Part shown: positions 1-37,427 of the stretch, piece by piece
Numbering within the stretch: position 1 is the first letter of the stretch
Layout of the letters: each line of letters begins with the position of its first letter
Source of the DNA: an uncultured Nitrosomonas sp.
Lineage (GTDB): Bacteria > Pseudomonadota > Gammaproteobacteria > Burkholderiales > Nitrosomonadaceae
Reading direction: 5' to 3'
NCBI GenBank assembly: GCA_902826115.1
Contig: CADEDO010000024.1
Span: forward strand, 1 to 37,427
DNA: 37,427 nt
Program-made: the position numbers and the translations under genes
Notes under the pieces: model-generated
The model's database searches: none
What the model was told of the DNA's origin: nothing
What the model saw: only the letters and a program-made list of their open reading frames with translations

Positions 1-182
1 CAAAATATTAATAAATTCAATCAGCTAGTTATACTTTTTGAGTAAGCTCTAATTAGCTAAAATGCTACTTTAAGTCATTTTATACACATAAATAAGTGAT
101 CAAGCCATTATTAGAATTTCCAGGAAATCTTGCGAAAGATGCGGTAGCATAGCGTCATTTTACAAGACGTTGATTAGTTATT
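1..182. other. Non-coding leader upstream of argJ
   Basis: This AT-rich stretch at the window edge carries no supportable ORF on either strand. It presumably holds the argJ promoter and the end of an intergenic gap. I could not find a convincingly spaced -35/-10 pair, and the sequence just before the argJ ATG has no strong Shine-Dalgarno. Confidence 0.5.
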
Positions 183-1409
183 ATGCCTGTTAATATTTCT
201 CCTCTGCTTCCCGAACATTTGTTGCCTGTTGAAGGCATTACCCTTGGCATTGCCGAGGCAGGTATTAAAAAACCTAACCGTAAGGATTTGCTGGTGATGC
301 TGCTGGATGAGGGCACGCAAGTCGCTGGTGTGTTTACCCAGAACCGTTTTTGTGCCGCACCAGTGATTGTAGCGAAGCGGCATCTGATGCAGTCGTCCAC
401 TCGCGCGCTGGTGGTGAATACCGGCAATGCCAATGCTGGCACCGGTGAGGCGGGGATTCAACATGCTGTCGCAACGTGTGCTGAATTAGCCAGGTTAGTG
501 GGCTGTACGGCACAACAAGTATTGCCATTTTCCACTGGCGTGATCATGGAGCCGTTGCCGGTGGATAGAATTGTTGCTGGATTGCCAGCCGCCGTGGCTA
601 ATTGTAAGGCGGATAACTGGTTTAGCGCAGCGCAGGCGATCATGACGACGGATATCGTGCCCAAAGCGGCATCGCGGCAAGTGCAGATTGAAGGCAAGAC
701 GGTGACGATTACAGGAATTGCCAAAGGTTCCGGCATGATACGTCCGAATATGGCGACTATGCTGGGTTATGTCGCCACCGATGCAGTCATCAGCCAGGAT
801 TCGTTGCAAGCATTAGTGCGATCTGCCGCAGACCATTCGTTTAATCGCATCACGGTGGATGGCGATACGTCCACCAATGACGCTTTCATTGTACTGGCCA
901 CCGGAAAAGCGGGACATAGAGAAATCACCTGTCAAGACAGTGCGGAATATGGCTTGTTGCAAGCAGCAGTGACTACGGTCGCCGCCGATCTGGCCAAAAT
1001 GATTGTGCGCGATGGCGAAGGCGCTACCAAGTTCATCACTGTGCAAGTGGATGCAGGCAAAGATGCGGATGAATGTGCCAAAGTGGCTTATGCCATTGCC
1101 CATTCACCACTGGTTAAAACTGCTTTCTTCGCATCCGATCCCAATTTGGGCCGTATTCTGGCAGCGATTGGTTATGCCGGAGTTGATGATCTGGATGTAA
1201 GTGGCATTCAGTTGTATTTAGATGATGTGCTGGTTGCAGAACAGGGCGGCAGGGCTCTTAATTATCGCGAAGAAGATGGGCAGCGCGTGATGAATCAATC
1301 CGAGATCACTGTGCGTGTTGTGCTGAATAGGGGCTCAGCAGCTACCACGGTATGGACCTGTGATTTTTCTTATGACTATGTCAAGATCAATGCGAGCTAT
1401 CGCAGCTAA
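183..1409 (+). CDS. argJ: Bifunctional glutamate N-acetyltransferase / amino-acid acetyltransferase ArgJ
   Basis: ArgJ transfers the acetyl group from N-acetylornithine to glutamate, recycling acetyl in cytoplasmic arginine biosynthesis, and may also use acetyl-CoA. The 408-residue length is normal for the family. The sequence keeps the self-cleavage motif [15 protein letters not shown], in which Thr192 (in MATML) should become the N-terminal nucleophile of the beta chain after autoproteolysis. It also keeps the family-typical C-terminus [13 protein letters not shown]. It is the first gene of an apparent operon, with the DUF815 ATPase ATG 11 nt past its stop. The RBS is weak. Whether it is mono- or bifunctional cannot be decided from sequence alone. 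Confidence 0.97.
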
Positions 1410-1420
1410 TCTGATATTCC

Positions 1421-2293
1421 ATGAACGATTTAGATAAACTTTATGCGCGAGCGGATAGACTGCTTGATCAGTTGGAAAAGCTTGTGCCGTCTGCACAACC
1501 CGATCCTGACTGGCAATCCGCTATTGCCTTTCGCTGGCGCAGGCAAGGCAATGGCGGGTTTATTCAGGCGGTTACGCATCCGCATCGGATTACTTTCGGT
1601 GCATTATGCGGAATTGATCAGCAGAAACAGCGTATTGATCAAAATACGCAGCAGTTCGTGCAGGGATACTCGGCCAACAATGTGTTGCTGACAGGTGCGC
1701 GCGGCACAGGTAAATCTTCTTTGATCAAAGCCTTGCTGAATAGATACGCCAAGGATGGCTTGCGCTTGATCGAAGTAGAGAAACATCATCTGGTTGATTT
1801 GCACGATATTGTAGAAAAGATCTATCAGCGTCCGGAGCGCTTTATTTTGTTTTGTGACGATTTGTCTTTTGAAACCGATGAGCCGGGGTATAAAGCGCTT
1901 AAAGTGGTGCTGGATGGATCGATTGCCACCGTTTCCGACAATGTGGTGATCTACGCCACGTCCAATCGAAGACATATGGTGCCGGAATTTATGCGCGACA
2001 ATCTCGATACGCGCCATATTGGTGAGGAAGTGCATCCGAGCGAAGCGATTGAAGAAAAAATTTCCTTATCGGAGCGTTTTGGTTTATGGATATCGTTTTA
2101 TCCTTTTGATCAGGAGCACTATCTGCAGATCGTGCGCCACTGGCTGAATTATTTCGGTATCCATGAAATGACTGCATTAGCGCGGACAGAAGCTTTGCAA
2201 TGGGCACTGGAGCGCGGCTCGCGCAGCGGTCGTGTGGCTTGGCAGTTTGCACGCGATCTGGCCGGTCGGCAGCAATCAAGCGGTGATCATTAA
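1421..2293 (+). CDS. DUF815-family AAA+ ATPase
   Basis: This 290-residue protein belongs to the DUF815 family of predicted P-loop ATPases, whose cellular role is not established. Walker A is GARGTGKSS (about residues 92-100). Walker B is FILFCDDLSF (Asp146/Asp147). A following segment, VVIYATSNRRH, resembles a sensor-1 strand with Asn. It has no signal peptide or membrane segment, so it should be cytoplasmic. It lies 11 nt downstream of argJ, and its stop is immediately followed by the TTG start of the Nudix fusion, so the three genes are probably co-transcribed. This argJ-ATPase-Nudix order recurs in betaproteobacteria as I know them, but does not reveal a function. Confidence 0.9.
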   Translation: MNDLDKLYARADRLLDQLEKLVPSAQPDPDWQSAIAFRWRRQGNGGFIQAVTHPHRITFGALCGIDQQKQRIDQNTQQFVQGYSANNVLLTGARGTGKSSLIKALLNRYAKDGLRLIEVEKHHLVDLHDIVEKIYQRPERFILFCDDLSFETDEPGYKALKVVLDGSIATVSDNVVIYATSNRRHMVPEFMRDNLDTRHIGEEVHPSEAIEEKISLSERFGLWISFYPFDQEHYLQIVRHWLNYFGIHEMTALARTEALQWALERGSRSGRVAWQFARDLAGRQQSSGDH

Positions 2294-3274
2294 TTGTCTG
2301 AGAATAACGCTCCTATACCGCTCACTGAGTCAGCGCCCATCATTGAAGTCGTTGCGGCGGTCATTACGCGCTCCGATGGTCAGTTCCTATTGACGCGCAG
2401 GCCAGGAGGAAAAATATATTCCGGTTACTGGGAATTTCCTGGTGGCAAGGTTGAAAAAGGTGAAGCCTTATTCAAGGCTCTGGAGCGTGAGCTGTGGGAG
2501 GAATTAGGAATTCAAATCCGCAGCGCATATCCTTGGGTTACGCGTGTTTTTACCTATTCACATGCTACGGTGCGATTGCATTTTTTTCGTGTGGTAAAGT
2601 GGCAAGGCAGACCGACGCCGAGAGAAAAACAAGGATTCTTCTGGCAATGGCCACATCATGTGGTCGTGTCGCCTATTTTGCCTGCCAATGGACCTATTTT
2701 GCAGGCACTACTGCTACCACCGGCCTATGCTATTACGCAGGCGAGTGAGATTGGAATTGAATCGGCGCTGCAACAGATTGAGCAGGCATTGTGCAATGGC
2801 TTGAAATTAATTCAGATTCGGGAAAAGCGGATGGCGAAAGATTTGTTGCGCGAATTTTCAGTACAGGTTTTAGCGTTGGCTCGCGCACATGAGGCCAAAG
2901 TGTTGATAAACGGTGATGTCGCATTAGCTCGTGAAGTTCGGGCCGATGGCGTGCATTTCACGTCATCGCAACTTATGGCGTTGACTTGCCGCCCTGATGT
3001 GGAATTTGGATTGTGTGCAGCTTCGTGCCATAACGCAGAAGAACTTTGGGCGGCAGAGCAATTGGGGCTTGATTTTGTCGTGCTTGGTCCGGTTCAATCC
3101 ACATTAAGCCATCCTGGACTCTCGCCTATGGGCTGGAGAAAATTTGCTGCAATGATTCGTGACTATTCATTGCCGGTGTACGCTTTAGGTGGATTGGATT
3201 TTGATGATTTACCATGTGCTCAGGAAATGGGTGCGCACGGAATTGCGATGATGCGTGGCATTGTGAATTTGTAA
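2294..3274 (+). CDS. Nudix hydrolase fused to TenI/ThiE-like domain
   Basis: This is a two-domain protein of 326 residues. The N-terminal part is a MutT-like Nudix hydrolase with a complete Nudix box (residues about 51-73: G, then E57, then RELWEELGI), expected to clean up oxidised or non-canonical nucleoside triphosphates. The C-terminal part (about 150-326) is a thiamine-phosphate-synthase/TenI-like TIM barrel, recognised by QIREK, ADGVHF, a GPVQST loop and ALGGL. The ThiE pyrophosphate/phosphate-binding signatures are altered: IND becomes ING, and the Lys expected after the GP loop becomes SHPG. The barrel may therefore not make thiamine phosphate. Translation starts at TTG directly abutting the upstream stop (TAA then TTG), suggesting translational coupling. 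The fusion is known in betaproteobacteria. Confidence 0.9.
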   Translation: MSENNAPIPLTESAPIIEVVAAVITRSDGQFLLTRRPGGKIYSGYWEFPGGKVEKGEALFKALERELWEELGIQIRSAYPWVTRVFTYSHATVRLHFFRVVKWQGRPTPREKQGFFWQWPHHVVVSPILPANGPILQALLLPPAYAITQASEIGIESALQQIEQALCNGLKLIQIREKRMAKDLLREFSVQVLALARAHEAKVLINGDVALAREVRADGVHFTSSQLMALTCRPDVEFGLCAASCHNAEELWAAEQLGLDFVVLGPVQSTLSHPGLSPMGWRKFAAMIRDYSLPVYALGGLDFDDLPCAQEMGAHGIAMMRGIVNL

Positions 3275-3307
3275 CAGTATGTTACGGGTTGTTTCGAGTT
3301 TAGTGAT

Positions 3308-3481
3308 CTACTCTTTATCTTTTAAACTTTTTTCCAATTCTGGAATTCGATAAGATTCTTGAGCCCACAGGGATAAATCGTTCGTTTTGCATCGCTCGGA
3401 GCAGAATGGTCGAAAACAATTGGCCGTTTCCCATACAACTTTTTTGCCACATTGAGGGCAATTAACTATATGTTGTTGCAT
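3308..3481 (-). CDS. yacG: DNA gyrase inhibitor YacG (small zinc protein)
   Basis: This short gene of 57 codons reads [11 protein letters not shown] at its start. It carries the YacG zinc-finger spacing C-x2-C-x15-C-x3-C, with Cys8, Cys11, Cys27 and Cys31. The family helix follows ([17 protein letters not shown] and a Tyr-Arg-Ile-Pro turn). In E. coli YacG binds GyrB and inhibits DNA gyrase. The family length is about 50-70 residues, so this is a complete gene. It converges on the Nudix fusion, with only 33 nt between stops. The expected partners coaE and zapD are not in the window. Confidence 0.93.
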
Positions 3482-3632
3482 AAAAACAGTTTGTCATTTT
3501 GTGTTATTGTTTCAGAAAAGAGAGTTGCCATGCGTAAGAAAAATATGAATTGAATGACTCTTAAAATATTATAAGAAAAAATTCCTATCAATTGCTTTAG
3601 CTTTCTAAATTAATTATAACCATAAGTAAAGG
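3482..3632. promoter_or_regulatory. Divergent intergenic region between yacG and the ECF sigma gene
   Basis: These 151 AT-rich bases must hold the promoters for yacG (minus) and the sigma operon (plus). A TTGAAT at 3550-3555 is followed after 14 nt by TATAAG at 3570-3575, a spacing shorter than ideal for a housekeeping promoter. No classical ECF (GGAAC-type) autoregulatory site was recognised. Confidence 0.3.
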
Positions 3633-4217
3633 TTGGCCATCCTGGCTACTCGAGAAGAACTTTCAGATTTTTTGATTGAAACCGAGAGGCGCGCATATAA
3701 ACAAGCCCTGTTTGCGGTTCATGATGAGCATGCGGCATTGGATATCATTCAGGATTCCATGATGAAGCTTGCTGCTAGCTATTCTGCTAAGCCGGCGGAA
3801 GAGCTGCCGCTTTTGTTTCAGCGTATCCTGCAAAACACTATCCGTGATTATTATCGGCGGCAGAAAACCCGTTCATTATGGACAACACTATTTTCAGCGT
3901 TTACACCCAGTGATCAGGATAAGAGTCAGGAAGACTTTGATATCCTCGAAACTTTACAGATAAAGCCAGAATCTAATTATATTAAAGAGCCTGATGAGCA
4001 ATTGGAAAGGGCGCAAATGATCAATCTGATAGAAAAGGCTATGGAAATTCTACCGGCACGTCAACGCGAAGCCTTCATACTGCGTTATTGGGAAGAAATG
4101 AGTCTGGCGGAAACTGCAGTGATAATGAATTGCTCTGAAGGTAGTGTAAAAACACACTGCTCCAGAGCAGTTCATACGTTAGCTTCGATACTCAGAGAAA
4201 AAGGAGTTAAATTATGA
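3633..4217 (+). CDS. ECF-family RNA polymerase sigma factor
   Basis: This 194-residue sigma-70-family protein is of the extracytoplasmic-function type. Region 2 spans roughly residues 10-80 (core-binding helices and ILQNTIRDYYRRQKTR). Region 4 spans roughly 135-190, with the helix-turn-helix MSLAETAVIMNCSEGSVKTH. There is no region 1 or 3. The start is uncertain: an in-frame TAA at 3627-3629 limits it, TTG at 3633 is the first possible codon, and the purine-rich AAAGG at 3628-3632 abuts it. CTG at 3642 would have better spacing. The gene overlaps the DUF3619 gene by 4 nt (ATGA), the typical betaproteobacterial arrangement in which the downstream membrane protein is the likely partner or regulator. 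Confidence 0.92.
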   Translation: MAILATREELSDFLIETERRAYKQALFAVHDEHAALDIIQDSMMKLAASYSAKPAEELPLLFQRILQNTIRDYYRRQKTRSLWTTLFSAFTPSDQDKSQEDFDILETLQIKPESNYIKEPDEQLERAQMINLIEKAMEILPARQREAFILRYWEEMSLAETAVIMNCSEGSVKTHCSRAVHTLASILREKGVKL

Positions 4218-4780
4218 ACGAGCAAGAGTTGGGAAGGGAAATTGCCAAATTGCTGGATTACAGTGCTGATGAGAATATCAAGCAAAGCACTTTATATCGA
4301 TTGCAATCTGCTCGTCGAGCAGCATTGCAAAATTCTCAATCTACATTGGAGATTATGAATTCAGGCAATAATACTTCTGTTTATGGTGAGCATGATGAAC
4401 ATTTTAATACTGGCAAGTTGTTATTGTTAATATTGGCATTATTTGCTTTCACTTTGGTGTCTGCAACTTATTGGCAGTTTCTGGAAAAAAATAAATCAAC
4501 TGTAGATACTACAATATTGATTGATGACTTATCGACAGAAACTTATTTTGATAATGAATCTGATCTGATTGATGACTTATTGACAGAAACTTACTCCGAT
4601 AACGAGTCTGATTTGACTGATAGCAGTCCAGCAGAAGCCCGAATTTATGATGAATCAGAACTATCTAATGATGTTCCGACAGAAGCCCATATTGATCATG
4701 AATCTGAGCGAGTTGATGATATGCCGATAGATGCGCGTATTGATAATGAGCTTGATGAATGGTTTGATTCAAATAAATAA
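4214..4780 (+). CDS. DUF3619-family membrane protein with expanded acidic repeat tail
   Basis: This 188-residue protein is encoded directly after, and overlapping, the sigma factor, a position typical of DUF3619 proteins (putative anti-sigma or co-regulated membrane proteins; function not proven). The cytoplasmic N-terminus (MNEQELGREIAKLLDY, then a STLYRLQSARRAAL helix) matches the family. One transmembrane segment lies at about 73-93 (LLLLILALFAFTLVSATYW). The rest is strongly acidic and consists of five consecutive 16-residue units, from residue 102 to 181, followed by EWFDSNK. The last unit resembles the single DDxPxDAxxDxxxxxW motif that ends ordinary family members, so the tail appears to be an amplification of that motif. 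I infer that the tail lies in the periplasm. Confidence 0.75.
   Translation: MNEQELGREIAKLLDYSADENIKQSTLYRLQSARRAALQNSQSTLEIMNSGNNTSVYGEHDEHFNTGKLLLLILALFAFTLVSATYWQFLEKNKSTVDTTILIDDLSTETYFDNESDLIDDLLTETYSDNESDLTDSSPAEARIYDESELSNDVPTEAHIDHESERVDDMPIDARIDNELDEWFDSNK
4517..4756 (+). repeat. Five tandem 48-bp coding repeats in the DUF3619 gene
   Basis: Five in-frame 48-bp units encode 16-residue repeats: LIDDLSTETYFDNESD, LIDDLLTETYSDNESD, LTDSSPAEARIYDESE, LSNDVPTEAHIDHESE and RVDDMPIDARIDNELD. Units 1 and 2 are about 85% identical at DNA level and the others are more diverged. This suggests stepwise duplication, with the youngest event between units 1 and 2. Confidence 0.9.
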
Positions 4781-5116
4781 TTTTTATTAGATTATTTTTT
4801 TCTGATGACTGATCTGAGTTCGAAGGGGGCGTTGTAAAAGCAATTTGGACTGCAACAAACGCATGATCTAATCCCAAGACAGTATTGAGATTTGCAGATT
4901 TTTGGGTAGCAAAATAGAGAGATATAAAAAATTCTAGATCCTTGGCATCAAAGATTATTAGCTAGTATAGAATGAACGCTCATTCAAGCGGGTAGAAATT
5001 ATATAATATGCCGTTGAATAACCTTTACCTATAAGTAATCTTGCGACCAATCCATTCTGTAATGGATTCCACTTTTCTAGAGAAATTCTACCATGTCTTT
5101 TCTTGCAGCTTAGCAA
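4781..5116. other. Non-coding region upstream of the cyanophycin-locus ABC transporter
   Basis: I found no supportable gene in these 336 bp. There is a TATAAT at 5002-5007 without a good -35, and an 8-bp inverted repeat at 5049-5068. A six-codon mini-ORF (ATG at 5093, stop TAG at 5111-5113) ends 3 nt before the ABC transporter ATG. No terminator was recognised for the sigma/DUF3619 operon. Confidence 0.5.
5049..5068. promoter_or_regulatory. Inverted repeat upstream of the ABC transporter gene
   Basis: AATCCATT-CTGT-AATGGATT is a perfect 8-bp inverted repeat with a 4-nt spacer, ending 48 nt before the start codon. It could be an operator for a dimeric regulator or a hairpin in the leader. There is no T-tract, so it is unlikely to be a terminator. 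Confidence 0.4.
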
Positions 5117-7414
5117 ATGCAGCAAATCCTTCATTCATCACTTAATAATGTACCTTCGGCGTGGATCAATGATCTTTCGACACAATTAACCGACGAGGAG
5201 CATGTCCTTGCCTGGCTCGAAACTGATCTGAATGCACATCTGCATTTTTCAGAAGGCATTATTGTTGTAACCAACAAGCGTTTAATGGCCAAAATGACAG
5301 ATGATGGAGTCTGGCAGGAATGGGGCTATCAGCAAGGATTGTTACTAACGCAACGAGATTATGCCGGAGTCGGTTGTCTGGAGTTATTGGATTCAAATGC
5401 GCGACTGGCGTATTGGCGTTACCGGTTAGGTAATGACATGGCGGTGAGTCGATTGATCGAGTGTTTTATACATCAACTTGATTACCACCTTACCGGTAAG
5501 TTGTCAGAACCCGATCACACGCAAACACAATGTCCAATTTGCGCTACTCTTTTATCCGCTGAGCAAGAAGAATGCCCTGTTTGTGAAAAGCAAGTTCATA
5601 CACCGCCCTCTACCTGGACTTTATTACGTCTATGGCGCTTTGCCAAACCCTATAAAGGGCGATTACTGATCGGATTTATTTTGACTCTATGCAGCACGGC
5701 AGCGACTCTGGTACCTCCCTACCTGACCATGCCATTGATGGATGATGTGTTGATACCGTATCAGAATGGTCAGCCAATCAATACTGATTTAGTCGAGCTC
5801 TATCTATCAGGTTTATTAGGCGCGGCAATTCTTGCCTGGGTATTGGGTTGGGCGCGAACCTATATGTTGGCACTGGTTTCTGAGCGTATTGGTGCAGATC
5901 TTCGTACTACAACTTACGAGCATTTGATTAATCTTTCACAGGAATATTTTGGTGGCAAGCGTACTGGCGATTTGATGGCACGTATTGGCTCTGAGACGGA
6001 TCGCATCAACCTATTTATTTCATTGCATCTGTTGGATTTTGCTACTGATGTCATCATGATTTGTATGACAGCGATCATTCTCACTTCAATCAATCCTTGG
6101 TTGGCCCTTGTAACACTCCTGCCGCTTCCGATTATTGCCTGGTTGATTCATCTGGTTCGCGACAGACTACGAATAGGCTTTGAGAAAGTGGATCGCATAT
6201 GGGCTGAAGTCAACAATGTGTTGGCAGACACGATTCCAGGCATTCGAGTGGTGAAAGCTTTTGCACAAGAGAAAAGAGAAGCCGCGCGCTTTCATGCGGC
6301 AAATCAACGGAATTTGCAAATTAATGACCGTGTTAACAGGATTTGGTCATTATTTACACCAACGGTTACTCTATTGACAGAAATTGGTCTGTTAGTAGTG
6401 TGGGTGTTTGGCATTTGGCAAATATCTAAGGATGAAATTTCTGTCGGGGTACTCACGGCTTTCCTGGCTTATATTGGTCGCTTTTACATCAGACTCGACT
6501 CAATGAGTCGTATTGTTTCCGTGACTCAAAAAGCTGCGGCTGGCACAAAACGTATTTTTGACATCTTAGATCACGTTTCCAGCGTTCCGGAATCGACCAA
6601 TCCGGTGCATATCACCACTGTTCAAGGGCAGATTGAATTACGTAATGTTGGTTTTCGCTATGGAACTCGCAGTATTACGCGTGACATCAACTTGACCATC
6701 AAACCAGGCGAAATGATTGGTTTGGTCGGGCACAGCGGTTCAGGAAAAAGCACTTTGGTTAATTTGATTTGTCGTTTTTATGATGTAACGGAAGGAACTA
6801 TTCTAATTGATGGGCATGATATTCGTTCATTAACCATAGCTGAATATCGTAAGCATATCGGTCTAGTGCTTCAAGAGCCCTTTCTATTCTATGGAACCAT
6901 TGCCGAAAATATCGCCTACGGTAAGCCAGATGCAACGCACTCGGAAATTGTATCTGCTGCAAGAGCTGCGCATGCACATGAATTTATACTGCGTCTTCCT
7001 CATGGATATGATTCACTGGTGGGTGAACGTGGCCAGGCGCTTTCGGGTGGCGAACGCCAACGTATTTCGATAGCCCGTGCACTATTGATCAATCCTCGCA
7101 TTTTAATCCTTGATGAAGCGACTTCATCAGTCGATACAACCACTGAGAAAGATATCCAGAAGGCATTGGATAATTTAGTGCGCGGGCGTACAACGATTGC
7201 CATTGCGCACCGCTTGTCTACTTTACGCGAAGCGAATCGATTGATCGTTCTTGATCGAGGCAGAATCGTCGAGATTGGAAATCATGCCGAATTGATGGAA
7301 CGCGAAGGTTATTACTATCGCTTGTATCAAGCCCAGGCACGTAATGTTGATACCGAGGATAGAGCATTTGTTCCTCCTGTTGTCGAGCATAGTGTCACAG
7401 GAGAGCATAAATGA
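5117..7414 (+). CDS. Cyanophycin-locus ABC transporter (fused membrane and ATPase domains)
   Basis: This 765-residue half-transporter resembles type IV exporters (MsbA/peptide exporters) and probably works as a homodimer in the inner membrane. Residues about 20-125 form an extra N-terminal domain with an IVVTNKRLM strand that resembles bacterial PH-like domains. A zinc-ribbon-like pair follows: CPIC (Cys139, Cys142) and CPVC (Cys153, Cys156). The six-helix membrane domain starts near 180. The ATPase domain has Walker A GHSGSGKST (538-546), signature LSGGERQR and Walker B ILILDEA with the D-loop SSVD. The start is fixed by an in-frame TAG two codons upstream. It overlaps the DUF1854 gene by 4 nt, and both precede the cyanophycin synthetases. 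The substrate is unknown; polymer precursors, dipeptides or a peptide are possible. Confidence 0.88.
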   Translation: MQQILHSSLNNVPSAWINDLSTQLTDEEHVLAWLETDLNAHLHFSEGIIVVTNKRLMAKMTDDGVWQEWGYQQGLLLTQRDYAGVGCLELLDSNARLAYWRYRLGNDMAVSRLIECFIHQLDYHLTGKLSEPDHTQTQCPICATLLSAEQEECPVCEKQVHTPPSTWTLLRLWRFAKPYKGRLLIGFILTLCSTAATLVPPYLTMPLMDDVLIPYQNGQPINTDLVELYLSGLLGAAILAWVLGWARTYMLALVSERIGADLRTTTYEHLINLSQEYFGGKRTGDLMARIGSETDRINLFISLHLLDFATDVIMICMTAIILTSINPWLALVTLLPLPIIAWLIHLVRDRLRIGFEKVDRIWAEVNNVLADTIPGIRVVKAFAQEKREAARFHAANQRNLQINDRVNRIWSLFTPTVTLLTEIGLLVVWVFGIWQISKDEISVGVLTAFLAYIGRFYIRLDSMSRIVSVTQKAAAGTKRIFDILDHVSSVPESTNPVHITTVQGQIELRNVGFRYGTRSITRDINLTIKPGEMIGLVGHSGSGKSTLVNLICRFYDVTEGTILIDGHDIRSLTIAEYRKHIGLVLQEPFLFYGTIAENIAYGKPDATHSEIVSAARAAHAHEFILRLPHGYDSLVGERGQALSGGERQRISIARALLINPRILILDEATSSVDTTTEKDIQKALDNLVRGRTTIAIAHRLSTLREANRLIVLDRGRIVEIGNHAELMEREGYYYRLYQAQARNVDTEDRAFVPPVVEHSVTGEHK

Positions 7415-7884
7415 ACAGTACGCTTGGGTATCAGTTGAGTCGGAATAGCTATGGGCGCTTGGTTTTTACAAATCAGTCAGGTTTGGTGCAAGAAGGCGTG
7501 GTGCCCGTGCGATCATTTCCGATCACGGAGCCAGATCAGGGTATTGCACTGATTGATCCCAATGGTCATGAATTGGCATGGATAGATCGATTAACTGATT
7601 TGCCGGAAGATTATCGAGTGCTTATTGAATCTGAGTTGGCTAATCGAGAGTTCATGCCGGAGATAAAGCGAATTCTCAAAATTTCAAGCTTTATTACACC
7701 CAATACCTGGCGAGTTGAAACGGATCGTGGCAATGCCACTTTCATTTTTAAAGGTGAAGAAAATATCCGGCGCTTAACGCTATCCGCTCTAATGATCACA
7801 GACAGTCATGGCATTCATTTTTTGATTCGTGATCGCTTATCGCTTGATCGCCATAGTCGCAAGTTATTAGACCATTTTCTGTAA
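7411..7884 (+). CDS. Cyanophycin-associated DUF1854 protein
   Basis: This 157-residue soluble protein is assigned to DUF1854, a family encoded beside cyanophycin synthetases and their ABC transporter in betaproteobacteria. No signal peptide, membrane helix or catalytic motif is visible. It looks like a beta-rich small domain (LIDPNGHELAWIDRLTDLP, then TWRVETDRGNATFIFKGEENIRR in the second half). It overlaps the transporter stop by 4 nt (ATGA), so the two products are probably made together and may form a complex. No biochemical function is established. Confidence 0.8.
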   Translation: MNSTLGYQLSRNSYGRLVFTNQSGLVQEGVVPVRSFPITEPDQGIALIDPNGHELAWIDRLTDLPEDYRVLIESELANREFMPEIKRILKISSFITPNTWRVETDRGNATFIFKGEENIRRLTLSALMITDSHGIHFLIRDRLSLDRHSRKLLDHFL

Positions 7885-7914
7885 TGTGTTTGAGAATTAT
7901 TTTGCCTTTTTTGT

Positions 7915-7928
7915 AAACCAATTGGTTT
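7915..7928. promoter_or_regulatory. Perfect 14-bp palindrome upstream of the cyanophycin synthetase pair
   Basis: AAACCAATTGGTTT is a perfect 14-bp palindrome in the 85-bp gap between the DUF1854 gene and the first synthetase, 42 nt before its ATG. It is a candidate operator. It lacks the loop and T-tract of a terminator. Confidence 0.4.
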
Positions 7929-7969
7929 GAGTAACGTTAATAGACTATCTTTTTCGTAAAATTAATTTT

Positions 7970-10300
7970 ATGTCTAACTGCTCGAACCAAGATTGCCATA
8001 GTGCGAAAGATATCAAGTTTCTTGAGATTAAGCACTTAAATGGGCCCAATATTTGGACCTATCGCCCTACTCTCGAAGCAACGGTGGATATCGGTGAACT
8101 CGAAGACTATCCTTCCGACAAAATCCCAGGCTTTTATGAACGTTTGTCACAATGGCTTCCGTCATTGATTGAACATCGTTGCAGTTATGAAGAGCGTGGC
8201 GGTTTCTTACGCAGGGTACAAGAAGGTACGTGGCCATGCCATATTCTGGAACATGTGACATTGGAGCTGCAAAATTTGGCCGGCATGAAGGGTGGTTTCG
8301 GAAGGGCTCGTGAAACTTCGGTTCGTGGCGTCTATAAAGTGGCGTTGAGTGCTTGGCATGCGGAGATTACAACTGCAGCTTTACATTCAGCTCGTGAGCT
8401 TGTGCTGGCTGCCATGAATTTTCAGCAATCCAGTAACCCATCATATGACGTAGAAGGGGCAATCAATCATCTCCGTGATTTAGTGGATTCACTTTGGCTT
8501 GGGCCTTCTACAGCCTGTATCGTTGATGCGGCCATTGCACATAATATTCCTGCTACTAGGCTGATTCCTAGAGGAAATCTTGTGCAGTTGGGGTATGGTG
8601 CTCGCAGTCGGCATATCTGGACTGCAGAAACAGATCGCACACCGGCTATTGCAGAAAGTATTTCTCGTGATAAAGATTTGACGAAAGCATTGCTGCAATC
8701 TTGCGGAGTTCCTGTTCCAGAAGGGCGCATCGTTGAAAGTGCAAAAGATGCTTGGGAAGCGGCTAATGACATAGGTTTGCCAGTAGTTATAAAACCATGT
8801 GATGGCAATCATGGACGGGGGGTTTTCATTGAATTAACTCATCGGGAAGAAATTGAATCAGCCTATCACATTGCACTTGAAGAAGGCACGGGTGTAATAG
8901 TTGAAAGTTATATACCCGGTACTGAACATCGTTTATTAATAGTGGGTGGAAAACTTGTGGCCGCCACAAGGGGTGATTCGGTATCTGTGATCGGGGATGG
9001 TTCATCAACCATTGCTGAGTTGATTAATTCACAAATTAACGCCGATCCTCGTCGTGGAACGACAGAGAATCACCCGTTAAACCTAATTCGTATTGATAGC
9101 GCGACACAAATTGAAATTGCTCGCCAGGGTTATGAGAGTGATTCAATAGTCCCAGTAGGCACTAAAGTTTTGGTTCAACGGAATGGTAATCATGCATTTG
9201 ATGTTACTGATGAAGTGCATCCCAGTATTGCATCCGTTGCATCATTAGCTGCTCGCGTGATTGGGTTGGATATTGCGGGCATTGATTTGGTTGTCGGCGA
9301 TATTTCCCGCCCACTGAATGAGCAAAACGGGGCCATTGTTGAAGTTAATGCGGGTCCTAGCTTACTGATGCATATTAAACCCGTGGTTGGCACTCCTCGT
9401 CCCGTTGGCAAAGCAATTGTTGATCATCTATTTCCAGATCAGGATAACGGTCGTATTCCCATTGTAGGGATCAGTGGCAGTTATGGAAAGACAGCCGTTG
9501 CACATATTGTCGCCAGATTGCTCATCCTTTCAGGTAAGCAAACAGGGTTGGCATGTAGTGACGGGTTATATCTGGATTATAGGCAAATCGATAAGAATGA
9601 TAGTGCCAATTGGGCGGCAGCTAATCGTACTCTGTTAAATCCGACGATTGAGGCAGCCGTTTTTGAGAATGGTTTTGATGCCATTCTGGATGAAGGGCTG
9701 GTTTACGATAGCTGTCAAGTGGGTGTTATCACTAATGTCGATCCGACTTGTCATTTTGGACGATCTGGGATTGAAACAATCAAGCAAGTTTTCACTGTAC
9801 TTCGCACACAAGTAGATGTAGTCACTCCTACAGCGGCAGCTATTGATGATGTTGAAAAGCATATAAAACTGCCTATTGGCGCCGCAATTCTTAATGCGCG
9901 AGATGAGATGTTGATTGAGATTTCTGAACTGTGCCATGGTGAAGTTATTTTCTTCAGCATCGAACCAGATTTACCTGCCATCGTAAAGCACCGTGGTAGC
10001 GGAACTGGTCCTACTCAAGGAAAACGCGCAGTAATTGTACGTAATAAAATTATCTCACTAGCTACCGGTTCCAATGAATTACCCCTGATCAAGCTGGCGG
10101 AAATACCTTCAGCAGTAGGTGAGCATAGTGTTGAAGAAATAGAAAATGTGATGGCCGCTATTGGAGCAGCATGGGCATTAGGTATTGAACCAGATCTGAT
10201 ACGGATCGGTATTGAAACATTCGGATTTGATCAAGAAAAACATAAGTCCGGAAAAGAGAAATTTCAAATCGGACTACAAACTCAAGGAATTAAGCTATGA
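7970..10300 (+). CDS. Cyanophycin synthetase paralogue lacking the Mur-ligase lid (CphA'-like)
   Basis: This 776-residue homologue of cyanophycin synthetase has three parts. The N-domain runs to about residue 165 and contains an HILEH motif (His91, Glu94, His95) followed by Glu99. The ATP-grasp domain (about 225-490) is the module that in CphA adds aspartate to the backbone and keeps KPCDGNHGRGV. The Mur-ligase-like domain (about 495-776) is incomplete. Its P-loop reads GSYGKT (503-508) rather than GTNGKT, the ETARGG motif is replaced by ENGFDA (566-571), and the protein ends where the roughly 147-residue C-terminal lid should begin. It probably cannot add arginine by itself. It overlaps cphA by 4 nt (ATGA), so equal expression and a mixed complex are plausible. 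Confidence 0.88.
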   Translation: MSNCSNQDCHSAKDIKFLEIKHLNGPNIWTYRPTLEATVDIGELEDYPSDKIPGFYERLSQWLPSLIEHRCSYEERGGFLRRVQEGTWPCHILEHVTLELQNLAGMKGGFGRARETSVRGVYKVALSAWHAEITTAALHSARELVLAAMNFQQSSNPSYDVEGAINHLRDLVDSLWLGPSTACIVDAAIAHNIPATRLIPRGNLVQLGYGARSRHIWTAETDRTPAIAESISRDKDLTKALLQSCGVPVPEGRIVESAKDAWEAANDIGLPVVIKPCDGNHGRGVFIELTHREEIESAYHIALEEGTGVIVESYIPGTEHRLLIVGGKLVAATRGDSVSVIGDGSSTIAELINSQINADPRRGTTENHPLNLIRIDSATQIEIARQGYESDSIVPVGTKVLVQRNGNHAFDVTDEVHPSIASVASLAARVIGLDIAGIDLVVGDISRPLNEQNGAIVEVNAGPSLLMHIKPVVGTPRPVGKAIVDHLFPDQDNGRIPIVGISGSYGKTAVAHIVARLLILSGKQTGLACSDGLYLDYRQIDKNDSANWAAANRTLLNPTIEAAVFENGFDAILDEGLVYDSCQVGVITNVDPTCHFGRSGIETIKQVFTVLRTQVDVVTPTAAAIDDVEKHIKLPIGAAILNARDEMLIEISELCHGEVIFFSIEPDLPAIVKHRGSGTGPTQGKRAVIVRNKIISLATGSNELPLIKLAEIPSAVGEHSVEEIENVMAAIGAAWALGIEPDLIRIGIETFGFDQEKHKSGKEKFQIGLQTQGIKL

Positions 10301-12867
10301 AATTATTACGAATTAGAGCACTGCGCGGCCCCAATTTATGGAGCCAACATACATCTATTGAAGCCACAATATTTTGTAGTGGATCAGAAAATAATATTAC
10401 TGCCATACCTGGGTTTGAAGCACGATTGCGTGAGCGTTTTCCAGAGATTTCTTCACTGCAGCCGGCAGGCCACCATGAAGCGGTCACAATGGCTCACGTA
10501 CTTGAGTTTGCTACACTCGGATTGCAAGTGCAAGCCGGTTGCCCAATCACTTTCAGCCATACAGTTAAGACGCCGGAAGTAGATACTTATCGAGTGATAG
10601 TTGGATACAGCGAAGAGAAAGTTGGTCGGTTAGCTTTTGAGTTGGCACAAGCTTTGTGCACCGCAGCTATTGAAAGCACTGAATTCGATTTAAATAATGC
10701 TGTGCATCGTTTGCGTGAACTCAATGAGGATATTCGCTTAGGACCGAGTACAGGTGCGATTGTTCAAGCTGCGGTTGCACGTGGCATCCCTTTCCGTCGT
10801 TTAACTGAAGGGAGTTTGGTTCAGTTTGGCTGGGGCATTAAGCAACGCCGTATTCAGGCTTCCGAAAGTGATATGACTAGTGCGGTTGCCGAATCCATCG
10901 TGCAAGATAAAGAGCTTACTAAAACATTGCTGCATGCCGCAGGTATTCCTGTTCCACTGGGGCGAAATGTAAGGAGTGCGGAAGATGCGTGGATCGCAGC
11001 GTGTGAAATAGGCACTCCGGTAGTTATCAAGCCTCAAGATAGTAACCAGGGTAAGGGGGTGACGGTTAATCTTACTGATGCTGAGCAAGTAAAATCTGCC
11101 TTTATGATTGCTTCGGAATTCAGTAGTAATGTTTTAGTTGAGCGTTATCTTCCTGGGTACGATTATCGCATGCTGGTTGTAGGCAATAAGCTAGTTGCCG
11201 CTGCTCGCCGCGATCCTCCACAAGTGACGGGCGATGGAAAACACAACATTCGGCAGTTGGTAGAGCAAATCAATCGCGACCCAATGCGTGGCGAAGGTCA
11301 TGTCACTTCATTAACTAAGATACATTTAGATGAAATTTCTCTAGCCCATTTGGCAGCACAAGGATTGACAGCAGATTCTATTCCGGCCAAAGGGGTACGT
11401 GTAATTTTGCGCAATAATGCCAATCTTTCAACTGGCGGAACAGCGACTGATGTCACTGATGATGTTCACCCGGAGTTGGCAGCCCGCGTGGTTGCTGCTG
11501 CACAAGTCGTCGGATTGGATATTTGCGGAATTGATGTTGTTTGTGACAATGTCATGAAATCATTAGAGGAACAAGGCGGCGGTGTTATTGAGATTAACGC
11601 CGCTCCCGGCTTGCGCATGCATTTGCAGCCGTCTTTCGGTAAAGGGCGTGCAGTAGGTGAGGCTATTATTGACAATATGTTCGCCCAGGGTGACGATGCA
11701 CGTATCCCAGTGATTGCTGTAACAGGCACTAATGGCAAAACAACAACGGCACGTTTGATTGCCAATGTTTTAGGCAGCGATAACAAATGCGTAGGTCTAA
11801 CGTGTACTGATGGTGTCTATATTGATGGTCAGTGCATGGATACCGGTGATTGCAGTGGTCCGAAAAGTGCCAGGAATGTACTCTTTCATCCTGATGTTGA
11901 AGCTGCAGTGCTAGAGACCGCACGCGGTGGCTTATTACGTGAAGGCTTGGGTTTTGATCGCTGCCATGTTGCAGTAGTGACAAACATTGGTATGGGTGAT
12001 CATCTGGGTATGGCTTATGTGAATACTGTAGAAGAGTTGGCAGTGGTTAAACGAGTCGTGGTGCAGAATGTGATGCCGAATGGTTTTGCAGTGCTGAATG
12101 CAGCTGATTCGTTAGTGGTCAGTATGGCAGATCATTGCCCTGGTTCGGTTATTTTCTTTGCACAAGACAGCCATAATCCAGTATTAGCAATGCACCGCGC
12201 ACAGCATAAACGCGTTATCTTTGTAGAAAACGACTGCATTGTTGCTTTGGGTGAAGATAGCGAATATCGGATACCATTAAGTGAGATTCCACTTACAAAG
12301 AATGGCAGCATTAGTTTTCAAGTTGAGAATGCCATGGCTGCCGTGGGCGCCGGTTGGGCCTTGGGTATAGATTGGGCAATTATCCAAGCAGGCCTATCCA
12401 GTTTTGAAAATAACATACAAACAGCGCCAGGACGTTTCAATCTGTTTAACTATCGGAATGCCACCTTGATTGCGGACTATGGACACAATCCAGATGCAAT
12501 ACAGGCACTGGTTAGTGCTATTGACAATATTCCATCTAAGAAACGTTCGGTAGTAATTAGTGCTGCAGGCGATAGACGTGATGAGGATATTCGTCAGCAG
12601 ACCAGAATCCTTGGTGATGCATTTGACGAGGTCGTTCTTTACCAGGATCAATGTCAACGTGGTCGTGCAGATGGAGAAGTATTGACTTTATTGCGCGAAG
12701 GACTGGGAAATGCAAAGCGCACGCAAAAAATAAGTGAAATATTTGGGGAGGCAATCGCAATTGATGCCGCACTATCCAATTTACAAGACGGCGAGTTATG
12801 CCTCATTTTAGTTGATCAAGTTGAGCAATCACTTGGGCAGATTAATCATCGTGTTGCATTAGGTTGA
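10297..12867 (+). CDS. cphA: Cyanophycin synthetase
   Basis: CphA polymerises cyanophycin, a poly-aspartate backbone with arginine on each side chain, using ATP; it is a cytoplasmic nitrogen store. At 856 residues it is near the family length. It contains an N-domain, an ATP-grasp domain (KPQDSNQGKGV, about 215-470) and a Mur-ligase domain with P-loop GTNGKTTT (477-484), ETARGG (540-545), GMGDHLG and a complete lid (from PGRFN near 710; DYGHNPDA). The N-domain site reads HVLEF, with Phe71 in place of the second His and Gly75 in place of the downstream Glu. The hidden primer-making centre described in some CphA1 enzymes is therefore likely inactive here. No cyanophycinase is in the window. Confidence 0.95.
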   Translation: MKLLRIRALRGPNLWSQHTSIEATIFCSGSENNITAIPGFEARLRERFPEISSLQPAGHHEAVTMAHVLEFATLGLQVQAGCPITFSHTVKTPEVDTYRVIVGYSEEKVGRLAFELAQALCTAAIESTEFDLNNAVHRLRELNEDIRLGPSTGAIVQAAVARGIPFRRLTEGSLVQFGWGIKQRRIQASESDMTSAVAESIVQDKELTKTLLHAAGIPVPLGRNVRSAEDAWIAACEIGTPVVIKPQDSNQGKGVTVNLTDAEQVKSAFMIASEFSSNVLVERYLPGYDYRMLVVGNKLVAAARRDPPQVTGDGKHNIRQLVEQINRDPMRGEGHVTSLTKIHLDEISLAHLAAQGLTADSIPAKGVRVILRNNANLSTGGTATDVTDDVHPELAARVVAAAQVVGLDICGIDVVCDNVMKSLEEQGGGVIEINAAPGLRMHLQPSFGKGRAVGEAIIDNMFAQGDDARIPVIAVTGTNGKTTTARLIANVLGSDNKCVGLTCTDGVYIDGQCMDTGDCSGPKSARNVLFHPDVEAAVLETARGGLLREGLGFDRCHVAVVTNIGMGDHLGMAYVNTVEELAVVKRVVVQNVMPNGFAVLNAADSLVVSMADHCPGSVIFFAQDSHNPVLAMHRAQHKRVIFVENDCIVALGEDSEYRIPLSEIPLTKNGSISFQVENAMAAVGAGWALGIDWAIIQAGLSSFENNIQTAPGRFNLFNYRNATLIADYGHNPDAIQALVSAIDNIPSKKRSVVISAAGDRRDEDIRQQTRILGDAFDEVVLYQDQCQRGRADGEVLTLLREGLGNAKRTQKISEIFGEAIAIDAALSNLQDGELCLILVDQVEQSLGQINHRVALG

Positions 12868-13237
12868 GGGTGATATCAATTTTTCATTGATAATGATTCC
12901 GATCTAGTCGTACAAAGTACATGGCGAGAGCGTTACCAAATTTGATAAGGTGTTAAATCCCAAAAAAATGGTAACGCTCATCGTTGATATACGATCCAAT
13001 TGTGCTGCTTAAGGCAGCATTGCCAACTCCATCTGAGTAACTTCAGAAGCGCACAAAAAAACTGTAAGATCATAAGATTCCTGTAAATAAATTCCAAAAT
13101 AGGATGTTTGTATCAAGAGCAACTTATGTTCTGTCGGTTACATTGCCAGCTTGTTCTAAAGCTTGAGATTGTGAAGTCAGCCAGTTGATACTTATAATTC
13201 GAGGGAATATCTGATTTCAATAAGAAAAAGTGACGAT
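12868..13237. other. 370-bp non-coding gap between cphA and selO with several inverted repeats
   Basis: I found no supportable gene here. The gap contains a 7-bp hairpin TATCAAT-ttttc-ATTGATA (12874-12892) just after cphA, an 11-bp inverted repeat (12928-12979) and a 6-bp hairpin TGCTGC-ttaag-GCAGCA (13003-13019). None has a clear T-tract. The cphA transcript presumably ends here and a selO promoter lies near 13100-13230, but neither is precise. Confidence 0.55.
12928..12979. repeat. 11-bp perfect inverted repeat with 30-nt spacer
   Basis: GAGCGTTACCA (12928-12938) is repeated in inverted orientation as TGGTAACGCTC (12969-12979). It could be an RNA stem-loop, the ends of a tiny decayed element, or a paired operator. 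The sequence alone does not decide. Confidence 0.6.
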
Positions 13238-14719
13238 ATGAAACTGAATGCAGAGCACATAACGGATGCTATTGGTTGGCGTTTTGATAACAGCTATATC
13301 GGTTTGCCCGACTATTTTTACGCACCACTTCAGCCTGTACCGGTGCAATGTCCGCAAGTGGTGATGTCGAATCATGCTTTGGCAACATCGCTTGGATTGA
13401 ATATTCGTGCATTATCTCAAGAGGACGCTGCTTTGCTGTTTTCAGGTAATATCTTGCCTGATACTGCGCAGCCCATTGCACAAGCTTATGCTGGGCATCA
13501 GTTTGGTCATTTCACAATATTAGGAGACGGTCGCGCAATTCTGCTGGGTGAACATCTTACCCAAGCGGGCGAGCGGTTTGACATTCAGCTTAAAGGCTCT
13601 GGCCAAACACCATTCTCACGACGAGGCGACGGTCGTGCAGCACTGGCGCCCATGTTGCGCGAATACATTATTAGCGAAGCGATGCATGCACTCAATATAC
13701 CCACTACTCGCAGTCTTGCGGTGGTGACTACGGGTGAGTCAGTGATACGTGAAAATATACTGCCTGGCGCAATTCTTACTCGAGTAGCGGCAAGTCATAT
13801 CCGTGTGGGCACGTTTGAGTATGCTGCAAGTAAAGGAGATGCTGCAGCAATTAAAACTCTGGCTGATTATGTGATTCAGCGCCATTATCACGATCTGATA
13901 GATACCGAGAATCCTTACCTGTCGCTCTTAAGCCAGGTAATTCATCGCCAGGCATCGCTAGTTGCAAAGTGGTTACTTGTCGGTTTCATTCACGGCGTTA
14001 TGAATACGGACAATATGAGTATCAGCGGTGAAACGATTGATTATGGTCCATGTGCATTCATGGATGCCTATGATCCCAACACAGTGTTCAGTTCAATCGA
14101 TCATCAAGGCCGCTATCGTTATAGCAATCAACCATTGATGGCGCAATGGAATCTCGCACGTTTTGCGGAGACCTTATTGCCACTTATCCACCCGATGCAG
14201 GAGAAAGCATTGGCATTAGCAGAACAAGCCATTCATTCTTTCCCAGAGATTTATCAAACCCATTGGTTGGTTGGGATGCGCATGAAGTTGGGATTGTTTA
14301 CAGAAGAAACAGAAGATGTTGTGCTCATCCAAAATCTGTTGGCATGGATGCAAAAGAATTACGCCGATTACACCAATACTTTTCGCATGCTGGCTGCAGA
14401 AGCTGTTCCAGAAGGCGCAGTATTTAATGATGCTGAATTTATGGCATGGCATGCGCGCTGGCAAGAAAGGCTGTCGCGCCAATCTGAGTCCAAGTTGATG
14501 TCATTCCGCTTAATGCAGGCGAACAATCCGGCAATCATTCCGCGTAACCACCGCGTTGAAGAGGCGCTGTCAGCAGCTTCTGAGCATGGTGATTATTCCT
14601 TGATTCACCGACTACTAGCGGCGGTGACCAATCCATTTGTTGATGTTCCGGAACACAGTGATTACCGCACCGCCCCAGCGCCTTCGGAACGCGTCTATCA
14701 AACCTTTTGCGGCACATAA
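13238..14719 (+). CDS. selO: Protein adenylyltransferase SelO (YdiU/UPF0061)
   Basis: SelO is a pseudokinase-fold enzyme that transfers AMP from ATP to Ser/Thr/Tyr of target proteins, with a role in redox stress. The 493-residue length is normal. Recognisable blocks are [50 protein letters not shown] and [14 protein letters not shown] (metal- and nucleotide-binding loops), plus NHRVEEAL near the C-terminus. It ends in YQTFCGT, the conserved penultimate-region Cys position that is selenocysteine in eukaryotes. A purine run AAGAAAAAG precedes the ATG. It stands alone on the plus strand after the cyanophycin locus. Confidence 0.95.
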
Positions 14720-14837
14720 GTGTCTGTGGTTGGATAAGAGTCTTTTGACGTCAGCCATTAGTGAGGTGTCGCAAAAGAGAGTCTGGAAAATCAAACCCGA
14801 TCAAAAAATACTGTCTGAATGTAATCAGAATTTATTC

Positions 14838-14871
14838 AAAAAAACACCTCACTAAGAAAAATAGTGAGGTG
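14838..14871 (-). terminator. Rho-independent terminator for the outer-membrane protein gene
   Basis: On the minus strand, CACCTCACTA-TTTTTCT-TAGTGAGGTG forms a 10-bp stem with a 7-nt loop, immediately followed by a run of seven T residues. It lies about 140 nt past the stop codon of the minus-strand outer-membrane protein gene. Confidence 0.8.
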
Positions 14872-14938
14872 CCAAGGCTTCGTCACGCAATCAAACTCTT
14901 CTGCTGTGAACGGAACAGGTACAGCAATAACAATCAAA

Positions 14939-14996
14939 AGAAGGAATATTGTTGTTTGTCGATAGGGTTCTCAACCCATCTTTTCCTTCTGTTTTT
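14939..14996 (+). terminator. Possible selO terminator
   Basis: AGAAGGAA (14939-14946) pairs with TTCCTTCT (14983-14990). An inner GGGTT-CTC-AACCC hairpin (14965-14977) lies between them, and GTTTTTATTTT follows on the plus strand. The stem is bulged and long, so this is only a candidate. Confidence 0.35.
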
Positions 14997-15012
14997 ATTT
15001 TCAAATACTTCT

Positions 15013-15936
15013 TTAGAAACCAATTCCAAGATAACCACCGGCAGTCATGCCACTCATATTAACACCATCCGTTTTACCTGCGGTTAAGTGGTAGCGGCCA
15101 TCGATTCCGATAAAGAAATCTTTCCAGATGTTGTAGTCGATACCCGCGCCAAATTGAACGCCCGGTGCAATGTAGGTAATCGATTCTGATGGTGGACTCA
15201 TGACATGAATGGCAAGACCTGCGGGAATAATCCAGGGTCTTAGTTTTGAGCCTTCGAAAAATTTAATTTTAGGGGATGCTGATACGGTAAATTGGCTCAC
15301 GGTGACATTAATCGGATTTAATGAGCCGCCTGCTAGCATGCTGGGCGCATTACCTACCGCACCGTTGCCTTGGACACCAGGGCCAAACTGTTTGTATTCA
15401 AACATCAGTTCTGCGAAAACAGTGGTTTTTGGCAAGAAACCCCATACATCTCTGGTCAGGGCCCAATCAATTCCTGCACCTGCATACCAACCATCTTGAC
15501 CAGCCCGTTCTTGCGCGCCAATGGGCAGCACCTCATTTAGTATGGTGACGCCATTGCGATGATTCATCATATGTGTAAAACCGCCGCGAAAGAACAGCAT
15601 GCGGGTTTTTTCAGTCACATCGGAACCAATGCGCTTGGCGATTGGGTCCATTCTTTCTTCAAGAGCAGTCTTTCGCTCTTCAAGTGAATTTACTTTTTGT
15701 ACGGTCTGATTAGTCGTTTTTTCTATCGTATTTACTTTTTGTGCAGCCTGAGAAGACTCAGATTTTACTTTTTGTAATTCAATCTGAATGGCTTGCAACT
15801 TCTCTTCCAATAACCTGATGCGTTCAGCAGATCCGTCACCTGCTAAAGCTTGGGGAGCAATCATCGCGCTACCCATCAAAAATGAACCAATTGCAATACA
15901 CGAGGCCAGTTGTACTCTGTCAAAATGCTGTTTCAC
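15013..15936 (-). CDS. Outer-membrane beta-barrel protein with N-terminal coiled coil
   Basis: This 307-residue exported protein has a signal peptide (to about residue 32, ending APQALA). A heptad-rich coiled coil follows at about 35-95 (RIRLLEEKLQAIQIELQKVK, then KVNTIEKTTNQTVQKVNSLE). The C-terminal part, about 200 residues, has alternating aromatic/glycine strands and ends in GGYLGIGF, with a terminal Phe typical of BAM-inserted barrels. The start is GTG, chosen because AGGAGA (15942-15947) lies 5 nt upstream. The coiled coil may trimerise or touch peptidoglycan. I cannot assign a substrate or name; it could be a porin or an OmpW/OmpA-like surface protein. It is monocistronic, with its own terminator. 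Confidence 0.75.
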   Translation of the reverse strand: MKQHFDRVQLASCIAIGSFLMGSAMIAPQALAGDGSAERIRLLEEKLQAIQIELQKVKSESSQAAQKVNTIEKTTNQTVQKVNSLEERKTALEERMDPIAKRIGSDVTEKTRMLFFRGGFTHMMNHRNGVTILNEVLPIGAQERAGQDGWYAGAGIDWALTRDVWGFLPKTTVFAELMFEYKQFGPGVQGNGAVGNAPSMLAGGSLNPINVTVSQFTVSASPKIKFFEGSKLRPWIIPAGLAIHVMSPPSESITYIAPGVQFGAGIDYNIWKDFFIGIDGRYHLTAGKTDGVNMSGMTAGGYLGIGF

Positions 15937-16070
15937 TTGATTCTCCTTTTTTTCTTTAATTATTCTAGTTATGGTTGTGTAATCGAAAATGGATAATAGA
16001 TAAACGTTACAATAGCAGCGTTGATCTGTATCAAGCTTATATCATTCAGCAATAAATTTTTGAAACTTTT

Positions 16071-16769
16071 ATGATTTCCAGTACCGAATCCCATTCATCC
16101 TTTCCTCCTGTGGAAAATGCGCTCAGAGAACCGAACGGTTTATTGGCAGTCGGTGGAGATCTTTCGCCACAACGCTTGCTGGAAGCGTATAGCAAAGGAA
16201 TTTTTCCCTGGTTCAATGCAGATGAACCGATCCTTTGGTGGAGTCCTAATCCACGCATGGTGCTGTTTCCTGAAGAAATAAAGATTTCCCGCTCTTTGCG
16301 CAAGACGCTCAAAAAAGATCACTATCAAATTCGCACCGATGGTAGCTTCACGCAAGTCATGCATGCCTGCGCTTCATCGCGCAAAGGGCAGACAGGAACC
16401 TGGATACACCCGGAGATGATTGCAGCTTACACCGCATTGCATGACATGGGCTTGGCGCATTGTGTAGAAACTTGGATGGATGGTGAGCTGGTGGGAGGAC
16501 TGTATGGAGTGGCGCTAGGGCAAGTATTTTTTGGTGAGTCGATGTTTTCACGCGTGTCAGATGCATCTAAAATTGCCTTGGTGCATCTGGCAAAGCAATT
16601 GCAACGTTGGGAATTTGGCTTGATTGATTGCCAGGTTAAGACCGGTCATTTGACATCTTTGGGTGCGCGGGAAATTCCAAGAAGCGAATTCAGTCAGCAA
16701 TTGGACAGGCTCATTGCTGACACCAAGCCTGGCAACAAATGGAGTTTTGATCCAGTTTTGATCGAATAA
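16071..16769 (+). CDS. aat: Leucyl/phenylalanyl-tRNA-protein transferase
   Basis: Aat attaches Leu or Phe from aminoacyl-tRNA to proteins with N-terminal Lys or Arg, making N-degrons for ClpS/ClpAP. The 232-residue length fits. Family blocks are GLLAVGGDLSPQRLLEAYSK, GIFPWF, WWSPNPRMVLFP, FGESMFSR and LIDCQVKTGHLTSLGAREIP. The stop codon overlaps the ATG of bpt by 1 nt (TAATG), so the two N-end-rule transferases are translationally coupled. Confidence 0.97.
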   Translation: MISSTESHSSFPPVENALREPNGLLAVGGDLSPQRLLEAYSKGIFPWFNADEPILWWSPNPRMVLFPEEIKISRSLRKTLKKDHYQIRTDGSFTQVMHACASSRKGQTGTWIHPEMIAAYTALHDMGLAHCVETWMDGELVGGLYGVALGQVFFGESMFSRVSDASKIALVHLAKQLQRWEFGLIDCQVKTGHLTSLGAREIPRSEFSQQLDRLIADTKPGNKWSFDPVLIE

Positions 16770-17488
16770 TGAGTATGGCCATGCTTAAATTTCATATCAC
16801 CAATCCTTATGCTTGTAGCTATTTGCCCGACAAGCTTGCGTGCTCAGAAGTCGCCATGCCAGAGCATCTGATTGATACCCAGGTTTACGGGCAACTGATC
16901 CAGGCGGGTTTTCGTCGCAGCGGCCAATATACTTACCGCCCATGCTGTCATTACTGTCAGGCCTGCATATCGGTGCGCGTCAACGTGCAAGCATTCATTC
17001 CCAAGCGCACGCAGCGGCGCGCGTGGAAACGGCATCAACATCTCGTGATCAAGCAACACCCGCTGCACTTTCAGCCGGCACATTATGCGCTCTATCAACG
17101 TTATCAGGTGGGACGCCACTCAGGCGGCGGTATGGATCATGATTGTCTGGAACAATATCAAAATTTCTTATTGCAAAGTAACGTCGATTCCCAATTGATT
17201 GAGTTCTATGAACAGGATCATTTGCGCATGGTCAGTATTATCGATGTCTTGCCGGATGGATTCTCATCGGTCTACACTTTCTTTGATCCGGATATGGTCA
17301 ATGCCAGTTTTGGGACATATAACATCTTATGGCAGATTGAGCAGTGCCGGGAATTGGGATTGACTTATCTGTATCTAGGCTACTGGATCAAGGAAAATCA
17401 TAAAATGAGCTATAAATCCAATTTTCAACCAATGGAAATCCTGATTGACGGGCAGTGGCGACCATTCGATGATCGCGTCTCTCCCTAA
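16769..17488 (+). CDS. bpt: Aspartate/glutamate leucyltransferase Bpt
   Basis: Bpt transfers leucine from Leu-tRNA to proteins with N-terminal Asp or Glu, feeding the same ClpS/ClpAP pathway as Aat. The 239-residue protein shows the arginyltransferase-family N-terminal cysteines (YRPCCHYCQACISVRVNV) and C-terminal blocks SSVYTFFDPD, SFGTYNILWQIEQC and YLYLGYWIKENHKMSYKSNF. It starts at the ATG overlapping the aat stop; in-frame ATGs at 16775 and 16781 are possible alternatives. The gap to pyrD is 40 nt. Confidence 0.95.
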   Translation: MSMAMLKFHITNPYACSYLPDKLACSEVAMPEHLIDTQVYGQLIQAGFRRSGQYTYRPCCHYCQACISVRVNVQAFIPKRTQRRAWKRHQHLVIKQHPLHFQPAHYALYQRYQVGRHSGGGMDHDCLEQYQNFLLQSNVDSQLIEFYEQDHLRMVSIIDVLPDGFSSVYTFFDPDMVNASFGTYNILWQIEQCRELGLTYLYLGYWIKENHKMSYKSNFQPMEILIDGQWRPFDDRVSP

Positions 17489-17528
17489 ATCCATTTGAAT
17501 CAGTGTGCTTTCACGATAAAATGACTCT

Positions 17529-18551
17529 ATGCTTTATACATTCCTGCGCCCGCTACTTTTTAAATTAGATCCTGAATCTGCCCACTGCATTACTTTCAAT
17601 GCCATTGAGCATGCCAGAAAGCTTGGATTGCTAAAAAACACGCCGATTGTTTGTCAGTCGCGCAAAGTCATGGGACTGGATTTTCCTAATCCCGTCGGAT
17701 TGGCTGCAGGTTTGGATAAGAATGGCGAGCATCTGGATGCGCTTGCAGCTTTGGGATTTGGCTTTATTGAAATTGGCACTGTGACACCACGCCCCCAACC
17801 TGGTAATCCGGCGCCGCGCATTTTTCGTGTGCCTCAAGCCAGTGCGGTGATCAATCGACTGGGCTTTAATAATCATGGTGTGGATAAATTAATCGAGAAT
17901 ATCAAGTGCGCGGATTATCGGGGCATACTCGGAATTAATATCGGCAAGAACTTTGATACGCCAATCGAGCAAGCAGCAGATGATTATTTGATCGGTCTAC
18001 AGAAAGTGTATTGCTTTGCCAGTTATGTCACGGTCAATATTTCGTCTCCCAACACGCAAAATTTGCGCCAATTGCAAGCGACTGAAGCATTGGATCATTT
18101 GCTTAGTCAACTCAAATCCGAACAAATGAAACTTGCGCAAGTGCATGGTAAATACGTGCCAATGGTCGTCAAAATAGCGCCTGATCTCGAATTGGCGCAA
18201 ATTGAGTCGATCGCTGCTTTGCTGATGAGACATCAGATGGATGGTGTGATCGCAACCAATACGACCCTCTCAAGAGTCGGTATTGAGCACCTGTCGATAT
18301 CACAGGAAATGGGTGGCTTAAGTGGAGCTCCATTGACCCAACGAGCCACTGCAGTCATTCATCAACTGCATCAGCTTTTGCAAGGGGCTATTCCTATTAT
18401 TGGGGTCGGTGGCATTATGTCTGGGCAGCATGCGCAAGAAAAAATCCAGGCAGGCGCTAGCCTGGTTCAGCTTTATACCGGTTTAATTTATCATGGTCCG
18501 GATTTGGTGAAGGAAGTTGCACAGGCGCTATGTCTCGATCAAGCAAAATAA
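17529..18551 (+). CDS. pyrD: Dihydroorotate dehydrogenase (quinone), class 2
   Basis: PyrD oxidises dihydroorotate to orotate in pyrimidine synthesis and passes electrons via FMN to quinone at the inner membrane. The 340-residue length and the N-terminal membrane-associating helices ([19 protein letters not shown]) identify class 2. The active-site loop [15 protein letters not shown] carries the catalytic Ser. FMN-binding blocks include [29 protein letters not shown] and [11 protein letters not shown]. It is followed after about 40 nt by rnfB. Confidence 0.97.
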
Positions 18552-18591
18552 AATTGCATGATGATGTTATCAATTTGAATTGTTAGTTGAA

Positions 18592-19260
18592 ATGCAGCAT
18601 TCACTCATAGAAAAAATAGATGCTATTTTGCCGCAAACCCAATGTGGAAAATGTGGTTTCCCGGGATGTAGACCCTATGCAGTCGCCATTGCAGAAGGGC
18701 GCGCTGATATCAATCAATGTCCTCCCGGCGATGTGGAAGGCATACATAAATTAGCCGAATTATTGGGTGTTGAGCCCAAGCCATTAAATACAGCACATGG
18801 TTTTCCCAAACCAAGAATGGTCGCTCAGATTGATGAACATCTCTGTATTGGTTGCACATTTTGTATTCGTTCCTGTCCGGTGGATGCCATCGTCGGTGCG
18901 GCGAAGCAGATGCACACCGTGATTGCAACGGAATGCACGGGATGTGAATTATGCGTTGATCCTTGTCCGATGGATTGCATCCATATGATTCCAATCAATG
19001 ACAAACTAAGCAATGAGGCTAATAAGAAAGCGGCTAATGTTGCGCGCTCGCGTTATCAATTTAGATTGCAAAGATTGGCAAGAGATAAACAAACCCATCG
19101 ACAATCAATCAAACATAAAAATAATGTGCAATCGGAATCAACCGTGGTAACCGCAGAATTGCGCAAGCAAACCATTGTTCAGACGGCAATAAAACGCGCA
19201 CTCGCTGCACGAAAAAGCCATCAACAGGCATTATCGAACGAGCCTCATGAACTCAACTAA
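18592..19260 (+). CDS. rsxB: RnfB/RsxB-type iron-sulfur protein
   Basis: This is a 222-residue iron-sulfur protein related to the B subunit of the Rnf/Rsx electron-transfer complex. It has an N-terminal four-cysteine cluster motif ([11 protein letters not shown] with a later Cys in INQCPPGD). Two ferredoxin-type 4Fe-4S motifs follow: [12 protein letters not shown] and [12 protein letters not shown]. The tail is basic. It lacks the N-terminal membrane helix of classical RnfB, and no other rnf/rsx gene is in the window. It may therefore be a stand-alone soluble electron carrier, perhaps for Nth, whose gene overlaps it by 14 nt. ATG 18592 is preferred to TTG 18580 because it gives the family-like N-terminus. 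Confidence 0.88.
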
Positions 19261-19879
19261 GCGTCATGCGATTTTTGCTTGTCTGAAGCTAGCCAATCCG
19301 CATCCAACTACTGAGCTGGAATATCATTCGCCCTTTGAGTTGTTGGTTGCTGTGATACTTTCGGCGCAAGCGACAGATAAAAGTGTCAATCTGGCAACGC
19401 GAAAATTGTTTCCACAAGCCAACACACCAGAAAAAATTATTGCCTTGGGTGAAACGGGATTGATTGAGTGCATTAAAAGTATTGGATTATATAAGACCAA
19501 GGCTAAAAATATTCTGGCGACTTGCCAATTGCTTATGCAGCACCATGATAGTGAAGTGCCGCGTACGCGAGAACAGCTGGAAAAATTACCCGGTGTGGGA
19601 CGTAAAACAGCCAATGTTATTTTAAATACCGCTTTTGGTGAACCAACCATAGCCGTGGATACTCATATTTTTCGAGTGGCCAATCGCACAGGGCTTGCAC
19701 CGGGAAAGAATGTGCTGGAGGTGGAATTGAAGCTACTGAAAATGGTACCCAAAGAATTTCGCCTAGATGCTCATCACTGGTTAATTCTTCACGGTCGATA
19801 TGTATGCAAGGCCAGAAAACCAGAATGCGCTGTTTGCAGCATTAGTCACTTATGTGAATTTAAAGAAAAAAATATGTAA
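19247..19879 (+). CDS. nth: Endonuclease III
   Basis: Nth is a base-excision-repair glycosylase/AP lyase that removes oxidised pyrimidines. The 210-residue protein aligns without gaps to the E. coli numbering for key residues. The helix-hairpin-helix [11 protein letters not shown] contains catalytic Lys120, and Asp138 lies in AVDTH. The C-terminal 4Fe-4S ligands are Cys187, Cys194, Cys197 and Cys203 (C-x6-C-x2-C-x5-C). It overlaps rsxB by 14 nt, suggesting coupled translation, as often seen in proteobacterial rnf-nth loci. Confidence 0.98.
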
Positions 19880-19894
19880 TTCAGAGTACACACT

Positions 19895-20332
19895 ATGTTT
19901 AAACCATCCAGAGATCAAGCGCGTCAATTATTTTTTGATACATGGCGCAAATATCGACAACGGGAAATACTGTCGGGTATTGAAGATGTGGCATTGGAAG
20001 TGATACTGCAGCATCCGGAATACCATGGTATTCTCGATGATGCCGATCGATACCTTGATAAAGATTATTCACCTGAGATGGGGGACACGAACCCCTTCTT
20101 GCATATGAGTATGCATGTTGCAATCAAAGAGCAATTGTCAATCAATCAACCCACTGGAATATGTCAACGATTTGCTCGGTTGCAAGAAATTTCTGGCAAT
20201 GAACACGCAGCCGCGCATCAAGTCATGGAGTGTCTGGCAGAAATGATATGGCAAGCACAACGCAATCAATCTGCGCCTGATGCAATTATTTATTTTGAAT
20301 GTCTGGATAGACAGTTAGGCTCTATGAATTAA
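19895..20332 (+). CDS. DUF1841-family protein
   Basis: This 145-residue cytoplasmic protein matches the DUF1841 family of beta/gammaproteobacteria, function unknown. Recognisable features are the opening MFKPSRDQARQLFFDTWRKY, the block LQHPEYH, and the helical core NPFLHMSMHVAIKEQLSINQ followed by a stretch ending near HQVMECLAEMIWQAQR. It starts 15 nt after nth and is the last gene of the plus-strand run, ending at a strong hairpin. Confidence 0.85.
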   Translation: MFKPSRDQARQLFFDTWRKYRQREILSGIEDVALEVILQHPEYHGILDDADRYLDKDYSPEMGDTNPFLHMSMHVAIKEQLSINQPTGICQRFARLQEISGNEHAAAHQVMECLAEMIWQAQRNQSAPDAIIYFECLDRQLGSMN

Positions 20333-20341
20333 CCAATAAGA

Positions 20342-20383
20342 AAACGGGATAAATGTCATTTTGCAATGATATTTATCCCGTTT
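20342..20383. terminator. Bidirectional terminator between DUF1841 and cytochrome genes
   Basis: AAACGGGATAAAT (20342-20354) pairs with ATTTATCCCGTTT (20371-20383), giving a 13-bp stem. It is extended inwards by TCATT/AATGA around a TTGC loop. It sits between two convergent genes, 10 nt from the DUF1841 stop and 23 nt from the cytochrome stop, and can serve both. The T-tracts are short. Confidence 0.85.
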
Positions 20384-20406
20384 AAAACTGAACAAATAAA
20401 TAAAAT

Positions 20407-20739
20407 TTATTTGTGTGAATTCAGACTACCTGAAAGGCTTGAATAGTAAAAAGCTAAGTTTTCAATATCAGCTGCGCTTAAACTTGCGGCCATGCCTGCC
20501 ATGATAGGATCATTCCGGCTGCCGGATTTGTAATCTTTTAATGCTTTTTCCAAATAAGTTCTATGTTGTCCACCAATTTTGGGAAAATTGGGTGCAGGGC
20601 TGTTTCCGTCAGCACCGTGACATGAAGCACATACTTCAGTTGCTTTAGTTTTACCGGCTTCAATATCAGCGCCAGCCATTACTTGGCTAGAAAGCATCAA
20701 AGCTGCACCGCTTAAAGCGGCTATCACATAATTCTTCAT
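20407..20739 (-). CDS. Monohaem class I c-type cytochrome (second of tandem pair)
   Basis: This is a periplasmic cytochrome c of about 110 residues. A signal peptide ends near SSQVMA. It has one haem motif CASCH and a likely axial methionine in RNDPIMAGMA. The block FPKIGGQHRTYLEKALKDYK is typical of cytochrome c4/c553-like domains. I place the start at the second ATG of an ATGATG pair because AAGGA (20747-20751) then has a 7-nt spacing; the longer reading frame to 20766 lacks support. It lies 27 nt after the other cytochrome and is clearly a duplicate of it. Electron partners are unknown. Confidence 0.9.
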   Translation of the reverse strand: MKNYVIAALSGAALMLSSQVMAGADIEAGKTKATEVCASCHGADGNSPAPNFPKIGGQHRTYLEKALKDYKSGSRNDPIMAGMAASLSAADIENLAFYYSSLSGSLNSHK

Positions 20740-20766
20740 CATTCGTTCCTTGCGTAAAAGACTCAA

Positions 20767-21090
20767 TTAATTTTTTGAATAGTAAGCGGCAAAGTCTTCA
20801 ATATCTTTCTGTGATAGAGACTTGGCGAGCGCTGTCATTGTCGGATGGTTGCGTGTGCCATTTTTATATCCTTCCAGCGCTTTAATAATGTATTCCGCAT
20901 GTTGCCCGCCAATTTTGGGAACATGATAAGCATTTGGGAAAGCTGTACGATAACCTTCTATGCCATGACAGCCCTCACACATTGAGGTTTTTTCTTTTAC
21001 TGGAACGTCTCCAGCTGCTTGAGCTACTCCCGAAAACACCAAAAGCATACTCGAGGCGAGTAATAAATTCATAATTAATTTTTGTTTCAT
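20767..21090 (-). CDS. Monohaem class I c-type cytochrome (first of tandem pair)
   Basis: This is a 107-residue periplasmic cytochrome c. The signal peptide ends near SGVAQA. The haem motif is CEGCH, and the likely axial Met lies in RNHPTMTALA. It shares the KIGGQH..Y..KAL..YK.G.RN pattern with its neighbour, including the LSQKDIEDFAAYYS helix. A strong GGAGG lies just upstream of the ATG. It is first in a two-gene minus-strand operon. The two single-haem proteins together resemble the two halves of a dihaem cytochrome c4. Confidence 0.92.
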   Translation of the reverse strand: MKQKLIMNLLLASSMLLVFSGVAQAAGDVPVKEKTSMCEGCHGIEGYRTAFPNAYHVPKIGGQHAEYIIKALEGYKNGTRNHPTMTALAKSLSQKDIEDFAAYYSKN

Positions 21091-21205
21091 GTAAGCCTCC
21101 TTCTCTCAAAAGTTGAACTTTAAACGATGCATCTAATTTGGTCAATGAATAGTGTGAATAGTCAGCATGTCCATGTTGTTTATAGGGAAATCACTATCAT
21201 CAGTT

Positions 21206-23131
21206 CTACTCTTTTAGGGTGAATTTTGATTCTAATTCTTCCCATCTCGTAAGGCATTCTGTCAGTTCTTCTTCAATTGTTTCTAAGCGAGTTTGTAATG
21301 CTTTTACTTCGTTCGGACAATCACGATAAATACTTGGCTCATTCAAGCGCAAAGCAATGTTTGCTTGTTCCTGCTCCAAGGTGTCTATTTTAACAGGAAG
21401 TGCTTCCAACTCACGTGTTTCCTGATAACTGGGTTTTTTCGCCCGGGATAGCTTGGATGACTTAGGGGTATTGGTTGGTGAAGCTTCTGACTGCTTTGAT
21501 AATATTTTTTGCTGACTGATATTATTTTCAAACTGTTTTGCGCGTATCCAATCTTCATAACCGCCAATATATTCACACAATTTTCCATTTCCTTCAAATG
21601 CGATTACTTGCGTGACCACATTATCAAGAAATTCCCGATCGTGACTAACCAAAAATAGTGTGCCGGTATAGTCCTGTAATAAGGCTTCAAGAAGCTCGAG
21701 TGTTTCAATATCAAGATCATTTGTGGGTTCATCAAGCACGAGCACATTTGCAGGACGAGTAAATAAGCGCGCCAGCAGCAAGCGATTGCGTTCCCCACCG
21801 GAAAGTGATTTGACGGGAGAGCGCGCGCGTTGTGGTGCAAACAGAAAATCTTCCAGATAGCTGATGACATGCTTGCGCTTACCATTGATTTCGACAAATT
21901 CGGAGCCTTGGCTGATCGTGTCGGTCAGAATCATTTCTTCGTTTAACTGCTCGCGCATTTGGTCAAAATAGGCGACCGACAACTTGGTGCCCTGTCGAAC
22001 TTTACCTGAATCGGGCTGTAATTCACCCAGAATGAGTTTTAATAGTGTGGATTTTCCTGCGCCATTAGGGCCCAATAGCCCGACACGGTCGCCGCGCATG
22101 ATGCGACATGAAAAATCTTTGACGATCACTTTGTCGCCATAGCTTTTGCTGACGCTGTCTAATTCTGCAACTAATTTACCTGAGCTTTCTCCAGTATCTA
22201 CACTGATGTTTGCTTTGCCTACCTTTTCGCGTCTTGCCGCACGCTCCAAGCGCAGCGCTTCCAGTTTTCGGACTCTGCCCTCATTGCGTGTGCGCCGGGC
22301 CTTAATACCTTGGCGTATCCACACTTCTTCCTGCGCTAAAACTTTGTCGAATTTTTGGTTATGAGCGGCCTCGACTTCCAGCATTTCTGCTTTCTTGGTT
22401 TGGTAATCGCTAAATTTGCCAGGAAAAGTGGTCAGATTTCCACGGTCAAGCTCGATAATTCGTGTCGCCACATTATCCAAAAAACGTCGATCATGGGTGA
22501 TGAACAAAACACTGCCTGCGAAATCCTGCAGCAATCCTTCCAACCATTCAATCGAAGAAAAATCCAAATGATTGGTTGGCTCGTCCAGTAACAAAACATC
22601 CGGTGATATCACCAATGCTCGTGCCAGTGCCACTCTTTTCTTCAATCCACCAGAAAGATGCGCGATTAGTGTATCTGCAGGCAGGTTAAGCTTGTCGATA
22701 ACAGTTTCTATTTTTGCTTGAATACTCCAACCATCCTGCGTTTCCAGTGCGCCCTGCAGATCTTGGAGTCGAGTGAGTAATTCATCCATATTATCTGTAT
22801 GCTCACTTAAAGCATGTGAAATCGCATGATAATCCAATAATATCTGGCTGATATTGCCAAGACCATTGGAGACTTCCTGATAAACCGTGTTAGTGGGATT
22901 CAGTATGGGCTCTTGTGATACATAGGCTAGTTTTAAATTGGGAGCACACCAGAGCTTGCCATCGTCCAGTTTAATTTCACTTGCCAAAGCACGCAGCAAA
23001 CTTGACTTGCCGCCGCCATTCCTGCCAATCAAACCAACACGTTCACTGGGATCCAGTTGTAAATTGGCGTGGTCCAACAAAGCATGATGACCAAAGGCTA
23101 AACAAGCATTTTCCAGAGTAATGAGAGGCAT
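21206..23131 (-). CDS. uup: ABC-F ATPase Uup
   Basis: This 641-residue cytosolic protein has two ATPase domains and no membrane segment. NBD1 has Walker A GRNGGGKSS (about 36-44), signature LSGGLKKR and Walker B VLLLDEPTNHLD. NBD2 has GPNGAGKST, LSGGERNR and VLVLDEPTNDLD. The linker between them is long and basic (IRQGIKARRTRNEGRVRKLE). The C-terminal part, about 570-641, is a coiled coil (PVKIDTLEQEQANIALRL and following), characteristic of Uup. ABC-F proteins act on ribosomes or, for Uup, also in suppression of transposon precise excision and branched-DNA metabolism. It appears monocistronic. Confidence 0.93.
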   Translation of the reverse strand: MPLITLENACLAFGHHALLDHANLQLDPSERVGLIGRNGGGKSSLLRALASEIKLDDGKLWCAPNLKLAYVSQEPILNPTNTVYQEVSNGLGNISQILLDYHAISHALSEHTDNMDELLTRLQDLQGALETQDGWSIQAKIETVIDKLNLPADTLIAHLSGGLKKRVALARALVISPDVLLLDEPTNHLDFSSIEWLEGLLQDFAGSVLFITHDRRFLDNVATRIIELDRGNLTTFPGKFSDYQTKKAEMLEVEAAHNQKFDKVLAQEEVWIRQGIKARRTRNEGRVRKLEALRLERAARREKVGKANISVDTGESSGKLVAELDSVSKSYGDKVIVKDFSCRIMRGDRVGLLGPNGAGKSTLLKLILGELQPDSGKVRQGTKLSVAYFDQMREQLNEEMILTDTISQGSEFVEINGKRKHVISYLEDFLFAPQRARSPVKSLSGGERNRLLLARLFTRPANVLVLDEPTNDLDIETLELLEALLQDYTGTLFLVSHDREFLDNVVTQVIAFEGNGKLCEYIGGYEDWIRAKQFENNISQQKILSKQSEASPTNTPKSSKLSRAKKPSYQETRELEALPVKIDTLEQEQANIALRLNEPSIYRDCPNEVKALQTRLETIEEELTECLTRWEELESKFTLKE

Positions 23132-23245
23132 TAGAAGAGTCTAATAGAAAACTACAGATTGATTGAAGATACATTCGGAGCTTCAGGAAATTAAGGGCGC
23201 AATTCTGTCATGCTTTCTCTAGCTTGGCAAAAGTATATGTGTATG

Positions 23246-23271
23246 AAAATGGAGCCCGCAGGCTCCATTTT
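23246..23271 (-). terminator. Terminator for the hsp20 gene
   Basis: AAAATGGAGCC-CGCA-GGCTCCATTTT is a perfect 11-bp stem with a 4-nt loop ending in an A/T run on both sides. It lies about 47 nt past the minus-strand hsp20 stop. It could also stop plus-strand read-through. Confidence 0.85.
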
Positions 23272-23317
23272 GTCTTGCGATAGTTAATAATAAAGCTGGT
23301 TGAGTGTGCCGAGTGCG

Positions 23318-23743
23318 TCACTCTGCGGCTGTTACAGCGATTTTCTTTGGTTGAACAGCTTCCCGCTTCGGGATAATCACTTCGAGCACGCCATGTTTCG
23401 AGGCAGCCGATATTGCTTCAGCATTAGCGGTATCCGGCAGACTAAAGCGTCTATAAAAAGAGCCATAGGTACGTTCAACGCGCTTATAGCCTTCTTTTTC
23501 AGTTTTAGCCTCTGATTTTTTTTCACCTTTGATCGTCAATACACCATCTTCCATGCTGATGTCGATCTCTTCCGGTTTAACCCCTGGAATATCCGCATGT
23601 ATCACGAATCTATCGGATTCTTCTTTAATATCCACGGCTGGAGCCCACTCCGCAGTAGCCGTTGAACCTTCAGCAACACTTCGTTCGAATTCTCTTTGCA
23701 ATTGACCTAATAAACCCCATGGTTCATAACGTGTAATAGCCAT
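23318..23743 (-). CDS. Small heat-shock protein, Hsp20/alpha-crystallin family
   Basis: This is a 141-residue ATP-independent holdase chaperone. The alpha-crystallin domain spans about 33-125 (AVDIKEESDRFVIHADIPGV, EIDISMEDGVLTIKGEKK, YGSFYRRFSLPDTANAEAI, then HGVLEVIIPK). The C-terminal extension has an IAV motif (I-x-V, used for oligomer contacts). The N-terminus MAITRYEPWGLL is typical of proteobacterial class A-like members. AAGGAGA is well placed before the ATG. No convincing sigma-32 promoter was found in the roughly 240 bp upstream. Confidence 0.95.
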   Translation of the reverse strand: MAITRYEPWGLLGQLQREFERSVAEGSTATAEWAPAVDIKEESDRFVIHADIPGVKPEEIDISMEDGVLTIKGEKKSEAKTEKEGYKRVERTYGSFYRRFSLPDTANAEAISAASKHGVLEVIIPKREAVQPKKIAVTAAE

Positions 23744-23985
23744 TTAGATTTCTCCTTATTGATTAAAACGTAAAACGCATATAGGTGTTTCCACTTTCAA
23801 CGCCCCATTCAATCCGTTGTTACTAGCCTTCTAATGTGGCGTTTTTACAGCTACAAAAAAGTACTCTTTCAGAAATGAATATAAGGATCCTTCGTTTTTT
23901 TTCAAGTCATTTTGTCAGAAGAAATGATGCATTATGCGCATCATGCTTGATTCCAAAAGCTAATGTTAATTGCAAATCAGATAGG

Positions 23986-24630
23986 TTATCGATGGAAACG
24001 CCGCTTCCATCCTAAAACGGCGACTGGTATCAGCAACAAAGCGACAATCCAGTACCAGTGCCGACTCAGCCATTCTGATGCATTGCCTTGAACAGCCAAT
24101 TTGGCCTCGGCAAAAGCTAGAAATTGCGTATACTGCCGCGCATTATCATGCGTCAATAAGTGCAATCGAAATTTTAATTCTTGTGCTCCCGACGACTCAG
24201 GGGTCGCTTGCCATTTCCATTGCGAGGTTCCTTTATACGACGATAACGGTTCCAGAGGTCCTTGCTGGTCAATTTTAAAATGCGCGCCGACCATTTCAGC
24301 TTTCATATTGGCTGACACCACGCCCGTAATGCCTTGTATCGCAGTGCCTTCAGAAGCATTGGCGACAATGTCATTGAGAAAATTAGCAAGCTGTTTAGTC
24401 TCCAGATTGAGAACGATTTCAAACGGTTCGTATTGTTTGATCGGTGAAGGAATGGTAATGGCCGTGCTGTCAATCGGTACACGCATGATCACTGGATCGG
24501 ATGGCCTTTTCCCAGACACAAAATGCATAAAAGAATTGATTGAAAAGGGCACTACTAGTAACACCAGTAGTAATGCCACAGGCATGATCAAAGTGAAATT
24601 AAAACCGGATTCAGATTCTTTATTGCGCAT
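23986..24630 (-). CDS. Unrecognised bitopic membrane protein with anchors at both ends
   Basis: I do not recognise this 214-residue protein. A hydrophobic segment lies at about 13-35 (TLIMPVALLLVLLVVPFSIN) and a second at about 190-207 (HWYWIVALLLIPVAVLGW), followed by the basic tail KRRFHR. The intervening region of about 150 residues has mixed alpha/beta character (FEIVLNLETKQLANFLNDIV; KWQATPESSGAQELKFRLHL). By the positive-inside rule both ends would be cytoplasmic and the middle periplasmic. GGAGG before the ATG gives firm support for translation. It stands alone, with 280 non-coding bases upstream. Confidence 0.7.
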   Translation of the reverse strand: MRNKESESGFNFTLIMPVALLLVLLVVPFSINSFMHFVSGKRPSDPVIMRVPIDSTAITIPSPIKQYEPFEIVLNLETKQLANFLNDIVANASEGTAIQGITGVVSANMKAEMVGAHFKIDQQGPLEPLSSYKGTSQWKWQATPESSGAQELKFRLHLLTHDNARQYTQFLAFAEAKLAVQGNASEWLSRHWYWIVALLLIPVAVLGWKRRFHR

Positions 24631-24910
24631 AATGCCTCCAACTGTTTTTTCGTGACTAGATCATATCATTGTTAGCCTATCAAGCATTCTCGAACGAGTT
24701 GGGATAAGACGGTTTTATTGCCAAACTATTTCTTGAAACTGCTGCAGTACAATGCTGACTAACCAGATTGCTTGACTCGTATTATCTGAATTTTGTCGTA
24801 AAAATGCATGATAAGAGGGAATTGTTGAAAAGCTGCGATTGAGCTCCATCGCAATGGTGAAGATCAGCTATGTCATTCAATACACACCGAAGAAGCACTG
24901 CTCGTGCAAG

Positions 24911-25612
24911 CTAGCGATATCCCTTGAGCGCTTTGCGAGCCATCAAGTAGTCGGGATAAACGCTTTCTATCTGTTTCCAGAACGCCGCTGAGTGATTCAT
25001 TTCGATCAAATGCGACAATTCATGTGCTACAACGTAATCAACCAGATGCAGCGGCATCTGGATCAAGCGCCAGTTTAGGTGAATTACGCCGCGCGTATTA
25101 CAACTACCCCAGCGAGTTCTGGCGCGTGACAAACGAAATGTGGGGTGCTGCAGGTTCATTTTTTGTGCATAAAACTGAATACGTTGTTGAAAGCAAGTGA
25201 TTGCTTGTTGGTGATACCACGTCATTACGAATTTTTCTATTTGCCGGGGAGCTAAGTCGGGCATGAGTTGCTGGGTATCGGATTCATGATGTATTGCTTT
25301 GATTGACTGGCGAATCATGTGCAGCTCCCCCGATGTTTGCATGGCTATCTGCCAGGGCTCGCCGAGTAAAGGATAAATCGAATTTTCTGCCCAGGTTAAT
25401 GCAAGATCCTTTTTGCTTTTCCAATGCGTAAGCTTTTGCGTTATCCAGTCAGCCTTTTCCTGCAGAATGGAATCAACATTCGGTATCGCGGCATGTAACG
25501 GGATGCTGATACTCAAGCCATTGCCGTCTATTCTTAATCCAATGGATTTGCGCTTACAACGTTTGAGCGTGTAAGCGATATTCTGGCCATTTAAAGTGGT
25601 TTGAACAAGCAA
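24911..25612 (-). CDS. YgjP-like zinc metallopeptidase (DUF45, M48-type)
   Basis: This 233-residue cytoplasmic protein has the YgjP/WLM-type gluzincin motif HELSH (about 197-201) and a third His in MNHSAAFW (about 207). The family block RTRWGSCNTRGVIHLNWRL precedes the active site. The family is predicted to be protease-active, but substrates are unknown. The TTG start lies 2 nt after the plsC stop, so it is probably translated by coupling at the end of the glyQ-glyS-gmhB-plsC operon. A 6-bp hairpin (TGCGAT/ATCGCA, 24834-24853) downstream is a weak terminator candidate. Confidence 0.9.
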   Translation of the reverse strand: MLVQTTLNGQNIAYTLKRCKRKSIGLRIDGNGLSISIPLHAAIPNVDSILQEKADWITQKLTHWKSKKDLALTWAENSIYPLLGEPWQIAMQTSGELHMIRQSIKAIHHESDTQQLMPDLAPRQIEKFVMTWYHQQAITCFQQRIQFYAQKMNLQHPTFRLSRARTRWGSCNTRGVIHLNWRLIQMPLHLVDYVVAHELSHLIEMNHSAAFWKQIESVYPDYLMARKALKGYR

Positions 25613-25614
25613 GG

Positions 25615-26343
25615 CTATGCGGCGTGATTCTGATTGCTGATGCGCAGCATTTCAGCCTCTATCCAGGCTTCTACTTTAGCATTCAATTCGCCGGCTTCCA
25701 TGCCGGCTGGATCGATGGGTTCACCAATGCTGACAGTGATGGTGCCGGGCAACTTGACGAAAGAATTTCTTCCCCAGAGCTCGCCGGCATTATGCGCCAC
25801 CGGTACGACAGGCACTTGTGCATGAGTTGCCAACCAAGCACCGCCAATGCGGTATTTTCCACGCTGCCCCGGCGGAATGCGCGTACCTTCAGGAAACACG
25901 ACAATCCAGAAACCTTGTCGCAAACGGTCCTTGCCTTGCTCAACGATCTGTTCCAGCGCTTTTTTGCCTGACTTCCTATCGATGGCGATTGGGCTTGTCA
26001 TGGCCAGCCCCCAACCAAAAAAGGGGATACGCAGCAATTCTTTTTTGAGCACCCATACCTGGGGTGGAAAAATTTTCTGAAAAGCCAGTGTTTCCCACGC
26101 CGATTGATGCTTGGATAGGATGATGCTCGGAGTTTTGGGGATATTTTCCGAGCCTATGATTTGATAGCGAATGCCGCAAAGATTGCGCAGCAGAAACAAC
26201 ATGATCATTGTCCAGCTTGAGGTTACGCGATAGCGGTTATGCGGCGATAAGGGAAAACATGCCAGCGTTATCAAGGCATACGGCGGCGTGATCAGGATTT
26301 GCAACAACATATACAATGTTGAGCGGAAAGTAGCCAGTATCAT
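25615..26343 (-). CDS. plsC: 1-acyl-sn-glycerol-3-phosphate acyltransferase
   Basis: This enzyme adds the second acyl chain to lysophosphatidic acid in phospholipid synthesis at the inner membrane. The 242-residue protein starts with a hydrophobic region (about 8-35 and 45-55). The acyltransferase motif I reads HQSAWE (His79, Glu84), an HX4E variant of the usual HX4D. Motif III is FPEGTR, and VPVVPVAHNAG is near the end. The ATG overlaps the gmhB stop (ATGA), so the genes are coupled. A related acyltransferase specificity, such as lysophospholipid, cannot be excluded. Confidence 0.92.
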   Translation of the reverse strand: MILATFRSTLYMLLQILITPPYALITLACFPLSPHNRYRVTSSWTMIMLFLLRNLCGIRYQIIGSENIPKTPSIILSKHQSAWETLAFQKIFPPQVWVLKKELLRIPFFGWGLAMTSPIAIDRKSGKKALEQIVEQGKDRLRQGFWIVVFPEGTRIPPGQRGKYRIGGAWLATHAQVPVVPVAHNAGELWGRNSFVKLPGTITVSIGEPIDPAGMEAGELNAKVEAWIEAEMLRISNQNHAA

Positions 26344-26879
26344 GCGTGCTTGACCAGAGTATCAACCACCATTGCCAGATTCTCGAAAATCTGAGTATTG
26401 GCCGGAATTTCCTTGTTTGTGCGGGTTCGTTGTCCTTTGCCCGTCAGTACCAATATCGGGTTCGCACCGACCGCAGCCGCAGCTTGCAGATCCCGTAACG
26501 AATCCCCGACTGTGGGGATATTTTTCAAATTAACGCCGTATCGCTGCATGATTTCTTCATACATACCCGTCGCTGGTTTGCGGCAAGTACATTGATCTGC
26601 ATTGGTGTGCGGGCAAAAGAATATGGCATCTATCCGCCCACCTGCATGATTCACTGCCTTGTGCATTTTGTCATTAATGGCGTTGTACGTAGCCATGTCC
26701 ATGAGCCCGCGTCCAATACCGGATTGATTGGTGGCTATGACGATGCGATAGCCGGAATGCGTCAAACGGGCCATCGCTTCCAGGCTGCCCGGTATCGGTA
26801 TCCATTCCTCCGGCGTTTTGATAAACGTATCGCTGCTCTGATTAATGACGCCATTTTGGTCCAGGATGATCAGCTTCAT
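26340..26879 (-). CDS. gmhB: D-glycero-D-manno-heptose 1,7-bisphosphate 7-phosphatase (variant motif I)
   Basis: GmhB removes the 7-phosphate during LPS heptose synthesis; it is a HAD phosphatase. The 179-residue protein has motif I LDQNGVIN, motif II ATNQSGIGRG, the zinc-binding CPHTNADQCTC, motif III CRKPATGM and motif IV VGDSLRDLQAA. Motif I is unusual: the expected Asp-x-Asp is Asp7-Gln-Asn9, replacing the general acid/base Asp. The codon is AAT, read directly from the DNA. It starts 1 nt after the glyS stop and overlaps plsC by 4 nt. Confidence 0.9.
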   Translation of the reverse strand: MKLIILDQNGVINQSSDTFIKTPEEWIPIPGSLEAMARLTHSGYRIVIATNQSGIGRGLMDMATYNAINDKMHKAVNHAGGRIDAIFFCPHTNADQCTCRKPATGMYEEIMQRYGVNLKNIPTVGDSLRDLQAAAAVGANPILVLTGKGQRTRTNKEIPANTQIFENLAMVVDTLVKHA

Positions 26880-26880
26880 G

Positions 26881-29049
26881 CTAGGTTGTCGCCAATTTTG
26901 AAATGTCAGCCACCCGATTCATGACCTGATGGAGCTGCGCCAATAGCGCAAGCCGGTTTTTGCGCAGCGATTCATCTTCCGCATTTACCATCACGTGATC
27001 GAAAAAAGTATCGATCGGCGACTTCAGGGCCGCGAGTGTCTGTAACGACGCGGTGTAATCGCCCGCGGCAAATGCCTTGTCGGTAATGGGCAGCATATCA
27101 ACCAAGGCTTGATGCAGCGTCTGCTCGGCAGATTCCTGTAACAAACTGACATCTACCTGGGCACTGATGACATCTGCGGTTTTTTTGAGGATATTACCTA
27201 CCCGCTTATTCGCAGCCGCCAAGCTGACTGCTTCGGGCAATGCCGTAAAAGCACGTACAGCGGCAAGGCGCTTGGGGATATCACTGAGATTCTGAAGATT
27301 CAAACTGAGAACAGCGTCGATTTCTTGAGCGGTGTAGCCTTGTTCACGCAAACTGCCAGCGAGCCGTTCATAAATAAAAGCCAGCAATTGCTCGACTGAT
27401 TTTTTTAAAACCACCCGTTGTTGTGCAACGGCAGTCGATTGCTGAGAATTTGCCCATTCTTTAGGGATATCTTTGTCTTCGATGATTTCAACAATTCGCT
27501 GAACGAACGTATCTAACTCAATAGGCAAGCTTTTCTCTGTCAAGATGCGAATCGCACCCAAGGCATGGCGGCGCAATGCAAACGGATCTTTATCACCTGT
27601 CGGAATCTGACCGATACCAAACATGTTCACTAATGTTTCCAGTTTGTCGGCCAGTGCTACGCAAACACCCACCGGATTACGTGGCAGCTCATCACCGGCA
27701 AAGCGAGGTTTGTAATGATCTTCAATGGCAAATGCGACATCGTCTTCCATATCTTCATGCTGAGCATAATAGCGTCCCATGATGCCTTGCAGTTCCGGAA
27801 ATTCGCCCACCATGTCGGTGAGCAGATCCGCTTTTGCCAGCGTGGCAGCTTCATAAGCCTGGGCAGCCAGCTTTTCACCGCCCAATTGCTGACCGATCAT
27901 ACTTGCGATTGCCCGGACATACTGCATGCGCTGCCTCTGCGTGCCCAGCCTGTTGTGATAAACCACCTTATCCAATTCAGGCACGCGCGATGCCAGTTTT
28001 TTTTTGCGGTCCTGATCAAAGAAAAACTTGGCATCGGCCAAGCGCGAGCGCACTACGCGCTCATTGCCGCCGATGATCAAACCCGGATCGGTTGGTTGAA
28101 TATTGGCAACCAAGAGGAATTTATTAGCCAGCTTTCCCTGCGTATCCAGCAGCGGAAAGTATTTCTGATTCGCTTTCATGGTCAGAATCAGGCATTCCTG
28201 CGGTACTTGCAAAAATTCCGCCGCAAATTTGCCTACCAGCACATTCGGGTGTTCTACCAGCGCGGTCACTTCATCCAGCAAAGCGTCATCGTCAATTGGT
28301 GTCAGATTTTCCTTGGCAGCTGCAGCCGCGAGCTGGTTCGCAATGATTGCGCGACGTTCAGCAAAACTGGCAATCACTGCTCCCTCAACCGCCAGCTGAT
28401 GGGCATAACTATCCGCATCCTTTAACACGATAGGATTTACTTTGGCTTCGAAACGATGCCCATGGGTTTCACGACCGGCTTGCAATCCGAGAATATTGAC
28501 GGGCACCACTTCTGCGCCATGTAATGCCATCAATGCATGCGCGGGACGCACAAAATTAACGCTTTGCCAGCCATCGGCCAATTGATAGGTCATGACTTTG
28601 GGAATCGGCAATTTGGCGATGGTTTCTTGCAAGGCTTTCTGCAAGCCATCCATCAATTGTGTGCCCTTGGCTGTGCTGTCCAGAAATAAGGTTTCCGTTT
28701 TACCTTCCAGCACGCGCTTGAGCTGCGGGACAATGGAAGCATCCAGTTCCAAACTAGCCAGTTTTTTCAGCAATGGCGGTGTTGCTTGTCCTTGATTATC
28801 CAAACCGACCGCCACCGGCATTAACTTTTGCGACACTGCTTTATCAGCAGCTTGTGCGGCCACATGGGTGATATGCACAGCCAGACGCCGCGGTGACGCA
28901 TAGGCAGTGACGTGTGATTCTTTAGCCACCAGATCTTGTGCTTTTAAGCTGGCAGTTATTAATTCCGCAAAACTGTATCCCAGTTGTTTCAGTGACTTGG
29001 GAGGCAATTCTTCCACCAATAATTCAACGAGTAGATTTCTGGTTGTCAT
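26881..29049 (-). CDS. glyS: Glycyl-tRNA synthetase beta subunit
   Basis: This is the beta chain of the alpha2beta2 glycyl-tRNA synthetase, which binds tRNA(Gly). The 722-residue length is slightly above E. coli's. The N-terminus [20 protein letters not shown] and the C-terminal anticodon-binding helical domain are as expected. The start is placed at the ATG overlapping the glyQ stop (ATGA) with AGGAATCGC upstream, rather than at the upstream reading-frame end (29085). Confidence 0.97.
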
Positions 29050-29969
29050 GCGATTCCTGTTGAGTCTGGCAGTTGCGCAACCCATTCGCGGGGTGCCATG
29101 GGGAAAGGCGGGTTTAGGTTTTCCCGGCTGACATAATAGGCTTTGGCGACCAGCCGCGACAGATTGCGAATGCGTCCGATATAAGCTGCTCGTTCAGTCA
29201 CGGAAATGGCGCCATGGGCATCCAGCAAGTTGAAGGTATGTGCTGCTTTCAGAACCTGCTCATAAGCTGGTAAAGCGAGTTGCTGCTCAATCAAGCGATT
29301 GGCTTGTTCTTCATGCTTGCCAAAGGCCAGAAATAGAAATTCGGTATCACTTTGCTCAAAATTATAAATCGATTGCTCGACTTCATTCTGATGATACACG
29401 TCATGGTAAGTCAGGCCTTGGGTCCAGGTCAGGTCATAGACGCTTTCCACGCCTTGCAAATACATTGCTAGGCGCTCTAATCCGTAAGTAATCTCGCCAG
29501 TAATGGGTTTGCAATCGATTCCCCCCACCTGTTGGAAATAAGTGAATTGAGTGACTTCCATGCCATTCAGCCAGACTTCCCAGCCCAGCCCCCAGGCGCC
29601 CAAGGTTGGATTTTCCCAATCATCTTCAACCAGGCGCACATCATTTTGTGTCAGGTCAAATCCCAGCTCTCTCAATGAATCAAAATATAAATCCAGAATA
29701 TTCTTGGGTGCGGGTTTTAACACCACTTGAAATTGATAGTAGTGTTGCAAGCGATTGGGATTATCGCCATAACGCCCATCTTTGGGGCGACGAGCGGGTT
29801 GTACATAAGCTGCTTTCCAGGGTTCGGGCCCCAAGGCTCGCAAGAAAGTGGCGGTATGGCTCGTTCCCGCACCGACTTCCATGTCGTATGGTTGCAGGAT
29901 TGCGCAACCCTGCCGATCCCAATAGCGTTGCAGTGTAAGAATAATTTCCTGGAATGTGCGTGTTGACAT
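29046..29969 (-). CDS. glyQ: Glycyl-tRNA synthetase alpha subunit
   Basis: This is the catalytic class II alpha chain, which activates glycine. Family blocks are [60 protein letters not shown] and [14 protein letters not shown] chose the ATG giving MSTRTFQEI (307 residues); a TTG five codons upstream (29984) is possible. It is the promoter-proximal gene of the glyQ-glyS-gmhB-plsC-protease run, all on the minus strand with overlaps or gaps of 2 nt or less. Confidence 0.97.
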
Positions 29970-30011
29970 GAGGGGTCTGAACAAACCTCTAAAATAAAAG
30001 TAAATCGAATT

Positions 30012-31514
30012 TTACAGCGTTTTTCGTGCCACGCGAAAGGCTGATATGAAGCCTGAGCATATTATCAAGCCGGCCAATCCCAGTGCCAGATAATTTCCCG
30101 TGCGCACATAAGGCGTGGTGCCGGTAAATCCTTGTGCTAATCCATGTAATGCCGCCGTAGTGAAAATCTCTATGGTTTGCAGCACTTCACCGCGCTCATT
30201 GATGATGGCTGTGACGCCGGTATTGGTGGCGCGCAGCATATAACGTCCGGTTTCCAATGCGCGCATTTGTGAAATCTGTAAATGTTGCTGAGGTCCGATT
30301 GAGCGTCCGAACCAGGCATCATTGCTGACATTAACCAGCATCGTTGCTTGTGGTAATTGATTGATAATCTCTTCGCCAAAAACATCTTCGTAACAAATAT
30401 TGATGGCGACACGTTGTCCAGCCAAATCCATAGGCTGCTGATCCAATCTACCGCGCGAGAAATCGGATAACGGGATTTGCAGCACATTGATCACCCAGCC
30501 AAAAATCGGCTTCAACGGAATAAATTCACCAAATGGAACCAAGTGATGCTTGCGATAGCTTTGTTCCGGCGATGTGCCGAAGCTAAACATGGTGTTGTAA
30601 TACTCATCATCATTATTGGTCGTGCGTTCAGCAAAGCCAATTAATACATCTCCCGTATTTTTCCGAGCATGTTGAGTAAGATAAGATAAATACAAGGGGG
30701 GGACATTATCGCTAAAAAGCGGAATGGAAATTTCCGGAGTCACAATCAGGCGACTGTCACTGCTCAGTATCAGTTTTGCGTATGTCTCCATAGTGTTTTC
30801 AACATGATCTTCCCGCCATTTCATATCCTGCGCGATATTGCCTTGCAACAAGCTGACGGTGATCGGTTCTCCGTGAGGTCTTACCCAGTCGATCATATGC
30901 AAGCAAAAACCAGTGAGCCAAATCAGCATCAAGGGCAAGCCATAGCGCCATTTTCGAACACCTTTATCTATCCAGAGAAATAGTAATGTGGCGCTGAGTA
31001 CCAGCAGCAACGAAATGCCATACACACCCACAATGGGCGCAAATCCCGCCAAAGGGCTATAGGGGGCTTGGGAATAACCCAATGCCAGCCATGGAAAGCC
31101 AGTGAATAGGCTGCCTCTCAGCCACTCAAACAGCATCCAAAGCGCAGCAGCCACCAATGCCCAGCTAATGGATGATGTCAGGCGCAATTTGGCTAAGATC
31201 CATACACTCAAGGCCGGAAATATTGCCAGATAAGCACAGAGTATAATGAGCGCGGTGACCGCCAATGGCATGGGCATTGCACCAAAATCATGCAGACTGA
31301 CATAAATCCAGGTTACCCCTGCGCTGAACAATCCCATGCCAAAGCCGAATCCCATGAGTGCTGCTTTCAGAGGGGTTGTGCTGCTATGGCAAAAACCAAA
31401 CAACAAGGCTAATGTGATGATCGGTACGGGGAAAAGATAAAATGGCGCGAAACCAAGTACAGTTAACATGCCAAGCAGAAAAACACTAATGAGTTTTAGG
31501 TATATATTCTTCAA
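30012..31514 (-). CDS. lnt: Apolipoprotein N-acyltransferase
   Basis: Lnt adds the third acyl chain to the N-terminal cysteine of lipoproteins in the inner membrane, a prerequisite for Lol export. The 500-residue protein has eight or so membrane segments in its first 200 residues and a nitrilase-like domain with catalytic triad Glu261 (TPEIS), Lys322 (RKHHLVPFGEF) and Cys374 (NICYEDVFG). The predicted start is a TTG with no obvious RBS; the N-terminus MKNIYLKLISVFLLG is plausible. It could start at another codon, since no upstream ATG is in frame. The lipoproteins LolB and the TPR protein encoded next door are likely substrates. Confidence 0.95.
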   Translation of the reverse strand: MKNIYLKLISVFLLGMLTVLGFAPFYLFPVPIITLALLFGFCHSSTTPLKAALMGFGFGMGLFSAGVTWIYVSLHDFGAMPMPLAVTALIILCAYLAIFPALSVWILAKLRLTSSISWALVAAALWMLFEWLRGSLFTGFPWLALGYSQAPYSPLAGFAPIVGVYGISLLLVLSATLLFLWIDKGVRKWRYGLPLMLIWLTGFCLHMIDWVRPHGEPITVSLLQGNIAQDMKWREDHVENTMETYAKLILSSDSRLIVTPEISIPLFSDNVPPLYLSYLTQHARKNTGDVLIGFAERTTNNDDEYYNTMFSFGTSPEQSYRKHHLVPFGEFIPLKPIFGWVINVLQIPLSDFSRGRLDQQPMDLAGQRVAINICYEDVFGEEIINQLPQATMLVNVSNDAWFGRSIGPQQHLQISQMRALETGRYMLRATNTGVTAIINERGEVLQTIEIFTTAALHGLAQGFTGTTPYVRTGNYLALGLAGLIICSGFISAFRVARKTL

Positions 31515-31903
31515 TCGAGCAAAAGTTGGATGTGGAATAGAAAAAATAATTATGCAGTATAGGCTAACTTATATTTATTACGTACAGTGTGAAATTATAT
31601 GAACTTTCGTGATTTAATGCTGTTCTGAGCATAATTAAATGTTCGTGGCGTTAGGTGAGATTTTGGTTTTTCCAATAGGCAATAGGTGGTGACATTAAGT
31701 ATTGCTAATAGCTAAATAATTATTTATTCACTTTATTGTTGGTATAAAAGTAGAATATGCTCATGGGACTGATGTCATTGCAGCTAATAAACAAAACGGT
31801 CTATGGAATGAAAGTGGTATTCAATGCATTACTTTCATAGCACTTTTAGGCATTTCGGGATCGCTGTATTTTTGTCTTATATTTGAGATCAATTGGATTT
31901 TTC
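31515..31903. other. Non-coding divergent region between lnt and the TPR lipoprotein gene
   Basis: These about 390 AT-rich bases must carry the promoters of both divergent genes. An 8-bp inverted repeat ATGAAAGT (31808-31815) / ACTTTCAT (31831-31838) is present. A 27-codon ORF (31757-31840) lies upstream of the TPR gene with no convincing RBS. No clear promoter pair was identified. Confidence 0.5.
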
Positions 31904-33640
31904 ATGAAATTTAAAATTCTAAGCGTGTTACTGCTGTCTGGACTTACTGCCTGCGCGCAGATTCCTGCTAAAGAAGGAACAGAAGAAACGGGAGAATCCA
32001 CTGAGCAAGAACAAGCCAGTCAGCTTAATTTACCCAAGCAGGATTTGACTGCGCCCATTTTATTTGATTTCCTGGTAGGTGAAACTGCCTTGCAGCGCGG
32101 AAATCTCGATATCGCAGTCAGCCGCTACGTTAAATTATCAAGAACTACGCGAGATCCCCGATTGGCCAAGCGTGCCACCGAGATTGCCCTGCATGCAGGC
32201 AATCCCTATGCGGCAGAGCAGGCTGCAACAATATGGATTGAACTTGAGCCCGATTCCGCCGATGCGCGCCAAACCATCGCCGCACTGTTGATCAATCTGG
32301 GCAAACTGGATGCAGCCAAACCTCACTTGGAAAAGTTATTGTCTTCAGAAAAAGATAATGTGGGTGGTGCGTTTATGCAATTGAATCAGTTGTTGTCGCG
32401 TAATCCCAATAAAGTTGAGGCGCTGCAATTAATCCAGCAACTCTCTCAACCTTATAAAGATTTTCCGGAAGTGCATTTTGCAACTTCACAGGCAGCTTGG
32501 TTTGCCAATCAGCATCAACTGGCTTTGGATGAAATGCAGCGAGCGCTGGCTTTGCGTCCCGATTGGGAAATCGCAGCGATACATAACGGTAGGATATTGC
32601 AACGAACTTCAAATGCTGAAGCGAGTGACTACTATCGTGATTATTTAAAAAAATATCCTGCCGCCAATGAAGTCAGGATTGCTTATGCCCGGGTACTCAT
32701 CGGCGATCATCAAAATGATCTGGCAAAAGAACAACTGCAGGTCTTATTGGATAAAAATCCAGACGATGCTGAGATTATGTTGGCTATTGGTTTGTTGGCT
32801 ACAGAAATGGGTGATTTTGATATCACGGAAATTAGCTTCAAAAAGGCACTCAACCTCGAATATAAAGACCCTAATGCCATTCATTTTCACTTGGCCCAGA
32901 TTTATGAGGAAACCGATCGCCCAGATCTGGCTATGGAATCCTATCAAATGGTGAAAAGTGGTGCGCGTTATTTGCCCGCACAGATTCGTTATGCAGATCT
33001 GTTAGCGATGAAAGGCTATTTGAAAGCGGCGCGCGAGCATTTGCAAAAACTTCCGGCTGCAAATGATCAGCAAACCGCGCATTTGATATTGGCTGAGGCG
33101 CAGATTTTGCGCAGATCCAAAGCGCATCAAGAGGTCTATGAATTGCTGGATAATGGCTTGAAAAAACTGCCGGACTATCCCGAGTTGCTGTATGACCGCG
33201 CATTGACAGCGGATAAACTGGGAAAATTCAATATCCTTGAACAGGATTTGCGTAAGCTCATCAAGCTTAAGCCAGATAGCGCACATGCTTATAATGCATT
33301 GGGTTATAGTTTTGCAGAACGAGGCATTCAACTGCCGGAAGCGTTGAAGCTGATTAGAAAGGCGGTGGAGCTTTCTCCTGAAGATCCCTATATTATGGAT
33401 AGTTTGGGGTGGGTTTACTATCGTATGGGTAATGTAGTTGAAGGGCTCAATTACTTGAATTTGGCTTTTGCAGCTCGTCCCGATCCTGAAATTGCGGCAC
33501 ATTTGGGTGAAGTGCTGTGGGTGAATGGCTCCAAAGAAAATGCTAAGAATATCTGGCGCGCAGCGCTAGAAAAAGAACCGGATAACGAAGTATTGCTCAA
33601 AACGGTGCAGCGTTTTATAAAAAAGAAAGTGATTGATTGA
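31904..33640 (+). CDS. TPR-repeat lipoprotein
   Basis: This is a 578-residue lipoprotein. Its short basic-hydrophobic signal MKFKILSVLLLSGLTAC ends in a lipobox with Cys17, so it should be processed by Lgt/LspA/Lnt. The mature part is almost entirely tetratricopeptide repeats, about ten, such as AHAYNALGYSFAERGIQLPE, ALKLIRKAVELSPEDPYIMD and SLGWVYYRMGNVVEGLNYLN. Such proteins scaffold complexes in the outer-membrane periplasmic face. The ATG is preferred to TTG at 31883 because of TTGGA upstream and the clean signal peptide. In many betaproteobacteria this gene abuts lolB; here minCDE lies between. Confidence 0.9.
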   Translation: MKFKILSVLLLSGLTACAQIPAKEGTEETGESTEQEQASQLNLPKQDLTAPILFDFLVGETALQRGNLDIAVSRYVKLSRTTRDPRLAKRATEIALHAGNPYAAEQAATIWIELEPDSADARQTIAALLINLGKLDAAKPHLEKLLSSEKDNVGGAFMQLNQLLSRNPNKVEALQLIQQLSQPYKDFPEVHFATSQAAWFANQHQLALDEMQRALALRPDWEIAAIHNGRILQRTSNAEASDYYRDYLKKYPAANEVRIAYARVLIGDHQNDLAKEQLQVLLDKNPDDAEIMLAIGLLATEMGDFDITEISFKKALNLEYKDPNAIHFHLAQIYEETDRPDLAMESYQMVKSGARYLPAQIRYADLLAMKGYLKAAREHLQKLPAANDQQTAHLILAEAQILRRSKAHQEVYELLDNGLKKLPDYPELLYDRALTADKLGKFNILEQDLRKLIKLKPDSAHAYNALGYSFAERGIQLPEALKLIRKAVELSPEDPYIMDSLGWVYYRMGNVVEGLNYLNLAFAARPDPEIAAHLGEVLWVNGSKENAKNIWRAALEKEPDNEVLLKTVQRFIKKKVID

Positions 33641-33887
33641 TGTTGTTTGCTGGATTGACGAGTATCTGATCATTAGTTCTGGGTGATGAGGCGAGTAAAT
33701 CTGCAATCTGTATTGATGATTGCCTAGAACGAACAGTGCTTGAAAATAACGTCATCAAAGTTAGTCAGGAATCATATATCATCGTATTGGCAGGCGAAGC
33801 ACAATCGGTTACTATCTGATTGCGCCATTTAGAACATCAATAATATAATCAATAGATTATCTACGGATATCGATAGAATCCACAAAA
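33641..33887. other. Intergenic region between the TPR lipoprotein and minC
   Basis: I found no supportable ORF in these 247 bp. No terminator was recognised after the TPR gene. A candidate minCDE promoter lies at the right end. Confidence 0.5.
33820..33849 (+). promoter_or_regulatory. Candidate minCDE promoter
   Basis: TTGCGC (33820-33825) and TATAAT (33844-33849) are separated by 18 nt, 38 nt upstream of the minC ATG. The -10 is perfect and the -35 matches at three positions. Confidence 0.4.
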
Positions 33888-34655
33888 ATGCTGAACACTT
33901 CACCCGTACTTGAATTTAAGAGCAGTACTTTTTTTGCTCCCATCTTGATTCTTTTTAAAAATGATATCGCCGCAATCGAGCTGGCATTGCAAGAAAAAGT
34001 TAACTTAGCGCCGGAATTCTTCAAAGATTCGCCACTGATTATTGATTTGCGCGAATTAAACAAACAAAACCTTGATCTTGATTTTATTCAGATTGCAGGA
34101 GTTTTGCGCAACATCGGTTTTTTTCCGGTGGGTATCCGGGGAGGCAATGAGCAACAAAATAAGCAAGCAAGCTCATTATTTATCCCGATCGACACAGCTC
34201 GCGAACAAACTAATGCAGGCACGACGGGCGAGGCACAAAAGCCGGAAAATACCAAGCCTGCTCTTTCGCAGCCGGAAACAACTGTTATCAAGGAGTTAAT
34301 CAATCCTGCATCAGCTCCGCCGATTTATGCGGCAGCAACCTTAGTAACGCAACCCATTCGATCTGGTCAGCGCATTTATGCGACAGGAGATCTGATCATC
34401 ATGTCGCAGGTCAGTGCAGGCGCGGAAATTATGGCTGAAGGCAATATACATGTCTATAATACGCTGCGGGGGCGCGCACTGGCAGGCGTGCATGGCAATA
34501 CAGATGCCAGGATATTTTGCTTCGACTTGCAGGCAGAGCTCATTTCAATCGCGGGAGACTATAAAACCAGTGAGGACTTAAACAAGCAAATATACAAAAA
34601 ACCAGTGCAGATATATTTGCAGAATCATGCTTTAATTATCAAAGAGATTGCTTAA
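33888..34655 (+). CDS. minC: Septum site-determining protein MinC
   Basis: MinC inhibits FtsZ polymerisation away from midcell when recruited by MinD. The 255-residue protein has an N-terminal FtsZ-inhibitory domain (about 1-105; LIIDLRELN in the core). A low-complexity linker (about 110-150) leads to a C-terminal beta-helix that dimerises and binds MinD (RSGQRIYATGDLIIMSQVSA, NTLRGRALAGVHGNTDARIF, the RGRAxAG signature). It is the first gene of minC-minD-minE, with 23 nt to minD. Confidence 0.95.
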   Translation: MLNTSPVLEFKSSTFFAPILILFKNDIAAIELALQEKVNLAPEFFKDSPLIIDLRELNKQNLDLDFIQIAGVLRNIGFFPVGIRGGNEQQNKQASSLFIPIDTAREQTNAGTTGEAQKPENTKPALSQPETTVIKELINPASAPPIYAAATLVTQPIRSGQRIYATGDLIIMSQVSAGAEIMAEGNIHVYNTLRGRALAGVHGNTDARIFCFDLQAELISIAGDYKTSEDLNKQIYKKPVQIYLQNHALIIKEIA

Positions 34656-34666
34656 AACATATAGCA

Positions 34667-34681
34667 GAGGAGGCTCAATTG
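34667..34681 (+). promoter_or_regulatory. Strong ribosome binding site and TTG start of minD
   Basis: GAGGAGG (34667-34673) is followed after 5 nt by TTG (34679-34681), which encodes the start of the MinD sequence ARIIVVTSGKGG. The strong SD decides the TTG start; no ATG lies in the correct place. Confidence 0.85.
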
Positions 34682-35491
34682 GCAAGAATTATAGTCGTGA
34701 CATCAGGAAAGGGTGGCGTTGGCAAAACAACAACTAGTGCAGCGATTGCCATGGGGCTTGCAAAAAAAGGCCATAAAACGGTTGTGATCGATTTTGATGT
34801 GGGATTACGTAATCTGGATTTGATTTTGGGTTGCGAGCGTCGAGTGGTTTATGATTTTATCAATGTTATCAATGGTGAAGCTAGTATCAATCAAGCTCTG
34901 ATTCGCGATAAAAATTGTAACCAGCTTTATATTCTGCCAGCTTCTCAAACGCGTGATAAAGACGCGCTGACTCAAGAAGGTGTCGGTAAGGTGCTAGAGG
35001 AATTATCCAAAGAATTCGATTACATTGTTTGTGATTCGCCAGCGGGCATCGAGAAAGGTGCAAACTTGGCGCTATATTTTGCAGATGATGCTTTTGTCGT
35101 TACCAATCCTGAAATTTCTTCGGTTAGGGATTCTGATCGCATGCTAGGCATTTTGTCCAGCAAGTCGCGCCGTGCCGAAAGAAATGAAGAACCTATCAAG
35201 GAATATTTGCTACTCACCCGGTATGATTCGGACAGAGTGAAATCTGGAGAAATGCTGGGTCTCGATGATGTGCAGGAAATTTTATCTCTGGAGTTGCTAG
35301 GCATCATTCCTGAATCAAAATCTGTCCTGTCTGCGTCGAATGCAGGTATACCAGTCATTCTGAATGAAAAGAGCGAAGCAGGGCAAGCTTATGCTGACGT
35401 CGTTGCAAGGTATTTGGGGGAGAAATTGCCGCATCGATTTATTGATGGTAAACAAGGGTTTCTCAGGAGGCTTTTCGGAGGAAGAAAATGA
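34679..35491 (+). CDS. minD: Septum site-determining ATPase MinD
   Basis: MinD is a ParA/Mrp-family ATPase that cycles on the inner membrane and recruits MinC and MinE. It has 270 residues with a deviant Walker A KGGVGKTTT (Lys11 and Lys16), FDVGLRNLD switch I and CDSPAGIE switch II. The C-terminal amphipathic membrane-targeting helix (QGFLRRLFGGRK) is complete. It starts at TTG and overlaps minE by 4 nt (ATGA). Confidence 0.98.
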   Translation: MARIIVVTSGKGGVGKTTTSAAIAMGLAKKGHKTVVIDFDVGLRNLDLILGCERRVVYDFINVINGEASINQALIRDKNCNQLYILPASQTRDKDALTQEGVGKVLEELSKEFDYIVCDSPAGIEKGANLALYFADDAFVVTNPEISSVRDSDRMLGILSSKSRRAERNEEPIKEYLLLTRYDSDRVKSGEMLGLDDVQEILSLELLGIIPESKSVLSASNAGIPVILNEKSEAGQAYADVVARYLGEKLPHRFIDGKQGFLRRLFGGRK

Positions 35492-35766
35492 GTTTACTGG
35501 ACTATTTCAGATCATCCAAACCTAAGACTGCATCGGTTGCTAAAGAGAGATTGCAAATTCTCGTGGCGCATGAGCGTACTTATCGTAATCAACCTTCCTA
35601 CTTGCCGCAATTGCAAAGAGAATTGTTAGAGGTCATCCGAAAATATGTGAATGTCGATCAAGATGCAATATCCGTTAACTTTGAGCAGGATGAAAATCAG
35701 GAAACGCTGGAGCTCAATATCGTATTACCTGATTATCAGCAAGCCAGTAAAGGGTTGAATAACTGA
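35488..35766 (+). CDS. minE: Cell division topological specificity factor MinE
   Basis: MinE displaces MinC and stimulates MinD ATPase, setting the pole-to-pole oscillation. The 92-residue protein has an N-terminal membrane-binding and anti-MinCD region (MSLLDYFRSSKPKTASVAKE, RLQILVAHERT) and a C-terminal dimer domain (YLPQLQRELLEVIRKYV onwards). Its ATG overlaps the minD stop (ATGA). Confidence 0.97.
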   Translation: MSLLDYFRSSKPKTASVAKERLQILVAHERTYRNQPSYLPQLQRELLEVIRKYVNVDQDAISVNFEQDENQETLELNIVLPDYQQASKGLNN

Positions 35767-35833
35767 TTGATTTGCGCCGCATTGGAAATCTTGGTTAATT
35801 TATGAATCAATCTCAGATAGTGTTAACTTTGCA

Positions 35834-36496
35834 TTGAGAAGCTTTAGAATTTCATCGGTCCGATTTCAGGGCATCCAATGTAATTTTAATGCGTGGATGC
35901 TATTTTTCTGCGTTTTTCCGTTGATTTCTGGTTGTATCACATTGACTCATCCAACGGCAGCGGATAAAGCTGTTAAAACTATTCTTACTGAGCCTGTTGA
36001 CAGTGCGCAGATTGCTCCGGCGGCTGATTTTAATCTGCTAGGAAGGCTTTCCATTCAAAATGGGAATGAGCGCTTTTCTGGTAGTTTTCGCTGGCAGCAT
36101 TTAACGGTCAGTGATGAAATTTTGTTATTCACACCCCTAGGCCAAGCGGTGGCGGAAATAACAAAAGATCAGGAAGGCGTACGTTTGATTACTGCAAAGC
36201 TGGAAGCTTTTTATGCGGATGATGTGGAAAGTTTGACGGAAGAAGTGCTGGGATGGCGGCTGCCGCTAAGAGGATTGCAGTATTGGATGCAAGGCAAACA
36301 TTCACCATTAACCGCAGCGGAAATGGATTTGGATGATAAAGATCAAGTGGTGGTTATCCGACAAGATGGTTGGAAAATTCAATTCAGCAGCTATGCGCCA
36401 GCACAGTCAAACCAGACGCCTCTTCCCAGAATACTGGATTTGCTCTATGAAAATTTGAAGATCAAGCTGGTTGTGGATGATTGGAAGGTTGAGTAG
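35834..36496 (+). CDS. lolB: Outer-membrane lipoprotein insertase LolB
   Basis: LolB receives lipoproteins from LolA and inserts them into the outer membrane. The 220-residue protein has a hydrophobic signal ending in the lipobox LISGC (Cys34 with the TTG start) and family blocks FNLLGRLSIQNGNERFSGSF, RWQH, LFTPLGQAVAEI, LPLRGLQYWMQG and the C-terminal KIQFSSY. The start is uncertain: TTG 35834 gives a basic n-region, whereas ATG 35897 would give an unusually short signal without basic residues. It is followed closely by ispE. It acts downstream of Lnt, whose gene is in the same window. Confidence 0.9.
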   Translation: MRSFRISSVRFQGIQCNFNAWMLFFCVFPLISGCITLTHPTAADKAVKTILTEPVDSAQIAPAADFNLLGRLSIQNGNERFSGSFRWQHLTVSDEILLFTPLGQAVAEITKDQEGVRLITAKLEAFYADDVESLTEEVLGWRLPLRGLQYWMQGKHSPLTAAEMDLDDKDQVVVIRQDGWKIQFSSYAPAQSNQTPLPRILDLLYENLKIKLVVDDWKVE

Positions 36497-36525
36497 ATTA
36501 AGAATTATATGGTTAATAAATACTG

Positions 36526-37368
36526 ATGCTCACAGTCCCTGCTCCAGCCAAGCTGAATCTTTTTTTGCACGTCATAGGGCGCAGGCAAGATGGATATCAT
36601 TTATTGCAAACCGTTTTCCGTTTTTTGGACTTCTCTGATCAATTAAGCTTCAGATTACGCACAGATGGCATCATTAAGCACTGCAATCCCATTGAGGGCG
36701 TGCCAGAAGATGCGGATTTGTGTGTGCGAGCTGCCAAACTGCTAAAGCAACATACGAACACAGCGCAAGGTGTCGATATTTTGCTGCAAAAACAAATTCC
36801 AATGGGTGGGGGGTTGGGAGGTGGAAGTTCTGATGCGGCAACCACTTTGTTGGCACTCAATCATTTATGGGAACTAAATTTATCTCAGAAGCAGCTGCTT
36901 GATTTGGGTCTTCAATTGGGTGCCGATGTTCCCATATTTATTTTTGGGCAAAATGCATTTGCTGAAGGAATTGGCGAAAAGCTACAAGCCATTGAGTTGC
37001 CACCGGCTTGGTATGTGGTGCTCGTTCCTTCCGTGCAAGTATCAACCGCAGAAATTTTTGCAAGTAAAGAATTGACACGCAACACAATACCCATCAAAAT
37101 ACCGCCCTTTTCCGTCTGGCAAGGACATAACGATCTGGAATCGGTCGTTTGTCGAGCATATCCAGAAGTTGATAGATGTTTAGGGTGGCTAAAGCAATTA
37201 GAAAATACTACAATAGCAGCGATGAGTGGTTCAGGTGCTTGCGTATTTGCTGAATTTGCGACGGAGTTGGCAGCACAAACTGCTTTTGAACAAATTCCTG
37301 AAGATATGAAGGGTTTTGTCGCTAAAGGATTGGATTGTCATCCGATGCACAAATTGACAGCAAAATGA
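36526..37368 (+). CDS. ispE: 4-diphosphocytidyl-2-C-methyl-D-erythritol kinase
   Basis: IspE phosphorylates CDP-methylerythritol in the MEP isoprenoid pathway. It is a 280-residue GHMP kinase with the substrate-binding N-terminus PAPAKLNLFLHVIGRRQDGY, the ATP-binding loop PMGGGLGGGSSDAAT and the C-terminal AAMSGSGACVFAEF. It sits between lolB and tRNA-Gln, the usual betaproteobacterial order (lolB-ispE-tRNA-Gln-prs). Confidence 0.98.
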   Translation: MLTVPAPAKLNLFLHVIGRRQDGYHLLQTVFRFLDFSDQLSFRLRTDGIIKHCNPIEGVPEDADLCVRAAKLLKQHTNTAQGVDILLQKQIPMGGGLGGGSSDAATTLLALNHLWELNLSQKQLLDLGLQLGADVPIFIFGQNAFAEGIGEKLQAIELPPAWYVVLVPSVQVSTAEIFASKELTRNTIPIKIPPFSVWQGHNDLESVVCRAYPEVDRCLGWLKQLENTTIAAMSGSGACVFAEFATELAAQTAFEQIPEDMKGFVAKGLDCHPMHKLTAK

Positions 37369-37371
37369 TTT

Positions 37372-37427
37372 TGGGGAGTCGCCAAGTGGTAAGGCACCGG
37401 ATTTTGATTCCGGCATTCGTAGGTTCG
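37372..37427 (+). tRNA. tRNA-Gln (anticodon TTG), 3' truncated by the window edge
   Basis: The acceptor 5' strand TGGGGAG, the D stem GCC/GGC, and the anticodon stem CCGGA/TCCGG around the loop TTTTGAT (anticodon TTG) are all visible. The T-arm has begun (GTAGG, then TTCG) where the window ends. About 17-20 nt, including the acceptor 3' strand, are missing. It starts 3 nt after the ispE stop. Confidence 0.95.

What the first reader, a model, noticed from the sequence alone, without database searches (positions are those of the whole stretch)
7970..12867. Complementary loss of active sites in a tandem cyanophycin synthetase pair
Seen: the truncated paralogue keeps HILEH (His91, Glu94, His95) plus Glu99 in its N-domain, whereas full-length CphA has HVLEF and Gly at the matching positions. 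Conversely CphA keeps a complete Mur-ligase half (GTNGKTTT, ETARGG, lid), whereas the paralogue has GSYGKT, ENGFDA and no lid. Known: some cyanophycin synthetases contain a cryptic metallopeptidase-like HxxEH site in the N-domain that cuts polymer to make primers. Inference: the two proteins, coupled by an ATGA overlap, divide primer generation and polymerisation, perhaps as a hetero-oligomer.
Basis: partly seen in the sequence, partly recalled or inferred. Interest (0 to 1): 0.72.

Follow-up and report, generated by a model that had tools for sequence, protein, structure and literature searches.

The report
Cyanophycin synthetase split between two proteins
In Nitrosomonas and its relatives two neighbouring genes share between them the three active sites that other bacteria carry in one cyanophycin-making enzyme: one protein keeps the residues of the polymer-cutting site and the other those of the two building sites, so the pair likely works as a two-part enzyme in which the first would cut starter pieces for the second.

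Summary
The 776-aa protein (7970-10300, here CphA') keeps the complete metal site of the CphA1 N domain (Cys71-x19-His91-x2-Glu94-His95). Its neighbour CphA (10297-12867) lost it: the Cys loop is deleted and HxxEH reads HVLEF. For the building sites the reverse holds.

The split is old and strict. One duplication explains it. Of 101 pair genomes in the order sample, 100 carry the linked DUF1854 gene and 8 a recognised cyanophycinase.

Best reading: CphA' is a trans-acting endo-cyanophycinase on a dead synthetase body, likely supplying primers to CphA, probably as a hetero-oligomer. None of this was assayed, and R. eutropha H16 genes are reported to give no cyanophycin. A role in trimming, breakdown or export stays open. 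Neighbouring cphA copies are known; reciprocal site loss was not found in the papers searched.

The parts
7970..10300 (+). CphA', 776 aa: shortened CphA1 paralogue with an intact N-domain site and eroded G and M sites
8180..8254 (+). N-domain metal site of CphA': Cys71 (8180-8182), His91 (8240-8242), Glu94 (8249-8251), His95 (8252-8254); full Cx19HxxEH
   Evidence: aligned to SuCphA1 C59/H79/E82/H83; invariant in the 12 aligned sequences; 81 of 81 and 55 of 55
8492..9439 (+). G (ATP-grasp) domain of CphA': keeps the Lys261, His267 and Arg309 equivalents, lacks R323, S396 (large loop shortened) and R458
   Evidence: domain limits approximate
9440..10234 (+). M-core remnant of CphA' (GSYGKT, ENGFDA), no lid
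   Evidence: limits approximate
10297..10300 (+). ATGA overlap of CphA' stop and CphA start
   Evidence: 27 of 133 other pairs overlap by 4 bases
10297..12867 (+). CphA, 856 aa: full-length synthetase with intact G and M sites and a lost N site
10495..10509 (+). HVLEF, residues 67-71 of CphA, at the place of HxxEH; the Cys loop upstream is deleted
11047..11049 (+). Gln251 of CphA at the place of SuCphA1 His267 (G-domain P-loop, SNQGKG)
   Evidence: Gln also in 85 of 120 listed relatives of L185
5117..7414 (+). ABC transporter of exporter type (PF00664, PF00005), NF052233 'cyanophycin metabolism-associated ABC transporter'
7411..7884 (+). DUF1854 protein, NF052234 'cyanophycin metabolism-associated DUF1854 family protein'; overlaps the ABC gene by 4 bases
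   Evidence: NF052234 in 100 of 101 pair genomes of the order sample

Best explanation
The two genes encode what is likely a split cyanophycin synthetase: CphA' keeps only the residues of the polymer-cutting N-domain site and is predicted to cut primers in trans, while CphA keeps only the residues of the Asp-adding and Arg-adding sites and would build the chain. Shown by sequence: the reciprocal pattern of kept and lost residues, its conservation across the surveyed pairs, one common origin, and purifying selection on both genes. Inferred: CphA' binds Zn through Cys71, His91 and His95 with Glu94 as general base, and cuts chains made by CphA into short pieces that CphA extends again; its dead G and M parts serve as a scaffold that keeps it beside CphA, probably in a mixed dimer or tetramer. 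The upstream ABC transporter and DUF1854 gene belong to the same system by co-occurrence; their role is unknown.
Against: No enzyme of this pair was assayed here. R. eutropha H16 cphA genes are reported to give no cyanophycin in the native host, which has both homologues, or in E. coli (Adames 2013, not held; seen as cited in PMC8560796 and PMC11362209). Unpaired CphA1 of T. morbirosei lacks the site and works with added primer (PMC9262961), and the A. baylyi chain 7lgm lacks it too, so loss does not need a partner. All pairs trace to one duplication, so the survey is not a set of independent losses. The N domain of CphA is still under selection (dN/dS 0-0.231), so it does something without the site. 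Pair genomes rarely have a recognised cyanophycinase (8 of 101), so the kept site may serve breakdown rather than priming. A mixed oligomer was not modelled, and distances within the metal site were not measured.
Confidence: 0.57

Rival explanations
1. CphA' is the depolymerase or chain trimmer of this system, not a primer maker: it would shorten or mobilise the polymer in bacteria that have no cyanophycinase, with short pieces handed on to a peptidase or to the linked ABC transporter.
For: TIGR02069 cyanophycinase over its cut-off in 8 of 101 pair genomes against 9 of 10 single-match genomes (and 5 of 189 without a cphA match) in the order sample; none in the window's genome, and no Peptidase_S51 match at all, while one Asparaginase_2-type peptidase is present. 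An exporter-type ABC gene, NF052233, lies upstream; its DUF1854 partner NF052234 occurs in 100 of 101 pair genomes. No cyanophycin from R. eutropha H16 genes (cited in PMC8560796).
Against: The known N-domain cut is slow and gives mainly tetramers, not dipeptides (PMC9262961). The cutter is coupled to the synthetase gene: 122 of 133 pairs lie at most 100 bases apart and 27 overlap by ATGA. Locus L185 has ABC and DUF1854 genes beside a CphA1 with all three sites in one chain, so the transporter link seems older than the split. Other cyanophycinase types than TIGR02069 were looked for only in the window's genome (PF03575).
Confidence: 0.25
2. CphA' is a structural or regulatory pseudoenzyme; its N site is kept for metal-dependent folding or polymer binding without cutting.
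For: G and M sites are lost, and residues near the N site also bind polymer in SuCphA1 (PMC9262961). The M-core remnant of CphA' is still under purifying selection (dN/dS 0.042-0.183).
Against: The general-base Glu94 and all three ligands are kept in each readable copy, whereas CphA, which must fold and bind polymer too, lost the site.
Confidence: 0.12
3. Plain redundancy: two independent synthetases, or a decaying duplicate without role.
For: Both are named cyanophycin synthetase by NF010623. In G007 the CphA' and CphA matches are both broken up and the DUF1854 match is split. In the window against L007 the C-terminal tail of CphA' has dN/dS 0.77.
Against: The full Asp site is found in 0 of 137 CphA'; N, G and M-core parts of CphA' have low dN/dS; 51 of the 54 genera with a hit have two or more matches.
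Confidence: 0.05

Closest known systems
CphA1 of Synechocystis sp. UTEX2470 (SuCphA1; 7lg5, 7txv), PMC9262961
   Same: N, G and M domains; Cx19HxxEH cutting site; G and M residues
   Different: All three sites in one chain; in the window the cutting site is in one protein and the building sites in the other
CphA1 of Tatumella morbirosei (7lgn), primer-dependent (PMC9262961)
   Same: Like CphA of the window, a synthetase without N site
   Different: No partner that keeps the site is described in the parts of the paper read; unpaired CphA1 sampled here keep it in 31 of 32
Two neighbouring cphA copies with an ABC gene and no cphB (Group 1 cluster of PMC10687191, which credits neighbouring copies also to Fuser and Steinbuchel 2007)
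   Same: Same gene pair with an ABC gene; Group 1 held the non-Tetrasphaera sludge genomes of a set that includes Nitrosomonas
   Different: The sections and passages read there do not mention reciprocal loss of sites; they suggest flanking insertion sequences, and none of the 15 window ORFs scanned with Pfam gave a transposase
CphA2 (7ta5)
   Different: CphA2 lacks the N-site motif (PMC9262961) and works through one synthetic site; CphA' keeps the N site and lost the Asp residues of the G domain

Membership tests
CphA1 (for CphA, 10297-12867) | G-domain Asp-adding residues R309, R323, N394, S396, R458 | tested here: met
   P-loop His267 is Gln, as in 85 of 120 listed relatives of L185
CphA1 (for CphA, 10297-12867) | M-domain P-loop, E558, D585, H586 and lid R731, H748 | tested here: met
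CphA1 (for CphA, 10297-12867) | N-domain Cx19HxxEH (in 83% of CphA1 by PMC9262961, so not obligatory) | tested here: not met
CphA1 (for CphA, 10297-12867) | Makes cyanophycin | not testable with these tools
   R. eutropha H16 homologues reported negative (cited in PMC8560796 and PMC11362209)
CphA1 (for CphA', 7970-10300) | Complete G and M sites | tested here: not met
   R323, S396, R458 and lid absent
N-domain endo-cyanophycinase (for CphA') | Cys, two His and Glu in register (Cx19HxxEH), with H57, F67, R70, E87 | tested here: met
   CphA' C71, H91, E94, H95, H69, F79, R82, E99
N-domain endo-cyanophycinase (for CphA') | Cuts cyanophycin | not testable with these tools
   needs an assay
CphA2 (for CphA') | N-site motif absent | tested here: not met
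   motif present in CphA'; definition from PMC9262961

The most novel reading that the evidence does not exclude
The pair is the core of a second kind of cyanophycin system: a two-subunit synthetase with the cutter in trans, tied to a dedicated ABC exporter and DUF1854 protein and not to a cyanophycinase, which makes short cyanophycin-like oligomers for export or for the cell envelope instead of storage granules.
Probability: 0.15. Interest if true: 0.85.

Novelty: new variant of a known kind. Interest (0 to 1): 0.72.

Why it matters
CphA1 was presented as a self-sufficient machine with three sites in one chain (PMC9262961). Here the residues of the cutting site and of the building sites sit in two proteins, and both proteins are kept in the 53 genera read. 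If the split works as inferred, part of the CphA1 proteins that look primer-dependent by sequence would depend on a neighbour rather than on leftover primer, and a cutter in its own gene would allow chain length to be tuned by dose. It may also bear on failed production with betaproteobacterial genes, although R. eutropha H16, which has both homologues, is itself reported to make none.

Tried and rejected
Rejected: loss of His267 in CphA as a sign of a dead G domain. It looked like a further complementary loss (Gln in 75 of 78 and 53 of 56 paired CphA), but 85 of the 120 listed relatives of L185 have Gln with the sites whole in one chain (one of the 120 has Lys).

Led nowhere: a search for relatives of L185 in its own class found only itself (1 of 48); its genome is 8% contaminated and its DUF1854 match holds a stop, so that contig may belong to another organism. 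A plasmid search gave 25 records, all under 60% identity; pairing was not read there. Model coordinates were not at hand, so distances within the metal site were not measured. No search was left for the tandem copies of Tetrasphaera mentioned in PMC10687191.

Searches list 120 of about 8000 scored proteins each.

Not examined or dropped: of the 51 pair genera, g12 (G035, CphA in two frames) was not fetched and g1 is covered by the window and the named set; of the 10 single-match genomes G053, G134 and G236 were not read, and G053 (470 contigs, with NF052234 and no cyanophycinase) may be a broken-up pair genome; L172 has no N domain on its contig; the two genes of G029 lie on two contigs; the second loci of genus g55 (L153, L154, L173: two full-length proteins, both without N site) and L185 were kept out of the pair and unpaired counts. 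For many unpaired CphA1 only about 0.5 kb of flank was fetched; that they are unpaired rests on the single match in their genomes. Of the 80 named loci, CphA was read at 600 residues or more in 77 (78 with the window). The named and unnamed sets may overlap: L053 and L095 have contigs of the same length (45106).

Full report
The window lies in a 3.09 Mb assembly (contig C24); its CphA' is 97% identical to a protein named Nitrosomonas (P0007). Two genes lie head to tail on the + strand: 7970-10300, 776 aa, here CphA', and 10297-12867, 856 aa, CphA. They overlap by ATGA. Upstream lie an ABC gene (5117-7414) and a DUF1854 gene (7411-7884), which NCBIfam names cyanophycin metabolism-associated (NF052233, 1423 bits; NF052234, 224.8 bits). 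Both cph proteins pass NF010623, cyanophycin synthetase.

In SuCphA1 the cutting site is Cys59, His79, Glu82 and His83, with His57, Phe67, Arg70 and Glu87 around it (PMC9262961: first two of seven parts and the Discussion read). CphA' has all eight: Cys71, His91, Glu94, His95, His69, Phe79, Arg82, Glu99. CphA has a deletion where the Cys loop should be, HVLEF in place of HxxEH and Gly75 for Glu87. For the Asp-adding site (PMC9427784: outline, passages and sections 7 and 10 read) CphA' lacks the R323, S396 and R458 equivalents; CphA keeps them with N394 and G456. For the Arg-adding site CphA keeps the P-loop, Glu558, Asp585, His586 and the lid; CphA' has no lid and Cys for Asp585.

Two surveys were made. 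Named set: the best 80 of 557 confirmed stretches in genome contigs plus the window. C-H-E-H is present in 81 of 81 CphA' and in 0 of 78 CphA. Unnamed set (regions; 53 genera): 55 of 56 CphA', the miss (L172) being cut by a contig end before its N domain, and 0 of 56 CphA. The four Asp-site residues together are present in 0 of 81 and 0 of 56 CphA' and in 78 of 78 and 56 of 56 CphA. M-core residues are complete in 18 of 81 and 9 of 56 CphA' and in all 78 and 56 CphA. Unpaired CphA1 keep the N site in 31 of 32; the exception, L171, is a divergent protein. So the M domain of CphA' has eroded to different degrees, and in L155 its G domain as well, but in no readable copy the N site.

In the order sample of 300 genomes, 111 had a hit, in 54 genera; 101 genomes had two or more matches and 10 had one; by genus, 51 and 3. 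Adjacency was read in the fetched regions; in G029 the two genes lie on two contigs. Of 133 pairs measured (the window not counted), all lie on one strand, 122 are at most 100 bases apart, and 27 overlap by 4 bases.

A G-domain tree of 67 rows, quick method, with 22 chosen pairs, puts CphA' in one clade (support 100) and CphA in one (96), both with L185 in one (99), apart from 18 unpaired CphA1 (two of them solved chains) and four rows of the odd second loci of genus g55. One duplication is the simplest account, so the losses are not many independent events; the place of L185 within its clade is not resolved (16). L185, on a contig of an assembly whose protein is named Magnetococcales (8% contaminated), is a CphA1 with all three sites in one chain, broken off by the contig end, with ABC and DUF1854 genes beside it. 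Of its 120 listed nearest proteins, its own record among them, 120 keep the N site and 85 have Gln at position 267; their genes' neighbours were not seen. This is the likely state before the split.

System context. NF052234 occurs in 100 of 101 pair genomes, in 1 of 10 single-match genomes (G053, a fragmented assembly) and in 0 of 189 without a hit. In 30 further handles it occurs in 0 of 25 genomes with unpaired CphA1, in 3 of 3 pair genomes, in G787 (L185; with a stop inside) and, split in two, in G007. Around the named pairs the ABC and DUF1854 genes are both within the fetched flank in 63 of 80 loci, one of them in 2 and neither in 15; some flanks were cut by contig ends, and in G161, G193 and G222 of the window's genus the DUF1854 gene lies elsewhere in the genome. 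TIGR02069 cyanophycinase passes its cut-off in 8 of 101 pair genomes (three of them genus g55, where a copy lies next to the second cph locus), in 9 of 10 single-match genomes and in 5 of 189 without a hit. The window's genome has none, and no Peptidase_S51 match.

Mechanism. Most likely CphA' cuts chains made by CphA into primers, as the SuCphA1 N domain does in trans for TmCphA1 (PMC9262961). Shown: residues, conservation, common origin, selection. Inferred: metal binding, cutting, priming, mixed oligomer. The chief rival is that the cutter serves breakdown, trimming or export, for which the missing cyanophycinase and the linked transporter speak. Against any reading in which the pair makes cyanophycin stands the report that R. 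eutropha H16 genes gave none (Adames 2013; not held; seen as cited in PMC8560796 and PMC11362209).

Literature. Neighbouring cphA copies with an ABC gene and no cphB are described in PMC10687191 (passages and sections 10 and 11 read), with even expression of both copies in Accumulibacter. PMC10206079 (first of five parts read; term search without hits) counts co-occurrence of cyanophycin genes and was not seen to treat the pair. The eight searches of the held library listed no paper on reciprocal loss of sites in such pairs, and none holds both cyanophycin and DUF1854; subscription papers are mostly not held. From recall only: Adames 2013 noted that CphA' of H16 lacks a large part of a loop called J-loop, which would fit the shortened large loop of its G domain.

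Noticed in passing
L153, L154, L173 (genus g55: G079, G273, G298): A second cph locus with two full-length CphA1-like genes in opposite orientation, both without the N site, next to a cyanophycinase gene, in genomes that also have a CphA hit of the usual type (the usual pair was read in G079, L114).
   Followed up: partly
G007:C45:259457-263862 and G007:C28:3562-4001: In one genome of the window's genus the CphA' and CphA matches are broken into pieces (with stops in CphA') and the DUF1854 match is split: the system seems to decay as a whole.
   Followed up: partly
L180 and L181: Directly downstream of an unpaired CphA1 with intact N site lies an open frame of 588-590 aa that matches the Mur-ligase half of CphA1.
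   Followed up: no
window 183-1409: ArgJ, an arginine biosynthesis gene, lies a few kilobases upstream of the pair.
   Followed up: no
L102 and L101 (genus g15): Within one genus CphA' occurs with (881 aa) and without (726 aa) the M lid, so the lid may have been lost more than once.
   Followed up: no
window 7411-7414: The ABC and DUF1854 genes overlap by 4 bases, as CphA' and CphA do.
   Followed up: no
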